DNA from: Verrucomicrobiia bacterium
Lineage (GTDB): Bacteria > Verrucomicrobiota > Verrucomicrobiia > Opitutales > Cerasicoccaceae
DNA: 64,000 nucleotides
Direction: 5' to 3'
Assembly: GCA_030425485.1 (NCBI GenBank)
Contig: JAUIAM010000024.1
Location: forward strand, 1 to 64,000
Shown here: positions 1 through 64,000 of the stretch, piece after piece
Position numbering within the stretch: position 1 is the first letter of the stretch
Layout: each line of letters begins with the position of its first letter
Made by a program: the position numbers and the translations under genes
The notes under the pieces: model-generated
What the model saw: the letters and a program-made list of their open reading frames with translations, nothing else
Databases searched by the model: none
What the model was told of the DNA's origin: nothing

Positions 1-100
1 TATTGTGTCCGCAGATTTCGCAGATTCACACAGATGATTCCGGGGTTATCCGTGAACATCTGTGTGATCCGTGGTTAAAATATAGAGACATCTCCGGCTA
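1..100. repeat. Left-edge intergenic repeat with hairpin
   Basis: No gene is visible at the left edge. The stretch contains an inverted repeat, CACACAGATG at 27-36 and CATCTGTGTG at 57-66, giving a 10-bp stem with a 20-nt loop. The wording (cgcagatt, cacagatg, gtgaacatctgtgtgatccgtgg) resembles dispersed intergenic sequence common in this phylum. Position 133-154 carries the GTATC...TACAAA motif discussed elsewhere. Confidence 0.4.
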
Positions 101-168
101 CATTTTTATTTAAACTGCCCTAGCCCGATACCGTATCGAAAATCTCGATACAAAACGAAATCACCTTT

Positions 169-199
169 CAAGCCCGACTCACTCGAGTCGGGCTTTTTC
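169..199 (+). terminator. Intrinsic terminator
   Basis: AGCCCGACTC (171-180) and GAGTCGGGCT (185-194) form a perfect 10-bp stem with a 4-nt loop, followed by a run of T on the + strand. It would end transcription of a gene lying to the left of the window; it also sits just beyond the 3' end of the minus-strand gene at 216-995. Confidence 0.75.
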
Positions 200-215
200 G
201 TGCAATCATTGCATT

Positions 216-995
216 CTAAAAGCCATAAGAAGAATGCAGGTTATACAGAAAATCATTTCGCCTGAATATAATTTCAAAATCCACTTGTTGTTCTGGAGGG
301 AGTGAACCCTTAACCTTCTCATAGGCTTCCTGACTCATCTTCTGTAATTCTACCTGCTGGATTTCATTGTCCGATAGCAGTTTAGTTTCGCGCATTTGAG
401 CATAATAATCGCCTACAATTCTGCCAACTTTCCCCTGAGCGTCATCATCCAGTGCTAATGCCGCGCCGACATGAGACACAACGTAAGCCTCTCGCTTCGC
501 GTCCGAAACGGGCAGTTTTCTTAGATTGCCTAAATGAAGGGCTAAAGGAATGTAATCCTGCTGAAAAAGAGTCACTGTATTCACATACTCGTCGAACTCC
601 TCGGTGCCTATATCTGGCCTGCCACGAGGGTATTTTTTTCTCAGCAGTATCAGCTCACGCTGTAAATCACCCATTGCCTTACCATATTCTTCCGCCGTAC
701 TCGGGATGACCAGCGGCGGGAGCAGGCCCTGCTGCATCTCAGCAATGGTGACATCGGCCTGGGCGAGCTCGTTCGCCATGACCTGCAACTCCTCAGCGTG
801 CTCTTCCTTGAGCAGCGTCAAGTCCGCCTCCAGGCGGATGAGCTTGCTTTCGAGGTCGATGTTCGGGTTGACGTATTCCTTCACCACCACGCGCTCGGTC
901 TGCGTCACGATCTCCGGTTCGCGCGTAAGCGATACGATCAACCCCGCCCCGAGGACGAGGTTAAACAGCAGACTGAGGCTTAGTAGAAGCTTCAT
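216..995 (-). CDS. Membrane-anchored coiled-coil protein, paralogue of next gene
   Basis: Predicted protein of 259 residues with an uncleaved-looking hydrophobic N-terminus (residues 1-24, rich in Leu/Val) followed by a likely coiled coil (about 45-90). I recognise no named family. Its C-terminal 120 residues align by eye with the C-terminus of the neighbour at 1084-1704 (shared patterns such as SQEAYEKVK / SQEAYDAVK and a final QxxFE...DFL block), so the two are tandem paralogues. Base composition is split: the part encoding the N-terminus is GC-rich, whereas about 216-600, encoding the C-terminus, is clearly AT-richer. Start is ATG at 995. No function can be assigned; an anchored extracytoplasmic protein is the best guess. 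Confidence 0.7.
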   Translation of the reverse strand: MKLLLSLSLLFNLVLGAGLIVSLTREPEIVTQTERVVVKEYVNPNIDLESKLIRLEADLTLLKEEHAEELQVMANELAQADVTIAEMQQGLLPPLVIPSTAEEYGKAMGDLQRELILLRKKYPRGRPDIGTEEFDEYVNTVTLFQQDYIPLALHLGNLRKLPVSDAKREAYVVSHVGAALALDDDAQGKVGRIVGDYYAQMRETKLLSDNEIQQVELQKMSQEAYEKVKGSLPPEQQVDFEIIFRRNDFLYNLHSSYGF

Positions 996-1083
996 GGGCG
1001 GAGGGCGGGTGTTTCAACTCAATAAAAACCAAAAGCACGATTTATCACAACGTTATTTTCATGCGCCCGCTGCCGCAGCGTTC

Positions 1084-1704
1084 TCACTCAGACGCAAGCA
1101 GCAGCACCGTTTGCGTGGTAAAGAGGAAATCCGTCGGGTGGTACTGCAGTTCGAAGAGCGCCGTCTGCTCCGCATCCAGCAGCGCCTTGACCGCGTCGTA
1201 GGCCTCCTGACTCAGTGCCTGCCGCTTGGCAATGCTTGCGTTGTCCCATGCGTCCGTGTCGCCCCGTCTCCGCAACACCTTGGCCTCAATCGCCCCGGCG
1301 TAGCCCTCGCGAATCACCCCGGCCACTTGCTTGCCCGTTTCGGTATCGAGGTCGATACCCACGGCCAAACTGTAGAGGATAAACGCCTGCCGCGCGTGGG
1401 AACTTTCCGGGAGTTGGTTGCACATCTCCAGTTCGGGTCTCATCCGCTCCAGGATGGCAGCAGACCGGTCCATGATTTCGCTGTATCGCGCGTAGCCAGC
1501 ATCCCCCTGCTTGGGCGGCTCCGGGTAAGCCTGCTTCATCAGCGCGAGCGAATACTGTAGTCGCCCCACGCGCATGCCAAACTCACGTCCCCCGCCATCG
1601 GTTCGCTTCGTTGTGGGCGCGGTAGTTGACGTGTCGGCTTCGGCCATCAAAATCGGCGTGAAACACAGGGCAAAAATCAGGAGGGCTTGGCGCAGCGTTT
1701 TCAT
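1084..1704 (-). CDS. Secreted protein, paralogue of preceding gene
   Basis: Protein of 206 residues when started at the ATG at 1704 (a GTG three codons upstream gives a longer form). Residues 1-23 look like a cleavable signal peptide ending in an AEA-like site, so the mature protein is probably extracytoplasmic. The C-terminal half is related to the neighbour at 216-995, including the SQEAYDAVK stretch and the terminal aromatic block. No conserved domain recognised. The two genes lie on the same strand 88 bp apart and probably arose by duplication; this copy lacks the long coiled coil. Confidence 0.7.
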   Translation of the reverse strand: MKTLRQALLIFALCFTPILMAEADTSTTAPTTKRTDGGGREFGMRVGRLQYSLALMKQAYPEPPKQGDAGYARYSEIMDRSAAILERMRPELEMCNQLPESSHARQAFILYSLAVGIDLDTETGKQVAGVIREGYAGAIEAKVLRRRGDTDAWDNASIAKRQALSQEAYDAVKALLDAEQTALFELQYHPTDFLFTTQTVLLLASE

Positions 1705-1910
1705 TGAAGTCACAGACTAAAGCCGCGCACATCAGCGATGGCAAGCTGCCTCTGCCTAAGATATGAAAACCGTCTGGGTTAGCCAATCACAACGGGCCAA
1801 ACATATATCCTTCCCCCGCTTTGCGACTTAGCGGCTCTGCGTGAGTTTCTTTTTAATCACGAAGACGCAAGCGATAAGAACTACGCCGCGCCAGACAGCA
1901 AAGCAAAACA

Positions 1911-3113
1911 TCACCCCGCAAAGCGCGCCACATCGACTTCCTCCGGCAGCGGCTGGCCGTCGATCAGGTGCGCAGCCATGAGCTCACTGCACCACGGCCC
2001 CATGAGCACCCCTTTGCTCCCCAAGCCGTTGAAAACATAAAGCGGCAAACTTTTTCCGGGCACACTATCAGTACCCTCATGGCCAACTGACTCAGTTGCG
2101 TTCTGACCCGCGACTCTATCATCCCATCCCTCTACCTCTTCGCGGGGTAGGCGCAACGCGCCGTAGGGGCGGAGCCCCTCATTGCCAGCGGGTGCAACCC
2201 GTCCCAGGATGGGGCGGTAGTCCTCGACCACCGGACGCACGCCCGTGACTTGACCGAGTACCTCAAACTCGCGATCGAGAAATCGCCCGAGCACGCGCAG
2301 GATCTCCTCGCGCTTCTCTGCCGTGGGCGGCGCGTCAAACTCGCTCCAGGCGTAGGATGCCCCCGCACGGTAGCGGTCCCCGCCGAGCGGGAGCAGCCAC
2401 TTGCCGCAGTTGAGGATCGCGCCCTGCAAATGTTTAGGCAAAAAGGCCTCGCCCTTGAGCCGCAGTTCGAGCATCTCACCGCGCGCAGGATTCCACGGTA
2501 GATGTTGGAGAAAGGAGTTGTGCATGCCGCGCCATCCTTCGCAAAAAACGACCGCGCCGTGGGCCTCGCCCGCGTAGTGGACGCCGCTCTCGCTCACTTC
2601 GAGCTGGGCGCAATCAAACACCCCCGCACGCAACTGCCCCGCTGCGCGTACGGGCTCCGTCAGCAGGCGACAAAGCACGTCCAGCTCCACCCAGCCCGAG
2701 CGGTCAGTCACGATGCTGCCGTGCTCATCGCGAAAGGCCGGGCCGAGGGTGTGCGGCGCATGGTACTCCCCGATAAAGGCCTGCGCATCGGCCTCGCCCA
2801 GCCGCTGGTCGAGCTCCTTGCGCTGCTTGGCATCCTTAATCAGCCGGATAATCTGCGTGGGGTGAAAAAAGGTTTCACCCGTGGCCTGCTCCAGTTCGCG
2901 ATAAAACGCCAGCGCGACGGGGAGCTGCTCGGCCACCCGCCAGGTCGGCTTGAGCTTGCGCCCGGCCAACGGGTTGATGACTCCCGGCGCGACACGGCTC
3001 CCGGCGTGGGCATCCCCGCTATCGATGAGCGACACGCTGGCCCCGCGCTGCACCAGCCGCCACGCGAGCAGACTGCCCGCAATGCCTTGTCCGACGATGA
3101 GAAAATCGCTCAT
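1911..3113 (-). CDS. FAD-dependent oxidoreductase, DAO family
   Basis: 400-residue flavoprotein of the D-amino-acid oxidase/glycine oxidase superfamily. The dinucleotide-binding fold is evident at residues 4-35 with GQGIAG (8-13) and a following acidic residue (LID) that would contact the adenosine ribose. The family-typical end (GVRPVVEDYRPILGR, then YVFNGLGSKGV) is present but separated by about 50 extra residues (roughly 304-355). The DNA for the first part of this insert (2144-2201) is a copy of a 58-bp dispersed repeat, read in frame. Substrate is unknown; related verrucomicrobial proteins are annotated only as FAD-binding oxidoreductases. Start ATG at 3113. Confidence 0.85.
   Translation of the reverse strand: MSDFLIVGQGIAGSLLAWRLVQRGASVSLIDSGDAHAGSRVAPGVINPLAGRKLKPTWRVAEQLPVALAFYRELEQATGETFFHPTQIIRLIKDAKQRKELDQRLGEADAQAFIGEYHAPHTLGPAFRDEHGSIVTDRSGWVELDVLCRLLTEPVRAAGQLRAGVFDCAQLEVSESGVHYAGEAHGAVVFCEGWRGMHNSFLQHLPWNPARGEMLELRLKGEAFLPKHLQGAILNCGKWLLPLGGDRYRAGASYAWSEFDAPPTAEKREEILRVLGRFLDREFEVLGQVTGVRPVVEDYRPILGRVAPAGNEGLRPYGALRLPREEVEGWDDRVAGQNATESVGHEGTDSVPGKSLPLYVFNGLGSKGVLMGPWCSELMAAHLIDGQPLPEEVDVARFAG
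2144..2201 (-). repeat. 58-bp GC-rich dispersed repeat inside a coding sequence
   Basis: Matches 20348-20405 at about 54 of 58 positions (same orientation). It contains a GGGGC/GCCCC hairpin and ends in a GGGTGC-ACCC inverted repeat. Partial or inverted relatives occur at 24892-24913, 26822-26863 and 27185-27206. Here it encodes part of an extra loop (NEGLRPYGALRLP) in the FAD oxidoreductase. Confidence 0.85.
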
Positions 3114-3195
3114 ATATTTAACAGAAAGGACAGGAAGCGCGGAAAGAAGGTTTTGAGTTATTGTCCCCGCCCTTCCTGTTTAAAAATCATTCCCC

Positions 3196-3792
3196 CTAAA
3201 ACTGTCGCCTTCCGTCGAGGGCACTGCGGAGTGTGGCCGAGTCGGCGTAGGTGATGCCTCCGCCGCTGGGCAGGCCAAAGCCGATGCGTGAAAGCGCGAT
3301 GTCCTCACGCCCGGCCAGGAGTTCGTCCTGGATGTAGTGGCAGGTGGCCTCGCCCTCGATGTCGTTGGAGAGGGCGAGAATGACCTCCTGCACCTCCCCC
3401 TCGGCGATGCGCTTTTTCAGGCTGGCAAAGTTAAGCTGATCCGGCCCCACCCCGTGCAGGGGCGAGAGCTTGCCGTGGAGCACATGGTAAACGCCGCGAA
3501 AAACGCCTGAGCGCTCGATGGCCATGAGGTCGGGCACGGTCTCGACCACGCAGGTCACCTCCTGATGCCGCGCCGGGTCGGCGTAGATGGCGCAGGTCTC
3601 ACCCTCGGTCAGATTCCCCGTCACCGGACAACGTCGCAGTGCCGTGCTGGCTGCCTGTAGGGACGCGATCAGCGGCCCAAGTCGCTCCGGTTTTTCCACC
3701 AGCAGGTGCAGCGCGATCCGCTCGGCCGAACGATAGCCGAGCCCCGGCAGTTGCTTGAGCAGTTGTTCGACTTTTTCCAAGGCAGGAGACAT
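3196..3792 (-). CDS. recR: Recombination mediator RecR
   Basis: RecR, partner of RecF/RecO in loading RecA at gaps. Started at ATG 3792 the protein is 198 residues, the usual length; an upstream extension in frame is not RecR-like. The helix-hairpin-helix region (QLPGLGYRSAERIALHLL) and the Toprim domain (CVVETVPDLMAIE, then LSPLHGVGPDQL) are clear. The zinc-finger segment is atypical: where the family has four cysteines in two CxxC pairs this protein has CPVT and CAIY, so the second cysteine of each pair is missing. The gene stands alone, away from its frequent neighbour ybaB, which lies at 20.4 kb. Confidence 0.93.
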   Translation of the reverse strand: MSPALEKVEQLLKQLPGLGYRSAERIALHLLVEKPERLGPLIASLQAASTALRRCPVTGNLTEGETCAIYADPARHQEVTCVVETVPDLMAIERSGVFRGVYHVLHGKLSPLHGVGPDQLNFASLKKRIAEGEVQEVILALSNDIEGEATCHYIQDELLAGREDIALSRIGFGLPSGGGITYADSATLRSALDGRRQF

Positions 3793-3802
3793 GGAAGCGC
3801 AG

Positions 3803-3990
3803 CTTAGGGCCTCTCCACCAAAAGGCACGCAAAACCACGACCAGACGACACAAAAACATAAAAGCACCCCCGTTGATCGCTCCACCGCTCCAGTCTACTT
3901 CGTTAAAAAATGCAGATCGCCACGCAGCTCTGCGTCTTTGCGCCTTTGCGTGAAATACTTCAGACACGAGCTAAGCGAACATGGCACTAG
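3803..3990. repeat. Degenerate copy of CTAG-bounded intergenic element
   Basis: Intergenic stretch between recR and the gene at 4073. It contains the ctctgcgtctttgcgc / tttgcgtgaa core and ends with GAGCTAAGCGAACATGGCACTAG-like sequence (to 3990), matching the right end of the element at 36566-36739. The left end is not sharply defined. Nothing coding is seen here. Confidence 0.5.
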
Positions 3991-4072
3991 ATTTTAAGCG
4001 GAAGCGCACAGAGCATCAAGCAAGGCAGCCGCTTACTTCAAGTGCTCGCCGCTCACGGTAAAACAGGCGGGC

Positions 4073-6463
4073 CTACTTCGTGGCGGCCTCGACGGCGTCG
4101 CTCACGTCAGTGACGGTGCGTTCGACCTGGGTCAGCACCTCATCCTTGGGGGCACCGGGAAACCACAGCACACGCGCCATGCGGTAACCAAAGACCCCGG
4201 CCAGCGTGAGCAGGATGGTCCAGAAGAGCACCCGCCAGAGTCCGCCGCGCTTCTCGGCATAGCGGGGGAAAGTACGCCGCGAAGTCGAGGGGAACTTCCC
4301 CACCTCGGTCAACTGCTTGGCCATGGCCAGGCTGATGCGCATCTTGCCATTGATGGCCCAGCCGCAAGCCTCCAGCACCATGCCGATGTCCCGCGCCCGC
4401 AGCTTGAAAAAGCCGATTATCACCGCCGGGAGCAGGATAAACAGGAGCACGAGGATGGCCGTGTAGAGGAAATACACGTCGTTGATCTTCTGAAAAGTCT
4501 GGGCGATGAAGGCGAAGGACGACGACAGGGCGGCCAAGGCGACCCCTCCTCCGGCCAGGATGCCCCCCATGTTGGAGTTACTCTTCTCTGGCACAGGGGC
4601 CGCAGCCGCTGGCTTGTCAATCGGCACCGCCGAGCCCAACTGCTTGTCCGCATTCTGAATGGACGAGGTCAGGCTGGCTTCGATCGCTTTCTGGCGCGAG
4701 GAGGTCAGCTTATCGATCTGGCTGCCGATCAATTCGGCAATTTTCTTAAATGGGGCGAGGGCGGCTTGGCGGATGCTGATGGGATTTTCCACCACCTTGA
4801 CCACGCGCGCGTCCCAGTCTTTACCATATCGGTCGTAGAAGACAGCGTTCTTACCCGCCGTGATTCGCCCCACATTGCGCTGAGTCACCGCCGCGGCAAT
4901 AGTCCGCTTGGCCGGTTCGCCCACGCGCTGGATCTCGCAGTACACGAGGAAAATGCCCGACTTGGTGGCGATAAGCGAGTGCTTGTTGATGTCGTCCACC
5001 TCCACGCAGAGGTTGAGCGCGCACCCGTCGATGATGAGCTTGCCGAGCTGGAAAACCGCCCGGCAGTCCACGTCGTAAAATTCTGGCAGCGACACGTAGT
5101 TATTGAGCAGGCGAAACAGGTCACGGTGGTAGCGCAACAGCTTTTCCACCTGGTCAACCGCCTTGATCTCAGCCGCGATAGCCTTGTCCACCTCGATCAA
5201 AACCTCGATCGCCTTGCGCTGGCTCTCACCCAGCAGTGTGCCGATGCGCTCCAGTCCGAGCTTCTCCACCGCCGCGCCTTTCTTGCCGGCAATCCACGCT
5301 CCGTAAGGAGCCAGTTTCTGGCGGATCACCCGCCACTCGCTTTGGGTCAGGCTCGTCTTTTGCTGGCCAAAGACCGGCTCAACCGCGTGTTGCTCCAGCG
5401 CCGACAACGCGCTGGCATAGAAAGGGTTCACTCCATCGGCCAGCGGCAGCGGCGCCTCGGCCTCAACCCGCGCCAGAGGCAGGTCTTGCAGCATGGAGTC
5501 GATCTCGGCCTTGGTTCGGCCCCCGAGCTTGCCCAGGTCGCGGTCGGAAAAGTTAAAGAAGCTGACCGCCTGCGCGTCAAAGGCCGCCACTTCGCAGTTT
5601 TCAAAAAAGTCTTCCACCTTGGGGGCGATGGCCTCAACCGCTGCCCACGCCGCCGCCGTTTTGTCCCCAAAGGGAAAAATCGCCGGGTCCAGGTCGGGTA
5701 AAGCCGCTGTGCCGGGCTCCTCCCCTTCGATCGCTACGGTAAAGAGAGCCTTGGCCGCCGGGTGACCAGCCGTCCACCAGTCCGCATAATCCTGTAGCGC
5801 TTGGTAAAACGCAGCCACGCCCTCAGCCGTCACCCCGGTATCTCCACCCCGGTCCGTGGCTCCGCCCACGGTATCGAGAATGTTCTGCAACACGGCAGCC
5901 ACGGTCGGGCCGTCTGCGGCGGAAACGGGGATGACCCCGTCGCCGTTGCTCTTCACGACGGCAAAGATACTCTCGCGGTCCAGCACGTCGGCCAGGGCGA
6001 TGCGTGTGTCCTCGAAACGGCCCAGATTGCGCAGCACACGCTTGGCCGCGTTGAGAATGTTGGCCCCGTCGGCATCCTCCGTATTGAGCTGGCTCAGGTC
6101 GATCCAATCACGGCCTTCGGGCAGGCTGTCCGGCACCTTCAGTACGCGGAGGGTCCAGTTCACCGCCGTCAGGATCTCCGGCACGCGGATGCGCCCGTCG
6201 TTGTCAAAGTCCATCTGACTGAGCGTGGTCTCATCCATATCGAGCCCCTTGGTCGGGCAACTCGACGCGACCCAAAGCGTCTGGTCGAGCGTCGCGAGGG
6301 CCTTCAGGTCCTCCGCCGTCTCCAGCTGGATCTGGTTAAACCCGCCGGCGCGGAAGTACCGCACCGTGGGTGACACGATGGACGTCAGGGTTTCGAGAGT
6401 TGAAGGAGCTTCAGCCACAATATCTTGTGAATACTTTATGAAACTTGCCTTCCGACCTGACAA
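4073..6463 (-). CDS. Large orphan protein with EF-hand-like loop and C-terminal membrane region
   Basis: 796-residue protein with no family I can name. Seen directly: an EF-hand-like calcium loop near residue 85 (DFDNDGRIRVPE, with acidic residues at positions 1, 3, 5 and 12), a long soluble middle rich in charged helices, and a C-terminal membrane region comprising a small Gly/Ala-rich segment (about 635-655), a strong transmembrane span (about 665-690, YTAILVLLFILLPAVIIGFF) and a further span near 755 before a short acidic tail. Start is uncertain: the frame begins with TTG at 6463 and an in-frame GTG lies 15 codons on. It is divergent from the TetR gene, which may control it. An envelope-anchored calcium-responsive protein is conjecture. 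Confidence 0.7.
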   Translation of the reverse strand: MSGRKASFIKYSQDIVAEAPSTLETLTSIVSPTVRYFRAGGFNQIQLETAEDLKALATLDQTLWVASSCPTKGLDMDETTLSQMDFDNDGRIRVPEILTAVNWTLRVLKVPDSLPEGRDWIDLSQLNTEDADGANILNAAKRVLRNLGRFEDTRIALADVLDRESIFAVVKSNGDGVIPVSAADGPTVAAVLQNILDTVGGATDRGGDTGVTAEGVAAFYQALQDYADWWTAGHPAAKALFTVAIEGEEPGTAALPDLDPAIFPFGDKTAAAWAAVEAIAPKVEDFFENCEVAAFDAQAVSFFNFSDRDLGKLGGRTKAEIDSMLQDLPLARVEAEAPLPLADGVNPFYASALSALEQHAVEPVFGQQKTSLTQSEWRVIRQKLAPYGAWIAGKKGAAVEKLGLERIGTLLGESQRKAIEVLIEVDKAIAAEIKAVDQVEKLLRYHRDLFRLLNNYVSLPEFYDVDCRAVFQLGKLIIDGCALNLCVEVDDINKHSLIATKSGIFLVYCEIQRVGEPAKRTIAAAVTQRNVGRITAGKNAVFYDRYGKDWDARVVKVVENPISIRQAALAPFKKIAELIGSQIDKLTSSRQKAIEASLTSSIQNADKQLGSAVPIDKPAAAAPVPEKSNSNMGGILAGGGVALAALSSSFAFIAQTFQKINDVYFLYTAILVLLFILLPAVIIGFFKLRARDIGMVLEACGWAINGKMRISLAMAKQLTEVGKFPSTSRRTFPRYAEKRGGLWRVLFWTILLTLAGVFGYRMARVLWFPGAPKDEVLTQVERTVTDVSDAVEAATK

Positions 6464-6526
6464 GGCTTAACCGGAGCAGCAGTTGCGTTTGACACCATCC
6501 ACTCTATCCTGTTGTATGACACTCCA

Positions 6527-7141
6527 ATGAAGCGGAATCGCGCCCATACCGAGCAACGCATCCTCACAGCAGCGCGGGAATTGATTATTGAGAGTGGTTT
6601 TAGCGAGTTTGGCATCAACCACGTCGCTTCACGTTCCAGCGCGGATAAGGTCCTTATCTACCGCTATTTTGACGGCATTAACGGCCTCATGGAGCGCATC
6701 GCCCGAGAGACCGAGCTCTTCCCCAAAGCAGCCGAACTCTTCCCCACCGAGACGACGAGTAACCTGAGCACCTTCGTCGCCAACTACTACACCACCATGC
6801 GAGAGTACCCGCTTACCCTCGTCCTCATCGCCTGGAAAGACGCCGTCAACAACCCCCTGACCAGCGCGCTTCGCCTGAGCCACCAGACCTTTTGGAGCAA
6901 CGTCACCCGCTATGCCCACCCGCACGACGAACCTTCGCTGGCCTTCCTCCGCGCCCTCCCCTCCATGCTCGAAGACGGCGTCCCCAGCGACACCATCCTG
7001 ACCGCGCTCAAGGCTTTCAACTACTCCCCCCAAGTCCCTGAGTCCGACCGCAAGCCCCTCTACGGCGGCAAGCAGCAAGACGACCAAGCCTCCCATGTGG
7101 AGAAAAAGGAAGGCGCGGACCTGCCCACGAACCTGCTCTAG
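6527..7141 (+). CDS. TetR/AcrR family transcriptional regulator
   Basis: 204 residues from ATG 6527 (a TTG five codons upstream is in frame). Residues 8-55 form the TetR helix-turn-helix: TEQRILTAARELIIESG, then a recognition helix region ending in KVLIYRYFDGINGLMERI. The ligand-binding C-terminal domain is not assignable; the tail (after about residue 180) is charged and probably disordered. It is divergent from the orphan membrane-protein gene, the intergenic gap being only about 60 bp, so that gene is its most likely target. Its TAG stop codon forms part of the CTAG boundary of the MITE-like element beginning at 7138. Confidence 0.88.
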   Translation: MKRNRAHTEQRILTAARELIIESGFSEFGINHVASRSSADKVLIYRYFDGINGLMERIARETELFPKAAELFPTETTSNLSTFVANYYTTMREYPLTLVLIAWKDAVNNPLTSALRLSHQTFWSNVTRYAHPHDEPSLAFLRALPSMLEDGVPSDTILTALKAFNYSPQVPESDRKPLYGGKQQDDQASHVEKKEGADLPTNLL

Positions 7142-7304
7142 GCTGTGTATGCAAACCTCGAAACGAGGAGACAAATGGTATTTTTCAGGCCACAATCTGG
7201 CTTTCGAGCCGAGGCAAATCCAGATTTGTCGAGGTGAGGAAATAGGTTGAGGGCGAAAAAAACCCGAGTATGCGACTTTGAGCAGGTTTGCATACACGCC
7301 CTAG
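7138..7304. mobile_element. MITE-like element A with 21-bp inverted ends
   Basis: 167 bp bounded by CTAG on both sides. The left end (7138-7158) and the reverse complement of the right end (7284-7304) agree at 19 of 21 positions and share GTGTATGCAAACCT. It carries no open frame of note. Its left CTAG overlaps the tetR stop codon and its right CTAG is shared with the next element. Confidence 0.75.
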
Positions 7305-7455
7305 TGTCGTGTTAGCTTAGTTCCTATCTAAAATAGTTCACGCAAAGCGCGCAAAGTACGCAGAGCTGCCTGGCCACCGCTTAGGCATTTTGTGTGTTTT
7401 GTGCCTTTTTGTGGACCTATGTACTTTGTAATGAATTAGGCTAACGGTACACTAG
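7301..7455 (-). mobile_element. MITE-like element B, copy 1
   Basis: 155 bp bounded by CTAG. The left end CTAGTGTCGTGTTAGC and the inverted right end CTAGTGTACCGTTAGC match at 13 of 16. The first 65 bp are identical or nearly so to the reverse complement of the right part of the element at 36566-36739, so this copy lies in the opposite orientation. Noncoding. Confidence 0.8.
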
Positions 7456-7602
7456 CTCGTCGTTAGTCAAGTTCGTTCACTAAGTTAATAGCCGGAGAAA
7501 CACCAAAGCGCCGCAGGTATTGCCTAAGATATAGATCAAATCTGAAGCTCTCTGCGACTTTGCGTCTCTGCGTTGAAATATTTTAGAAAAGAACTAAGCT
7601 AG
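7452..7602 (+). mobile_element. MITE-like element B, copy 2 (diverged)
   Basis: Shares its left CTAG with copy 1 and ends at CTAG 7599-7602. Internal blocks (aagttaatagccg, agatcaaatctgaagctctctgcg, gaactaagct) correspond to the 36.6-kb copy in the same orientation, but the outer ends have diverged. The three elements therefore sit head to tail from 7138 to 7602, leaving no room for genes between tetR and the di-heme protein. Confidence 0.65.
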
Positions 7603-7622
7603 AAGCACATTTGTTTGCGATT

Positions 7623-10235
7623 TTACAGGCTGTTCAGAAACGCCAGTAGCTGGGCGCGCTCTGAGGCACTCATGCTGCGAAACACCTCACGCGCGGCCTC
7701 GGCTTCGCCCCCGTGCCAGAGGATGGCCTCCTCCAGACTCCGCGCCCGACCATCGTGTAGAAAGCGCGTGTGACCGCTGACCTCCTCCGTGCGCCCGATA
7801 CCCCACAGCGGCGGCGTGCGCCACTCGCTGCCCGTGGCCTCGCCTTCGGTGTAATCATCGGCCAGCCCCGCTCCCATGTCGTGCAGCAGCAGGTCGGTAT
7901 AAGGACGAATCGTCTGCCCCCTCAACTCCGCGATGGGAAAATCGGCCCGCGTCACGGCCTCCGGCTGATGGCACGCCGTGCAATTGGCCGCGGCAAACAA
8001 TGCCTTACCCGCCAGCACGTCCGGATGGTCGAGGTTGCGCCGCAGCGGTACGCCCAGCAGTTGCGTGTACTGCGTCAGCAGCGTGAGCTCTGCCCCGCCC
8101 AACTCCTCATCTTCACCAAAGAGCGCATTCCCCACGCCCATGTCTTCGTACAAGGCCAGAGCCACCTGCTGGCGCACGCTCGGCTGTCCGGCCTTCCAGC
8201 CAAAGCGCCCCACGCCCGTCTCGCCCGATTCGACGTCGCGCACACGATTGATGCGGCCAGAAATGCCGTCGCTATCGGCATCATCCGGGTCCGCCCAAGC
8301 CTCCAGCGTGCTCTCGGGTAGCGCCTCCAGCAGCCCCAGCCCGATGACTTTCGGGGCAATCCGTGGCGAACGTCTCACCCCCTCCAAACCGCCTGCGCTC
8401 AGGTCCGCAACGCTCATCACGGGTTTGACCAGCGTGTACGGCGTGCCATCGGTAAAGCTCCCGGAAACCTCCGTGTAGCTCACAGAAAGCCTGCCCTCAG
8501 GCGTTGCTCCCGGCACGGCCCGGTCCTGTAGTTGAAACCCGTAATCTGCGTGCGGCACCTGCTCGCCGGACTGCACCGAGGCGAGCTTGAGCAGCAGCCC
8601 CGTGGCCGGTGCCCCCGGTCCACTCGGCGGCGAGGCTGCCCCGTCGTTCACATGACAGTCAAAGCATGACGCAGCATTGAACAGCGGCCCGCCCCTGCCC
8701 TCCGCCACAAAGTCCGTGTCAAAGAGCTGCTTTCCGTTGAGGAAGGTCTGGAGCGTCCCCGGCTGCACGTTATGCGCCGCCTGGGCAAAGGAGTACTCCG
8801 TCTCCGCGTAGACATCGACCGTGGTCTGCCCTCCGCTGTAGGCTTCGGGGTTGTCCATGCGCTGAACAAGCCCGCCCGTGCCCACATGGAAGCGAAAAAT
8901 CGCAGTGTAATACTGCTGGCCTGTCCGCGTCCGCCGCAGCGTGAATTCGAGATCGACAAACTTGCCCGGCTCCACCGGCTCGATACGCCAGTAGAAAACG
9001 CCGTCCACCTCAAACATTCGGTGCGCCTGCGCGTAGTCTGCCCGCACATCCAGCGGGCGCTCCTCATGGGGTGTCGTCAGGCGGTCGTACAGCTTGATGT
9101 CTACGAAATCCACCGGCTCGGCGGGTGTCACGACCACGTCCACCGCGTCTCCGCGATCAATCAGCGTCACCCCAAAGGTGCTCCGGTCAAAGTATCCCTC
9201 AATGTAGGGGTCGAATCGCAACTCGTTCTCGTGACGATCGCGAAAACGCCCCGCCCCGAGCGTCACGATCGGCTCATCACGCTCGGGTTGAGCCGACCCA
9301 ATCACCCGCGTAAAGGCTTCACTGCGGATGTGGTCCGGGGTGAGCGAGTAAAATTTGTAGGCCAACGAGTCGCCTTCATTCGCGGCCAGTGTGTAACGCC
9401 ACTCACCCGCCTCCTCGTTCATAAAGTAAGCCTGCTCCGGGCCACCGTTGAGGCGGTAGTTCACCAGCATGCTATCGGGCGCATAGCCGGAACGCAGCCG
9501 TATCATTGCCTCCCCGTTGGCAAAGTCCACCCCGTGCGTGTAGTCGGCAGGATTCTCCGGTGCGGCCAACACATCGGAGTAGCTCGCCCCCGAGCCAGAA
9601 CCCCCACCAGAGCCACCGCCCTGACCCGGGTCGGCCTCACCGGGGTCGCCATCGGGCGGAGTATTTGCCCCGGCCATGACGTGTGCCACGCTGACCGTAT
9701 CGACCACCAGACCGCTCTGCTCATAGGTAAAATAAAAACTCACGCTGTCGCTCGCGCTCAGGGGCGGCGTGCTAAAGTGCCAGCGAGGCCAGTCACCACG
9801 CATGCGGTAGTTGAGCTGCGGCGCGTCGTTGAGTCGGTAGTGCACGTCGACAAACTCGCTGTCCTGCAGCGCGTAGTAGTCAAAGCGCAGGCTCCCGTCC
9901 GGCTGCTCCGACGCCCAGGCCAGATACGGCGGGCGACTCCCGGAGTTCACCTGCGACTTGAGGTTCTCCAGCGGCACCTCGAGCAAACGATAAAACACTG
10001 GCCCCTTCCCCGGCTCCGATTCCTCGTAGACCAGTTCGCTCCCATCCCCGGAAAAGACCGGCCCGAGCGCCTCCCAGTTGAGCAAATCCCCCGAGCGCTC
10101 CACCAGATAGACCGACTCCGTCGAGGACTCCCAGTAGATCCGGTGCAGGCCCGGCATCAGCTCCAGCCGCGGTGAAGCCAGTAAACCGGATAGCGTGAAC
10201 ACACAAGCGAGGAGATACGTAAGTCGCAGGCACAT
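7623..10235 (-). CDS. Di-heme oxidoreductase (putative peroxidase, COG3488 type) with long N-terminal extension
   Basis: 870-residue exported c-type cytochrome. Residues 1-21 form a signal peptide. Two heme-attachment motifs are visible, CFDCH near residue 523 and CTACH near 751, together with the family's C-terminal signature ([12 protein letters not shown]...[11 protein letters not shown]...FLHDGRA). The C-terminal 400 residues match the di-heme oxidoreductase/DUF1111 family, which resembles bacterial cytochrome c peroxidases; family members usually have about 450-500 residues. The additional 400-residue N-terminus contains a Gly-rich linker and beta-rich segments of unknown role, perhaps carbohydrate or surface binding. 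Divergent from uvrA with 135 bp between. Physiological substrate is unknown. Confidence 0.88.
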
Positions 10236-10370
10236 AGTAGTATGAGGAGTTTTATCGCAGAGCTTTCAGGAACGACAAAACGGCAGTAGGCGACATAGGA
10301 GCCCGAATCGCTCCCACTTATTCCCCGCAGCTTGCCTTTTTCTAAACCTCGACCACATTGACAGATTCTC

Positions 10371-13300
10371 ATGCCCAAAGCCGACTCCATCCGCCTCCGC
10401 GGCGTTCGCCAAAACAACCTCAAAAACTTCGACCTGGACATCCCTCTGGGCAAGCTCGTCGTCGTCACCGGGCTGAGTGGCTCAGGAAAATCGTCGCTCG
10501 TTTTTGACACCCTCCACGCCGAGGGCCAACGCCGCTACGTCGAGACCTTCTCTTCCTACACGCGCCAGTTCCTCGAAATGCTCGACCGACCCGACGTCGA
10601 CAGCATCGAGAACATTCGCCCCTCCATCGCCATCGAGCAGAGCAACACGGTCAAAACCTCACGCTCCACCGTCGGCACCATGACCGAGCTCTGCGACTAC
10701 TTCAAAGTCTGGTTCAGCCACGTCAGCCAACTCATCGACCCCGCCACCGGACTCCCCATCGAGGACGACAACCCCCAGTCCATCTGGACCAAGGCTCATG
10801 CCCAGTGGCCTGAGCAGAGCGTGCTCGTCGCCTTCCGTCTCGATAAGCCCAATAAGCTTTCCTGGCCGGACGTCCTCGGGCCAATATCTGCCCAGGGCTA
10901 CACACGCGTCATCACCGACGACAAGGTCGTCCTTATCGAAAACTTCGATACAAAGGCAAAGAGCAGCACGCTTTATGTCATTGCCGACAAGCTGAAGCTG
11001 ACCGACTCCGCCCGGAGCCGCTTCCTCGAAGCCGCCACCCAGTCCCTGCACTTTGGCCAGGGAAAAATGACGCTCTTTACCGACGCGGCGAAGCAGCTCG
11101 AAACCTACTCCGAAGGTCTCCACTCCCCCGCTACAGGAGAACACTACAAGCCTGCACGGCCGGGCCTTTTTTCCTTCAACTCCCCTCTCGGCGCATGCCC
11201 ACAATGCCGGGGTTTTGGCCGCGTGATCGAGATCGACTATCGCCTCGTCATCCCCGACCACAGCATATCGATTGAAGACGGTGCCATCCGCGCCTTCCAG
11301 GGCCAAGTCTACAGTGAGAGCCTGCGCGACCTCGTCAAGCGGGCCAAGCGCGAAGGCGTGCGCACAGGCATCCCCTGGCGCGACATGAGCGACCACGAGC
11401 GCGAATGGGTCATGGCGGGCGACCCCGACTACGACTACAACGAGACCGAAGGCAGCCGCAAGTGGTACGGCGTCAGGCGCTTCTTTGAGTGGCTCGAAAG
11501 CACCACCTACAAGATGCACGTGCGCGTCTTTCTGTCCAAATTTCGTTCCTACACCACCTGCCCCAGTTGTCACGGCACACGCCTCATCCCGGAAGCACTC
11601 AACTGGAAGTGGCACAGCCACACCCTGCCCGAGATTTATCAACTCCCCGTGGGCAAGCTGCTTGACCTCATGCAAAAGCATGCGCCGAAGGCTGTATCGA
11701 AAAAATCACTACAAAGCCGAGACGCCCCCTCCTCGCTCGCCTACGATGCCATCCTCACCCGCCTGCGTTATCTGGACGAAGTCGGCCTGGACTACCTCAC
11801 GCTTGATCGCGCCAGTCGCACCCTCTCTGGCGGCGAGGTCGAGCGGGTCAACCTTACCACCTGCCTGGGCACCGCGCTGGTTGACACGCTTTTCGTGCTC
11901 GATGAGCCCTCCGTCGGCCTTCACGCGCGGGACATTGATCGACTTGTCACCATCCTTCGCCGCCTGACCAACGCCGGAAACACCGTTGTCGTGGTAGAGC
12001 ACGACGAGGCCGTCATGCGCGCAGCCGACCAGCTCATCGAGGTTGGTCCCAAGCCCGGAAGCAGCGGCGGCGAAATTGTTTTTCAGGGCACTCCGGCTGC
12101 CATTGAGAAGCGCAAAACAAGCCTCACGGGCGGCTACCTCTCCGGTCGACTCAGCATCAGCCCACACACCAAGCCACGGGACACCAAGTCCGTGCCCAAG
12201 CTCACCATCAAGGGCGCCAGCAAGCACAACCTGAGCAAGCTCGGCGTAGATATACCGCTCCAGCGTTTCGTCTGCCTAAGTGGCGTCAGCGGCTCCGGCA
12301 AGTCCACCCTGCTCAACAACGTCATCCACCAGGGACTCCTCGCCAAGCATGGAAAACTGGCCGAAGACCCGGCCGAGATCGCCAGCATCACGGGCAACGA
12401 TGCTCTCGGTGACATCGTGCTCGTCGACCAGTCCCCCATTAGTAAGACGCCTCGGTCCAACGCCGCGCTCTACTGCGATGCCTGGGAGTACATCCGCCAG
12501 CTCTTTGCCCGTACGGATGCCGCCCGCAGCGCCGGGCTGACCGCCTCGCATTTTTCCTTTAATAGCGGGCAGGGTCGCTGCGACCACTGTCAGGGCCTCG
12601 GCTACGAGCGCATCGAGATGCAGTTCCTGGCCGACGTTTTCGTCCCCTGCCCCATCTGCGAGGGCAAACGCTTCAAGCCCGAAGTGCTCGCCATCCAGCA
12701 TGCGGGCAAGAGCGTAGCCGATGTGCTCGCGCTCGATGTCCGCCAGGCCCACGCTTTTTTCAAGGGCACCTCGCGTATCCAGAAAAAACTACAAACCCTG
12801 ATCGATGTCGGCCTGGGCTACCTCACACTCGGACAGCCGCTCAACACCCTTTCTGGCGGTGAATGCCAGCGTCTCAAGCTGGTTAAATACCTGGCCAACA
12901 CCAACGAGCAGGCACTGCTCCTGCTCGATGAGCCGACAACCGGGCTCCACCGCGACGACGTCGGGCGGCTCATTACGCTGCTTCAGCGACTGGTCGATGC
13001 GGGCAACAGCCTTGTCGTGATCGAACATCAACTCGACATGATCCGCGCGGCCGACTGGGTCATCGAGCTGGGCCCGGAGGCCGGAGCGCGCGGCGGGCAG
13101 GTGGTTTTCACTGGCACACCCTCTCAACTCCTGCGCAGCGGTACTGCGACGGCTCCCTTCCTTAAAGCGGAAGTCTCTGCAAAGCGCGCGCGGCCCAAAG
13201 CGAAGGTGGCTGCACCTAAAAAAGCTGTATCCAAAAACCAACTACAGATACTTGGTGCCCGTGCGCACAACCTGCGCAATCTCAACCTCAGCATCCCCCA

Positions 13301-15857
13301 TCATCAGTTTAATGTCGTCACGGGTGTCAGCGGCTCGGGTAAATCCTCCCTGGCCTTCGACATCGTCTTTGCCGAGGGCCAGCGGCGATTCATGGAGTCC
13401 ATGTCCGCCTATGCGCGGCAGTTCGTCGAGCAGCTCCAGCGCCCCGACATCGATGACCTGACGGGCGTCCAGCCCACGGTTGCCATCGAGCAGCGCGTCA
13501 CCCGCGGCAGCCGCAAGTCGACTGTCGCCACGATCACGGAGGTCGCCCAGTTCCTCCGCCTGCTCTATGCCAAGGTCGGCGTCCAGCACAGTCCCGTAAC
13601 GGGTGAGCCGCTGGAGGCCATGACTCCCGCGGCCCTGCGCAAACGCTTTAAGCAGGCCCTCGCATCCAAAGCCGCCCGTAGCACGAAAGCGCTCTACCTC
13701 TGCGCCCCCGTGGTACGCGCGCGCAAAGGCCACCACCAACCGCTGGCCGACTGGGCCCTCGATCACGGTTTTTCCCACATGCGCATCGACGGCAAGCTGG
13801 TTGACCTGGCAAAGTTTGAAAAGCTCGACCGCTATCGCGAGCACGACATCGAGCTTGTCTGGGACCTGTATCAGAAAACGGATACAGAGCGAAACAAGCT
13901 CCTGACCGACGCTCTCAAGCACGGCAAAGGCGCCTGCTTTCTCTACACAGAGTCAGACGGCACGCTGGCCTGGTTTTCCAGCACACGCAGTGATCCCGCC
14001 ACCGGCGAAGCCTACCCCGAGCTCGACCCCAAGCACTTTTCCTGGAACTCGGCCAAGGGCTGGTGCCTCACCTGCCACGGCCACGGCCAACTCCATACCT
14101 GGATGCGCAGCGACGAGCTCTACACCGAGCCGTTTCCTACAAAATTTGAAGATGGCGATACCTGCCCGAGTTGTCAGGGTGATCGGCTTAACACCGTCAG
14201 CCGCAGCGTGCTTCTGAGCACCAGTGACAAGCAAAAGCTCTCCCTGCCACAACTGCTGACGCTTGCACCGCAGCATCTGCTCGCCACACTCGACAACCTA
14301 CAGCTCGACGCCCGCGGCAAGCGCATCGCCCGCGAGATCATCCCCGAGATTCGCGAGCGCCTGCGGTTCATGGACCGCGTCGGCCTGAGCTACCTCAACC
14401 TCGACCGCGCGACCAACACCCTCTCCGGCGGAGAGGCCCAGCGCATCCGCCTGGCCGCGCAGCTCGGCTCAAACCTTTCCGGCGTGCTCTACGTGCTGGA
14501 CGAGCCTTCCATCGGCCTCCATGCCCGCGACAACGCCGAGCTCATCGCCTCCTTGCAGGACTTAAAAGCCAAGGGAAACACCCTGCTCGTGGTCGAGCAC
14601 GACGACGACACCATGCGTGCGGCAGACAACATCCTCGACCTCGGACCCGACGCGGGCATCCACGGCGGCCATTTGCTAGCCGAAGGCACGTATCAGAAGA
14701 TCACTACAAACGAGCAATCGCTCACCGGGCGTTACCTCAAGGACGGCATCGCCCACCCCCTCCGTGGCAGCTACCGCGACTTACCTAAAAAATGGACACC
14801 GCGCAGCAAGCAGGCAGACTGGCTCGTCCTGCGCCAGCCCGCCCTGCGCAACCTCAAGGGCGACGATCTGCACATCCCCTTTGGCCGTCTGAGCATGGTG
14901 TGCGGTATTTCCGGGGCGGGTAAATCCACCCTGACCCGAGGTCTGCTCAAGCCAGCCGTCGAGGCAGCCATCAAGCAAAAGGCACCCAAGCTCACCGGCG
15001 CGGAGCTAGGTATGCCGTGCAAGGACTTGATGAACGCCAGCACTTTCCGTGCCGTGATCGAGGTGGACCAGGAGCCCATCGGCAAAACCCCGCGCTCTAC
15101 CCCCGCGACCTACATCGGCGCCTTCGACATCATACGCGAGTATTTTGCCTCGCTGCCCGAGGCCAAAATCCACGGTTACAAGCCGGGGCACTTCTCCTTT
15201 AACACCAAGGGTGGCCGCTGCGAGACCTGTCAGGGTGCGGGGCGCGTCAAGCTCGAGATGAGCTTCCTGCCCGACCAGTACGTCCCCTGCGAGGACTGCG
15301 ACGGCAAGCGCTACGGCAGCGAGCTTGACGAGATTCAGTGGAACGGCAAGTCCATCGCCGACGTGCTTGCAATGAGCTTTGAGGAAGCCGCCGAGTTCTT
15401 CAGCTTTCACTCACGGCTCAGCGCAATGCTCGGGCTCATGGTGGAAACCGGGCTGGGCTACCTGACCCTTGGGCAGAGCAGCCCCACCCTCTCGGGAGGC
15501 GAGGCCCAGCGCCTCAAGCTGGTGAGCGAGCTCGCCACGGGCCTGCCCACCTACAAAGAAAAATCCCGCGGCATCCTGCGGCGCAATCTCTACCTGCTGG
15601 AGGAGCCCACCATCGGCCTGCACATGCGCGACTGCGAGCGGCTGATCGAGCTGCTGCACCGACTCGTCGACCAGGGGCACACCGTGATCGTGATCGAGCA
15701 CAACCTCGACCTCATCGCCGAGGCAGACTACGTCGTCGAGGTAGGCCCCGAGGGCGGAGAAGCTGGTGGCCACATTCTTTACCAGGGCAAAGCCAAGGGC
15801 CTGCTCAAGGTCAAGAACAGCCCAACCGCACCGTTTCTTCAGGAGAAGCTCCGCTGA
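10371..15857 (+). CDS. uvrA: Excinuclease UvrA, doubled form with four ABC modules
   Basis: Damage-recognition ATPase of nucleotide excision repair. At 1828 residues it is about twice the usual 940 and consists of two complete UvrA units. Walker A motifs start near residues 34 (GLSGSGKSS), 638 (GVSGSGKST), 985 (GVSGSGKSS) and 1512 (GISGAGKST); ABC signatures lie near 485, 827, 1350 and 1707 (LSGGExxR in all four). Zinc-type CxxC pairs accompany both halves. A Lys/Ala/Pro-rich linker (about 945-965) joins them. UvrA normally works as a dimer, so one chain may replace the dimer; chlamydiae have a UvrA of similar size. Six AT-rich GTATC...TACAAA-like stretches with codons unusual for the gene lie within it. 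Whether a single-length uvrA exists elsewhere cannot be seen. Confidence 0.95.
10933..14710 (+). repeat. Cluster of GTATC...TACAAA motifs inside uvrA
   Basis: Six AT-rich stretches resemble one another and the intergenic copies at 133-154 and 24957-24979: 10933-10955, 11694-11715, 12775-12794, 13227-13250, 13868-13888 and 14690-14710. The pattern is (G/T)TATC-N-(G/A)AAA, 3-6 nt, then (G/C)(A/T)TACAAA or ACTACAAA. They use codons such as GTA, CTA, ATA, ACA and AAA that stand out in this GC-rich gene. The members at 12775 and 13227 are the weakest. Confidence 0.45.
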
Positions 15858-16073
15858 CGCCAGGGCTTGCGCTGCCCAGACCCGCGGCAGACGCAGTCTG
15901 CTCTTTCGATTCATGACCCGTGCTCCGCACAAGCCATAAATCGATGATTGAAACGACGACACGGAGTCATCCCGCAAAGGGAACCTACTCCGCGAAGAGC
16001 CTGCCGATGGCTCCCTACGAAGCAAAAAGATACACCACTTGGCTTAAGCCAAGTATCCCGCGTGATAGCTTGC
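15858..16073. other. Convergent intergenic region with 18-bp palindrome
   Basis: Lies between the 3' ends of uvrA and the helicase gene. It holds a perfect palindrome ACTTGGCTTAAGCCAAGT at 16037-16054; on the minus strand a T-rich stretch follows a few bases later, so it may act as a weak terminator for the helicase gene. No gene is seen. Confidence 0.5.
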
Positions 16074-17345
16074 CTAGAAGGCGCGGCGCACGCGGGTGGG
16101 ACCACCACCGCGGTTGCGACGACGCGGGCGGTTGGCCTTGGCCTGCTTCTTGAGAGCTTCGCGGCGTCCGAGGTGGAGTTCCTCCAGGTCGGTGCAGTGG
16201 TAGGGATGATCGCTGACGATCGGGATCGGCTGGTTAATCATCTTCTCCACGTCAAAGAGCGTGTTCATGTCCTCGTCGGAGCAGAACGTCATGGCGCTGC
16301 CTTCGGCGTCAGCACGAGCAGTGCGACCGATACGGTGGACGTAGGACTCGGCCTGCGTGGGAAAGTCGTAGTTGTAGACGTGGGTGATGCCCTTCACGTC
16401 GAGCCCGCGCGCGGCCACATCGGTTGCGACGAGCACGGTGACTTTACCCTCGCGGAACATGTCCAGTGCACGCTCACGAGCAGCCTGGGTCTTGTCCCCG
16501 TGAATCTCGTCCGCCTTGATCTCTGACTGGCGCAGCTTTTTAACCAGGCGCGAAGCCCCGTGCTTGGTGCGCGAAAAGACAAGGGTCAACTCGCTGTCAC
16601 CCGACTCAATTTGCTTGCGCAAGAGGTGGGTCAGGAGCTTGGCCTTGTCCGTGGAGCGGACGAAGAAAACCTGCTGTTCGACCTTTTCCGCCGTGGAGGA
16701 TGGCGGAGCCACCGTCACGGTGATCGGATCGTTGAGGATGGAGCGGGCCAGCGACTGGACATTCATCCCGAGCGTGGCCGAAAGGAAAAGCGTCTGGCGC
16801 TCCTTGGGCAGTAGCGCGATGATGCGGCGCATGTCGGGCAGGAAGCCCATGTCGAGCATGCGGTCGGCTTCGTCGAGGATGAGCACCTCGGTTTTGCTAA
16901 AGTCAACATAGCCCTGCTGCTGCAAGTCGAGGAGGCGTCCCGGGGTGGCCACGAGGATATCGACCCCCTCCTTCAAGGCCTTGATCTGCGGCTCAAAGCC
17001 AACACCTCCGTAGACGACGAGGCGCTTAAAGTCGATATACTGCCCGTACTTCTCGTAGCTGCGGTCAACTTGCACGGCCAACTCACGGGTGGGCACGAGG
17101 CAGAGCACACGGACTTGCCTGGGTTCGAGTTCGCACGGCTTTTCGTGCAGGTGGTGCAGCGTGGGCAGGGCAAAGGCAGCGGTCTTACCCGTGCCGGTCT
17201 GTGCGCTCCCGAGCAGGTCGCGCCCTTCGAGGATCACCGGTATAGCCTGAGCCTGAATCGGTGAGGGGATCTTGTAATCACTTTCACCTAATGCACGGTG
17301 AAGCGGCTCTGCCAAAGGCAGGTCGTGGAAGGTCTTTTCTGACAT
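16074..17345 (-). CDS. rhlE: DEAD-box RNA helicase, RhlE type
   Basis: ATP-dependent RNA helicase of 423 residues when started at ATG 17345, where the Q-motif region begins; a 30-residue upstream extension from TTG lacks family similarity. Motifs in order: IPSPIQAQAIP (Q motif), AQTGTGKT (I), PTRELA (Ia), TPGRLLD (Ib), DEAD (II), SAT (III), HGDKTQAARE, TDVAARGLD (V) and HRIGRTAR (VI). The C-terminal tail is short and Arg/Gly-rich, typical of RhlE proteins involved in ribosome assembly or RNA turnover. Single gene, convergent with uvrA. Confidence 0.92.
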   Translation of the reverse strand: MSEKTFHDLPLAEPLHRALGESDYKIPSPIQAQAIPVILEGRDLLGSAQTGTGKTAAFALPTLHHLHEKPCELEPRQVRVLCLVPTRELAVQVDRSYEKYGQYIDFKRLVVYGGVGFEPQIKALKEGVDILVATPGRLLDLQQQGYVDFSKTEVLILDEADRMLDMGFLPDMRRIIALLPKERQTLFLSATLGMNVQSLARSILNDPITVTVAPPSSTAEKVEQQVFFVRSTDKAKLLTHLLRKQIESGDSELTLVFSRTKHGASRLVKKLRQSEIKADEIHGDKTQAARERALDMFREGKVTVLVATDVAARGLDVKGITHVYNYDFPTQAESYVHRIGRTARADAEGSAMTFCSDEDMNTLFDVEKMINQPIPIVSDHPYHCTDLEELHLGRREALKKQAKANRPRRRNRGGGPTRVRRAF

Positions 17346-17435
17346 GGTCTGTGTTGATAACAGCAATCGTGAGGTGGCCGGCAGTGTGCCAGCAACGGTG
17401 GTCTTTCTTTCAATGGCGGTGGGATTGCTGCTCAA

Positions 17436-17751
17436 CGACCGCCGTCGGAAATCGGGTACAAAGCCCGTGATTAAGCCGCGTAGTCAAACGCTCTCGCGGC
17501 CAAAGGCAAGCTTAAAGGGCTCAACCCGAATATGGGCGTTGACAGCGCGCCCCGCGCCCGCAGGCTATTCGTCAACTCAAGACAACTCATGAAACTCTCC
17601 GTCAACATTGTGATTCACAAGGTTTCCGCCGTGCGGTTCGGATAGTTTCAGCTTGTCGCAAGAGAATACTTTCCCAGCCCGCGGTCGCCGCGGGTTTTTT
17701 CGTTTCTGGAGAAGTCCGCCTCGCACTCACCTCCCCAAGACTTTTCCAACC
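17436..17751 (+). promoter_or_regulatory. Leader region of MATE gene with 18-codon ORF and hairpin
   Basis: 316 bp between the helicase and MATE starts. On the + strand there is a possible -35 (TTGACA, 17535-17540), an 18-codon open frame at 17589-17645 starting MKLSVNIVIHKV, and then a terminator hairpin at 17678-17700. This is the arrangement expected of a leader peptide with transcription attenuation, or of a small RNA or peptide gene ending just before the transporter gene. No known riboswitch fold was recognised. The role is inferred from layout only. Confidence 0.4.
17678..17700 (+). terminator. Intrinsic terminator upstream of MATE gene
   Basis: CCCGCGG (17678-17684), loop TCG, CCGCGGG (17688-17694), followed by six T. 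It lies about 50 bp before the chosen MATE start codon, so it would prevent read-through into that gene unless regulated. Confidence 0.75.
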
Positions 17752-19134
17752 ATGACTTTCGCCCAACGACTCAAAACCGAATCCCGCCCGACCCTGGCGC
17801 TGGCCTTCCCCCTCATCACGGGGCAAGTCAGCCACATGCTGACCAACCTGACCGACACCATCATGATCGGTCGCCTCGGGGTCGCGCCCCTGGCAGCGGC
17901 CACCCTGGCCAACATGGTGCTGCTGCTGCCCATGATGTTCGCCATCGGCATGGCGTTGGCTGTTTCCATCCAGGTCTCGCAGGCCCGGGGGGCCATGCGC
18001 CCCGCCGTTGCCCGCTCGGCCATGCGCCACGGACTGTACCTGTGCGTCGGCATCGCCATTATCACCGTCGCCCTCTCCGCCCTCTCGATTCCGCTGCTCT
18101 CGTACCTGCACCAGCCAGCCGAAGTCGTGGCCATGGCGCCGGACTATTTCATGCTGATCGCGGTGTCGTTCATTCCGGCCATGGGCGGGATGGTCATTAA
18201 AAACCATGCCGACGCCATGAACCGCCCCTGGCCCCCGCTGTTCATCCTGCTCGGCGGTGTGCTGCTCAACGTCTTTTTCAACTGGCTCTTTATCTACGGT
18301 AACTGGGGCATGCCGGCCTGGGGACTGGAAGGGGCCGGGGTGGCCACCGTGCTGGCCCGCGTGCTGACCGTTATCGGGCTGCTCATCTGGTGCCGACAGG
18401 ACGCACGCCTGCGTGAGTGGGCCCCGACGCGCTGGTTTGCCAAAATCGACTGGCAGGAACTCCGCGCCATGTGGTCGCTCGGCTGGCCCACCAGCTTCCA
18501 GATACTGTCCCAAATCAGCGCCTTTGTCACCGCTTCGCTCTTCATCGGGTCGATCGGGGCCGATGCCATGGCCGCCCACCAGATCGCCCTCACCTGCACG
18601 GCCACGATCTTCATGGTCCCGGTGGGGCTCTCCCAAGCCCTGACCGTACGCGTCGGGGCCGCCTTCGGTGCGCGCGTGTACGAAGTCATGCGCCCGATCC
18701 TTGTTGGAGGCTGGGTCATGGGTGGGCTCTTCACGCTGTGCAGTTCCATCTGCTTTTTGCTCCTAAACCAACAGATCGCGAGCGTCTTTATCGAACAAGG
18801 GGAAACGCTTATGCTGGCCGCCAGCCTGCTGCAAATCGCAGCGGTGTTCCAGTTTGGCGACGCCATGCAGGTCACCAGCGTGGGGGCCCTCCGCGGCCTG
18901 GGCCAAGTCCGCCTGCCTGCATGGATAGCCTTCCTCTCCTCGTGGTTCATATCGATTCCCTGTGGTTGGCTCCTGGCCTTCGAACTCGACATGGGCGTGC
19001 GCGGCATCTGGTGGGGCTTCACCGCCTCGCTCACCACGCAGGCTTTCGCCCTGGGCTGGCTGGCCTGGAAGAAGACCAAGACCTCCAGCCTGCCCCGCGA
19101 CCCGCTCTGGGACGAAGTCCGCGCCGCCGGGTAG
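17752..19134 (+). CDS. MATE family multidrug/cation antiporter
   Basis: 460-residue inner-membrane exporter with twelve hydrophobic segments, the usual MATE size. Start at ATG 17752 gives the N-terminus MTFAQRLKTESRPTLALAFP typical of NorM-like proteins; the longer frame from 17653 would read through a terminator hairpin and is rejected. Family hallmarks include LTDTIMIGRLG in helix 1-2 and the repeated, similar second half (AHQIALTCTATIFMVPVGLSQALTVRVG). These proteins export cationic drugs in exchange for Na+ or H+; substrate here is unknown. The upstream short ORF and hairpin may control it. Convergent with the lipoprotein gene only 4 bp away. Confidence 0.92.
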   Translation: MTFAQRLKTESRPTLALAFPLITGQVSHMLTNLTDTIMIGRLGVAPLAAATLANMVLLLPMMFAIGMALAVSIQVSQARGAMRPAVARSAMRHGLYLCVGIAIITVALSALSIPLLSYLHQPAEVVAMAPDYFMLIAVSFIPAMGGMVIKNHADAMNRPWPPLFILLGGVLLNVFFNWLFIYGNWGMPAWGLEGAGVATVLARVLTVIGLLIWCRQDARLREWAPTRWFAKIDWQELRAMWSLGWPTSFQILSQISAFVTASLFIGSIGADAMAAHQIALTCTATIFMVPVGLSQALTVRVGAAFGARVYEVMRPILVGGWVMGGLFTLCSSICFLLLNQQIASVFIEQGETLMLAASLLQIAAVFQFGDAMQVTSVGALRGLGQVRLPAWIAFLSSWFISIPCGWLLAFELDMGVRGIWWGFTASLTTQAFALGWLAWKKTKTSSLPRDPLWDEVRAAG

Positions 19135-19138
19135 AGGG

Positions 19139-19483
19139 TTACTGATTACATCCCTTTTCACTCATCACCTTGCGTACAGCTTCAATACTGCCACGAACTT
19201 GGGCTAATTCAGCTGCCTCAATGCCATCACCTTGACCGTATCCCCACCAGAAGGCTTGCGTTTCGCTGTTCTTATATCTCTGTTCCTGGGCAACCGTCAG
19301 CATCGTCTCACGTCTGGATAAAGCATCTAGTTCAATCTTTAGCTCATCGCATGTATAATCCTTATACTGGATACCCGAATTATATGAGGGAGTGATTTGA
19401 GAGGATTTAGTAGGCATGTTCATACACCCGGCGCATACACTTACCAAACACAGTACAACGAGAAGATGGATAGATTTTATCAT
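19139..19483 (-). CDS. Small lipoprotein, AT-rich gene
   Basis: 114-residue protein with a lipoprotein signal peptide: hydrophobic residues 6-18 then the lipobox VCAGC, so Cys20 would be lipidated. The mature part is hydrophilic, with a helical C-terminus and two additional cysteines (in YTCDEL and the terminal GCNQ) that could pair. No family recognised. Its base composition is much AT-richer than that of both neighbours, which suggests recent acquisition. The stop codon lies 4 bp from that of the convergent MATE gene. Confidence 0.75.
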   Translation of the reverse strand: MIKSIHLLVVLCLVSVCAGCMNMPTKSSQITPSYNSGIQYKDYTCDELKIELDALSRRETMLTVAQEQRYKNSETQAFWWGYGQGDGIEAAELAQVRGSIEAVRKVMSEKGCNQ

Positions 19484-19544
19484 TAAAATTTGATACTCGT
19501 AATTCTAAATGCCAGTCAAGTATGATTAGGGCAACCCACTACTT

Positions 19545-20135
19545 ATGGCCGCCTACCAGTTTCCGCTCAAACTTTCGTTTAAAATCCTGGCCGTGTCGCC
19601 CATCATTTCGGTGACCGATGCCAGCGGCGCGAGCGTCTGCTACGTCAAGCAGAAGCTCTTCAAGCTCAAGGAGCACGTCGAGGTCTTCACTGACGAGAGC
19701 AAAAGCCAGCTCTTGTGCGATATCCACGCCGACCGCGTGATCGACTTCTCCGCCAGCTACAGCTTTACCGACCCCGACGGGAACGCCTTCGGCTCCGTCC
19801 GCCGCAAGGGCATGCGCTCCCTCTGGCGCGTCCACTTCGAGATCTATCAGGGCGAGCAGAAGCTCTACGACGTGGTCGAAGAAAGCGTCATGACGCGCTT
19901 CATGGACGGCGTGCTGGGCGACATCCCCATCCTCGGCATCCTCTCGGCCTATGTTTTTCAGCCCAAGTATAACGTCATCCGCGCCTCGGACGGCGAACGC
20001 TGCTATCAGCTCCAGAAAAAGCCCTCGCTGCTGGACAAGCAATTTGAGCTACACGAGTTCGTCGAGAGCCCGGACGACATCACCGTGCTCATGTCCGCCA
20101 TCACCGCCACCCTTCTGGAGCGCGACCACAGCTAG
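19545..20135 (+). CDS. LURP-one-related / scramblase-like protein
   Basis: 196 residues with the compact beta-barrel pattern of the LURP-one-related (tubby-like) family: an opening KLSFKILAVSPIISVTD, a KQKLFKLKEHVEVF strand, and a central acidic and aromatic stretch (YSFTDPDGNAFGSVRRKG) typical of these proteins, with a late hydrophobic segment (IPILGILSAYVF). Bacterial members are uncharacterised; eukaryotic relatives bind membranes or phospholipids. Probably cytoplasmic or membrane-associated. The TAG stop codon is part of a CTAG at which a dispersed repeat begins. Confidence 0.75.
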   Translation: MAAYQFPLKLSFKILAVSPIISVTDASGASVCYVKQKLFKLKEHVEVFTDESKSQLLCDIHADRVIDFSASYSFTDPDGNAFGSVRRKGMRSLWRVHFEIYQGEQKLYDVVEESVMTRFMDGVLGDIPILGILSAYVFQPKYNVIRASDGERCYQLQKKPSLLDKQFELHEFVESPDDITVLMSAITATLLERDHS

Positions 20136-20281
20136 TGTACCGTGAGCTAAGTTTCTCGCATAAGTTTGGGGTGCAACCCAGTTTGGATGCTCTTCTGGGA
20201 TTGCGGTAGCATCGAAAGTGCAGGCTATGCCTGCTGCAGGGGTTGGGGGCGCATAGCCCCCTAAAACGTATAACGAAGAAC
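20132..20281 (+). repeat. Dispersed repeat family C, copy 1
   Basis: Begins at CTAG (20132) with CTAGTGTACCGTGAGC, resembling one end of the B elements, and continues with tttggggtgcaacccagtttggatgctc and tgcaggctatgcctgctgc...gggggcgcatagccccc hairpins. A second copy lies at 54041-54231. Noncoding. Confidence 0.75.
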
Positions 20282-20347
20282 CTGGCTCAGCTTCCAGAGG
20301 CGCTACGGGGCAGCGACCAACGGGAGGTCTGTCACCACTACCCGCAT

Positions 20348-20405
20348 GGGGTAGGCGCATCGCGCCGTAGGGGCGAAGCCCCTCAATGCCAGCGGGTGCT
20401 ACCCG
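20348..20405 (-). repeat. 58-bp GC-rich dispersed repeat, intergenic copy
   Basis: Near-identical to the copy inside the FAD oxidoreductase gene (2144-2201). It ends exactly at the base before the stop codon of the YbaB/EbfC gene, so it directly abuts that coding sequence. Between 20282 and 20347 nothing further is seen. Confidence 0.85.
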
Positions 20406-20714
20406 CTACATGAGGCCGGGCATCTGCATGCCAGCGGTGGCCTCGGACATCTTTTCCTCGTTCAGGGCCTTGGCCTTGGCGTGGGCGTCCTTGATGGCTT
20501 CGAGGAGGGTCTCCTGTAATATCTCGGCGTCCTCCTTGGCGAATTCCGGGTCGAGCTTCAGGTCGAGAAACTCGCCCTGCCCGTTGATCTTGATCGTGAC
20601 TGCGCCGCCGCCGGCGGACACGTCCAGCACGGTCGCGGTGAGAAGCTCGTTGGCTTCCTCGACCTTCTGCTGCATTTTCTTCGCTTGTTTGAGTAACTTT
20701 CCAAGTCCTGCCAT
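20406..20714 (-). CDS. YbaB/EbfC family nucleoid-associated protein
   Basis: 102 residues, the family's typical size. The N-terminal helix (GLGKLLKQAKKMQQKVEEAN) and the central beta block (VSAGGGAVTIKINGQGEFLDLKLDPE) match YbaB/EbfC, small dimeric DNA-binding proteins of the bacterial nucleoid. In many bacteria the gene sits between dnaX and recR; here recR is 17 kb away and no dnaX is in the window, so that grouping is broken. The C-terminus ends in a Met-rich tail. Single gene. Confidence 0.92.
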   Translation of the reverse strand: MAGLGKLLKQAKKMQQKVEEANELLTATVLDVSAGGGAVTIKINGQGEFLDLKLDPEFAKEDAEILQETLLEAIKDAHAKAKALNEEKMSEATAGMQMPGLM

Positions 20715-20924
20715 AAGCGCGCATCAAAAATGAATCCGGGCCACCTGTAAAGGGGAAGATTTCAGCGGGGCGAGACCTGGGCAGTATAAAAATATTTCAC
20801 GCAAAGGCGCAAAGACGCAGAGCGATACGGCCATCACTGCTGCACCCTGTGCTTTTTACCCTTTTGCGGCCAACGGTATTCTCTAAGAAAATAGGGTTAC
20901 GCCATAATAGCGCCCAACCACCCT
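20715..20924. repeat. Intergenic region with degenerate B-type repeat
   Basis: Contains atttcacgcaaaggcgcaaag and acgcagagc followed by tttgcggccaacgg, related to the core of the elements at 7.3 and 36.6 kb, but with unrecognisable ends. No gene is seen. Confidence 0.4.
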
Positions 20925-21770
20925 TTACTCAAAAGTCACGAGGTGGACGGACTTTCGCGTGGTCACGAAGAGCGTCAGCGGGTCCTCGCCCACCACGGTG
21001 ACATTGGTCGGGCGCTCCGGCAGCGCGACGCTCTCGATTAACTCGCCCGCGGGGGAATAAACGTCGAGCATGTCGTGGGTCAGGTACACCCGCCCGGCCG
21101 CATCCATCGCCATGCCGTCCGAGGGCTGCTCGGCAAAGAGCGCCTTGTCGGCCAGCGTACCGTCAGGCTGGATGCTGTAGCGCCAGGCCTTTTTATCGCC
21201 GTGGTCGGCGATGATGAGTTGCTTGCCGTCCGGCGTGCCGATGATGCCGTTGGGCCGCACGAGGTCGTCCGCCACGCGAACCAGCCTGGTGCGATCCGGG
21301 CTCAGGTAGTAGACGTGCTCGCCGTCCTGCTCGAGATCGTCCCGCTGCCTGCCGTAGCGCGGATCAGTAAAGTAGATGCCGCCATCGGGCGCAACCCAGA
21401 GGTCGTTCGGACTGTTGAGCTTTTTTCCCTCAAAGCTGTCGGCCAGCACCATACTCTCCCCGCTGACGATATCCCGCGCGCGCAGCACACGATCGCCCCC
21501 GGCGCACATGACCAGCGTCTGCCCATCGGCAAAGTACAGGCCGTTGGCCGCCCCGGTGTTTTCCAGAAAAAGGCTCAGCTCCCCGCTGGCCGGGTCCCAG
21601 CGATAAATCTGGTGCTGGGGCACGTCGGTAAAATACACGCTGCCATCCGCCGGGCAAAAGGCCGGACCCTCGGTGAACTTAAACCCCGCGCCCAACTCCT
21701 CCACTTCAGCCGACGTAGCCAGCACGGCAGGGAAAAACGCAACCCAACAAACGAGAACGTACCTGAACAT
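20925..21770 (-). CDS. SMP-30/gluconolactonase-like secreted protein
   Basis: 281 residues from ATG 21770, which opens with a signal peptide (about 1-20). The sequence is a six-bladed propeller of the SMP-30/LRE family: repeated patterns include FTEGPAFCPADGSVYFTD, SPNDLWVAPDGGIYFTDPRYG and RPNGIIGTPDGKQLIIAD. Conserved acidic and Asn residues in these motifs coordinate the divalent metal in family members that hydrolyse lactones such as gluconolactone. Located in the periplasm or outside. Single gene, divergent from dnaK across about 330 bp; the true substrate is unknown. Confidence 0.88.
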   Translation of the reverse strand: MFRYVLVCWVAFFPAVLATSAEVEELGAGFKFTEGPAFCPADGSVYFTDVPQHQIYRWDPASGELSLFLENTGAANGLYFADGQTLVMCAGGDRVLRARDIVSGESMVLADSFEGKKLNSPNDLWVAPDGGIYFTDPRYGRQRDDLEQDGEHVYYLSPDRTRLVRVADDLVRPNGIIGTPDGKQLIIADHGDKKAWRYSIQPDGTLADKALFAEQPSDGMAMDAAGRVYLTHDMLDVYSPAGELIESVALPERPTNVTVVGEDPLTLFVTTRKSVHLVTFE

Positions 21771-22099
21771 AGCAAACTGGATTATCCACCCCCGCCCCAA
21801 CTAGCGATTAAAAACGTATCGGTCGCTGGCGGCTTGCGGGCGCGGTGTCGGCGCGGCTTGGGCGATTCGTTTTTGGTTAACCGCAAAGACACAAAGGGCG
21901 CGAAGAGAGCGTCTGTGTCAGCTATCGGACGGCACCCCTGTCTCACCGGGACGCCCAGTGTGTCACAGGTGGGACATTTTGCGCCAGTTGAGCGTAGAAA
22001 GATTCGTAGAATTTTAGATTCAAAAATTTACAAATTACTACAAATCATAAATTTATAAATTCCCCAAACACAAGGCACACGAAATGCATCAGAGTCGGC
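21771..22099. other. Divergent region upstream of dnaK
   Basis: No gene. The 100 bp before dnaK are strongly AT-rich (for example tttacaaattactacaaatcataaatttataaat), a likely promoter zone. I looked for and did not find the CIRCE inverted repeat (TTAGCACTC...GAGTGCTAA) that binds HrcA. A cgcaaagacacaaagggcg repeat fragment is at about 21882. Confidence 0.45.
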
Positions 22100-24058
22100 A
22101 TGAGTAAAGTTTTAGGTATCGACTTGGGCACGACGAATTCCTGCATGGCCGTTATGGAAGCAGGCGAACCCGTCGTGATCCCGAATTCCGAAGGCGCGCG
22201 CACGACTCCGTCCGTCGTCGCCTTCGCCAAGAACGGGGAGCGTCTCGTGGGCCAGGCCGCCAAGCGCCAGGCCGTCACGAACCCCGACAACACCATTTTC
22301 AGCGCCAAGCGCCTCATCGGTCGCAAGTTCAGCGAAGTGCAGGAGGAGGCCAAGGGCCTGCCCTACAACGTCGTTGAAGGCAAGAACGGCGACGCTTGGA
22401 TCGAGTACACCAACAACGGCGAGAAAAAGCAGTCCGCCCCGGAGGAAATCTCCTCCATGATCCTGCAAAAGCTCAAGGCTGACGCAGAAAAGTACCTCGG
22501 CGAGACCATCACCAAGGCCGTCATCACCGTCCCGGCTTACTTTAACGACGCCCAGCGTCAGGCCACCAAGGACGCGGGCGCCATCGCTGGCCTCGACGTG
22601 CTGCGCATCATCAACGAGCCCACCGCGGCCTCTCTCGCCTACGGTCTGGACAAGAAGAGCGACGAGTTTATCGCCGTGTACGACCTCGGCGGCGGCACCT
22701 ACGACGTCTCCATCCTCGAGATCGGCGACGGCCTCTTTGAAGTAAAAGCCACCAACGGCGACACCCACCTCGGTGGTGACAACTGGGACACCAAGCTCAT
22801 CGAGTGGCTCGCGGGCGACTTCGCCAAGGAGCACGGCATCGACCTCCTCAAGGACCCAATGGCCAAGCAGCGCCTGAAGGAAGAAGCCGAGAAGGCCAAG
22901 ATCGCCCTCTCCTCCTCCCAGAGCTACGACATCAACCTGCCCTTTATCACGGCAGACGCTTCCGGCCCGAAGCACCTCAACGTTTCCCTCTCGCGCTCCA
23001 AGCTCGAGCAGCTCACGGGCGACCTCAATGCCCGCACCAAGGAACCCTTTAAGAAGTGCCTCGCCGACGCCGGACTCTCCGCCGGGCAGATCGACGAACT
23101 CGTGCTCGTCGGTGGCATGACCCGCATGCCCGCTATCCTCGAGGTGGCCAAGGAACTCGCTGGCAAGGACCCGCACCAGGGCGTTAACCCGGACGAAGTA
23201 GTCGCCATCGGCGCCGCCATTCAGGGCGCTGTTCTGGCCAACGACCCGTCCGTGCGCGACGTGCTCCTGCTCGACGTCACCCCGCTCACGCTCGCCATCG
23301 AAACCGCGGGCGGCGTAGCCACCCCGATGATCGAGCGCAACAGCCGCATCCCGACCAAGAAGTCACAGGTTTTCTCCACCTACGCCGACAACCAGAGCGC
23401 GGTGGACATCGTCATCACCCAGGGCGAGCGCCCCATGTCGCAGGACAACAAGCGCCTCGGCAACTTCCGTCTCGACGGTATCGAGCCCGCCCCGCGCGGC
23501 CAGCCGCAGATCGAAGTGACCTTTGACATCGACGCCAACGGCATCCTCCACGTCACGGCCAAGGACAAGGGCACGAACAAGGAGCAGAAAATCTCCATCA
23601 CCGGCTCCTCCGGTCTGGACAAGGACGAAGTCGAAAAGCTCCGCCAGGAAGCCGAAGCCCACGCGGCTGAAGACGCCAAGAAGCGCGACTCCGCCGAAGC
23701 CCGCAACAAGCTCGACGGCCTCGTTTTCCAAACCGAGAAGCAGCTCAGCGAAGCGGGCGAACAGCTCCCCGCCGAAGCCAAGGCCCCGATCGAAGCCCTC
23801 CTGGCCGACGCCAAGAAGGTCCTCGAAAACCAGGCCGCTTCCGTGGACGAACTCAACGCCGCCTCCAAGAAGCTGGAGGAAGAGTTTGCCAAGATCGCCC
23901 AGGCTGCCGCTCAGGCCGCTGGGGTTGATCCCGCCGCTGCTGCTGCCGCAGGCGCAGCCGGTGCCGGCACCCCTCCCCCCGCCGAAGACAAGAAGTCCGA
24001 AGACCCCAATGTGGTTGACGCCGACTTCGAAGTCGTCGACGACGAGAAGAAGTCATAG
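22100..24058 (+). CDS. dnaK: Molecular chaperone DnaK (Hsp70)
   Basis: 652 residues. ATPase domain motifs are complete: [14 protein letters not shown] (phosphate 1), a connector [29 protein letters not shown] (phosphate 2) and VGGMTRMP (adenosine). Note that the usual DLGGGTFD reads DLGGGTYD. The substrate-binding domain follows ([14 protein letters not shown]) with a helical lid, and the protein ends in a Gly/Ala/Pro stretch and the acidic tail typical of DnaK ([11 protein letters not shown]). No dnaJ or grpE is adjacent; groES-groEL follow after a small unrelated gene. A terminator follows directly. Confidence 0.98.
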
Positions 24059-24067
24059 TTATTTAGC

Positions 24068-24106
24068 AGTCACTGGTCGGCACGCCCGGCCAGTGACTTT
24101 TATTTT
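24068..24106 (+). terminator. Terminator after dnaK
   Basis: AGTCACTGG (24068-24076) pairs with CCAGTGACT (24090-24098), enclosing a GC-rich inner part, followed by TTTATTTT. It separates dnaK transcription from the genes to its right. Confidence 0.75.
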
Positions 24107-24117
24107 AAATTGAATTA

Positions 24118-24543
24118 GCCACAGAGACACGGAGAGCACAGAGAAATAAACTCACGCAAAGCCGCAAAAACGCAAAGATGAGCAGCCTGCCAAACTTCAG
24201 CGAAATCAAAGATCTTGTGTCCAAGGGTATGACCCTTGAAGCACAGGAGAAGCTGATGGACTTCAGAGAGCTCTGCTTGGAACTGCGCGAAGAAAACCTG
24301 GCTCTCAAAGACAGAGTTAAGGCATTAGAAAAGTCAGTTTATCAACAGGAATCTGTCACATATAATGGAAACGTCTATATGGGGCGATCTGAGCGCGACG
24401 CATTCTGCCCAAATTGCAAAGATAGAGATGGCTTACTAATACATCTTCAACTCAACAAAGAAGCAAGTGCTGGCCGATGCAATTCCTGCGGACATCCCTA
24501 TAAAATAGCTTATTAACCTCCGTGTTCTCCGTGCCTCTGTGGC
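24118..24543. repeat. Inverted repeat pair bracketing the zinc-ribbon gene
   Basis: GCCACAGAGACACGGAGAGC... at 24118-24143 and its inverted counterpart at 24518-24543 match at 23 of 26 positions, one on each side of the 112-codon gene. The arrangement resembles a transposed or recombined cassette, or two unrelated copies of a common intergenic repeat in opposite orientation. Confidence 0.65.
24178..24516 (+). CDS. Small coiled-coil zinc-ribbon protein
   Basis: 112 residues. The N-terminal half is helical with a coiled-coil stretch (LELREENLALKDRVKALEK), and the C-terminus has two cysteine pairs, CPNC near residue 80 and CNSC near 102, likely binding one zinc as a ribbon (CPNCKDRDG...CNSCGHPY). 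Similar small proteins occur sporadically on mobile or accessory DNA, but I cannot name a family. The gene is AT-richer than dnaK and groES on either side, is embedded between heat-shock genes, and is flanked by inverted repeats. ATG at 24178 follows a cgcaaaaacgcaaag repeat tail. Function unknown. Confidence 0.75.
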   Translation: MSSLPNFSEIKDLVSKGMTLEAQEKLMDFRELCLELREENLALKDRVKALEKSVYQQESVTYNGNVYMGRSERDAFCPNCKDRDGLLIHLQLNKEASAGRCNSCGHPYKIAY

Positions 24544-24588
24544 AAAAAATATTCCTTTCAATAACCCAACAAATCTAATCATATAACC

Positions 24589-24891
24589 ATGAGCAAAACA
24601 GCAGTAAAAATCCAACCACTCGGAGACCGCGTTCTCGTCAAGGCGGTTGAAGAAGACGAACAAATCCGCGGCGGGATCTACATCCCCGACTCCGCCAAGG
24701 AAAAGCCACAAGAGGCTGAGATCGTTGCCCTCGGCACCGGCGCAAAGAACGACAAGGGCGAAGCCCTCCCGTTCAACGTCAAGCTCGGCGACAAGGTCAT
24801 TGTCTCCAAGTACGGCGGCACCGAAGTCAAGTTTGACGGCGAAACCTACACGCTGCTGCGTGAAGATGACATCCTCGCCATCGTCGGCTAA
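24589..24891 (+). CDS. groES: Co-chaperonin GroES
   Basis: 100-residue Hsp10 that caps the GroEL ring. The family signature [22 protein letters not shown] at the N-terminus includes the start of the mobile loop, and the end ([20 protein letters not shown]) is canonical. Followed by groEL after 140 bp, a gap filled by repeats rather than a tight operon junction. No CIRCE element upstream. Confidence 0.98.
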
Positions 24892-25031
24892 CGGGTTGCA
24901 CCCGCTGGCAGAGCCAGGTCGGCTCTTTTATCCCTGAGGCCGAGCCTCAGGATTGCGTATTGAAAATATCGATACAAAAGTTGACCAAAGCAAAAACTTA
25001 AGAACTAAGAAACAACCAACTTATACATATT
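24892..25031. repeat. groES-groEL spacer with three repeat motifs
   Basis: Contains a fragment of the 58-bp GC-rich repeat in inverted orientation (24892-24913), a hairpin CCTGAGGC-CGA-GCCTCAGG (24933-24951) and the palindromic GTATTGAAAATATCGATACAAA-like motif (24957-24979). The hairpin lacks a T run, so read-through to groEL is expected. Confidence 0.55.
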
Positions 25032-26678
25032 ATGCCTAAGCAAATGGTATTCGACGAAAACGCCCGCAAGAAGATTCTTGCCGGTGTTGAAAGCCTCGCC
25101 AAGGCCGTTGCCGTGACCCTCGGACCCAAGGGCCGCAACGTCCTCATCGACAAGAAATTCGGTTCCCCGACCGTGACCAAGGACGGCGTCAGCGTCGCCA
25201 AGGAAATCGAGCTCAAGGACCCCTACGAAAACATGGGCGCCCAGATGGTGCGCGAAGTGGCTTCCAAGACCAGCGACACCGCTGGTGACGGCACCACGAC
25301 CGCTACCGTCCTCGCAGAAGCGATCTTCCGCGAAGGCCTCAAGAACGTAGCCGCTGGCTCCAATCCGATCTTCCTCAAGCGCGGCATCGACAAGGCTGTT
25401 GAAGCTGCCGTGGCCAAGCTCGCCAAGGACTCCAAGAAGGTTTCCAGCCGCGAAGAGGTCAAGCAGGTTGCCACCGTTTCCGCCAACTGGGACAACGAGA
25501 TCGGCGAGATCATCGCTGACGCCATGGACAAGGTCGGCAAGGACGGCACCATCACGGTTGAAGAAGCCAAGGGCATCGAAACCACCCTCGACGTCGTCGA
25601 AGGTATGCAGTTCGACAAGGGCTACCTCTCCCCCTACTTCGTGACCAACGCGGAGACCATGGAGACCGTCCTCGAAGACGCCTACATCCTCATCCACGAG
25701 AAGAAGATCAGCAACCTGAACGACCTGCTGCCGATCCTCCAGAACGTGGCCAAGACCGGTAAGCCCTTCCTCCTCATCGCTGAAGACGTCGAAGGCGAAG
25801 CCCTCGCAGCTCTCGTGGTGAACAAGCTCCGTGGCACGCTCAACGTCTGCGCCGTCAAGGCTCCTGGCTTCGGTGACCGCCGCAAGGCCATGCTCGAAGA
25901 CATCGCCATCCTCACCGGTGGCCGTCTCCTCACCGAAGACCTCGGCATCAAGCTCGAAAACGTTCAGCTCGCCGACCTCGGTCAGGCCAAGCGCGTTGTC
26001 ATCGACAAGGAAAACACCACCATCGTCGAAGGTGCTGGCAAGAGCTCCGACATCCAGGGCCGCGTAAAGCTGATCCGTCGCCAGATCGAAGAAACCTCTT
26101 CGGACTACGACCGCGAAAAGCTCCAGGAACGTCTGGCCAAGCTCGCTGGTGGCGTCGCCGTCATCAACGTTGGTGCTCCGACCGAGCCTGACATGAAGGA
26201 AAAGAAGGCCCGCGTGGAAGACGCCCTGCACGCTACCCGCGCTGCTGTCGAAGAAGGCATCTCCATCGGTGGTAGCGTCGGTCTGCTCCGCACGGCTGCC
26301 GCGATCGAGAAGGTTGCTGAAACCCTCGAAGGCGACGAAAAGGTCGGCGCGCAGATCATCCGCCGCGCGATCGAACTGCCCCTCAAGAAGCTCTGCTCCA
26401 ACGCAGGTGTCGAAGGCAGCCTCGTCGTCCAGGAAGTCCTCAAGTCCAAGGGTTCCAAGGGCTACAACGTGGCCACGGGCGAATACGAAGACCTGGCCGC
26501 TGCCGGTGTCGTCGACCCGACCAAGGTTACCCGCTCCAGCCTCCAGAACGCTTCCTCCGTCGCCGGTCTGCTCCTCACCACCGAGTGCATGATCACCGAC
26601 ATCCCGGAAGACAAGGCTCCGGCTGCTCCAGACATGGGCGGCATGGGTGGCATGGGCGGTATGCCCGGCATGATGTAG
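25032..26678 (+). CDS. groEL: Chaperonin GroEL (Hsp60)
   Basis: 548 residues, standard Hsp60 length. Recognisable blocks: [34 protein letters not shown] (ATP binding), the apical domain with GYLSPYF, the conserved AAVEEGI hinge and the C-terminal GGM repeats ([13 protein letters not shown]) that line the ring cavity. Forms a double heptamer with GroES. Codon use is strongly biased, as in highly expressed genes. Transcription ends at the hairpin at 26791-26820. Confidence 0.99.
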
Positions 26679-26790
26679 CAGGTTCCACCTGCGGGGGTTC
26701 TGGCTTAAGCTGCATTCCGTAGCCTCAGCCAAATTCCCGCTGGTCGCTACCCCGTTTACATTAGCCTTCCAGCTAAACCAAATCCTTTCA

Positions 26791-26820
26791 AGGGCGTCGC
26801 TTCACCGCGACGCCCTTTTT
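26791..26820 (+). terminator. Terminator after groEL
   Basis: AGGGCGTCGC (26791-26800), loop TTCACC, GCGACGCCCT (26807-26816), then T residues. A perfect 10-bp stem. Confidence 0.85.
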
Positions 26821-26821
26821 G

Positions 26822-27199
26822 CGGGTGGCACCCGCGGGCTATGAGGGGCGTTGCGCCTACCCCTGACCGCAGAGCATGACCTGACTCATGGTAGGGACGA
26901 CTGCCCTCAGTCGTCCGCGGATGCTCCGGCTGGAGCAGCAATGAGGGGCATACATAGAGCGTGGCAGAATGCTTATAACATCTAATGTCAGCCTGAGTAA
27001 GTCCGCTAGACGGACGCATCGAAGGCTCTTCACTTGCATACGCCAAATAGCAGCGGACAAGAGTCTGATAGCCGCTCAAGGAGATCCTTCGACTCGCAAA
27101 GCTCGCTCAGGATGACAGTAACTTAGTCAACTGCTTAGTGCCTTGAAAAACTCAGCCAAAAAGGGGTAGCGACCATCGGGAGCGTAGGGGCGCAGCCCC
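26822..27199. repeat. Repeat-filled intergenic region
   Basis: No gene seen. 26822-26863 is an inverted copy of the 58-bp GC-rich repeat lacking about 16 central bases; 27185-27206 is a further fragment in direct orientation that reaches the end of the next gene. Between them lies a stretch with gatccttcgactcgcaaag and gctcaggatgaca, a common intergenic motif of environmental bacteria. Confidence 0.5.
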
Positions 27200-28246
27200 T
27201 CATTGGCCTGTGCGGCCACGCACACGTTGCCAGATTTTGCCGAGGGACCAGCGTTCGCGGCGGGAGATGTTGAGCGCGACGCGGCGCGGGGCGATCTCCT
27301 CCCAGGCGGCTTCGGGCGAGGTGCGTTTGGCCACGGCGAAGTTAAAGAAAAAGTTCGGCTCATTGCCCATGCGGATGTCACTCAGCACGAGCACCTGACC
27401 ACCGCTTTCGGGCTCGTCCACCACTTGCGCTTTCATAAAACCGCGGTTGAACCAGAGCAGACGCTGCACGTCGGGAAAATCCTGCACGGCGGCGAGCGCC
27501 TCCGTGTCCGAGGGGTAGAACTTAAACTGCGTCGGCCCCTCGTCGGCAATGAGGGAGCGTTCGCCTTCGAGAAAGCCATCGTCGGTCATGACCACCGAAC
27601 GCCAGAGCAGGGTGTTGAGCGGCGCGGGCACGGAAAAGTACGGCGCGTCGGCGTGACCGAGCGCGGCGAGGGCCTCCTGCGCGGCGTGGTCAGCCTGAGC
27701 CTTGGCCACAAAGGACCACGTCAGGTAAAGCGAGCTGATGACCAACCCGGCCACAAGCGCGACCTGGGCAATGGGACGCGCCCCGGCGATGAGCGCAACG
27801 GAACAGCCCAGCAGCAGCCAGATGGTGTAGAGCGGATCGATGATAAACAGGCTGGCCCACATGGCCGGGTGCGGGGTGAAGGGCCACCAGAGCTGCGTGC
27901 CATAGACCGTGCAGGCGTCGATCAGCGGGTGGGTAAAGAGCGCGGCCTGAATGGCCCAGAACCACCGCCTCGGCTCGGCCCGCACGCGCCCGCGTCGACC
28001 AAAACGTTTGCACAGCCACCAGATGAGCAGCCCGATGAGCGGCAGCATGAGCAGTGAGTGCGTAGGCCCGCGGTGCTCGGTCATGAGGGCGACGGGGTTG
28101 TCCGTCATCAGGATGAGCGGAAAGCTGTCCAGATCGGGCAAGGTGCCAAGGGCAGCCCCCGCGAGCAGCGCAGCACGGCGATTTTCTGCCGGGGCGATGG
28201 CTGCCGTGAACGAAGCAGCGAGAACGATCTGAGTGATGGAATCCAT
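27200..28246 (-). CDS. Membrane-bound metal-dependent hydrolase, YdjM/COG1988 type
   Basis: 348 residues. The N-terminal half contains several membrane segments interleaved with metal-binding-type motifs of the family: LGTLPDLDSFP, EHRGPTHSLLMLP, THPLIDACTVYGTQLWWPF. The C-terminal part (about 190-348) is soluble with mixed strands. In E. coli YdjM is a small inner-membrane protein regulated by LexA; longer forms like this one are common in Gram-negative bacteria but their substrate is unknown. The gene is divergent from an MFS transporter. Its stop codon lies in the last bases of a dispersed repeat fragment. Confidence 0.85.
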   Translation of the reverse strand: MDSITQIVLAASFTAAIAPAENRRAALLAGAALGTLPDLDSFPLILMTDNPVALMTEHRGPTHSLLMLPLIGLLIWWLCKRFGRRGRVRAEPRRWFWAIQAALFTHPLIDACTVYGTQLWWPFTPHPAMWASLFIIDPLYTIWLLLGCSVALIAGARPIAQVALVAGLVISSLYLTWSFVAKAQADHAAQEALAALGHADAPYFSVPAPLNTLLWRSVVMTDDGFLEGERSLIADEGPTQFKFYPSDTEALAAVQDFPDVQRLLWFNRGFMKAQVVDEPESGGQVLVLSDIRMGNEPNFFFNFAVAKRTSPEAAWEEIAPRRVALNISRRERWSLGKIWQRVRGRTGQ

Positions 28247-28428
28247 GAATGTAAATTGAGCGATGTGGCCGCTGCGGAGGTTGAGACACCGGGAAGGCCT
28301 GCTTGTTGCAGGCTGATGACCGGGGCGAGATTTTCGTGCGGAGCATGGACCACAGGCCTCCGTTTTTCAACACGCCAGGCAAAAAAGGTATTGTCGGATC
28401 GGCACCGATGTTGCGTTGTTAGGGGGAC

Positions 28429-29847
28429 ATGTCTCGGCAGGAAAAAGTTAACTTGCGTATCGGCATCGGTGAGGGCCTGCTGGCCACGCCCTGGGTTATC
28501 CTCTCGCTCCCGGCAGGCTTCATCGTCTCGGCCATGCTCAACCTGTACTACGGCATCGAACCGGGGACCTTCGGGTTAATCGCCTCGCTGCCCGCGTGGG
28601 CCAATGCCGTGCAGATCCTCGCCCTGCCCTTTCTGGCCAAGTTCTTCACCGCACGGGAAATGGCCCTGAGCATGTCTTGGCTTAACCTTGGGCTCTGGGT
28701 CATGCTCAGCGCGATGCTCTCGTTTCTCCCGGCGGACGACGCCTCTGTTGCAGGCGGTATATTTCTGGTCTTCTTCGTCCTGGCCAGCCTGAGCGCGTCC
28801 TTCATCGGCCTGGGCTGGACGGCATGGGTGAACCAGTGGGTGCCGACCAACATCCGCGGGGAGTACTTCGGCAAGCGCAACCGCTACATCGCCATCGTCA
28901 CGGTGCTGTTCCTGCTGTTGAGCACCAGCCTGCTCGACCTGTTTGAAAACTCCATCGTTTCCTACCAGATCATTTTGATACTCGCCGCGGCCATGCGCTT
29001 TGGCTCTGTCCTGTGGCAGCACCGCATCGTGGACCGCGAGCACGCCGAAGAGCCGCTCTTTGAGGGCAACCTGCTCAAGCAGCTTAAGCTCCTGCCCGCG
29101 CACAAGGTCTTCCTCGGCATCCTCATTTTTAACGCCTGGGTGAATTTCTGGATGAACCTCACTGGTCCCTTCGCCCCGGTCTTTGTGTACGAGCACCTCG
29201 GTATGACGCCGGGTCAGTTCGCGTTGATCAATGTGCTTTCGACCCTCAGCACCGCCGCCAGCATGCCACTGTGGGGCAAGGTCATCGACCGCTACGGCTG
29301 CATCCCCGCCATCACGCTCGGGCTGCTCCTGTGGCAGGGTGGCGGTTATCTGTGGTCCATCCTCACGCCCGAAACCACCTGGCTGCTGTACCCGATGTGG
29401 CTCTTTGGCGGGATGTCTGCCGCGGGCTTTCTCCTGGGCACCTTTAACCTGCTCTTTAAAGTCATCCCGAGCGAAGCCAAGACCGTGGCCATCAGTGCAA
29501 ATCTGGCCATGACCTCCGTGGCCGCTGGCACCGCACCCATCATTTCCGGCCAAATCCTAGGCATGGCGCAGAGCATGGGTTGGGACCCGGTGCTGGTCTA
29601 CCGCTGCGGTTTTGTCCTCGCTCCCACCATGACGCTGCTTTCGCTCCTGTTCATTCACCGGATCAAGGAGCCCGAATCCGACGAGCGTTTCGGCGGCCTC
29701 TCCGGCTCTATGCGCATGGCCCGTCAAACGCTGCAGCTCTTCGGCGGCGTAGCCCTGGCCAACACCAACCTGATTACAAAGAGCATCCGCAAGCCTATCA
29801 GCGCCATCCAGCGCCGACGCCACAAAACCGACACACCCGAGCAGTAG
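28429..29847 (+). CDS. MFS transporter
   Basis: 472 residues with about twelve hydrophobic spans of Major Facilitator type. Seen: a glycine-rich first span (ATPWVILSLPAGFIVSAML), TAWVNQWVPTNIRGEYFGKRNR between helices 4 and 5 (the region in MFS proteins that carries the RxGxxxGR-like turn), and a long soluble C-terminal tail ending in basic residues. Substrate cannot be assigned. Single gene, 182 bp from the divergent hydrolase gene, and followed by rpmF with its own probable promoter. Confidence 0.87.
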   Translation: MSRQEKVNLRIGIGEGLLATPWVILSLPAGFIVSAMLNLYYGIEPGTFGLIASLPAWANAVQILALPFLAKFFTAREMALSMSWLNLGLWVMLSAMLSFLPADDASVAGGIFLVFFVLASLSASFIGLGWTAWVNQWVPTNIRGEYFGKRNRYIAIVTVLFLLLSTSLLDLFENSIVSYQIILILAAAMRFGSVLWQHRIVDREHAEEPLFEGNLLKQLKLLPAHKVFLGILIFNAWVNFWMNLTGPFAPVFVYEHLGMTPGQFALINVLSTLSTAASMPLWGKVIDRYGCIPAITLGLLLWQGGGYLWSILTPETTWLLYPMWLFGGMSAAGFLLGTFNLLFKVIPSEAKTVAISANLAMTSVAAGTAPIISGQILGMAQSMGWDPVLVYRCGFVLAPTMTLLSLLFIHRIKEPESDERFGGLSGSMRMARQTLQLFGGVALANTNLITKSIRKPISAIQRRRHKTDTPEQ

Positions 29848-29898
29848 GCCCAAGTCATCAACGCCCCGCAGAATGGCCGGTAAAATTGCGAAAAAACC

Positions 29899-29927
29899 TT
29901 GACCTAGGGTAAGAAGGTGGGCATTTT
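29899..29927 (+). promoter_or_regulatory. Candidate promoter of rpmF
   Basis: TTGACC (29899-29904), a 17-bp spacer, then CATTTT as a weak -10 (29922-29927), 34 bp before the rpmF start. The -35 is good and the -10 is poor. Confidence 0.35.
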
Positions 29928-29960
29928 CCACGGTTTTTCCACACTCTAACTCTTTCCATC

Positions 29961-30140
29961 ATGGCACAACCGAAACGCAAACATTCCAAACGACGCAGCG
30001 CAACGCGTCGCGGCGCCAATCGCTTCAAGGCTCCTCTTCTGGCCAAGGATTCCACTGACGGCAGTGTACACATGCCGCACCGTGTGAACCCCGCCAACGG
30101 CATGTACCGTGGACGCCAGGTCATCGAAGTCGACCTCTAA
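29961..30140 (+). CDS. rpmF: 50S ribosomal protein L32
   Basis: 59-residue basic protein starting MAQPKRKHSKRRSATRR, the unmistakable N-terminus of L32 of the large ribosomal subunit, and continuing with a His/Arg/Gly-rich part (HMPHRVNPANGMYRGRQV). No cysteines are present, so this is the zinc-free form. In many bacteria rpmF heads the rpmF-plsX-fabH group; here the same order holds but a secreted-protein gene lies between rpmF and plsX and a terminator follows rpmF, so co-transcription is unlikely. Confidence 0.95.
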   Translation: MAQPKRKHSKRRSATRRGANRFKAPLLAKDSTDGSVHMPHRVNPANGMYRGRQVIEVDL

Positions 30141-30165
30141 GCGCATTTAGCCATTCCCCCTTTCG

Positions 30166-30195
30166 AAAGCCGGTGCTACTCGCACCGGCTTTTTT
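30166..30195 (+). terminator. Terminator after rpmF
   Basis: GCCGGTGC (30169-30176) pairs with GCACCGGC (30182-30189), extended by A/T pairs, followed by TTTTTT. A strong intrinsic terminator 26 bp beyond the stop codon. Confidence 0.9.
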
Positions 30196-30362
30196 GTGCC
30201 TATTAAAACCCTCATTTATGTAAAATATTTTACATATAAACTCATCTCGGGACGTTAATACGATTTTTTTGCAATACAGGATTAACCCGCGCGATTTAGG
30301 GCCGATTCCCCACGTCACGACATACAGTGTCGAATGTAACCTGAACGATCAACCATAGCCTA

Positions 30363-31103
30363 ATGAACGCATTAAAACGCACTCTCATCTCGGTAGCCAT
30401 GCTCACCGCAGCATCCGCTACCTACGCCAACCTGCTCACCTACGAGCTATCGGGCAGCTTCGCCACAACCTTCCGCAACACCAGTGTCGCGGGCGGCGTT
30501 AACCTCGGTGGTGGCGACTTCACCATCAAGTTCCAAGTGGACACTGGGAACGCCCCCGTCTCCACAAACGACAACGACAGCGTCGGACAGGAAAACCACC
30601 GCGCCGTCTTCGCCAGCCCCATGGGTGAAATCACCATTTCGGGCACCGGCGGCAACGACGGCACCTACGCGATTACCGCACCACAGGTCACCCTGATCAA
30701 CAGCTACGGCACGAACCTGGCCAACGACATGCTGGTCTTCAGCGGCAGTAACCCCACCGGCCTGACCGACAACCTCATCGCCATCCAGATGACGGTCGAT
30801 CTCGGTGGACAGGGCGTCTACGCCGGCAACACCATCCCCGACTCCTCACTGGTTGTCACGGGCGTTGTCCTCAGCGAAGCCGCTCCCCTCAGCCCGGAAG
30901 TCAGCGGCTCCGCCACCGACCCGAGCCCAAACTCTCCCTCCTACCTGCTGGAGACATTCTTCTTCGGCGCACCTGAGATGGGCGAATTCATCCCCGAAGG
31001 CGGCACCCTCGTCCCCGAGGCCAATGCCGCACCGATGGCCGCCCTTGCCTTTAGCGTCGTGCTGCTCATCCGTCGCCGCAAGGCACGCCAAAGCGCCGCT
31101 TAA
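30363..31103 (+). CDS. Secreted protein with PEP-CTERM-like sorting tail
   Basis: 246 residues. Signal peptide at 1-22 (VAMLTAASATYA), beta-rich Gly/Asn/Thr-rich middle, and a three-part C-terminus: a PEA motif (LVPEANAAP), a hydrophobic span (MAALAFSVVLLI) and a basic end (RRRKARQ). This is a variant of the PEP-CTERM signal processed by an exosortase at the inner membrane; proteins so tagged reach the cell surface or matrix. No exosortase is in the window. It separates rpmF from plsX. Function unknown. Confidence 0.8.
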   Translation: MNALKRTLISVAMLTAASATYANLLTYELSGSFATTFRNTSVAGGVNLGGGDFTIKFQVDTGNAPVSTNDNDSVGQENHRAVFASPMGEITISGTGGNDGTYAITAPQVTLINSYGTNLANDMLVFSGSNPTGLTDNLIAIQMTVDLGGQGVYAGNTIPDSSLVVTGVVLSEAAPLSPEVSGSATDPSPNSPSYLLETFFFGAPEMGEFIPEGGTLVPEANAAPMAALAFSVVLLIRRRKARQSAA

Positions 31104-31196
31104 GCCCACGGTTAACCCAAACTTTATCGACACCCCTGGCAAGCAAGCCTCGCCGGGTAGCAGGGAGACCCGTTTTCCTGCCCATTAGGCTATCGA

Positions 31197-31224
31197 GAGC
31201 GTCAAGGAGATTTCCTTGACGCTC
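31197..31224 (+). terminator. 12-bp perfect hairpin upstream of plsX
   Basis: GAGCGTCAAGGA (31197-31208), loop GATT, TCCTTGACGCTC (31213-31224). No T tract follows on the + strand, so it may be a weak terminator for the preceding gene or a control hairpin in the plsX leader, 26 bp before the start codon. Confidence 0.45.
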
Positions 31225-31250
31225 TTCGGGGTTCCAAACAGCTTTTGCCC

Positions 31251-32315
31251 ATGGTAGAAAACAATCGGGGGGCCACCGTGGCCGTAGACGCCATGGGCGG
31301 AGACTTGGGACCGGGCGAAGTCGTGGCTGCGGTCGCACTCGGGCTCAAGGACCCAAGCTGGAAGGGACTGGACAAGGTCATCCTCACCGGACGCGAGGAC
31401 GAGCTACAGGGCTTGCTCAAAAATGCCGGACTGGACGGGCACCCCCGCCTCGCCATCGAGCACGCCCCCGAGATTATCGGCATGCACGAAAAGCCCAAGG
31501 ACGCCTTTCGCAAAAAGGACTCCTCCCTCCTCCGCGCCATCGATCTGGTCAAGCAGGGTAAAGCCGGCGGAGCCGTCAGTTGCGGCAATACCGGGGCCAT
31601 GATGTTTTCCGCCACACTCATGCTGCGCAAGCTGCCCGGCGTCGAGCGCCCCGCCCTGCCCACTGTCATCCCCAGCGAAAATCACCACTTTATCCTGCTG
31701 GATGCCGGAGCACAGCCCGAGACCAGCAGCCTCCAGCTCGTTCACAACGCCATCTTGGGCAACGCCTACTGCCGCGCCATCCTCCCCTACGAGAAACCCC
31801 GCGTCGGCCTCCTGACCATCGGCACCGAGGAGGGCAAGGGCACCGCCCGCATCGCCGAAGCCCACGAAATGCTCAAGCAGATGAGCGGCGAAATGAACTA
31901 CATCGGCTTGATAGAGGGCTTTGACACCTTTAAGAATGTGGCCGACGTCGTCGTCTGCGACGGCTTCACGGGCAACATCCTGCTCAAAACCCTCGAGTCC
32001 TGCTTTGGCACGCTCAAGGGCGTGCTCATGAAGGAAATGAAGGCCAAGCCCTGGCGCATGGCCGGGGCATTCCTCAGCCGCGGCGCCTTTATGAGCATGA
32101 AGAAAACCTTCAGCCCCGAGCACTACTCGGGCGCACCACTGCTCGGCCTCAACGGCCTCGTGGTCAAAACCCACGGCTCCAGCGACCGCAGCTTCATCAA
32201 AAGCGCCATCCGCATTGCCCGCGACACCCTCGACCACGACATGAACGCACACCTCGGGGACGCCATTGCACAGGCAAACGAACTCGCCCGTTCGGCCACT
32301 GCGGCCAAAGAGTGA
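31251..32315 (+). CDS. plsX: Phosphate acyltransferase PlsX
   Basis: 354 residues from ATG 31251. PlsX makes acyl-phosphate from acyl-ACP as the first step of membrane phospholipid synthesis and works peripherally at the inner membrane. Family marks: VAVDAMGGDLGPGEVV at the N-terminus, SCGNTGAMMFSATL in the middle, and CDGFTGNILLKTLE with GLNGLVVKTHGSS near the end. It is followed by fabH, its usual partner linking fatty-acid and phospholipid synthesis. Confidence 0.97.
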   Translation: MVENNRGATVAVDAMGGDLGPGEVVAAVALGLKDPSWKGLDKVILTGREDELQGLLKNAGLDGHPRLAIEHAPEIIGMHEKPKDAFRKKDSSLLRAIDLVKQGKAGGAVSCGNTGAMMFSATLMLRKLPGVERPALPTVIPSENHHFILLDAGAQPETSSLQLVHNAILGNAYCRAILPYEKPRVGLLTIGTEEGKGTARIAEAHEMLKQMSGEMNYIGLIEGFDTFKNVADVVVCDGFTGNILLKTLESCFGTLKGVLMKEMKAKPWRMAGAFLSRGAFMSMKKTFSPEHYSGAPLLGLNGLVVKTHGSSDRSFIKSAIRIARDTLDHDMNAHLGDAIAQANELARSATAAKE

Positions 32316-32418
32316 GAATTTTCTGGTTTTGCCCTGCCAAATTCGCCAAGGTCATCCCTTATCTTTTGACACCTAACACGCACCGCGCCTGAGACAACGT
32401 GCAGTACCGTCCCCTTTA

Positions 32419-33417
32419 ATGCCAGCAGACAACCCTTCCGTAATCATCCAAGGACTCGGCATCTACGCGCCCGAACGCAATGTGACCAATGATGACTTGT
32501 CCCAGGTCATGGACACCACGGATGAATGGATTCGCACCCGCACGGGTATCGGCGCGCGCCGTCTTGCGGCTGAAAATGAGCACACCTCGGACCTCGGGAC
32601 CAAAGCGGCCCAGGCCGCCCTGGCAGACGCCGGGGCCAGCATCGATGAGATCGACCTCATCATCGTGGCCACCATGAGCCAGGACATGCTCTTTCCCTCC
32701 ACCGCCTGCGTGATTCAGGGCAAACTCGGCGCACGTCAGGTCACGGCCTTCGACATCACTGCCGCCTGCAGCGGCTTTCTCTACGCACTTGAGACCGCCA
32801 CCCGCCTCCTCCAGAGCGGCAGCTACGGCAAGGCCCTCGTCATCGGCGCAGAAAAGATGTCCAACATCCTCGACTGGGAAGACCGCGCCACCTGCGTCCT
32901 CTTTGGTGACGGCGCCGGAGCCTGCGTCCTCAGCAAGAGCGACACCCCGGACACCGGTATCCTTGAGTGCATCCTCCGCGCCGACGGCTCCCGCCCGGAG
33001 CTCCTGCACATGCCCGCCGGGGGCACGGCCAAGCCCGCCAGCAAGGACACGATTGACGCCCGTGAGCACTTCCTGCGCATGAACGGCAAGGAAATCTTTA
33101 AAGTCGCCGTGCGCGACATGGGCAAGGTCGCCCTCGACGTCCTCGAAAAAGCAGGCGTCAGCCCCGAGGAGGTCGCGTGCTTCATTCCGCATCAGGCCAA
33201 CGTCCGCATCATCGAGTCGATGGCTCAGCGCATGCAGGTCCCGATGGATAAGTTCCTCATCAACATCGACCGCTACGGCAACACCTCCGCCGCGTCGATA
33301 CCCATCGCCCTCTACGAGGCCCGCCAATCCGGCCGCATAAAGCCAGGAGACCACGTCCTGCTGGCGGCTTTCGGCGCAGGACTTACCTGGGGGGCCAGCC
33401 TAATCAAGTGGACATGA
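32419..33417 (+). CDS. fabH: 3-oxoacyl-ACP synthase III (FabH)
   Basis: 332-residue condensing enzyme that starts type II fatty-acid synthesis from acetyl-CoA and malonyl-ACP. Catalytic residues are visible: Cys in [13 protein letters not shown] (about residue 118), His in [11 protein letters not shown] and Asn in [15 protein letters not shown]-terminal [15 protein letters not shown] is typical. The 3' end overlaps the next gene by ATGA, suggesting translational coupling with the secreted protein downstream. Confidence 0.97.
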
Positions 33418-33941
33418 AGCCGCGCACCTGCTTTTGCCTGAGCATCGCACTCATGCTCTTTGCCACGGGTTCGAGCGAGGCCACTGAGCCCGTTCAATCC
33501 CCCCAGGCTGAGCCCGCTCAGGTCGAGTTTCGCCTCCTCGGCGGCGGCAAGCCCGCTCTTTTCCTGCTCGACCAGTCCAACGACTACCGCGTGGGTAAAT
33601 ACACCCCCATCCCCGGCAAGACCAAGACCTTCTTCACCGGCATCACCGTCTCCCTCACCCCGAGCCTCGACGAACAGGGGGACATCGCCTACACGGGCAC
33701 CTTCACCCGCTACGTTTTCCGGGACTTCCAGACGCAGCCCGACGGCAGCGTAAAGCCCGTCGTCTCCCGCGAGCAGGTTCAGGTAAAAGGCAGCGTCAAG
33801 AACCACGCCGCCGCCTCGGTTTCCTTCCCCAAGCAGGGAAACACCAGCTATTTCGCCCTCAGTGACCCCGCACGTCCCAAGGAGGACTGCGAAGCCTGCG
33901 GGTCAAACACTCAGCCGACAGCAAGCCCGCCCGCGCCATAG
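33414..33941 (+). CDS. Secreted protein of unknown function
   Basis: 175 residues from ATG 33414, which overlaps the fabH stop. The first 22 residues resemble a signal peptide ([16 protein letters not shown]), so the protein is probably periplasmic. The body is beta-rich with no recognised domain; the C-terminus has EDCEACGS, a CxxC-like pair that might bind metal or form a disulfide, followed by a Pro-rich end. Its coupling to fabH and position before the BamD-like and LptE-like genes suggest an envelope role, but this is inference from context. Confidence 0.75.
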
Positions 33942-33995
33942 CGGTCAAAAGACGGCTTGCAAAGCACGAAACCAACTCACAGATTCGACGCATAC

Positions 33996-35384
33996 ATGGG
34001 GCTACGTATCCTGATATTCATCACCCTTTTGGCCAGCAGCAGTGCATGGGCTGGCCTCGTCTGGACTCCCGAAGAGGGCTGGCACGTCGCCCAGGGCGGC
34101 CTGACCAATAAACTCATCGGACCGACGGGCGAGGACTTCGACAACGCCATCGAGCTCATGAACGCCGCGCGCGAGGAGCAGGAAGAGGGCAACCAGTGGT
34201 CCGCGCTCGACCTCTACGACGACGTAGTCGATGAGTACCGCAGTTCCATCTTCGCCCCCGAGGCTCTCTTCCAGCGCGCCCGCATTTACATCGAGCGCCA
34301 TCAGTTCGATGCCGCGACCAAGGAGCTGGTCGAAATCATCCGCAAGTACCCCAGCTACAGCAATTACAACCAGGTCATTGCCGAACTCTACAAAATCGGC
34401 GAAGTCGTGCAGGACGGTGCAGATCCCTACTACTGGGGCATCATCCCCGGTTTCTACGACCCCGATATCTCCACCAAGGCCTACCAGCAAGTCGTCGACA
34501 ACGCCCCCTACAGTGAATACGCCCCGCTCGCCCTCATGAACCTCGCCTTTGTCGCCAACGACAACAACAAGCCCGAAGAGGCCATCGACGCACTTGACCA
34601 GTTGATCAATAACTATCCAGAGAGCGTCATCACCTCCGACGCCTACCTCACCCTCGCCCAAACCTACGGCGCACTCGTGCAGGGGCCGCAATACGACCAG
34701 GGCGCCACTCGCAAGTCTATCGCTTATTATAAGGACTTCCTCATCCTCTACCCCCAGTCGACCAACATCGCCGACGCCGAGGCGGGCCTGTACTACATGG
34801 AAGAAACCCTCGCCGGCAGCAAGTACGACATGGGCACCTTTTACTGGAATTACCGCAACAACCCACGCGCCGCCCTCGTATTTCTCAACGAGGCCATCAC
34901 GGTAGCCCCCAACTCCCCCACCGCCGACAAGGCACGCGAGCTCATCATCGAAATCAAATCCGGCGAAGAGCCACCCATGACTCCCTACGACTGGGTATTT
35001 GGCCGCTACCAGGAGCCCAGCATGCGCCAGTACGACGACCAGAGCCAGATCGACATGCTCGAAAACGAAGGCTTCCAGATCGAGCAAACCGAGGACTTCC
35101 TCGAAACCCCCGGTGCTATGGCTGAGGAAGTCGTCGGTCCCGACGGCGAAACCCAGACCTACGCTGGCGAAGGCATTCCCTTTGCAGACCCCTTCCTCGA
35201 CGACCCGATCATGGAGCCATACGATGGCGTCGGCCCCATCGACCCGATGCTCGGCCCCGAGTTTGAAGTCGAAAATCTCTATCCGGTTGAACTGCCCGGC
35301 CCCGACACTCCACAGCAAAAAGCCGTCGATAAGTGGGACACCGAGCAAGCCCAGAACCCCGACCTCCCCGCAGGTGACCAGTAA
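33996..35384 (+). CDS. BamD-like TPR outer-membrane assembly protein
   Basis: 462 residues from ATG 33996. Signal peptide at 1-19 (ITLLASSSAWA) but no lipobox cysteine, unlike classical BamD lipoproteins. The mature protein is built of tetratricopeptide-like repeats (for example ALFQRARIYIERHQFDAATKELVEIIRKYP and TSDAYLTLAQTYG), the arrangement found in BamD/YfiO and YbgF-like proteins of the outer-membrane protein assembly machinery. It ends in an acidic, Pro-rich tail (about 370-462) that is probably disordered. It lies directly before an LptE-like gene, supporting an outer-membrane biogenesis role. Confidence 0.8.
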   Translation: MGLRILIFITLLASSSAWAGLVWTPEEGWHVAQGGLTNKLIGPTGEDFDNAIELMNAAREEQEEGNQWSALDLYDDVVDEYRSSIFAPEALFQRARIYIERHQFDAATKELVEIIRKYPSYSNYNQVIAELYKIGEVVQDGADPYYWGIIPGFYDPDISTKAYQQVVDNAPYSEYAPLALMNLAFVANDNNKPEEAIDALDQLINNYPESVITSDAYLTLAQTYGALVQGPQYDQGATRKSIAYYKDFLILYPQSTNIADAEAGLYYMEETLAGSKYDMGTFYWNYRNNPRAALVFLNEAITVAPNSPTADKARELIIEIKSGEEPPMTPYDWVFGRYQEPSMRQYDDQSQIDMLENEGFQIEQTEDFLETPGAMAEEVVGPDGETQTYAGEGIPFADPFLDDPIMEPYDGVGPIDPMLGPEFEVENLYPVELPGPDTPQQKAVDKWDTEQAQNPDLPAGDQ

Positions 35385-35397
35385 GCGCGCTTCTGTA

Positions 35398-35910
35398 ATG
35401 TCCTCCCGTATCGCGACCGCCATCCTCGCCCTTGCCATGCTGCTGCAGCTCAGCGGTTGCGGCTCCTACAGCCTCGGCACCGGGGGCAAGCTCCCCTTCC
35501 AGACCATCTACGTCCAGCCGGTGCGCAACAACTCCTTCGCACCGCAGATCAGCGCACCGCTGACGGACTACATCGTCGATCGCCTCCAGCAGCACCCTGG
35601 CCTCAAGGTGGTTGAAGACCCGAGCGCGGACGTCACGCTGAAAACCACCGTCGTAGACTACCGCCGCACGGTGGGCTCGACTCAGGCCTCAGACACCGCG
35701 CTGGCCCAGTCCTACATCCTCATCCTCGGTTGCAGCATCACGCTCGAAGACAACCGCACCGGTGAAGAAATCATGCCCGCGCGCCTCGTCACGGCCAAGC
35801 AGCAGGCTTTTGTCAATGGCGGCTTCCTTACCGCCGAGTACCAGGCCATCCCCGTGCTTGCCCGGGACATGGCGAAGAACATTTCCAACGAAGTCGTCAG
35901 CGTCTGGTAA
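35398..35910 (+). CDS. LptE-like LPS-assembly lipoprotein
   Basis: 170 residues from ATG 35398; the same frame is open far upstream but that part overlaps the TPR gene and is spurious. Lipoprotein signal peptide with lipobox LSGC (Cys about 21), then the GSYSLG and PFQTIYVQPVRNNSFAP pattern seen in verrucomicrobial LptE family proteins, and a C-terminal helix (YQAIPVLARDMAKNISNEVVSVW). LptE plugs LptD and carries LPS to the outer leaflet. No lptD is adjacent. Two bp separate it from rpe. Confidence 0.8.
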   Translation: MSSRIATAILALAMLLQLSGCGSYSLGTGGKLPFQTIYVQPVRNNSFAPQISAPLTDYIVDRLQQHPGLKVVEDPSADVTLKTTVVDYRRTVGSTQASDTALAQSYILILGCSITLEDNRTGEEIMPARLVTAKQQAFVNGGFLTAEYQAIPVLARDMAKNISNEVVSVW

Positions 35911-35912
35911 TC

Positions 35913-36569
35913 ATGGCCAACCGCCCCCTAGTCGCGCCCTCCATCCTTGCCGGAAACCACGCGCACCTCGCAGACAGCCTCTCCGTGGCCGAGAGCACCC
36001 CCGGCATCGAATGGATTCACCTCGACATCATGGATGGGCACTTCGTGCCAAACCTCAGCTTCGGCCCGCAGACGGTCAAAGACCTGCGCCCCGGGAGTAA
36101 CCTTTTCTTCGACGTCCACCTCATGCTGGACAACCCCCACCTCTACATCGAGGCGTTCATCGAGGCCGGCGCGCAAAACGTGACCATCCACACCGAGCCT
36201 GACTACCCCCATCTCGACACCTTAGCCAAGATTCGCCAACTCGGAGTGGGTTGTGGCATCTGCATCAACCCCGGCACCCCGGTCGAAGACCTGAAACCCT
36301 TTCTCGAACATGTCGACCTCGTGCTCCTGATGACCGTCCAACCCGGCTTCGGCGGCCAGAGCTTCCGCGAGGACGTTCTACCCAAGATCGAGACGGTGGC
36401 ACGCTGGCGCGAGGAACAGGGCTACTCCTGGCGCATCGAGGTCGACGGCGGCGTCAACCTCGAGACCGGACTGCGCTGCAAGCAGGCCGGAGCCGACACC
36501 TTTGTCGCAGGCACAGCCTTCTTCAAGCACAGCGACAAAGCTGCCTTCACGCAGACCCTTCAGGGCTAG
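35913..36569 (+). CDS. rpe: Ribulose-phosphate 3-epimerase
   Basis: 218-residue TIM-barrel enzyme interconverting ribulose 5-phosphate and xylulose 5-phosphate in the pentose phosphate pathway. Motifs: VAPSILAGNH, HLDIMDGHFVPNLSFGP (metal-binding His and catalytic Asp), DVHLMLDNP, MTVQPGFGGQSF and VDGGVN with its second catalytic Asp. Start ATG 35913 immediately follows the LptE-like stop, so it is probably the last gene of the envelope operon. Its stop TAG (36567-36569) is within the CTAG that bounds the adjacent MITE-like element. Confidence 0.96.
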   Translation: MANRPLVAPSILAGNHAHLADSLSVAESTPGIEWIHLDIMDGHFVPNLSFGPQTVKDLRPGSNLFFDVHLMLDNPHLYIEAFIEAGAQNVTIHTEPDYPHLDTLAKIRQLGVGCGICINPGTPVEDLKPFLEHVDLVLLMTVQPGFGGQSFREDVLPKIETVARWREEQGYSWRIEVDGGVNLETGLRCKQAGADTFVAGTAFFKHSDKAAFTQTLQG

Positions 36570-36739
36570 TGTCGTGTTAGCCAAGTTCATTGAATAAGTT
36601 AATAGCCGCAAAAAGGCACAAAAAACACAAAAGGGCCTTAGGCATCGCCTGAGATGAAGCTCAAATCTTAAGCTCTCTGCGTACTTTGCGCGCTTTGCGT
36701 GAACTATTTTAGATAGGAACTAAGCTAACACGACACTAG
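36566..36739 (+). mobile_element. MITE-like element B, best-preserved copy
   Basis: 174 bp bounded by CTAG. Left end CTAGTGTCGTGTTAGC and the inverted right end are identical over 16 bp and match 21 of 23 when extended. The inner part holds the gcaaaaaggcac, ctctgcgtactttgcgcgc and tttgcgtgaac stretches. It is noncoding and lacks a transposase, so it would need one in trans. Its right portion is identical to the reverse complement of 7301-7365. Confidence 0.85.
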
Positions 36740-36798
36740 AGCATCTTCGGCCTAATATCGCTTATTATCTGGCGCGATAGCTGAAAAAGTTATTCGCA

Positions 36799-37389
36799 AT
36801 GAATGGAAGCGTGCTTGACAAAGTGAGTAAAAAATTGCTTCCTATTCGCGTGGGCATACGAATACACAGCTTTATTGTGCTGTGCTGTCTTTTGGCAGCA
36901 CCTGCGTTTGGCGTCGAGCTGAACAAACCTAACGAGCGTATATCCGAGACACTTATTGGCTTTGGCCGTGACCCGCAAAAGGCCGAAAGTGCCGTGCTCG
37001 CACTGGCAAATGATCGAGCGATTGACAGCGATTACCGCATCACCGGCATCGGAATTTCCAGTTGCAGCAAGGACTTCTACTGCAAGCTCGTCATTGAGCA
37101 CAAAATTTACATCGATCCGGACGAAAAGCGCACCACCCAAATGACGGTGGGCCACGGTCGGGATGAAGAGGAAGCCCTCAAAAACGCCACCCACAAAGCG
37201 GTTCAGATGATCGCCGATGGGAACCGTAGCTTATCCGTCATTGGCAAGGATGCCGACAATGGTGCCGAGCAGAGCCATCGCAGTTCATCACGCCGCTACT
37301 GGCTCAAGAGCATATCCTTTACCCAGCTTGATGGCAGTTGGCTCTGCTATATCAAGTTTGAGTACCCGATAGACAAGGACCTGTTCTAG
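36799..37389 (+). CDS. Exported protein of unknown function
   Basis: 196 residues, with a hydrophobic segment at about 24-38 (FIVLCCLLAAPAFG) that looks like a signal peptide behind a basic N-terminus; an internal start nearer the segment is possible. The mature region has a paired pattern of cysteines (SSCSKDFYC) and two alternating alpha-beta units containing LIGFGRDPQKAESAVLALA and MTVGHGRDEEEALKNATHK, which resemble each other, so a duplicated small domain is possible. Lower GC than the neighbours. No family recognised and no operon partner. Confidence 0.65.
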   Translation: MNGSVLDKVSKKLLPIRVGIRIHSFIVLCCLLAAPAFGVELNKPNERISETLIGFGRDPQKAESAVLALANDRAIDSDYRITGIGISSCSKDFYCKLVIEHKIYIDPDEKRTTQMTVGHGRDEEEALKNATHKAVQMIADGNRSLSVIGKDADNGAEQSHRSSSRRYWLKSISFTQLDGSWLCYIKFEYPIDKDLF

Positions 37390-37531
37390 GGTTCTCTTTC
37401 AAGCTCGAAGGAGGAAATGTGTAGACCCGCGCCTCGGTTTGCGAGGTGCCTAACCTCTGCCACGAAGACCATTCATCGGCCTGTGCTAACGCGGCTACTA
37501 CTCAGCAACGCATACGCGGCAGATTGTTCAT

Positions 37532-38737
37532 CTACTTGGTAGCGGCTTGTCCAGATACCTTTACGCTATCCGTGGGTGGAATCTGGGCCACGGATTCAGT
37601 CTGGTCGAGCTGGGTGATCGGCACATCGGTCTTACGCGTCTTCGGGAAGTCCTTCAGCGGTCCGAGTGACTTCTTCTGGCGCTTGTAGACGAGGTTGCTC
37701 TGCATGTAGTGGACGATCAGCGTGGCAATACTGGTCAGCGCATTGAGGTGCGTCCGCTCGTAGCCATGTGAGGCATCCACGCCAAAGGTCACCAGTGCGG
37801 TGCGGATGTCGTTACCCGCCTCCAGAGCCGAAGCGCCGTCACAGCGGTAGAACTTAAAAATATCTCGCTGATGAGCCAGCTTGTGCTTCTTGCACAGACC
37901 CAGCAGGTGGTGCGTGAGGTGAAAATCAAAGGGCCCGCTGGAATCTGCCATGGCCATCGTGACGCCCTTTTCGCGGGAGTTCTGCCCTGGCGCGACCGTG
38001 CCATTGTCGATCGAGACCATCTCCGCGCAGTCACCGTGCAAGATGGCTGAGGCCCCCGAACCGACCTCTTCCGAAATGGTAAAGATCAGGTGGCACTCCA
38101 CCGGCAGGTCGATGCTGTTTTCCTTAATATACTTCGCTGCGGCCAACAGCGCAGCCACTCCGGCTTTATCGTCCAGGTGCCGCGCGTTGAGATAGCCGTT
38201 TTGCAAAAACTCTGCCCGCGAATCCACCCCGACAAAGTCTCCGATATTGACGCCCAACTTCTCCAGGTCCTTCAGCGATTCGCTGTCCTCGTCCAGGCGC
38301 AGCTCCAGGTTTTCCCAGGTGTTGGGCTGTGTGTCGATAGCCTCGTTATAGGTGTGGCCGGAAGCCTTCAGCGGCAGCAGCGTCCCCCGGTAAACCGTCG
38401 CATCCGTGTAGACCGATACGCGTGCGCCTTCGGCGAAACGGCTCGACCACGTGCCCACCGGCACGACCTCCAGCCGCCCGTTGGGCTTGAGCTGCTTCAC
38501 CATCGCCCCGAGCGTATCGACATGCGTGACGATGGCCCGGTCCGGGCTGTAGGCCCGCCCATTGAGCGTCGCGCGGATCGCCCCCCGGCGTGTCATCTCA
38601 AAGGGGATGCCCAGCCGGTCCAGCTCCAGACACACCTCGCGCACAATCGGATCGGTGTAGCCCGAGGGACTGTGAATGCTCAACAGGTGCAGGAGTGTTT
38701 GCTGGAGGTATTGTTCGTCGATCTGTACTCGGCTCAT
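37532..38737 (-). CDS. NAGGN-system M42 family peptidase
   Basis: 401 residues from ATG 38737; the in-frame extension to 38905 overlaps the preceding gene and is rejected. Metallopeptidase of the M42/M20 aminopeptidase fold with metal-ligand motifs IVTHVDTLG, HLDDKAGVAALLAA, SEEVGSGA and a late CDGASALEAGNDIR...GVDASHGYERTH block. The third gene of the N-acetylglutaminylglutamine amide operon (with 38751-40433 and 40455-42227), 13 bp after its neighbour. It probably trims or recycles the dipeptide; its exact role is unknown to me. A C-terminal 45-residue tail appears disordered. Confidence 0.9.
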   Translation of the reverse strand: MSRVQIDEQYLQQTLLHLLSIHSPSGYTDPIVREVCLELDRLGIPFEMTRRGAIRATLNGRAYSPDRAIVTHVDTLGAMVKQLKPNGRLEVVPVGTWSSRFAEGARVSVYTDATVYRGTLLPLKASGHTYNEAIDTQPNTWENLELRLDEDSESLKDLEKLGVNIGDFVGVDSRAEFLQNGYLNARHLDDKAGVAALLAAAKYIKENSIDLPVECHLIFTISEEVGSGASAILHGDCAEMVSIDNGTVAPGQNSREKGVTMAMADSSGPFDFHLTHHLLGLCKKHKLAHQRDIFKFYRCDGASALEAGNDIRTALVTFGVDASHGYERTHLNALTSIATLIVHYMQSNLVYKRQKKSLGPLKDFPKTRKTDVPITQLDQTESVAQIPPTDSVKVSGQAATK

Positions 38738-38750
38738 GCGGTGTAAAAGG

Positions 38751-40433
38751 TTAATCGCGGGGCAGCTCTTCGGGAGCGGGGGCCACGCTCTGGGGGAATA
38801 AAAAGTCCACGAAGCGCTGGGCGGTCGGTTGGGGTTCGTGGTTGGCCAGTCCGGGCCGCTCGTTGGCTTCGATGACAACATAACGCGGTTTGTCCACCGC
38901 TTCAACTATCAGGTCCAATCCCACGACCGGAATCTCCAGCGTGCGGGCGGCCTTAATCGATGCCTCGGCCAGCTCCGGGTGCAACTCGTCGGTCACGTCG
39001 TGGATGGTACCACCCGTGTGCAGGTTGGCGGTCTTGCGCACGGCGACAGAGACGCCCTTCTCCAAAACGTCGTCCATTTTATAGCCATGCATTTTCACGC
39101 AACGCTCCGTCTCCTCATCCATCGGGATGTTGCTCTCGCCACTGGTCGCAGCAGCCCGCCGACGGCTCAGCCGCTGGATCAAGTCCTCTATCGTGTGCTC
39201 CCCCGTCCCGATAACAATCGGGGGGCGGCGCACGGCGGCGGCCACCACCTCGTTATTGATTACGATAACGCGCAGGTCTTCGCCCTCGACGTACTGCTCA
39301 ATAAGCACCACATCGCCAAATTTCTGGGCATGCTTGACGGCTCTCTTCAGCCCTTCTTCCGAGCGCACATCGACGGAGATCCCCTGCCCCTGCTCACCGT
39401 GTAGTGGTTTTACCACGACACTCTTGTGGCGGTTGAGGAACTGTATCTCACGCGGCCTGTCCCCCGCCACCATCTGGTCCGGCGTGGAGAGCTTGGCCTC
39501 ATTCAGCAATTCGCGGGTCAACTGTTTATCGCTTGTGCGCACCACGGCCAGGGCCGAGGTCATCGCGCTGAGCGACTCCCAGCAGAGCACGCTTCTGCCC
39601 CCGAGGCTGAGGCGAAAATGCCCACGCTGCGGGTCGAGCGGATCGACAGAGATACCACGTCGCAAGGCCTCGTTGATGATAATCGAGGCATAGGGATTGT
39701 AGCCGTCCGGGGCAGGCGTGCCCACGAAGAGTTTTTCGTTGATGCGGTTGCGCCGCTTGGCAGCAAAGACGTAGATGCGCTTGTAGTTTAACTTCTCGTA
39801 GAGCCGGGCCGCATGCTCGTTGTCGTGCATGACGGAGATGTCCATCTCCTCGCGCCCTTTTTCCCGGTAGTGGAGAATCAAGTGCCGCACCAGCGCCTGC
39901 CCGATGCCGGGCGCCTCGGCTTGAGGGTCGACTGCCAGAGCCCAGAGGCTGCAACGCTTAGGCATGTGCTCGCCGCAAAGGTGGTGGTCCACGCCCATCG
40001 TGACACCGAGCACCTGCCGGGTTTCCGGCTGCACGGCCACAAAGTAGGTAAATTCTTCCGCGGCACGGTTGGCCCAGACATAGTCGATGTCCACCGGCAC
40101 CATTTTGAGCTTCTTGTAAATGCGGTTGATCTCGTCCAGCTCCTCCTTGTGCCGCAGGGTCCGCACCTCAAAGCCGATCGGGCTTTGGTCGCGCGCTTCG
40201 TAGTCGGAAAAATTCAGGCGGTAGGTGTTGGATGGATCGAGAAAGAGCTGCTGCGGAGCGCAGTTGAGCACCAGGTGCGGGTCGAGCAGGTAGATGGCGA
40301 TATCGCGCTGGTGCTCGTTTTCCGCAAGCACGGACTCAGCCACCGACTCGGGGCTCGGGAAGGTATCGGCAAAGATCAAGCGACCCCAGCCGCACTGCAG
40401 CGTGACGCCCGGTTGTTGAACCAGTTTTTTCAT
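38751..40433 (-). CDS. ngg: N-acetylglutaminylglutamine synthetase
   Basis: 560 residues combining a GNAT acetyltransferase (about 90-240, with VDPQAEAPGIGQALVRHLI as the acetyl-CoA loop and DNEHAARLYEKLNYKRI) and a C-terminal ATP-grasp ligase (about 300-550, including KSVVVKPLHGEQGQGI, VEGEDLRVIVINNEVVAA and a late GLDLIVEAVD...EANERPGL). The domain pair is characteristic of the enzyme that acetylates glutamine and joins a second glutamine in osmoprotectant NAGGN synthesis. Second gene of the operon, 21 bp after the amidotransferase gene. Known from Pseudomonas and Sinorhizobium; its presence in this lineage is less documented. Confidence 0.93.
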   Translation of the reverse strand: MKKLVQQPGVTLQCGWGRLIFADTFPSPESVAESVLAENEHQRDIAIYLLDPHLVLNCAPQQLFLDPSNTYRLNFSDYEARDQSPIGFEVRTLRHKEELDEINRIYKKLKMVPVDIDYVWANRAAEEFTYFVAVQPETRQVLGVTMGVDHHLCGEHMPKRCSLWALAVDPQAEAPGIGQALVRHLILHYREKGREEMDISVMHDNEHAARLYEKLNYKRIYVFAAKRRNRINEKLFVGTPAPDGYNPYASIIINEALRRGISVDPLDPQRGHFRLSLGGRSVLCWESLSAMTSALAVVRTSDKQLTRELLNEAKLSTPDQMVAGDRPREIQFLNRHKSVVVKPLHGEQGQGISVDVRSEEGLKRAVKHAQKFGDVVLIEQYVEGEDLRVIVINNEVVAAAVRRPPIVIGTGEHTIEDLIQRLSRRRAAATSGESNIPMDEETERCVKMHGYKMDDVLEKGVSVAVRKTANLHTGGTIHDVTDELHPELAEASIKAARTLEIPVVGLDLIVEAVDKPRYVVIEANERPGLANHEPQPTAQRFVDFLFPQSVAPAPEELPRD

Positions 40434-40454
40434 CGGCGTAGGTCTATTGTGTGG

Positions 40455-42227
40455 TCAGATGCCTTGTTTCTGCAACCAAAGCTCCAGTAGCGCCAGTTGC
40501 CACAGCTTCGAGCCGCGCAGCGGCGTGATGTGCTCCTCGGGTTTATCGAGAAGCTTTTGCACATAGTCTTTGTTAAAGAGGCCGCGCGAAGTCGCCGCGC
40601 TGTTGGTCAGGGCGTCCTCGGCCATGGTCAGAAAATCCCCCCGCAGGTACTTCAGCGCAGGGACAGGGAAGTAGCCCTTCGGACGGTCGATGACCTCGTG
40701 GGGGATGACCCGTCGCGCTGCCTCCTGCAGGATGTACTTGCCTCCGTTCTTGATCTTGAGCTCCGGCGGCACCTGGGCGGCAAACTCCACCACCTCGTGA
40801 TCGAGGAAGGGCACGCGCGCCTCCAGGCTTGCCGCCATCGTGTTGTTGTCCACACGCTTGACCGGGTCGTCCACCAGCATGACCTGCGCGTCCAGGCGCA
40901 TGGCCTTGTCGATAGCGGCCTCGGCTCCGGGCATGGCAAAGTGCTCGTTCACAAACTGACCAGCGTAGTCCGGCCCGTGGAATCGCTCGGCCATCAGCTC
41001 CTTATACTCGGCATTGTCGCGGTCGAAGAATGCCTTGCGGTAGGCGGCCACCGGATCACTGGCCGTCATCATGGGCGGGTACCAATGATAGCCGCCAAAA
41101 ATCTCGTCCGCGCCTTGGCCGCTCTGCACGACCTTGACGAATTTTGCCACCTCCTGCGAGAGCAGGTAGAAGCCGACGTTGTCGTGGCTCACCATCGGCT
41201 CGGACATGTTACCGATGCACTCCATCAGCGCGGGCAGTGTGCGCTGCGAGTCGATGGGGAGCTTGTGGTGCTTGGTGCCAAAGTGCTTTACGATGACGTC
41301 CGAGTACTTGAACTCATCTCCCACCTCGTCGCCCACTGTCTCGAAGCCGATGGAAAAAGTCTCGATCTGCGCGCTGTCGTGCTCGGCCAGCAAGCCCACG
41401 ATCAGGCTGGAGTCCAGCCCGCCGGAGAGCAACACGCCCACGGGCACGTCGGCAATCAAGCGACGCTTCACCGCCTTGCGCAGCACGTCCAGGGTGGCGT
41501 CTTCCCAGTCGCGCGTGGACCAGTTCTTTTGCTCGTCGCTCTGGCCATATTGGAGCGACCAATACTGGGCGATTACGGTCGTGCCGTCTGGCTCGACGCG
41601 CATGGTGCTGGCCGGTGGGAGCTTTTTCACGCCATTTAAAATCGTCCGCTCCGGTGGCACCACTGAGTGAAAGTGCATGTAGTAGTGCATGGCCACCGGA
41701 TCGAGCGAGGAGTCGATCCCGCCCGCGGCCAGCAAAGCCGGCAGCGTGGAGCAGAAGCGCAGCCGCTCCTTGTCCAGCGAGTAATACAGCGGCTTGATGC
41801 CGAGGCGGTCGCGCCCGAGGAACATCCGCCCCGTATCGCGCTCCACAATGGCAAAGGCGAACATGCCGTTAAGGTGCTCCACGCATTGCTCGCCCCAGGC
41901 GTGGTAAGCTTTTAAAATCACCTCCGTGTCACCGTGACTAAAGAACTGGTAGCCTTTCCCCTCCAGTTCCGCCCGCAACTCCGGGTAGTTATAAATCGCG
42001 CCGTTGTAGACGATACTCAGACCAAGCTGGGCATCCACCATCGGCTGCTGGGCGGCTTCACTCAGGTCGATGATCTTGAGCCGTCGGTGTCCCAGGGCCA
42101 CATGCCCGCGGACGAGCAGCCCGTCGCCATCAGGTCCACGCGGGACCATCACATCCATCATAGCCCCGACCGCATTGGCGTCGGGGGCAGTTTTGTCGAA
42201 ACGAAATTCGCCACTGATTCCACACAT
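40455..42227 (-). CDS. asnO: N-acetylglutaminylglutamine amidotransferase (AsnB-like)
   Basis: 590 residues: class II glutamine amidotransferase domain with the nucleophile Cys2 (MCGISGEFRFD) and GHRRLKIIDLSEAAQQPM, then an asparagine-synthetase-like ATP pyrophosphatase domain (PVGVLLSGGLDSSLIVGLL around residue 262-280). This makes the terminal amide of N-acetylglutaminylglutamine amide. First gene of the three-gene operon; the divergent gene across 364 bp is an OPT-family transporter. Its length agrees with the family. Confidence 0.93.
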   Translation of the reverse strand: MCGISGEFRFDKTAPDANAVGAMMDVMVPRGPDGDGLLVRGHVALGHRRLKIIDLSEAAQQPMVDAQLGLSIVYNGAIYNYPELRAELEGKGYQFFSHGDTEVILKAYHAWGEQCVEHLNGMFAFAIVERDTGRMFLGRDRLGIKPLYYSLDKERLRFCSTLPALLAAGGIDSSLDPVAMHYYMHFHSVVPPERTILNGVKKLPPASTMRVEPDGTTVIAQYWSLQYGQSDEQKNWSTRDWEDATLDVLRKAVKRRLIADVPVGVLLSGGLDSSLIVGLLAEHDSAQIETFSIGFETVGDEVGDEFKYSDVIVKHFGTKHHKLPIDSQRTLPALMECIGNMSEPMVSHDNVGFYLLSQEVAKFVKVVQSGQGADEIFGGYHWYPPMMTASDPVAAYRKAFFDRDNAEYKELMAERFHGPDYAGQFVNEHFAMPGAEAAIDKAMRLDAQVMLVDDPVKRVDNNTMAASLEARVPFLDHEVVEFAAQVPPELKIKNGGKYILQEAARRVIPHEVIDRPKGYFPVPALKYLRGDFLTMAEDALTNSAATSRGLFNKDYVQKLLDKPEEHITPLRGSKLWQLALLELWLQKQGI

Positions 42228-42591
42228 AATTTGATAACACGCACGGGCCGCAGCGAAAGTGAGAGCGCTACGAAACCGTGGTTGCGAAGCATCATTCCAG
42301 CACGGCGTATCAGTGTCAAAGCTTTACCCGAAAAAGCCCTGTCGCACCACGCTAGGATTACGTGACAAGAACATCACAGAAGTTCATTTTTCCGGATTTC
42401 ACGCTGAAACTACAAAGGCATAATGCCCTCACAGGGGAAATATATCCGCTCTTTCTTAGCGCACTTGGCGGCTTAAGTGAAGCGGGCGTGAGAAAAAAAC
42501 TTATCCATTCTCGACTCTGCATTCTCCACTCATAACTCAGCGTTCCCGCTTCACCCTTGCCCTCTGAGCGGAGCCCCGGCAAGGTGCTAAG
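42228..42591. other. Divergent control region, NAGGN operon / OPT gene
   Basis: 364 bp between the start codons of asnO and the OPT gene, so promoters for both lie here. A fragment of the cttagcg...cggcttaagtg intergenic repeat is at about 42456. No clear operator or -35/-10 pair was found, and no gene. Confidence 0.4.
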
Positions 42592-44376
42592 ATGCAGGCT
42601 TCCCCCCGGCAACTCACCACCCGCGCCATCACGACGGGCTTCTTCCTCGGCGCTCTGCTCGCCCCGTGCAACATCTACGCGGGCCTCAAGACGGGCTTTA
42701 CCTTTAACATGTCCATCGCCGCCGCGCTCCTGAGCTATGCCATGTGGAACACCCTCCACCACTTTGGCAAAGCCAAGCACTGGGGCCTGCTGGAGAATAA
42801 CATCAACCAGACCTCCGCCTCGGCCGCGGCCTCGATTATCTCCGCCGGACTCGTCGCCCCCATCCCGGCCTTTACGCTCATCAGCGGGCGCGAACTGGCC
42901 TACCCCATCCTCGCACTCTGGGTTTTCATCGTCAGTTTCACGGGGATCATCACCGCACTGGCCGTGCGCAGACAACTCATCGAGCGAGACGCCCTGCCCT
43001 TTCCCAACGGCATCGCCACGGCTGAAACGATCAAGGACATCTACGGTCACGGCACGGAAGCCATCCGCCGCGTGCGCTACCTGCTCTACAGCGGACTCAT
43101 CGCCGCCGCACTCAAGCTGGTCGACAGCTTTCGGCACAAGCTCCCCAGCCTCGGGTTGCCCACGGAATTCGGCTTTAAAAACCCCGCCAACGGCGAGCAC
43201 GTCAGTTGGCGCGCACTTGGTCTGGAAATCCCGCCCTCGCTCATGTACTTCGGCTTCGGTGCCATCGTCGGGCCACGGGTCGGCATCTCGCTCCTCATTG
43301 GCACGGTCATCGCCTGGGTCATTTTTCCCGCCGAACTTCTGGCCCGTGCCTGGGTACAGACCCCGCTCGACGGTTACTGGTATAAGGCCCTTGTGGACTG
43401 GTTGCTCTGGCCCGGTATCAGCCTCATGGTCGCCTCCGCGCTAACGTCCTTTGCCCTCTCCATGGGGCGCATTTTTCAAGGCGGAAAGAACCGTAACCCC
43501 GGCGGCACCGATCACGATCCGGACAGCCAGCCCGGCGGCGAACGCTACTTCTCGCCCCGCTGGTTTGCCATCGGCGCGGTGATTTCCTTCGTCGCGGTAG
43601 CCGTGGCGCAAACGGCGATTTTCGACATCCCGCTGTGGATTGCGGGCGTGGCCTTTGGGCTATCCTTTCTGCTGGCTATCGTGGCCGGACGCGTCTCGGG
43701 CGAGACAGGTATCGCCCCCATCGGCGCTCTCGGCAAAATCACCCAAGTCGTCTTTGCCGTGCTCGCCCCGGGTAATACCACGGCCAATCTCATGACGGCC
43801 AACGTCACCGGCGGCGCGGCCGGGCAATGCTCCGACCTGCTCCACGACTTGAAAACCGGAAAGCTCATCGGGGCCAACCTGCGCGCCCAGATCATCGCCC
43901 AGTGCTTTGGTATCCTCGCTGGATCGCTGGCGGGCTGCGCGGCCTACCTCGTCATCATTCCCGATCCGCAGTCGATGCTCCTGACCGAGGACTGGCCCGC
44001 CCCGGCCGTGCTCATCTGGAAAACCGTGGCCGAGACCCTCTCCAACGCCACCGGCTGGGAGTCCCTCCCCGCCGGGTGTAAGGACGCCGTCTTCATCGCC
44101 GCCACCATCGGGATATTTCTGGCCGTGCTAGAGTCTTTCCTCCCGCAAAAGCTGCGGACACTCGTGCCCAGCGCATCGAGCATCGGCTTTGCCTTCATCC
44201 TGCCGCCCGCGATCTGCCTGCCGATTTTCCTCGGGGCCATGGTTCGCGTACTGGCCACCCGCATCAACGCCATCTGGAGCAAAAAGTACATCATCGTCAT
44301 CGCGGCGGGGCTCGTAGCGGGCGAGAGTCTGGCCGGGGTCTACGAATCCATCCTCAGCTTCTTCAAGCAACTTTAA
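42592..44376 (+). CDS. OPT family oligopeptide transporter
   Basis: 594 residues with about fifteen hydrophobic spans. OPT marks: LLAPCNIYAGLKTGFTFN at the first span, LLENNINQTSASAAASI in the next, and LPFPNGIATAETIKDI in the loop. OPT proteins take up peptides or metal chelates by proton symport. The gene is divergent from the NAGGN operon, so import of peptides for, or retrieval of, the dipeptide osmolyte is a reasonable hypothesis. The N-terminal start ATG is preceded by only a weak ribosome-binding site. Confidence 0.9.
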   Translation: MQASPRQLTTRAITTGFFLGALLAPCNIYAGLKTGFTFNMSIAAALLSYAMWNTLHHFGKAKHWGLLENNINQTSASAAASIISAGLVAPIPAFTLISGRELAYPILALWVFIVSFTGIITALAVRRQLIERDALPFPNGIATAETIKDIYGHGTEAIRRVRYLLYSGLIAAALKLVDSFRHKLPSLGLPTEFGFKNPANGEHVSWRALGLEIPPSLMYFGFGAIVGPRVGISLLIGTVIAWVIFPAELLARAWVQTPLDGYWYKALVDWLLWPGISLMVASALTSFALSMGRIFQGGKNRNPGGTDHDPDSQPGGERYFSPRWFAIGAVISFVAVAVAQTAIFDIPLWIAGVAFGLSFLLAIVAGRVSGETGIAPIGALGKITQVVFAVLAPGNTTANLMTANVTGGAAGQCSDLLHDLKTGKLIGANLRAQIIAQCFGILAGSLAGCAAYLVIIPDPQSMLLTEDWPAPAVLIWKTVAETLSNATGWESLPAGCKDAVFIAATIGIFLAVLESFLPQKLRTLVPSASSIGFAFILPPAICLPIFLGAMVRVLATRINAIWSKKYIIVIAAGLVAGESLAGVYESILSFFKQL

Positions 44377-44479
44377 GGGTTGCCCGGAATATTTGGCGTA
44401 GTTACCGCTCAGTAACATAGGCTCTTCACTCAAAGACAGCCTTCGCCTGAGACCTTAATCTACTCACCACCTACTCACA

Positions 44480-45040
44480 ATGACCAAATACCTGACGCTG
44501 CTAGCACTCTCTCTCACGGCATACACGGCACAGGCTGCGCTCACGCTCGAGATCAACACCGTCAACCAGACCGTCAGCCTCTGGGGCTCCGATACCGGCC
44601 AGTCCTTTGGCGTGCAGGACGGTGACTACACGCAGACCACCACCTGGTCTTACGCCCCCGGCGGCGTCTACAGCTTCGACTACGACACCCTGACCTTGTC
44701 AAACAGCATCACCGACAGCGACCCGACAGTCGAGCTACAGGTCTACACAAGCGGCGCCATCCTGCTTCAAGTGCAGGAAACCTCCGCCAGCTCTATGCCA
44801 CCGATCATTGAGTTGATCGAGGGTACGGGCATTACCACCAGCTACACTTCGCTCTCTGAGGATGCCATCAGCACGCTGGAAAATTTCAGCCAAAGCTCCA
44901 TGCCAGTCTTCGAGGGCTTTAACTACTCCGACATGACCGTCGTGCGCATCGTCGGTGTCCCCGAGCCGTCCAGCACTTCGCTGGCCCTTGGTACGCTCGG
45001 GCTGGCCGCCCTGCTCTGCTACCGCCGCAAGCGCGCCTAA
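44480..45040 (+). CDS. PEP-CTERM protein
   Basis: 186 residues. Signal peptide at 1-20 (LTAYTAQA), a beta-rich Ser/Thr-rich middle, and a canonical PEP-CTERM tail: VPEPSSTSLALGTLG, a hydrophobic stretch and the basic YRRKRA end. Targeted to the exosortase pathway for surface or extracellular delivery. No domain identified in the body. Its stop codon overlaps by four bases the stop codon of the convergent uridine kinase gene. Confidence 0.9.
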   Translation: MTKYLTLLALSLTAYTAQAALTLEINTVNQTVSLWGSDTGQSFGVQDGDYTQTTTWSYAPGGVYSFDYDTLTLSNSITDSDPTVELQVYTSGAILLQVQETSASSMPPIIELIEGTGITTSYTSLSEDAISTLENFSQSSMPVFEGFNYSDMTVVRIVGVPEPSSTSLALGTLGLAALLCYRRKRA

Positions 45041-45648
45041 GCCAGCAGCGGCTTAATCGCGGCCACGAGCTTGGCCGCAGCCTGTTGTTCGTCCATCGCC
45101 TCGGTGTCGATGACCAGATCAACCTGCTCGCTGTACGGCGCAACAAACTGCGCGTGCATGGGCTGCACCGTATCGGCAAACTGGCGCCGCGTCTGCGCTT
45201 CGCTGCGATCGCGCTCCTCGCCCCGGTCGCGTGCCAGCCGCCGGGCCAACCGCTCCTGGGCCGAGCACTGCACGTAGACACTCAGGTCGAGCGAATCGAG
45301 CACTCTGGGAATCGCGTAGAGCAAAACCCCGTCGAGGATCAACAACCGCTGCGGGGAAAAGGGCACGTAACCCGTCCGGCGGTGCTCTTTAAAATCATAA
45401 ACCGGAATCTCCACCGCGTGGCCCTTCCGGAGAGCACGCAGGTGCTCGCGAAACAGGGCGAGGTCGAGCGACTCGGGGTGGTCGTAGTTACCCTCCAGCC
45501 ATTCCGGCATCTGCGCCGCGCCCAGATAATAGGCGTCCAGCCCGAGCACAGCGACATCGACCCCGAGCTCCTGCGAAGCCGTGCGCACGAGCGAACTTTT
45601 ACCACTGCCCGAGCCGCCCGCTACGCCGATAATTTTTATCCCTTGCAT
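45037..45648 (-). CDS. udk: Uridine kinase
   Basis: 203 residues from ATG 45648 (an upstream in-frame GTG would add five). P-loop GVAGGSGSGKSS near the N-terminus, the LDAYYL and NYDHPESLD blocks, the FKEHRR base-binding stretch and the later LILDGVLLYA beta strand are all of the uridine kinase/phosphoribulokinase type. Phosphorylates uridine and cytidine for pyrimidine salvage. Convergent with the PEP-CTERM gene; a palindrome sits just upstream at 45677-45691. No operon partners. Confidence 0.9.
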   Translation of the reverse strand: MQGIKIIGVAGGSGSGKSSLVRTASQELGVDVAVLGLDAYYLGAAQMPEWLEGNYDHPESLDLALFREHLRALRKGHAVEIPVYDFKEHRRTGYVPFSPQRLLILDGVLLYAIPRVLDSLDLSVYVQCSAQERLARRLARDRGEERDRSEAQTRRQFADTVQPMHAQFVAPYSEQVDLVIDTEAMDEQQAAAKLVAAIKPLLA

Positions 45649-45676
45649 ACATGCAAAACACACTCATGTGCCTCTC

Positions 45677-45691
45677 GCATGCATTGCATGC
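45677..45691 (-). promoter_or_regulatory. 15-bp palindrome upstream of udk
   Basis: GCATGCATTGCATGC, perfect arms of seven about a central T, 29 bp upstream of the udk start. Could be an operator; no binding protein identified. Confidence 0.35.
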
Positions 45692-45727
45692 AGCAAGGGA
45701 CAAGAAGTCAATGCGGATAGGCTTGGC

Positions 45728-46234
45728 CTATGATGCGTAGCGCACCTCATCCGGCTGGCCCGGCACCAAATGCCCGAAGAGTGCCCCCGGTATGCCCAGC
45801 AGGCGATCGCGGAACGTGCACTTGGCTCCACACGATTGGAGATACTCCGCCACCTCGCGACGGCCAAACATCTTGGCGTAGGAGAGCGGAGTCATGCCGT
45901 TGCCGTTATCAGCGTTGATGTCGGCCCCGTGCTCGAGCAACAGCTTCACCGCCTCAAGGTTACCCTTAAAGGCCACTCCACCCAACGGTGTCTGACCGCG
46001 GTCATTGCGGCGATCCACCTCTGCCCCCACCGTCAAGAGCATCTGAGCCGTGTCGAGGTTGCCATTATACGTGGCAATCATGAGCAGGCTTTGCCCCTTG
46101 TTGTCGGACAGGTTAACCGGCAGCCCGGCGTCGATCATACACCACAGGGTGTAGGTGTCACCGTTGCGGGCAAAGTCGATAGCATGACGTTGCAGTTCCT
46201 CGTATCGTTCCAATTCGCTCTGTATTGTTTCCAT
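45728..46234 (-). CDS. Ankyrin-repeat protein linked to catalase
   Basis: 168 residues with about four ankyrin repeats (NKGQSLLMIATYNGNLDTAQMLL, DRGQTPLGGVAFKGNLEAVKLLL, GNGMTPLSYAKMFGRREVAEYL). It lies 28 bp downstream of the catalase gene on the same strand and probably shares its transcript. In Pseudomonas aeruginosa a similar ankyrin protein, AnkB, accompanies the KatB catalase and is needed for its full activity; the same partnership is plausible here. That pairing is established knowledge; its role in this organism is inference. Cytoplasmic or periplasmic location is not clear, as no signal peptide is seen. Confidence 0.87.
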   Translation of the reverse strand: METIQSELERYEELQRHAIDFARNGDTYTLWCMIDAGLPVNLSDNKGQSLLMIATYNGNLDTAQMLLTVGAEVDRRNDRGQTPLGGVAFKGNLEAVKLLLEHGADINADNGNGMTPLSYAKMFGRREVAEYLQSCGAKCTFRDRLLGIPGALFGHLVPGQPDEVRYAS

Positions 46235-46262
46235 GTGGTAAGGTGGTTGGGGTTAGGGGCGC

Positions 46263-47729
46263 TCAGGTATTCGCCGTCACGGTCTTGGGCAGTGCCACAC
46301 CGACGGCCTTGGCCACGCCTTCGCCGTAGGCGGGATCTGCCTTGTAGAAGTGGACGAGCTGGCGCTGGATGATCTCCTCGGGCACACCGTCCATGGCGGC
46401 GGCAATATTGCCAAAGAGCCGTTCACGCTGCCCCTGGTCAAACATGCGAAAGAGGTTGCCCGGCTGGGTGTAATCGTCGTTGCCCTCACGGTGATTGTAG
46501 CGGTCAGCGTCACCATCGATGCGAAGCGGCGGCTCGGCAACGGCTGCGTCTTCCTGCGGGCCGTTCATGGTGTTCGGCTCGTAGTAAGCATCCGGGTTGG
46601 AGTGGAAGTTGTCAAAGAAGCGCATGGCACCGTCCTTGTGGTAGTGGTTTACCTCGCTCTTGGGGCGGTTGACCGGGAGTGCCTCATAGTGCGTCCCCAG
46701 ACGGTAGCGGTGGGCATCGGCGTAGGAGAAGACCCGCGCCTGGAGCATCTTGTCCGGCGAAAAACTGATGCCGGGCACGACGTTCGACGGCGAGTAGGCC
46801 GCGTTCTCGATTTCAGCAAAGTAATTCTCTGCGTTGCGGTTGAGCTCGAGCACACCGACTTCGTGCAGCGGGTATTCCCCGTGCGGCCAGACCTTGGTCA
46901 GGTCGAAGGGATTATAGGAAGTCTTGGTCGCCTCCTCTTCGGGCATGATCTGCACGTGAAGCGTCCACTTCGGGAACGTGCCCTGCTCGATCGCGCCGTA
47001 GAGCGACTCCTGGTAACTCTCCCGCGTCTGGCCGATGACCTGCTCTGACTCGGCGTTGGTCAAGTGTTTGTGCCCCTGCTGGGTCTTGAAGTGGAATTTT
47101 ATCCAGAAACGCTCGCCCTTGTCGTTCCAGAAGCTGTAGGTGTGCGAGCCGTAGCCGTTCATGTGCATGGGCGTGGTCGGGATGCCGCGATCACTCATCA
47201 GGATGGTGACCTGGTGCAGGCTCTCCGGCGAGAGCGACCAGAAGTCCCACATCGCCGTGGGTGAGCGCAGGTTTGAGCGCGGATGGCGCTTCTGCGTGTG
47301 GATGAAGTCCGGGAACTTGTACGGGTCGCGGACGAAAAAGACCGGGGTGTTGTTCCCGACCAGATCCCAGTTACCCTCGTCGGTGTAAAACTTCAGGGCA
47401 AAGCCGCGCACGTCGCGCTCGGCATCAGCCGCGCCCAGTTCACCGGCCACGGTCGAAAAGCGGCAGACCATATCCGTCTGCTTGCCCACTTCGGCAAAGA
47501 TGCTCGCGCGGGTGTACTGCGTGATGTCGTGCGTGACCGTAAACGTGCCAAACGCGCCCCAGCCTTTGGCATGAACAACACGCTCCGGGATGCGCTCGCG
47601 GTTCTGGTGGGCCAGCTTCTCAATCAACTGGTAGTCCTGCATCAAGAGCGGTCCGCGGGCTCCGGCGGAGAGTGAATTCTGGTTGTCGGCGATGGGGTTG
47701 CCGGCACTGGTGGTCATGCGCTTAGCCAT
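46263..47729 (-). CDS. katA: Monofunctional heme catalase
   Basis: 488 residues, small-subunit clade 3 type. The distal His is in [12 protein letters not shown], the Asn of the active site in [13 protein letters not shown], and the proximal heme-ligand Tyr in [14 protein letters not shown]. Converts hydrogen peroxide to water and oxygen. No secretion signal. Transcribed divergently from an OxyR gene with a 142-bp AT-rich interval, a standard peroxide-induced arrangement, and followed by an ankyrin gene. Confidence 0.97.
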
Positions 47730-47871
47730 AGAATGTGGTGGGATGTGGGTTACGGTTTTTAGGTGTACCGCAGATCATACCAAAAATATCGCCATAGGTG
47801 AAATACTTTGAAATTATACTTACTATAGGTTTTAATTATACCAAAACACTCGCACCAGACTCGCTAATCGC
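47730..47871. promoter_or_regulatory. katA-oxyR divergent control region
   Basis: 142 bp, AT-rich. Partial OxyR-like blocks spaced by 11 bp are seen from about 47793 (ATAG, ACTT, ATAC), and a further ATAC-type pair nearer oxyR. The match to the four-part OxyR consensus is incomplete, so the exact site is uncertain, but OxyR regulation of katA is expected from layout. Confidence 0.4.
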
Positions 47872-48759
47872 ATGGAAATCCACCGCATCCAGTACTTTCT
47901 CGAAGTCGCACGCCAGAAGAACTTCTCCCGCGCGGCAGAGCGCTGCAACGTCTCTCAACCTTCCCTCAGTCAACAAATTAAGAAGCTGGAAGACGAGCTG
48001 GGCGAATGCCTTTTTCTGCGCTCGCGCGACGGCATAACCCTGACCGACTTTGGGCAACAGTTCCTCCCCCACGCCGACGCCATCCTGCGCGAAGTCTCGG
48101 CCGCCCGGGAGTTTTCCGAAGATTATCAGGGAAAAATCGCCGGACTGATTAAGCTCGGGGCCATCCCGACCATCGCCCCTTACCTCCTGCCCGGCATCAT
48201 CGCGTACACCCGGCGCACGCACCCGCTCATCCAGTTTGAAATTTTCGAGGAAACCACCCAACGCCTAGTCGAGCTGCTCCGCGAAGGCACGCTGGACTTT
48301 GCCCTGCTCAGCCCGCCCACCCCGCTGGACGAAGAGGCGGACTTTCTCGCCCTGCCCGAGGACGAACTGCTCCTGACCCTGCCCCGGGAGCACCGCCTGG
48401 CCAACGACAAGGCGATCAAGCTCAAGGAGCTTTCGCAAGAGAGCATGGTCCAGCTCAAGGACGCCCACTGCCTGAGCCGCCAAAGCCAGTCCATCTGCCA
48501 CCTCGGGGGACTGAACCCCAAAATCACCATCCAGAGCTCTCAGCTCGAAACCGCCCTGGGCATGGTCGAACTGGGCTTCGGCTTCACCTTTACGCCGCGC
48601 ATGGCACTGGATTCCCACCGCCACCGCCAAGTCAGCTACCACTCGGTCTCACCACGCCCCGTCACACGCGACATCCGGCTCATCTGGCTGCGCCGCCACC
48701 GCCTGTCCAAAACGCAGCAAGCACTGTTAGCGCTGCTACGCACCTACATTGAAAAGTAG
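47872..48759 (+). CDS. oxyR: OxyR-type peroxide sensor, LysR family
   Basis: 295 residues. N-terminal LysR helix-turn-helix (FLEVARQKNFSRAAERCNVSQPSLSQQIKKLE). The regulatory domain holds Cys200 and Cys209 in DAHCLSRQSQSICHLGG; the spacing of nine matches the redox pair of E. coli OxyR, where a disulfide forms on peroxide exposure. Hence a true sensor rather than a generic LysR protein. Divergent from katA, its probable target. Confidence 0.93.
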   Translation: MEIHRIQYFLEVARQKNFSRAAERCNVSQPSLSQQIKKLEDELGECLFLRSRDGITLTDFGQQFLPHADAILREVSAAREFSEDYQGKIAGLIKLGAIPTIAPYLLPGIIAYTRRTHPLIQFEIFEETTQRLVELLREGTLDFALLSPPTPLDEEADFLALPEDELLLTLPREHRLANDKAIKLKELSQESMVQLKDAHCLSRQSQSICHLGGLNPKITIQSSQLETALGMVELGFGFTFTPRMALDSHRHRQVSYHSVSPRPVTRDIRLIWLRRHRLSKTQQALLALLRTYIEK

Positions 48760-48783
48760 CTGAGCGCCAATCAACCGGACGTG

Positions 48784-49791
48784 CTACTCGTCCTTTGGCG
48801 CCGCTGTGCTCTCGCGCACGATCAGCTCGGGCACAAAGGTGGAATACTCCGGCCCGGGCTCATCCCCGATCTTGGCCAGGAGTGCCTGCACGCTCAGGGC
48901 AACAAGCTCCCGCCGCGGCGCGGCAAGGCAGGTCAGTCGCGGGTGACTGATGCGCGCCAACAGCGAGTCATCCAGCGACACGAGCGAATAGTCATCTGGC
49001 ACACTGTAGCCTCGCTCCCGCAGTCCGGCGCACAAGCCGAGCGCCAGTAAATCATCGCCACACAGGCACGCCGTGCAGTCCGTTCCGAGCAAGGGAGAGA
49101 CATCCATCGGGCCAGACTCCGGCGACCACGTGGTCGTGATCTTCCACGCCTGCTCATACGCGGCTTTGCGTAACTGATAAAACTGCGCAACGGCCTCCTC
49201 ACAGCGCGTGTTGCGTACCGCGTCACCTCTGGCAACCAGCAGAGCGATGTTGCGATGGCCTTGATCCCACAAGTGCCGTAGACCGAGCATCACCCCGGTT
49301 TCAAGATCCAGTACGGCCGGTGAACACGTCGCATCACGATCATAGCTGACCACCGGAACCGCAGGCATGAGCCCCTCCAGGGCTTCATGACCGAGAGCCG
49401 GATGGCAGTTAAACACACCATCGACAAAGTCCAGCCCCAAGCCAGCCATCTGGTCCCGAAGCGACTCGCCGGAGCCCCCATTGAGCAAGCGAATGAGCAA
49501 GCTGTATCCACGCTTGGCCAATTCCTCATTGACCAGCGCAATCGTCTGGCTCATGCCCGGCGTGTCCAACTCTGCCGTGATGAGCGCAACCTGCTGCGTC
49601 CGCCGGGTACGCATAAACTGAGCCGCACGGTTTGGTTGGTAGTTCATCTCACGCGCAATCTGCTGAATGCGCTGGATTTGCCGGGCCGAGCTTTCCCACT
49701 GGCCCTTGGTCACACCACGCAAGGCACGTGAGGCAGTTCCGATGGAAACGCCTGCCGCCTCTGCAATGTCCTTCAGCTTCGCCTTGCTCAA
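48784..49791 (-). CDS. LacI family transcriptional regulator
   Basis: 335 residues when started at TTG 49791 (MSKAKLKDIA...), the usual LacI beginning; the longer frame from TTG 49830 would place an upstream palindrome inside the gene. The N-terminus is a LacI helix-turn-helix (LKDIAEAAGVSIGTASRAL) with hinge YQPNRAAQFMRTRR, followed by a periplasmic-binding-protein-like sensor domain (for example DFVDGVFNCHP, VPVVSYDRD, CLCGDDLLALGLCAGLRERG, SLVSLDDS). It is the only regulator in the polysaccharide locus and thus the best candidate to bind the repeated TGCATACCAATGCA operators. The effector sugar is unknown. Confidence 0.9.
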   Translation of the reverse strand: MSKAKLKDIAEAAGVSIGTASRALRGVTKGQWESSARQIQRIQQIAREMNYQPNRAAQFMRTRRTQQVALITAELDTPGMSQTIALVNEELAKRGYSLLIRLLNGGSGESLRDQMAGLGLDFVDGVFNCHPALGHEALEGLMPAVPVVSYDRDATCSPAVLDLETGVMLGLRHLWDQGHRNIALLVARGDAVRNTRCEEAVAQFYQLRKAAYEQAWKITTTWSPESGPMDVSPLLGTDCTACLCGDDLLALGLCAGLRERGYSVPDDYSLVSLDDSLLARISHPRLTCLAAPRRELVALSVQALLAKIGDEPGPEYSTFVPELIVRESTAAPKDE

Positions 49792-49808
49792 TACAGAGCG
49801 CAACGTTC

Positions 49809-49821
49809 TGCAAAATTTGCA
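49809..49821 (-). promoter_or_regulatory. Palindrome upstream of lacI-type gene
   Basis: TGCAAAATTTGCA, perfect arms of six around a central A, 18 bp before the TTG start at 49791. It may be an autoregulatory operator; it differs from the repeated operator of the locus. Confidence 0.35.
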
Positions 49822-49912
49822 AAATGGCAACGCCTTTCACAATGGGCACAAATGGCCAAACTGAGACATGGTTGCCATCAGCTACCCATATGCAGGAGAG
49901 GTGTCTAGCTAC

Positions 49913-51274
49913 CTAGACGTAACTAAGCGCTTCCTGATTGGTCTCGGGATAGGCCTTGGCCACAGCGGCGTTAATCGCCTCGATGCCTTGCGAAATCGGC
50001 TCCCACTGAACTTCCATCGCTCCCTTGCCACTGAGTGAGATAACGGAAGCCGCCACCCCGGCTGCCTGCCCCATGGCCACGGCATTGCCCGTGACACGAT
50101 AGCTGGCATGCGCATAAAAGTCTCCGCTGATACAGCGTCCAGCCAGCAAGAGGTTGTCGTAGCCCTTGGCCACAAGCGCCCGGTACGGGATATCATAAGG
50201 CTGGGTCCGGGTCTTGTTTTCCGAGGCAAAGTCGCTGCTGGTTTTTTTATCGGTCGAGTGAATATCGATGCCGAACGTCACTTCGCAGACCGCGTCCTCG
50301 TGTCGCTTACCCTCGATCAGATCCTCGATCTTAATCATGTACTCGCCATGAATTCGGCGGCCTTCGCGCACCCCGATCTGCTCCGCCGTGGCCACGATAT
50401 GGATATCCTGCCACGGTTCCCCCAGACTGCGTAGAGCCGCGATGATGCGGTGCAGCTCAGCCCGGGCCTCCAGCGTAGCCTCGGACAGCTCACTGGCACT
50501 GAGCGCAGACACACCGTACTGGTGATTCGCCATCATGCCATAAAGCCCGTCATGGATTTTAAACAGCGTAGGTGCGGTATAACTGGGGATCTGGCCACAG
50601 CGCTTGAACTCGTCCAGCAAGCGCGTTTTAGGTACACCCATCCCGCCCCCGACAAAGGGCCTGACCTTGTCCTTATCCAGTCCGGAGACAACGGCCATCA
50701 AACTCATGGGCTGGCACTCCCCGGTTTCAGGGCGGCCATAATCATAGGAGCAGCCCGCAAGCGCAGCCGTGTCGCCGTCACCGGTAGCATCAATGACACA
50801 CCCGGCCTTGAAGGCCTGACGCCCGCTCTTGGACTCCGTGATGACCACATCAACGTGCCCGTCCTTCTCCCGGCCAATCGCCACCACTCGCGTGTGCAGC
50901 AGAACGCGTACGCCTGCCTCGATCGCCATTTCCTCCAGCAGGTGCTTCATCTGCTCAATGTCGTAGGCAAAGCCGCGCCCATGCTCCTGGCGCAAGGTAC
51001 GCGCGCCGCGCTCGTCCAGACGCGCAATAATCTCCTTCATGATACCGGGCTTGTCATGGCTGTCGATGACCCAGCTCAGAAGCCCCGCCGTCCACACACC
51101 GCCAAGGCAACCATGTACTTCGATCAGTGTCGTGCTGGCACCACTACGCGCCGCAGCCAACGCCGCCGCAATCCCTGCCGGGCCCGCGCCGCACACAACG
51201 ACATCGGTCTCGTCAGTTACCGGAATCTGCCGCCCTTCCTCCGAAAAATAGGTTTTGTTTCTCGTGGTAATCAT
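49913..51274 (-). CDS. FAD-dependent oxidoreductase (FAD_oxidored family)
   Basis: 453 residues from ATG 51274, preceded by a GGATGAGG ribosome-binding site; the longer frame upstream overlaps the operator zone. Rossmann FAD fold at residues 22-60 with VVVCGAGPAGIAAALAAARSGAS and then LIEVHGCLGGVWTAGL; a second conserved region (GCVIDATGDGDTAALAG) and late LLLAGRCISGDFYAHAS...GNAVAMGQAAGVAA. Proteins of this family are common in planctomycete and verrucomicrobial sugar loci; substrates are mostly undefined. Divergent from the heparinase-like gene, sharing the double operator at 51324-51354, and upstream of the LacI gene on the same strand. Confidence 0.88.
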   Translation of the reverse strand: MITTRNKTYFSEEGRQIPVTDETDVVVCGAGPAGIAAALAAARSGASTTLIEVHGCLGGVWTAGLLSWVIDSHDKPGIMKEIIARLDERGARTLRQEHGRGFAYDIEQMKHLLEEMAIEAGVRVLLHTRVVAIGREKDGHVDVVITESKSGRQAFKAGCVIDATGDGDTAALAGCSYDYGRPETGECQPMSLMAVVSGLDKDKVRPFVGGGMGVPKTRLLDEFKRCGQIPSYTAPTLFKIHDGLYGMMANHQYGVSALSASELSEATLEARAELHRIIAALRSLGEPWQDIHIVATAEQIGVREGRRIHGEYMIKIEDLIEGKRHEDAVCEVTFGIDIHSTDKKTSSDFASENKTRTQPYDIPYRALVAKGYDNLLLAGRCISGDFYAHASYRVTGNAVAMGQAAGVAASVISLSGKGAMEVQWEPISQGIEAINAAVAKAYPETNQEALSYV

Positions 51275-51323
51275 GAATAGCCTCATCCTAAGCAATGACA
51301 CCCAATTGGGAATGCAGCACTTA

Positions 51324-51354
51324 TGCATACCAATGCCACATACATTGGTATGCA
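51324..51354. promoter_or_regulatory. Double operator, divergent pair
   Basis: Two facing copies of the locus operator: TGCATACCAATGCC at 51324-51337 and TACATTGGTATGCA at 51341-51354, each one base from the consensus TGCATACCAATGCA or its complement. They lie 50 bp upstream of both start codons, so one regulator could control both directions. The CTTTANG companion motif is not present here. Confidence 0.8.
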
Positions 51355-51404
51355 CCCATGCGGGATTCTGTTGCTGGCCGCACCTGTGCAGAATGGGGAA
51401 AGCT

Positions 51405-53912
51405 ATGATGATTTTGCCCAAGACAACCCGCCCCCTTATCCTTGGACTCAGCCTGCTTTGCAGCGCCCTCAATGCAGACGAGGAAAGCATAAAACAGCCC
51501 TCAGCCGAGGAAGCCACTGTCCTCTCGCACCCCGCACTTTTTATCTCACAGGAAGAAGCGGACCAAATCGTTGCCAAAGCCGAAACGGACGACTTCTATC
51601 GCCACGCGCTCGACACCGGCATTCTGGCCAACGCCCAAGCCGCCTACGAAGAACTCCAACCCAAACTCGGCCACCTGCCGCGTAAGGAATCCACCCATCC
51701 GCACCAGAACACCATTTACGCCGCACGCGATCTGGCCCTGGGCAGTCTCTTTACTAATGACCCGGCCTATGCCCGGCTCGCGGCAGACATCCTGCTCGAA
51801 TACGCTTCGTTTTACCCCACTCTGCCTCAGCGCAAAAGCCGCACCGGCAAACTGACCGCGCAGACACTCAACGAGGCCATGATGATGGTCCAGTTTTCGT
51901 GGATCTACGACATGCTCTACCCCACCCTCAGCGAGGACGAAAGGCGCAGCATCGAGGACAACCTTCTGCGCGAAGGCGCAAAGATGCTCCTGCCCAAAGA
52001 AGGACGCACCAACTGGCAGAGCTGGCACAACACGGCGCTAGCCACGCTCGGACTCGTACTCGACGAGCCCAGCTATCTAGAGCAGGCCAACAACGGCCCC
52101 TGGGGCTTTCACGCACAGATGGAGAGTTCGGCCAACCCCGACGGACTCTGGTACGAGATGTCCATCTCTTATCAGGACTACACCATGCAGGCACTCACCC
52201 TGCAGGCCATCGCCTGCCAACGCGCAGGCATCCCCCTCTTTCAAGCCGACAACAGCCAGATGCGCGCGCTCTACCTGGCCCCGCTCTACTTCGCCTACAG
52301 TAACCTCTATCAGGCCCCCTTTCACGATGCCCACCCCGCCGCCCGGCTGGACGGAGGAGCCACCGCCTGGCAGTACCCCTATGCCTGGCAGCAATACCAG
52401 GACCCAGCCATGCTCTGGCTCTGGCAGGTCAAAGACGTCGTCATAGAGCGTGCCAACCGCGAGAAGCGCATGCCGCCCCTCGTCGCTCAGTCGGTTATCG
52501 ATTTCTATCCCGGCAGCCCGGCAGACAAAACGCCCAAGGCATTCTCTATCGGCACAGACCAGCGCGAATCCGGGCAACTGCGCAACGTCCTCGGCAGCAC
52601 TTTGTTTAACAACAGCGGCGTCGCCGTCATGCGTGGACCCGCAGCGGAGACTTCAGCGGAGATGGCCATGATCTGGAAGCCGCGTGGCACCGAGGCCGGA
52701 CACCAGCACCCCAACAATCTCGCCATCGATTGGCAAAGCGCCGGGCACCGCTGGCTCTCCGCCTCGGGAAAATGGGAGGGCTACTCCAGCCGATTGCACA
52801 AGGACTGGGTCGCCCAGACCCTGAGCGACAACACCCTTGTCGTCGATGGCGAAAGCCAGCGCCCGAGCGGCAAAGGCATCCCCAACTGGAAATACGACGG
52901 CGAGGGCGAAACTTCCGCCGGGCAACTGATCGCCTTCACCAACGGCCTGACCTTCGGCTACGTTCAGGCCGAAACCGATAACGTCTACCCCGGGGTGCTC
53001 CTGGCCCGCCAACTCATTCACACCGACGCCTACACCCTGGATTTCTTCACCACCCTCGCCGACGAGGTCCACACCTACGACTGGTCGCTAAACATCACCG
53101 GTAGTCTGCAATCGGCTTCCGCCGAGTTCTCACCCGCGCAGGCTCCCTTTACCCAGCGTGGAGTCGCCTACACCTACCTTAGCGATACACAAAGCCTCAG
53201 CGCGGAAACTCCAGTGACCACGCTTTGGACCGACGCGGACACCTCCGAAACGCTGGCTATCACCACGCTGCCCCAGCTTGAAACCGAGCTCTACGTTTCC
53301 ACCACTCCCTGGAAAAGCCGGGAACGCGGCTCGCTCATCCTTTCGCGAAGTGACATGGACGCTGCCTTTCTCAATCTCTGGCGCGCCTACGAGGGCACCG
53401 ACCCCATCGCCGATGTTCGCCAGATAAAGGATGGCTACAGCCTCGTGGTTGAACTCATCTCCGGCCAGACCGACACCATCGACCTCGGCTTTGACGGCAT
53501 GCTGCTGGACGGCTCAGTGGGCGAAGACATCGTCTACCGCGCACGCGCGTTCATGCTGCGCCAGAACGAAGCAGGCGAGCTCCTGAGTGCCACCGCTATC
53601 AGCGGTAATCACCTGCGCACGCCCGCACTGGAACTCAACTTCGCCCAACCCGCCAACTGGAGCCTGCACGCCCTGCCCGATGGCAGCTACCTCCTTACCT
53701 TCGATCACGCCGAGACCGTCGAGTTCACCCTTCAGAGTGAAAAGAGCTATAGCATTCAGTCCCTGGATAATCAGGGCACGACCACCGGAACGCTGAAGTC
53801 GCAGGCTACGCAAAGCTGGCAACTCCAGCCCTTTACCAACTACCTCCTCTCGCCTGAGGGGCAATCCCCAGTCTCCCTGCCGCAATTGGTTAAAACCTTC
53901 CGCACGGAATAG
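51405..53912 (+). CDS. Heparinase II/III-like polysaccharide lyase
   Basis: 835 residues from ATG 51405, which has GGGGAA six bases before it. Signal peptide at about 1-23. The N-terminal half is an alpha-toroid domain (IYAARDLALGSL, SWHNTALATLGL, SANPDGLWYEMSISYQDY), and the second half is the beta-rich heparinase II/III domain with EAGHQHPNNLAIDW and SDNTLVVDGE. Enzymes of this fold cleave uronic-acid polysaccharides such as heparin, alginate and chondroitin by beta-elimination; the Tyr and His in YEMSISYQDY and GHQH fit that chemistry. The exact substrate is open. No carbohydrate-binding module is seen. Confidence 0.88.
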   Translation: MMILPKTTRPLILGLSLLCSALNADEESIKQPSAEEATVLSHPALFISQEEADQIVAKAETDDFYRHALDTGILANAQAAYEELQPKLGHLPRKESTHPHQNTIYAARDLALGSLFTNDPAYARLAADILLEYASFYPTLPQRKSRTGKLTAQTLNEAMMMVQFSWIYDMLYPTLSEDERRSIEDNLLREGAKMLLPKEGRTNWQSWHNTALATLGLVLDEPSYLEQANNGPWGFHAQMESSANPDGLWYEMSISYQDYTMQALTLQAIACQRAGIPLFQADNSQMRALYLAPLYFAYSNLYQAPFHDAHPAARLDGGATAWQYPYAWQQYQDPAMLWLWQVKDVVIERANREKRMPPLVAQSVIDFYPGSPADKTPKAFSIGTDQRESGQLRNVLGSTLFNNSGVAVMRGPAAETSAEMAMIWKPRGTEAGHQHPNNLAIDWQSAGHRWLSASGKWEGYSSRLHKDWVAQTLSDNTLVVDGESQRPSGKGIPNWKYDGEGETSAGQLIAFTNGLTFGYVQAETDNVYPGVLLARQLIHTDAYTLDFFTTLADEVHTYDWSLNITGSLQSASAEFSPAQAPFTQRGVAYTYLSDTQSLSAETPVTTLWTDADTSETLAITTLPQLETELYVSTTPWKSRERGSLILSRSDMDAAFLNLWRAYEGTDPIADVRQIKDGYSLVVELISGQTDTIDLGFDGMLLDGSVGEDIVYRARAFMLRQNEAGELLSATAISGNHLRTPALELNFAQPANWSLHALPDGSYLLTFDHAETVEFTLQSEKSYSIQSLDNQGTTTGTLKSQATQSWQLQPFTNYLLSPEGQSPVSLPQLVKTFRTE

Positions 53913-54255
53913 TCAGCTAGAGCGGAGAGCGGCTTAAATAAAATCATAGCCTCAGCTTACTCTATATTTTCACCACCGATTGCGCTGATACACTCAGCTA
54001 GCCTAGGAATAATCTGCGGACATAATATTCCTAAATACGGTAGTGTACCGTGAGCTAAGTTCCTCGCATAAGTTTGGGGTGCAACCCAGTTTGGATGCTC
54101 CTCTGGGATTACGGCCTTCAGCATCGCTGATGGCCGTAATCCCAGACGCGATGCGGCAGCATCGAAAGTGCAGGCTATGCCTGCTGCGGGGGTTGGGGGC
54201 GCATAGCCCCCAAAATTTATAGCAAAAACTTCGGTGCGAGATCACACCCAACGGC
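53913..54255. repeat. Intergenic region with repeat family C, copy 2
   Basis: 54041-54231 repeats most of 20132-20281: tagtgtaccgtgagctaag, ggtgcaacccagtttggatgctc, and tgcaggctatgcctgctgc...ggggttgggggcgcatagcccc. This copy holds an added hairpin, GGGATTACGGCC at about 54105 pairing with GGCCGTAATCCC. 53913-54040 shows nothing further. No gene. Confidence 0.7.
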
Positions 54256-54993
54256 CTAAGACTCGTTCTGCGCTTCGGCTAGCGTATGTCGGTACTGGTA
54301 AAGATTGCGGAAGATACGCACGCGGTAGGCACCTTCGCGATTCTGGGCCAGGTAGAAAACGATCAGGTACGGACGCGTCGGGTTGAAGCGTGCCACGGTC
54401 GAGTAAGCCGGCTTCCACTCGTCCTGAAAGACAGCGATCTTTAGCGGCAAGCTTTCGGCATCTTCGGCTTCCTTGGGCGTAAAGGTCTGCAACTGGTATG
54501 GCTGCAAGCTGCGGCGGTCGCCGCGTACATCCGCCGCGATGGTCTCACCGCACAAGTTTAGCAAGCCGATCGATCCGGACGGAATCATCTTCTCCGAAAT
54601 GTCGATGGCTGCGGCCGTGTAGCTATCGCCCTCGGCAGAACTTGCCATGAAAAGGGCAAAGACAGGCGTACGGGGCACGCGCACCTGTAGCGAAGGCTGG
54701 TACTGCCAGAGCCCCTCCGCATCCATGACACGCTTATAGAGAACCATGTTTGCGGGACCGCGATACCGTGCAGGCGGACTGAACTGACTAAACTGCGGCT
54801 TGAGCAGGATGTACTCGCCGTCGGTGAAGTAGTACAGCTCCAGTGACTCCCATGCCGCCCGCGCTTCCGCGGGGTCTGACTGCCCCCAGTAGATGGAGGT
54901 AAACTCAGCCGACACCGTGCCCTCGTTTGCGTGGGCCCCTTGTGCCACGCATGAGAGGATCAGGAGAAGGAGGATGTTTTTTATCGAAAGCAT
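54256..54993 (-). CDS. Exported protein, partner of Verru_Chthon A
   Basis: 245 residues. Signal peptide at about 1-22 (LLLILSCVAQGAHA). The rest is beta-rich and looks like a small soluble periplasmic protein with one pair of Cys (LNLCGE). It lies 15 bp downstream of the giant Verru_Chthon-type protein and is probably its operon partner. I do not recognise a domain. Position suggests it contributes to the same surface structure. Confidence 0.75.
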   Translation of the reverse strand: MLSIKNILLLLILSCVAQGAHANEGTVSAEFTSIYWGQSDPAEARAAWESLELYYFTDGEYILLKPQFSQFSPPARYRGPANMVLYKRVMDAEGLWQYQPSLQVRVPRTPVFALFMASSAEGDSYTAAAIDISEKMIPSGSIGLLNLCGETIAADVRGDRRSLQPYQLQTFTPKEAEDAESLPLKIAVFQDEWKPAYSTVARFNPTRPYLIVFYLAQNREGAYRVRIFRNLYQYRHTLAEAQNES

Positions 54994-55008
54994 ATCAGTT
55001 GTCTGGGG

Positions 55009-58000
55009 TTACTGGACCATTTCGCCCTCGCCCAACCAGCGGAAGGACACGATCTTGAATTTGCGCCCGAGCGTGCTGTTGGGTGCCTGCAGGGCGGCCA
55101 GGTCATCCCAGGGGTCGTTCAAAGTGCTGTCAACAAACTCGGGTACACGCTGCACCACGGCTTCACCGTAGGCTTCGGCCAGCGTTTCCCCCGTCAAGGG
55201 GTCTTCTGCTGAGCCGTAGACCAGAATCGTAAACGTATCGGAACGCACCGTCATGGCCGGACCGAGCACGGAGAGCAGGTCCACTTGCGAGAGGTAGCCC
55301 GGCAGGTCCGCCCCGATGGCACCGTAGAATCCGCTTCTTTCCGCAGTGCTCCCCACGAGGCCCGAGCTGGTATCAACGACATCCGAATTGCCGTAAAAGT
55401 CTTCGTTGCAAATGGCCAGCTCCAGCGCTGCGCTGAGCGCACCCTGCCGCATGACCATTTCCTCCAGGTCATAACTGGACGGGCGGAAGTTATGCGGGTC
55501 GGGCGCATCGTCGGACAAGTCGTCCCGATAAAGTGACTCGGAGTACATCACGCGATTGACGAAGGCCGCCATCGAGGGAAAGGGGCCGCGCAGCTTGACC
55601 TGCTCCACGATGCGCTCGGCCAGGTCGCGTATCTCGTCATCGCTCAGACGACGGTATCCGTAGACCGAACCCGCCTCATCCTGCCCAAGGTCGCTACCAC
55701 TCAGTTCACTGCCCACCGGGCCGGAGAAGCGCGCGAACAAGCTCCCCGTTCCGGTATCGGTATCGTAAGGTTGATCGCGGTAGGCTGAGAGGAATGCGCT
55801 CCAGGCATCGACCGAGGTCGAGTTAACGTTGAAGCCGCCCTTGAGGTACAGCTCCGAAGCCGACTCGTCGAAATCGCGCAGGGCGGTCTCGTTACCGGCA
55901 ATACCAGCGATCGGCTTGACCAGCGGATTGCGGAAGGGCTCCGCGATCGTCCCGGTCTGCGGAACGGTCGAAAAATAGTACCGATCGAAGAGGACTTCGT
56001 TCACCAGATAAGAGTAATCCCAGACCATCTTGGCTTCTCCCCCATTCATATCATAGAAGTGCCAGTAGCGGGTGCCGTTCGAGGTGTTGTCGGCGTCAAG
56101 TTCGATGTAAGGTGAAGCGCGCGAGCTACCCACGATATAGGCTGGTGCGTAGTCATCGCCAGCGCCCGTGAAGGAAAGGCGTAGCGACCACATAAACTCA
56201 CCCGTCCACCCTGTACGCACATTCCCATCAACGGTATCCATGAGACTCTTGGTGATAGGATTGTCTTTTACCGGGGGAGCAATCAGGTTGGCGTGGGCAA
56301 ACTGCGCCAGCGCGTGCGGTGCCTCCTGCGGAAGATCAAAGAGTATGGCCTGGCCCGCACCGCCAAAAGTGGCAGATGTCCCAACATAGGCATAGCTTCC
56401 ATCGACGGTTTGCATCAGCGAGTTAGCCTCGGCGTCACTATCTGCGGAAAACCCGCCGATATAATTGGCTAGAGGGTCGTCACTCTTGTCCAGGCCGAAA
56501 TCTATATTGTTAAAGGTATTCACGGTGGCGCGGGGATTAAACAATCCTGCCCAGACACGTGAACTCTGCGAACTGGCATAAAAATCCGTCTCCGCGAAAG
56601 GCATGGAAATCGTGTAGAGGAACTTGGGGTCGGGGTGTCCATTGAGTAGCGGCTCATAAAACTGCACCCCCTGCACGCCCATCTGGTTGCTGGCAGAAAT
56701 ACCGCAGATAACCTGATACAAGGCCGTACTCGACCACGACATGGTGGGGAGATACTGCTCACTGACATCCAGGAAGAACCGGCCATTTCCCGTCAGTGTA
56801 AAGCGTATCCGGGGAACAACCTTACTCCCGTCGGGATTTAATGCGCTGGGGTCATCGTCAAAGGTGATCCCGCTCAACTGCTCAAAGCCTTCGCCTTGAC
56901 GGTAGCCCTCCTCCAGCAGATTGATACCATTTGTACCTTTACCCACGTAGATACCTGAAGACGTGCCTGGAGTATACTTGGTGTCCGCCCCGGAAGGGGA
57001 AAAGATCATCGCCCGGCCTGCGGGTATCCTCGCGGATTTGATCGTGAGTGGTATCGCCCCGATCTCTAGGGTGCTGTCAGAAACCGTTCGCCCCTCGACC
57101 TCGATATTCTGAATTTCAATGTTGTTGTCACCGCGATCCTGCTTGAAGTATGCGTGCAGGTCCGGCGTTTGGATGTCAAATCGATAGGGGTTCCACAGCA
57201 CAATGACCGGGAAGTAGGTGAAGCGAATCTGCAGTCCATCATAGTCCGCATAGATGCCCAACTGGAAGTGTGTGATGACAGGCTTGATCCCGATACGGTA
57301 GTCAGGCTCGCCTTCGACGAGTGGAAGACGGTTTGGGTGTGTGTTGACCACATCACCAGTGGCTACACGTGTGTTATAAAAGTCACGAAACAGTCCCCAC
57401 TGGATAAAGTTGAAGTTAGGAGAACGCTCCTCTGGTGCCCCGCCCAGGCCACGGCTGAAGAGGAAGTTCGCGTCGGCGATCTCTGCCGGGGCGGTGTTGG
57501 CGTTATCGAGGCCGTAGCTGAGGTCTTTCTTCAAGCCGCCGTTACGCACATCGACAAAGAGCGAGTTGGAAACCAGCGAGTAGTCCCTGCCCAGGTAGTT
57601 GACCGAGTTCGACCCCGCCAAGTCCGGCAGCGCACTGATGCCCAGGTCGTTGAAGAAATTCACCCGCCCAAGCTCACTCGTTGCGAGCCCGTCTAGAACC
57701 GGGTTGAGCTGCGGCGAAAGATGCTGCGGAACCAGCCAGGCTGCATCGCTGTGGTCAGCCGTGTTGATCTCCTCGTCGAGGTTAAGCCGCGCTTTGACGT
57801 TTTCGTCTCCCACCCACCAAGCGTAGCTGCCTTCATTCTGACCGATGTCAACACGCGGCACGCTGATGCGGTAGGTGTCGCCGCTGCCGTCCGGAGCAAC
57901 CGCATCGACCAGCGTAACCACGTCCGGGCTGTTCGGGTCGAGTGCGGTGTTGGGTGTCACGTACCCGGCCGGATACGGGTCGTCCGAGCTGATATCAAAC

Positions 58001-58446
58001 GCGCTCGTGGCATTCCCACTGACCAATACGGCGGGTTTACGGTCGGGGTCGTGGCCGGGGATCGAGCCCGGCGCCTGCCCCTCGGCCCCGGAGACATCCC
58101 AGACCAGGGTAAAGTTCGGATTGGCCACAGAGGTGAACTCCATCGTCGCGCCGTTCGAGCGCACAAAAGTATCCTCGATGGACGCGGTGGAGGTCACCCG
58201 CTGGTCGGGTCCGGCGTACTTCTGCAACTGCCCGACGGCTTCCTGCAGGGCAAACATGGCGTTCAGTCTGGCCTGCGACATGGACTTGTGCGCGCCACTG
58301 AGCTGCACTTCCGTCTGGACCATCACAGATAACGAAAGAATCAGCAGGACCACAAAGCCCATCAGGGTCAGGGCTACAATGAGGGCGAAACCGGGAGCAC
58401 TGTCGCGCCGGAGTAAAGGTGCCGATTCTGAACGGGTCTTGAACAT
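55009..58446 (-). CDS. Giant pseudopilin-like protein, Verru_Chthon cassette A type
   Basis: 1145 residues from ATG 58446 (an upstream extension covers the operators). The N-terminus is prepilin-like: a short basic leader, Gly19 followed by FALIVALTLMGFVVLLILSLSV, then a helical stretch (VQLSGAHKSMSQARLNAMFALQEAVGQLQ). A Glu at position 5 after the cleavage Gly, usual in pilins, is not present. The large remainder is extracytoplasmic and rich in Asn/Asp/Gly, without recognised enzymatic motifs. The family is known from multi-gene cassettes in Verrucomicrobia and Chthoniobacter that have undescribed function. Two perfect operators precede it. Confidence 0.8.
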   Translation of the reverse strand: MFKTRSESAPLLRRDSAPGFALIVALTLMGFVVLLILSLSVMVQTEVQLSGAHKSMSQARLNAMFALQEAVGQLQKYAGPDQRVTSTASIEDTFVRSNGATMEFTSVANPNFTLVWDVSGAEGQAPGSIPGHDPDRKPAVLVSGNATSAFDISSDDPYPAGYVTPNTALDPNSPDVVTLVDAVAPDGSGDTYRISVPRVDIGQNEGSYAWWVGDENVKARLNLDEEINTADHSDAAWLVPQHLSPQLNPVLDGLATSELGRVNFFNDLGISALPDLAGSNSVNYLGRDYSLVSNSLFVDVRNGGLKKDLSYGLDNANTAPAEIADANFLFSRGLGGAPEERSPNFNFIQWGLFRDFYNTRVATGDVVNTHPNRLPLVEGEPDYRIGIKPVITHFQLGIYADYDGLQIRFTYFPVIVLWNPYRFDIQTPDLHAYFKQDRGDNNIEIQNIEVEGRTVSDSTLEIGAIPLTIKSARIPAGRAMIFSPSGADTKYTPGTSSGIYVGKGTNGINLLEEGYRQGEGFEQLSGITFDDDPSALNPDGSKVVPRIRFTLTGNGRFFLDVSEQYLPTMSWSSTALYQVICGISASNQMGVQGVQFYEPLLNGHPDPKFLYTISMPFAETDFYASSQSSRVWAGLFNPRATVNTFNNIDFGLDKSDDPLANYIGGFSADSDAEANSLMQTVDGSYAYVGTSATFGGAGQAILFDLPQEAPHALAQFAHANLIAPPVKDNPITKSLMDTVDGNVRTGWTGEFMWSLRLSFTGAGDDYAPAYIVGSSRASPYIELDADNTSNGTRYWHFYDMNGGEAKMVWDYSYLVNEVLFDRYYFSTVPQTGTIAEPFRNPLVKPIAGIAGNETALRDFDESASELYLKGGFNVNSTSVDAWSAFLSAYRDQPYDTDTGTGSLFARFSGPVGSELSGSDLGQDEAGSVYGYRRLSDDEIRDLAERIVEQVKLRGPFPSMAAFVNRVMYSESLYRDDLSDDAPDPHNFRPSSYDLEEMVMRQGALSAALELAICNEDFYGNSDVVDTSSGLVGSTAERSGFYGAIGADLPGYLSQVDLLSVLGPAMTVRSDTFTILVYGSAEDPLTGETLAEAYGEAVVQRVPEFVDSTLNDPWDDLAALQAPNSTLGRKFKIVSFRWLGEGEMVQ

Positions 58447-58561
58447 AAATTTTGGCGTCACGAGATCAACGAATGGTGAGAGGAGAATCGCACAGGTAGA
58501 ATGTATCGGATTACAGGTCTGATTAAATCCTGAGAGCACTTTATCGTAAAGCGCCTCCAAA

Positions 58562-58591
58562 TGCATACCAATGCAACTGCATTGGTATGCA
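58562..58591 (-). promoter_or_regulatory. Double operator of the Verru_Chthon gene
   Basis: Two perfect copies facing each other: TGCATACCAATGCA at 58562-58575 and its complement at 58578-58591. On the minus strand CTTTACG (58545-58551) follows the first site after 10 nt. About 115 bp before the start codon. Confidence 0.85.
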
Positions 58592-58624
58592 TGATGATTC
58601 CAACTGGGCCTGGAGCGGGGGTAA

Positions 58625-58653
58625 GGAAAAGGCCGGGTGAGGATCACCCGGCC
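58625..58653 (-). terminator. Terminator after PEP-CTERM gene
   Basis: On the minus strand GGCCGGGTGA-TCC-TCACCCGGCC then TTTTCC. It ends transcription of the gene at 58695-59459 and separates it from the Verru_Chthon unit. Confidence 0.8.
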
Positions 58654-58694
58654 TGCTGAAATCACCTAAAGGCGGCCATGAGCCACCCCGTGGT

Positions 58695-59459
58695 TTACTT
58701 GGCCAGGCGGCGCTTTGCGCAGATCAAGCCGAGGAGGCCGAGCCCAAAGAGAGCTGGAGTCGTGCCCGGCTCGGGGATGGAGTTCACCTCCATCGTCGTC
58801 ACACGCAGGTAGCGGTCTGTACCCGCATTGGCATAACCGACCTCATAACGCAGGGACGCTACGACACCATCTTCGACATAGTTGTAAGGGAAAGGCACCC
58901 CTGCCTGCTCTCCAAGCGCGATACCATTAACCGCCATGCTGATGGTGCCACCAGTACCGTCCGTATTGGACGACCATTCGAAGGAATACTCCAGAAAATT
59001 CGTTATATCCAAGCCACCTGGGAGCACATTCGGACCGGAGGAGCCCTCAGCACCCTCGACATATAGGTTCAGCGTGGAAGAGTCGCGTAGTTGTAATCCA
59101 AACAGGGTATTATCATCGGCGTCCAAAAACAGGATCTTACCCACAAAAGGCGATGCCCCACTGGAATTGGCCGTTATGGTGGCATTACCTTGAGCTATTC
59201 CTTCGCCGAAAGCGTATGTCGCGGTCGGATAACGGTAATCATTAGAATTTCTAAGGACCAGCGCACTGGCTCCACCTCCGATGAAAGTGCTGATGTCGTG
59301 GTCGGCACTGGCGTTGAGCGTGAAGCCGGCGTCCTTGACCGCCTGTACGCTGTTTTGAGTCCAGCTACCATCGGTGAAATCGTAGTCTACGACCGGGGTG
59401 GCCATTGCGGGGGTCATGGCAGCTAGTGCCAGGCTAAGCGGTAGAATGAGTTTCTTCAT
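58695..59459 (-). CDS. PEP-CTERM protein, lectin-like
   Basis: 254 residues from ATG 59459. Signal peptide MKKLILPLSLALAAM...ATP, a beta-sandwich-looking body (many paired strands with Asp/Gly/Thr) and the tail SIPEPGTTPALFGLGLLGLICAKRRLAK-type PEP-CTERM. It is a paralogue of 60995-61747 (clearly similar across the whole length, beginning MKKLILPLSLAL and sharing SWT-NSVQAVKDAGFT). The fold could bind glycan, but no family is named. Controlled by the operator at 59572 with its CTTTATG box. Confidence 0.85.
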   Translation of the reverse strand: MKKLILPLSLALAAMTPAMATPVVDYDFTDGSWTQNSVQAVKDAGFTLNASADHDISTFIGGGASALVLRNSNDYRYPTATYAFGEGIAQGNATITANSSGASPFVGKILFLDADDNTLFGLQLRDSSTLNLYVEGAEGSSGPNVLPGGLDITNFLEYSFEWSSNTDGTGGTISMAVNGIALGEQAGVPFPYNYVEDGVVASLRYEVGYANAGTDRYLRVTTMEVNSIPEPGTTPALFGLGLLGLICAKRRLAK

Positions 59460-59571
59460 ATACATGCTTTTTTGGGTGAGATGAGTGTTTGTTTGGGGGG
59501 TAAGAATGAACACGCTGGGTGCGTAGAGACCTGTCTAGTATGTCCGGTCATTATCATAAAGACCGCAGCTA

Positions 59572-59585
59572 TGCATACCAATGCA
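59572..59585 (-). promoter_or_regulatory. Operator of PEP-CTERM gene
   Basis: Perfect TGCATACCAATGCA. On the minus strand CTTTATG (59555-59561) follows after 10 nt; start codon 113 bp away. Confidence 0.85.
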
Positions 59586-59626
59586 GTGGTCGGGAGCGGT
59601 CCTGTTTGTAGAATATAGAGGGATTG

Positions 59627-60787
59627 TTATGGTTTATGTTCTGCGGAGGGGGACGCGAGCTCCAGCACGAGGACGGTGGTATCGGGCTTTTTTCCGGAGT
59701 AATAGGTGAGGTAGTGCGCACCATTGATCGCGGTCGCGTTCACGTTACCTGCATCATAGGTCACTTTACTCCCCGTTGCAACTACCTCCGAATCCGGCCA
59801 ATCGAGTGGGTTACCAAAGATGTGCTCGGCATTGGCTACCCGGCGACGGAGGATACCCTTACCGCGCTGGTAGTAGTAGTTACTCAGCAGGCGGGATTCG
59901 GCATCAAAGACCAGCGTGGGCGTGGAGGCGTACACATCATCGATGTTGGTCTGCGTGCGCTTCCAAGTCGCGCCGTTGTCCGTAGAGACCATCTGAAACT
60001 GCAACGGATCGGGCGTTGAGCGTCCCTTGTTCTCCGTCCTTGCGACGATCAGTATCTTGCCCTCCCCCAGATAAGCAGCGGCGGGCTCGGTCGGCCAGTC
60101 CGCCAGCGTCAAGTCAGACTCAATGGTGGTTTGCTTCCAGGTTCTCCCATCATCGCTGCTGGTCAGCGTTCCCCATGAGTGAGTCGGCCCCCGGTCGCGG
60201 TAGTCCCCGGCAAACCATATGGCCATGAGCCCCACAGTGGGCACCTCAAAGACGTCCGTAATCTGGACGGGTATAACGTCAAGTTCCGGCGAGGCCACGA
60301 GGTTGAAGCCCACGCCATCTGTGGTGCGGTAAAGATCATGCAGGCGTCCTTGGGCGCCAACACGTCTTACCCATAGCAACATGGCACCCGACGAGTCCAA
60401 GCCCTTGCCCACGGCGACTTCACCAAAGCCAGGCGTGTCGGCAATCAGCGTTTCTTCAGTCCAGGTTTTGCCACCATCGGTAGAAGTGCGCGCATAGACC
60501 AAGCGTGAATCCTCGTCGATCGTATGCTTTGTACCTCGGCTGTAGACGCAAACCAGCTTCTCTCCGATAGCCTGAATCATGGGCCAGGAGTTGTAGCCGC
60601 TCACATCCTGCACGACGTGTGGTGTGGCCGCATCTGTGCTATGTGCGAGTGTACTTCGCATGGAAGAAAAGAAAACGATCACGATGAAAGCGAATGCGAT
60701 GATGGCCTGGTCGCCTGGAAATGAAATGGCCTTGGCCCGCTTTCTATGGAAAATGCCGTCGTGCGCTTTGGGGTAATCGTGAGTCAT
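59627..60787 (-). CDS. Sialidase-superfamily protein with Asp-boxes
   Basis: 386 residues from ATG 60787 (frame open to 60826). A hydrophobic segment at about 28-45 (AIIAFAFIVIVFFSS) acts as signal or anchor. Three Asp-box motifs, STDGGKTW, SSDDGRTW and STDNGATW, with an early YSRGTKH-type strand, indicate the six-bladed sialidase/BNR fold. Such proteins are glycosidases or binding proteins for complex glycans; the catalytic Arg triad cannot be assigned with certainty. Operator at 60900 with CTTTATG, 113 bp upstream. Confidence 0.83.
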   Translation of the reverse strand: MTHDYPKAHDGIFHRKRAKAISFPGDQAIIAFAFIVIVFFSSMRSTLAHSTDAATPHVVQDVSGYNSWPMIQAIGEKLVCVYSRGTKHTIDEDSRLVYARTSTDGGKTWTEETLIADTPGFGEVAVGKGLDSSGAMLLWVRRVGAQGRLHDLYRTTDGVGFNLVASPELDVIPVQITDVFEVPTVGLMAIWFAGDYRDRGPTHSWGTLTSSDDGRTWKQTTIESDLTLADWPTEPAAAYLGEGKILIVARTENKGRSTPDPLQFQMVSTDNGATWKRTQTNIDDVYASTPTLVFDAESRLLSNYYYQRGKGILRRRVANAEHIFGNPLDWPDSEVVATGSKVTYDAGNVNATAINGAHYLTYYSGKKPDTTVLVLELASPSAEHKP

Positions 60788-60899
60788 TGAGGTTCTGAGA
60801 GGTAAATAGACGAGTGATAAGCACACCGTATGAATGCGCGTGCCTGTATCTTAGTTGCATATGTGATGTAAGACACTTCAGGCATAAAGCTCCCACCCG

Positions 60900-60913
60900 T
60901 GCATACCAATGCA
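60900..60913 (-). promoter_or_regulatory. Operator of sialidase-fold gene
   Basis: Perfect TGCATACCAATGCA, with CTTTATG at 60883-60889 on the minus strand, 10-nt spacing. It lies just beyond the 3' end of the next PEP-CTERM gene, between its terminator and the target gene. Confidence 0.85.
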
Positions 60914-60935
60914 GCTTGACAATAAAGACGCGCAG

Positions 60936-60962
60936 AAAAGGCCGGGCGATGCGCACCCGGCC
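60936..60962 (-). terminator. Terminator after second PEP-CTERM gene
   Basis: GGCCGGGTGCGCATCGCCCGGCC-type hairpin (one mismatch) followed by TTTTC on the minus strand, similar in sequence to the terminator at 58625-58653, as expected of duplicated units. Confidence 0.75.
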
Positions 60963-60994
60963 TGTAGAATTCACCCAAATAAAACCAAAGCCGA

Positions 60995-61747
60995 CTACTT
61001 GCCCATGCGACGCTTCGCGCAGATCAGACCGAGCAGGCCCAGCCCGAAGAGAGCCGGAGTCGTGCCCGGCTCGGGAATAGCGTTTACCTCCATCGTGGTC
61101 ACGCGCAAAAAGCGGTTCGAGCCCGCACTGCTGAAGCCCGCTGCGAACTGCAAGGAGGAAACAACACCATCGACCCTGTACCCGATAGAATTACCCACCA
61201 GATCATCTCCGTTAAACGAGATGTTAACCGTGCCGCCCGTGCCATCTGTATTCGATGACCAACTGAATCCATAGGTGTTGAAAGTCGTGATATCCCCACC
61301 GCTAGGCAGTACATTAGGTCCGTCAGAACCAGTATATTCGCCGTCAGCATAGATGTAGAGCTGAGTTTCATAACGAAGCTGCAGGCCAAACAGGGTATCG
61401 CCGCCCTCGTTGAGGAAGAGAATTTGGCCAACATACGGGTTCGAGCCGCTGGAATTGGCCGTAAACGTGGCATTGCCCTGAGTGATTCCCTCAGCGAAGT
61501 CATAGGTCGCAGTGGGAAAGCCAGGGTTTGTCGTATCAGAGAGCACCAGCGCGCTGCTGCCACCTCCGATGAAGACATTAGAGTCTGAGTCGCCAGCAGC
61601 GTTTACGGTAAAGCCTGCGTCTTTAACCGCCTGCACGCTATTGGTCGTCCAGCTACCGTCGGTGAAGTCGTAGTCCACCACGACGGTGGCCGTTGCGGGG
61701 GTCATGGCAGTTAATGCCAAGCTAAGTGGCAGGATCAGTTTCTTCAT
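60995..61747 (-). CDS. PEP-CTERM protein, paralogue of 58695-59459
   Basis: 250 residues from ATG 61747. Same organisation as its paralogue: signal peptide (MKKLILPLSLALTAM), beta-rich body with DFTDGSWTTNSVQAVKDAGFT, and tail IPEPGTTPALFGLGLL with final KRRMGK. Sequence has diverged most in the middle, as though the two bind different ligands. Preceded by the operator at 61853 and CTTTAAG (61836-61842). Its terminator resembles that of the other copy. Confidence 0.87.
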   Translation of the reverse strand: MKKLILPLSLALTAMTPATATVVVDYDFTDGSWTTNSVQAVKDAGFTVNAAGDSDSNVFIGGGSSALVLSDTTNPGFPTATYDFAEGITQGNATFTANSSGSNPYVGQILFLNEGGDTLFGLQLRYETQLYIYADGEYTGSDGPNVLPSGGDITTFNTYGFSWSSNTDGTGGTVNISFNGDDLVGNSIGYRVDGVVSSLQFAAGFSSAGSNRFLRVTTMEVNAIPEPGTTPALFGLGLLGLICAKRRMGK

Positions 61748-61852
61748 ATTTATAACTATTTTGGGTGAGCGAAAAGACAGCATGAATAACATGCGTCCAA
61801 GAATGGAAACATATCTATAAAAGAGTGCGTTTGGCTTAAAGTCCGAATACAT

Positions 61853-61866
61853 GCATACCAATGCAA
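61853..61866 (-). promoter_or_regulatory. Operator between PEP-CTERM and PL8 genes
   Basis: Perfect TGCATACCAATGCA, with CTTTAAG on the minus strand 10 nt further. The same region may serve the divergent PL8 gene. Confidence 0.85.
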
Positions 61867-61915
61867 CTTAACGGTGTAGGTTTTACATCCCTGAAATAAA
61901 AGGCTATAAGCGATA

Positions 61916-61929
61916 CCATAACAATGCAT
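61916..61929 (+). promoter_or_regulatory. Degenerate operator near PL8 gene
   Basis: ACCATAACAATGCA matches the consensus at 11 of 14 and lies 81 bp before the PL8 start. Weak; could be chance. Confidence 0.35.
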
Positions 61930-62009
61930 CCCAAACCATACCCGACACCCCACCTCACCTGAGACAATCCATATCAAGCCATCCTATTATTATAATTTTA
62001 TAACTTATC

Positions 62010-64000
62010 ATGAACCCGATCAAGACACTCCACATTTCACTATGCCTAATGCTCATTTCTCAGCTTAATGCCAATGCCGGGAACGACGCCCCCTGGAAAA
62101 CTCCCCGCGATCCGGTTATCGCCAAAATGGCACCGCAGGTCATCGAGAGTCTTTCCGGTAGCTATCGTGTGCGTGGCCCACTGCGGGATGGCAAGGCGCC
62201 CGAGTTTCTCGCCAGCTTACAAGCCGACGGCACCTTTCCCGACCTCGACCCCGACGACAACCACCGCGCCCTGCTGCGTATCTGGGTCATTGCCCTGGAT
62301 CTGGGAAGAAAGCAGGCCCTGACTCCTGAACTGCGCCAAAAACTCTACACCGCCCTCGCCCACTACACTAAGCTCGAGGCTCAGAATCCTGCCCCCTGGC
62401 CCATCGGCTGCTTCCACTCGCCCCTGTATTTCCTTGGGACCTGGTTTATTCTGGAGCCTGACATGAGCGCGGACTGGCAAAGTCAACCCGAGCTTCGCCC
62501 CACCCTGAAAACCATCTGGGAGCAAGGCGGCATCGTCGCCTCGCACGCATGGAACTTTCCCGGCGGCGGAACACGCGTTACCGACCCGCTGAGCATCGAG
62601 AACTTTCGCCATGACGGTGCCTTCGTCGTGGCTAACTTTTACCCCTACCGTCCCTTGGTCGCCTATGCGCTTTTCCTCGGACGCGACGACTACCTGGCCC
62701 TCACGATCGAGACGGCCAAGCTCTCCATCGACAAGCCTGTCAACCCCGCCGACCCCGCCCTGGGCTTCTGGACCGAGGGCATCAACCCGGATAGCTCCGT
62801 CAGTGCGCACGGCCAGCAGAACTACCTCTTTGGTTATGGCAAGGACTACCTAAGCGGCCTGAACAAGCTGGCCAATCTCACCCAGGACACGCCCTACGCC
62901 TTCGAGCCCGAGCAACTCGACGTCATGGCGGGCATCATCCTGGACGGGATGCAGTGGTTTGTCTACCACGGGCAGACGGACTACTCCGTCCTCGGGCGAC
63001 ATAATTTCTACCCCGACTCCGGTCAGGGTGCGGAAGCGTTGCTGACTAACCTGAGCAATGCCCTGCTCAAAGCTTCGACCACGCCATTGGCGCGGGAAGC
63101 CGAGCTTAAGGCCCTGGTGAAAAGGCTCGGCAAAGGCAAGAGCTTTGCCGGCAGCCGCTACTTCTGGAACGTCGAGGACTACGTCCACCGGGGCGAGGAC
63201 TACTCCATCGTGGTCAACGTGAGCTCAACCCGCATGCCCGGTCCCGAGAATACCGACCGCGGACGGCAAAACTACCATTTTGGCAACGGTGTGTCCTTCA
63301 TCTATCTGCGCGGCGATGAGTACAAGGACGCCCGTGGCGGGATGAACTACCGCGCCTTGCCCGGCATCACCGCTGCCTACGGCGACCCCATCGCTCCGTT
63401 CATCATGACCTGGCGCGGGCTGCGCGGGCGCAACACCTTTTCCGGTGGGCTCAACCATGAGCACTCAGGCATCATCGCGTTTGAGTCCGACCTCGACGCC
63501 CCCCACGAAAGCGTCAAGGCCAAGAAGGCGTGGTTCTTCCTCGGCGACATCATGGTCTGTCTCGGGACGGACATCCGCGCCGACGAAGACGTCGCCGACA
63601 TTCAGACCACCGTGAATCAAACCGCGTGGCGCACGCCCGTCACCCTCTGGGAAGACGGCGTCGAAGAACCTACTGAATTCGAGGAAGCGGCCGAGTTCCC
63701 CGTCGCCCTGATGACCCCCGCCGTGCTCTGGCAGGACGGCGTGGGCTACGTCATTGCCGAGGGCGAGGCCTCCTTTACCACGCAGACCGTCCCCACCCAC
63801 TGGGAGGAGCTCAGCCGCAACAACACGGCCAACGAGCCCACCTCCGAAGCCGACATTTTCCGCCTCTACTTCGAGCACTTCGACGAATCGCTCGCCCACT
63901 ACGCCTACGCGGTCCACCCGGCCATCAGCCTGAGCGAAGCCGCCGCACTGGTTACCTCCCGGACCTGGGACCTTCTGGCCAACACCCCGCAGGCACAGGC
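62010..64000 (+). CDS. PL8 family polysaccharide lyase (3' end outside window)
   Basis: At least 663 residues, open to the right edge. Signal peptide at 1-23 (LCLMLISQLNANA). The N-terminal alpha-toroid has His267 and Tyr276 in SAHGQQNYLFGYGKDYL, spaced nine as in chondroitinase AC (His225/Tyr234 by my recollection), and Arg330 in LGRHNF at the expected distance; the second Arg of that enzyme is not at the equivalent position. A beta-sandwich domain follows from about 380 with NYRALPGITA. PL8 enzymes eliminate uronic-acid glycans such as hyaluronan, chondroitin and xanthan. Substrate is open. Confidence 0.9.
   Translation, partial: MNPIKTLHISLCLMLISQLNANAGNDAPWKTPRDPVIAKMAPQVIESLSGSYRVRGPLRDGKAPEFLASLQADGTFPDLDPDDNHRALLRIWVIALDLGRKQALTPELRQKLYTALAHYTKLEAQNPAPWPIGCFHSPLYFLGTWFILEPDMSADWQSQPELRPTLKTIWEQGGIVASHAWNFPGGGTRVTDPLSIENFRHDGAFVVANFYPYRPLVAYALFLGRDDYLALTIETAKLSIDKPVNPADPALGFWTEGINPDSSVSAHGQQNYLFGYGKDYLSGLNKLANLTQDTPYAFEPEQLDVMAGIILDGMQWFVYHGQTDYSVLGRHNFYPDSGQGAEALLTNLSNALLKASTTPLAREAELKALVKRLGKGKSFAGSRYFWNVEDYVHRGEDYSIVVNVSSTRMPGPENTDRGRQNYHFGNGVSFIYLRGDEYKDARGGMNYRALPGITAAYGDPIAPFIMTWRGLRGRNTFSGGLNHEHSGIIAFESDLDAPHESVKAKKAWFFLGDIMVCLGTDIRADEDVADIQTTVNQTAWRTPVTLWEDGVEEPTEFEEAAEFPVALMTPAVLWQDGVGYVIAEGEASFTTQTVPTHWEELSRNNTANEPTSEADIFRLYFEHFDESLAHYAYAVHPAISLSEAAALVTSRTWDLLANTPQAQ

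Follow-up and report, generated by a model that had tools for sequence, protein, structure and literature searches.

We identified a two-gene cassette, i.e. a giant minor pseudopilin of the GspK type, here called VCA, and a secreted partner with two transthyretin-like domains, among polysaccharide lyase genes in a 64,000-nucleotide stretch of DNA from a Verrucomicrobiia bacterium (the window). We see about an even chance that VCA and its partner form a locus-specific pseudopilus tip, which is controlled together with the lyases and recognises a glycan or a lyase-glycan complex. According to this model, a LacI-family regulator whose gene lies on a different contig would read a TGCAT-N4-ATGCA operator controlling the cassette, both lyases (PL17-like and PL8), the BNR protein and the pair of PEP-CTERM proteins. 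VCA would have its prepilin leader cleaved and would be set at the pseudopilus tip by the type II secretion system (T2SS) of the cell, or by its type IV pilus machine, replacing the housekeeping GspK. The variable insertion of VCA and the putatively bound partner, both differing per locus, would give the tip its ligand, most likely a polysaccharide or a lyase-polysaccharide complex. The locus is composed as follows:

48784..49830, minus strand: LacI-family gene inside the window, unlikely to read the 14-bp operator
51324..51354: two one-mismatch operators between the divergent FAD oxidoreductase and PL17-like lyase genes
51393..53912, plus strand: uronate lyase (PL17-like) with Alginate_lyase and Hepar_II_III_C domains; ORF from 51255, start set by eye
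54256..54993, minus strand: secreted partner of 245 aa with two transthyretin-like beta domains in tandem; signal peptide by eye
55009..58446, minus strand: VCA, the giant GspK-like minor pseudopilin of 1145 aa; its N-terminus is of the prepilin type, G followed after the predicted cleavage position by FALIVALTLMGFVVLLILSLS, without Glu5
58562..58591: pair of exact operators, inverted relative to each other, upstream of VCA (58562-58575, minus; 58578-58591, plus)
58695..59459, minus strand: PEP-CTERM protein 1; ORF from 59513, translation probably starting with MKKL at about 59459
59572..59585, minus strand: exact operator upstream of PEP-CTERM protein 1
59627..60787, minus strand: BNR/sialidase-fold protein, probably exported; ORF from 60826, start set by eye
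60900..60913, minus strand: exact operator upstream of the BNR protein
60995..61747, minus strand: PEP-CTERM protein 2; ORF from 61861, translation probably starting with MKKL at about 61747
61852..61865, minus strand: exact operator between the divergent PEP-CTERM protein 2 and PL8 genes
62010..64000, plus strand: PL8 lyase, extending beyond the window end

The original prediction correctly placed a giant prepilin-like ORF, two PEP-CTERM proteins, a BNR/sialidase-fold protein and a PL8 lyase within positions 54256-64000; of the two lyases it counted there, PL8 lies inside, and the second (about 51.4-53.9 kb) outside this interval. The gene at 54256-54993, to which no role had been assigned, is the conserved partner of VCA, being the second gene of a conserved pair and separated from the VCA stop codon by a gap of 15 nt.

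The 14-bp operator TGCATTGGTATGCA occurs in the window at five exact and two one-mismatch sites, all of them just upstream of locus genes. Dinucleotide shuffles predict 0.01 sites and seven were reached in none of 100 shuffles, supporting the earlier claim that VCA and the lyase genes have an operator in common. The five exact copies are the only ones in the assembly (62 contigs, 3.8 Mb). No operator, exact or with one mismatch, belongs to the PL8 gene alone; its one candidate is the site at 61852-61865, which it would share with the divergently oriented PEP-CTERM gene. The pattern TGCAT-N4-ATGCA was found at six sites in 1.26 Mb of genome sequence, a sample partly chosen for operator matches, i.e. 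the five in the window and one at the start of a LacI-family gene on contig C57; three further sites are present on contig C11. One-mismatch operators at C1:34334, C28:62931 and C54:20721 lie inside ORFs and were taken as chance; that at C1:34334 is located in the LacI gene of another VCA locus (L076). Judged from sequence, the LacI-family gene on C57 is the likely reader of the operator. It carries operator sites at its own start and its counterpart in Coraliomargarita sp. SDUM461004, being 64% identical, adjoins PL8 and carries sites as well. For these reasons the LacI gene of the window, which resembles the C57 protein in the helix-turn-helix region only (18 of 53 residues identical), is not favoured as reader.

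Both lyases probably cut uronic-acid polysaccharides. Pfam assigns the PL8 lyase to PF02278 (4.8e-46) and PF08124 (1.1e-9), and among solved structures it comes closest to chondroitinase AC and a mannuronate-specific lyase. Its His and Tyr align with those of chondroitinase AC, which we take to be the active-site residues of that enzyme. The second lyase had been labelled heparinase-like; despite the Pfam match to Hepar_II_III_C, the solved structures closest to it are those of alginate lyases, several of them named PL17, and it resembles these instead. The two PEP-CTERM proteins are 65% identical to each other, score 25.0 and 26.2 bits against the PF07589 cut-off of 20.7 and contain the PEP motif, the hydrophobic stretch and the basic tail. 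As had been stated, neither a SusC/SusD pair nor a TonB receptor is seen, which we confirmed by Pfam for the ten scanned proteins of 47.9-64.0 kb. A search of the whole genome gave a single match to the TonB plug (PF07715), located on contig C43.

VCA appears, from its structure model, to be a GspK-like protein, i.e. a type II secretion tip pseudopilin, with a large, variable and beta-rich insertion. The model (pLDDT 80.6, pTM 0.86) matches the body fold of GspK (3ci0_K) with a Z of 10.6 and an rmsd of 3.6 over 240 of 280 residues, the next best match having a Z of 4.4; the match comes from one aligner and one model, and with Foldseek alone the PDB yielded nothing at E<=0.001. The pseudopilin nature proposed earlier for the giant protein is now backed by this fold match. 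The N-terminal 71 columns of the VCA alignment match a profile of 30 GspK sequences with an E of 5e-6, profiles of GspG (9 sequences) with 1e-3 and of GspI (26 sequences) with 5e-3, and do not match a GspH profile (9 sequences, start cut off). This helix match is weakly specific, since prepilin starts match one another in controls (GspK versus GspI 3e-5, GspK versus GspG 3e-4), and past the helix no significant sequence similarity to the 30-sequence GspK profile was found. Comparison with a single GspK by hhalign was uninformative, the 30-sequence profile yielding the N-terminal helix only. A prepilin-type start without Glu5 is the rule for GspK. The N-termini of 80 of the 85 VCA ORFs of the named loci could be aligned, with G at position -1 in 74 and A in six, and Glu at +5 is absent in all 74 ORFs with G, so that VCA has a start of the GspK kind, its cleavage being predicted.

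Established family models do not capture VCA. The window protein has no Pfam match and reaches no NCBIfam cut-off, the GspK models (NF037980/PF21687, cut-off 130 bits) score 20.8 bits at best among eight VCAs, and a PDB sequence search with the VCA profile found nothing. The original prediction had named the protein Verru_Chthon A; this name does not hold, the TIGR02600 match spanning 59 N-terminal residues with 23.5 bits versus a cut-off of 332.3. Eight other VCAs gave 19.8 bits at best or no match, and none of the four candidates scored, out of 18 in this genome, reached E<=1e-20. An alignment of the window VCA with 57 of the 80 named loci (58 passed a filter for a G-x-A-L start and length, L127 being removed by hand) shows the insertion to be variable: a majority residue of at least 70% occurs in 29 of its 475 columns versus 44 of 207 N-terminal and 84 of 335 C-terminal columns, with the borders set by eye. 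Beta-sandwich matches of the insertion (Z 3-4) were too weak to use.

We found at least 15 VCA genes in this genome, including a frameshifted one on contig C33 (L073), which was left out of the alignment. These counts are lower bounds, 20 candidates having been scored here and 14 per genome in relatives. The one T2SS operon found has its gspK on contig C56 and the 15 VCAs lie elsewhere. All 14 partner copies found in the genome are located directly downstream of a VCA, and leave-one-out profiles recover 14 of 14 with E values from 2e-12 to 9e-62. Among the 80 named VCA loci, the best 80 of more than 566, a partner match follows within 600 nt behind 77 of 85 VCA ORFs. The eight ORFs without a partner behind include L127, L134 and L135, which are 63-69% identical and have no common neighbours; in L122 and L126 the partner match lies just upstream of VCA instead, and L136 has a split VCA ORF, one piece of which is accompanied by a weak partner match. 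Within the genome itself, the VCA at C40:175602 has no partner and, by eye, no glycan genes. The partner (alignment of the window copy and 58 of 61 listed, L111, L116 and L118 left out) has no consistent match in Pfam and a single chance-level row in a PDB sequence search with its profile. Its model resembles PepT extracellular domains (Z about 10-12), and its second domain only resembles HGSNAT (about 10), cholesterol-dependent cytolysin domain 4 (8-10), AlgF (about 9) and transthyretin (about 8). These matches reflect a common beta arrangement and no function follows from them.

That such genes accompany carbohydrate-type loci elsewhere, as the original prediction expected, is moderately supported by LacI enrichment, by sampled neighbours and by an orthologous locus. 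LacI genes lie within 5 kb of seven of the 15 VCA genes (1.62 expected, p 0.00085; 34 matches over cut-off, one below dropped). Sulfatases are a weak marker, being present within 5 kb of four of 15 VCAs with p 0.039 and at 10 kb with p 0.13 (35 matches, two adjacent pieces merged). Among 106 sampled ORFs neighbouring the VCAs of this genome we counted seven sulfatases and seven LacI genes, versus at most one of each among 106 from other stretches of the genome (25 of 155 families shown). These tallies are random draws (106 of 133, 106 of 629 and 94 of 288 ORFs) from mechanically called ORFs, the set of 629 coming from part of the genome, for the most part the starts of contigs; housekeeping genes are also among the sampled neighbours of the named VCA loci. 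In Coraliomargarita sp. SDUM461004, an orthologous locus has kept PL8, PEP-CTERM, VCA, partner and the exact operator. PL8 adjoins three of 95 VCA loci, namely those of the window VCA and of the two VCAs most closely related to it. A neighbour homologue is common to 15 of 58 VCA pairs at least 40% identical versus 44 of 3541 pairs below 34%, which may be plain synteny. The 25 most similar pairs include nine with a common neighbour, and the 80% identical pair L101/L107 has none.

By its modelled fold, VCA would be a subunit at the pseudopilus tip, a role more specific than that of a matrix, and such a tip may handle enzymes rather than glycan. VCA could thus act as a cargo adaptor selecting the lyases of its locus for export via the common T2SS, binding enzymes and not glycan, which we consider unlikely. 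The GspK-like fold and the lyases being under the same operator as VCA fit this reading, as does the suggestion of the Verruconatronum authors that the T2SS could export alginases (PMC13274419). However, PEP-CTERM proteins are under this operator too, which suggests that the locus does more at the surface than secrete. One tip per locus would also be unusual for an adaptor, since a single GspK handles many cargoes in other bacteria with a T2SS. Less probable is VCA being an adhesin on a true type IV pilus, which would be built by a machine of the PilM-Q type and anchor cells to the polymer in a tapirin-like manner. Type IV pili have a tip subunit of the GspK kind, a second secretin cluster on contig C39 is PilM-Q-like by eye, and one of eight VCAs (L152) gave a tapirin match; this match is not significant, though, and the best solved match of VCA is the GspK of a T2SS, even if pilus tip proteins remain compatible with the search.

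It is improbable that VCA is a co-regulated surface protein without part in glycan use, its association with such loci resulting from gene mobility: the weak sulfatase enrichment and the many similar VCA pairs without common neighbours would suit such a bystander, whereas the LacI enrichment and the exact operator kept upstream of VCA beside the same lyase in another species argue against it. We regard as very improbable the extracellular matrix of the original prediction, in which VCA and the PEP-CTERM proteins would trap polysaccharide. Two PEP-CTERM proteins have the operator in common, and a motif expression detected nine PEP-CTERM-like tails in 211 kb of VCA flanks versus 15 in 879 kb of other stretches of the genome, one of the 15 being chance by eye and at least two near VCAs being missed (L072, L076). 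Yet such a tail is absent within 8 kb at nine of 15 VCA loci (seven of 15 once the tails at L072 and L076 are counted), versus a partner being present at 14 of 15, and the fold of VCA is that of a tip subunit.

Verrucomicrobiota are degraders of complex polysaccharides. Extending the model of a locus-specific tip, we put forward, as a tentative and rather doubtful generalisation, that many of them have glycan loci each with its own VCA tip and partner (about 15 here, with one T2SS), which would take over a specificity role like that of SusC/SusD, the polymer being captured at the secretin while lyases are exported. If true, this would be a new use of the pseudopilus, with exchangeable tips on one machine for different polysaccharides. 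VCA and its partner, a family without a Pfam model, occur as pairs in many genomes of relatives and are a widespread and deletable candidate for polymer handling.

We found no description of the VCA-partner cassette among the open-licence PMC papers listed, and no paper there on the term "Verru_Chthon". VCA is like GspK/XcpX (PDB 3ci0 chain K) in its start, body fold and N-terminal profile match, but has 1145 residues versus 334-490 in the GspK set of relatives and is encoded many times in a genome, away from the T2SS operon and with a TTR-like partner. In the alginate cluster of Verruconatronum alginivorum, a pulG-like pseudopilin gene with 67 homologues adjoins uronate lyases as in the VCA locus, and another pseudopilin is over-expressed on alginate; the comparison is by description, and the passages on the cluster describe neither a partner nor a tip role (PMC13274419). 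With TIGR02600, represented by four true sequences, VCA has an N-terminal profile match (E 1.4e-9) and two further motifs in the same order, which are not significant, but lies below the cut-off. True members (E<=1e-20) occur in two of 145 genomes, with prepilin-like genes beside five of nine loci by eye, and 14 of the 15 VCA loci of this genome have no prepilin-like ORF within 8 kb by motif expression, differing from that cassette. Tapirins are pilin-like cellulose-binding proteins and provide the idea of a pilin-like glycan binder; L152 has a weak model match (E 0.086), but no significant similarity to VCA was seen. SusC, a TonB receptor, and SusD, a lipoprotein, are encoded side by side in polysaccharide loci in locus-specific pairs having a specificity role in Bacteroidota. 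VCA is a pseudopilin instead and some VCA loci are not clearly glycan loci, but VCA and its partner are likewise encoded side by side and are locus-specific.

VCA denotes the giant GspK-like minor pseudopilin of the window. Its AlphaFold model, built on an alignment with 57 relatives, has 3ci0_K, the GspK of enterotoxigenic E. coli, as best match (Z 10.6, the next row reaching 4.4), and Foldseek alone returned no significant match for the model. In profile comparison the first 71 columns match GspK (E 5e-6), with no support past these columns. Profiles of GspG, GspI and GspH score below GspK, these profiles being smaller or cut, and the GspK and GspI profiles match each other at 3e-5, so that the N-terminal evidence for VCA as GspK is modest. 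Across 80 named loci (the best 80 of more than 566, labelled as Verrucomicrobia groups apart from a single Kiritimatiellota and a single 'PVC group' genome), the N-terminus aligns in 80 of the 85 VCA ORFs, with Gly at position -1 in 74 and Ala in 6; Glu at +5 is absent from all 74 ORFs with Gly at -1. Most conserved positions fall in the N- and C-terminal parts, and the 475 residues between them vary.

We favour VCA being a locus-specific pseudopilus tip. The assembly containing the window encodes at least 15 VCA proteins, one of them frameshifted, compared to a single GspK match, which lies in the one T2SS operon found (GspF, E, D, M, L, K and pseudopilins; GspF, L and M assigned by eye). VCA matches at E<=1e-10 occur in 42 of 54 genomes searched, this one included, with counts from 4 to at least 15 per genome within its genus and family. 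Among 36 genomes examined for both proteins, GspK is matched in 27 of 28 with VCA and in 6 of 8 without. In the frameshifted copy (contig C33, 120.7-124.3 kb) VCA is split and the partner intact, reflecting an assembly error or decay.

The partner gene starts 15 nt after VCA and encodes a predicted secreted protein. A homologue starts about -13 to +81 nt from the VCA end in 14 of the 15 VCAs of this genome, in which no further copies were found at E<=0.001; the homology persists with each copy left out of the profile in turn. Within 600 nt behind VCA, a partner match is present for 77 of the 85 ORFs of the best 80 loci and absent for eight (L122, L126, L127, L134, L135, L136, L147, L149), L136 being one piece of a split ORF. 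L127, L134 and L135 form a VCA clade of 63-69% identity with no neighbours in common, possibly serving a different use. Four loci (L102, L125, L138, L157) hold two VCA genes each, with a partner match behind each. The partner model shows two beta domains (pLDDT 90.0), the best fit over both being the PepT2 extracellular domain (5a9i_A; Z 12.2, rmsd 3.7 over 174 residues). Further matches, at Z about 8-10 and confined to the second domain, are to HGSNAT, cholesterol-dependent cytolysin domain 4, AlgF and transthyretin. A Pfam scan of the partner gave no fitting family.

Genes of the window cluster (47.9-64.0 kb, from ORF listing and family scans) and a LacI gene elsewhere in the genome
47.9-64.0 kb: LysR, LacI (48784-49830, minus strand), FAD oxidoreductase and uronate lyase genes
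54256-54993, minus strand: 245-aa secreted protein (partner)
55009-58446, minus strand: 1145-aa prepilin-like protein (VCA)
47.9-64.0 kb: PEP-CTERM 1, BNR protein, PEP-CTERM 2 and PL8 lyase
G000 (this assembly) C57:123361-124455 (L080:9362-10456): LacI gene whose start carries operator-like sites

The operator TGCATTGGTATGCA has seven window matches at no more than one mismatch (0.01 expected), and all five exact copies in the assembly lie inside the window. Reading toward VCA, PEP-CTERM 1, BNR and PEP-CTERM 2, TTGGTA within the site, followed exactly 17 nt on by the hexamer TA(C/T/A)G(A/C)(T/C), resembles a -35/-10 pair by eye, so operator and promoter may overlap. A GC-rich palindrome leading into a T-run stands 3' of each PEP-CTERM gene (58630-58654 and 60939-60963); the two are similar and are probably terminators, suggesting separate transcription units. 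A near-perfect 21-nt inverted repeat with a 3-nt loop (54102-54146) sits in the gap that separates the PL17-like lyase from the partner gene.

The orthologous locus of Coraliomargarita sp. SDUM461004 (PL8 54.5%, PEP-CTERM protein 57%, VCA 59% and partner 52% identical) carries an exact operator 5' of VCA and another, with one mismatch, between its PL8 and PEP-CTERM genes, which are divergent as in the window. A LacI gene adjoins PL8 there; two sites, of one and two mismatches, mark the start of this gene and likewise that of its 64% identical counterpart on C57. Because of this arrangement, and since the window LacI resembles the C57 protein in the HTH only, the C57 LacI is the likely trans-acting reader of the cluster. 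At up to one mismatch the pattern occurs 0 to 4 times per genome in 18 relatives versus 11 times here, with no exact copy in the relatives among the matches listed. Three TGCAT-N4-ATGCA sites with a different spacer (C11:38629, 42932 and 46689), one adjoining a LacI gene at C11:38676, perhaps mark a sister regulon.

The PL8 protein aligns to chondroitinase AC and a mannuronate-specific lyase, the second lyase to alginate lyases, several named PL17; the BNR protein aligns weakly to sialidases. These lyase relatives, a GH28 gene behind the VCA-partner pair of the Coraliomargarita locus and a GH106 gene two ORFs downstream of the C57 LacI point to a polymer rich in uronates as the probable substrate, perhaps one that also contains rhamnose.

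Of the 15 VCAs of this genome, 7 have a LacI gene within 5 kb (1.62 expected, p 0.00085) and 4 a sulfatase gene (1.31 expected, p 0.039), the sulfatase result not being significant within 10 kb (4 versus 1.97, p 0.13). Sampling 106 neighbouring ORFs gave sulfatase 7, LacI 7, AraC 3 and BNR_2 3, all absent among the 25 listed of 155 families (four with two members, the others with one) for 106 ORFs from other stretches of this genome. The 94 neighbours sampled at named loci include sulfatase 5, LacI 4, rhamnosidase 3, GH92 2 and GH94 2, as well as housekeeping genes.

The strongest rival is a tip handling the enzymes themselves, because a published account (PMC6211770) gives the tip complex a critical part in recognising and binding secretion substrates. 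Of the 95 loci, three have a PL8 homologue beside VCA, namely the window and the loci of the two VCAs most similar to its own (59% and 43%), a distribution which fits tip specificity travelling with the enzyme; plain synteny could give the same pattern. A common neighbour homologue is found for 15 of 58 VCA pairs at >=40% identity, 9 of 254 at 34-40% and 44 of 3541 below 34%, and 16 of the 25 most similar pairs have none. The genome has one TonB plug match, so uptake seems to require some route that does not depend on many TonB receptors; VCA is a candidate part of this route and no more.

In Verruconatronum alginivorum, a pulG-like pseudopilin with 67 homologues is described inside one alginate cluster, and three proteins over-expressed outside the two alginate clusters include a pseudopilin, from one proteomic replicate per treatment (PMC13274419). 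This account links pseudopilins, though perhaps not of the VCA type, with uronate use in Opitutales.

In 2 of 145 genomes there are true TIGR02600 proteins, which are a different family from VCA. At nine loci of such Verru_Chthon A proteins (L290-L298), prepilin-like genes adjoin in five by eye and the proteins show a GspK-type motif; this cassette, in its own right, may be a tip set of the GspK type. TIGR02600 proteins and VCA are alike at the N-terminus (profile E 1.4e-9), and both have DE-x-x-K-x-N-x-N and then a C-terminal motif, a resemblance short of significance; from this match and the common motif order, both may be giant GspK relatives.
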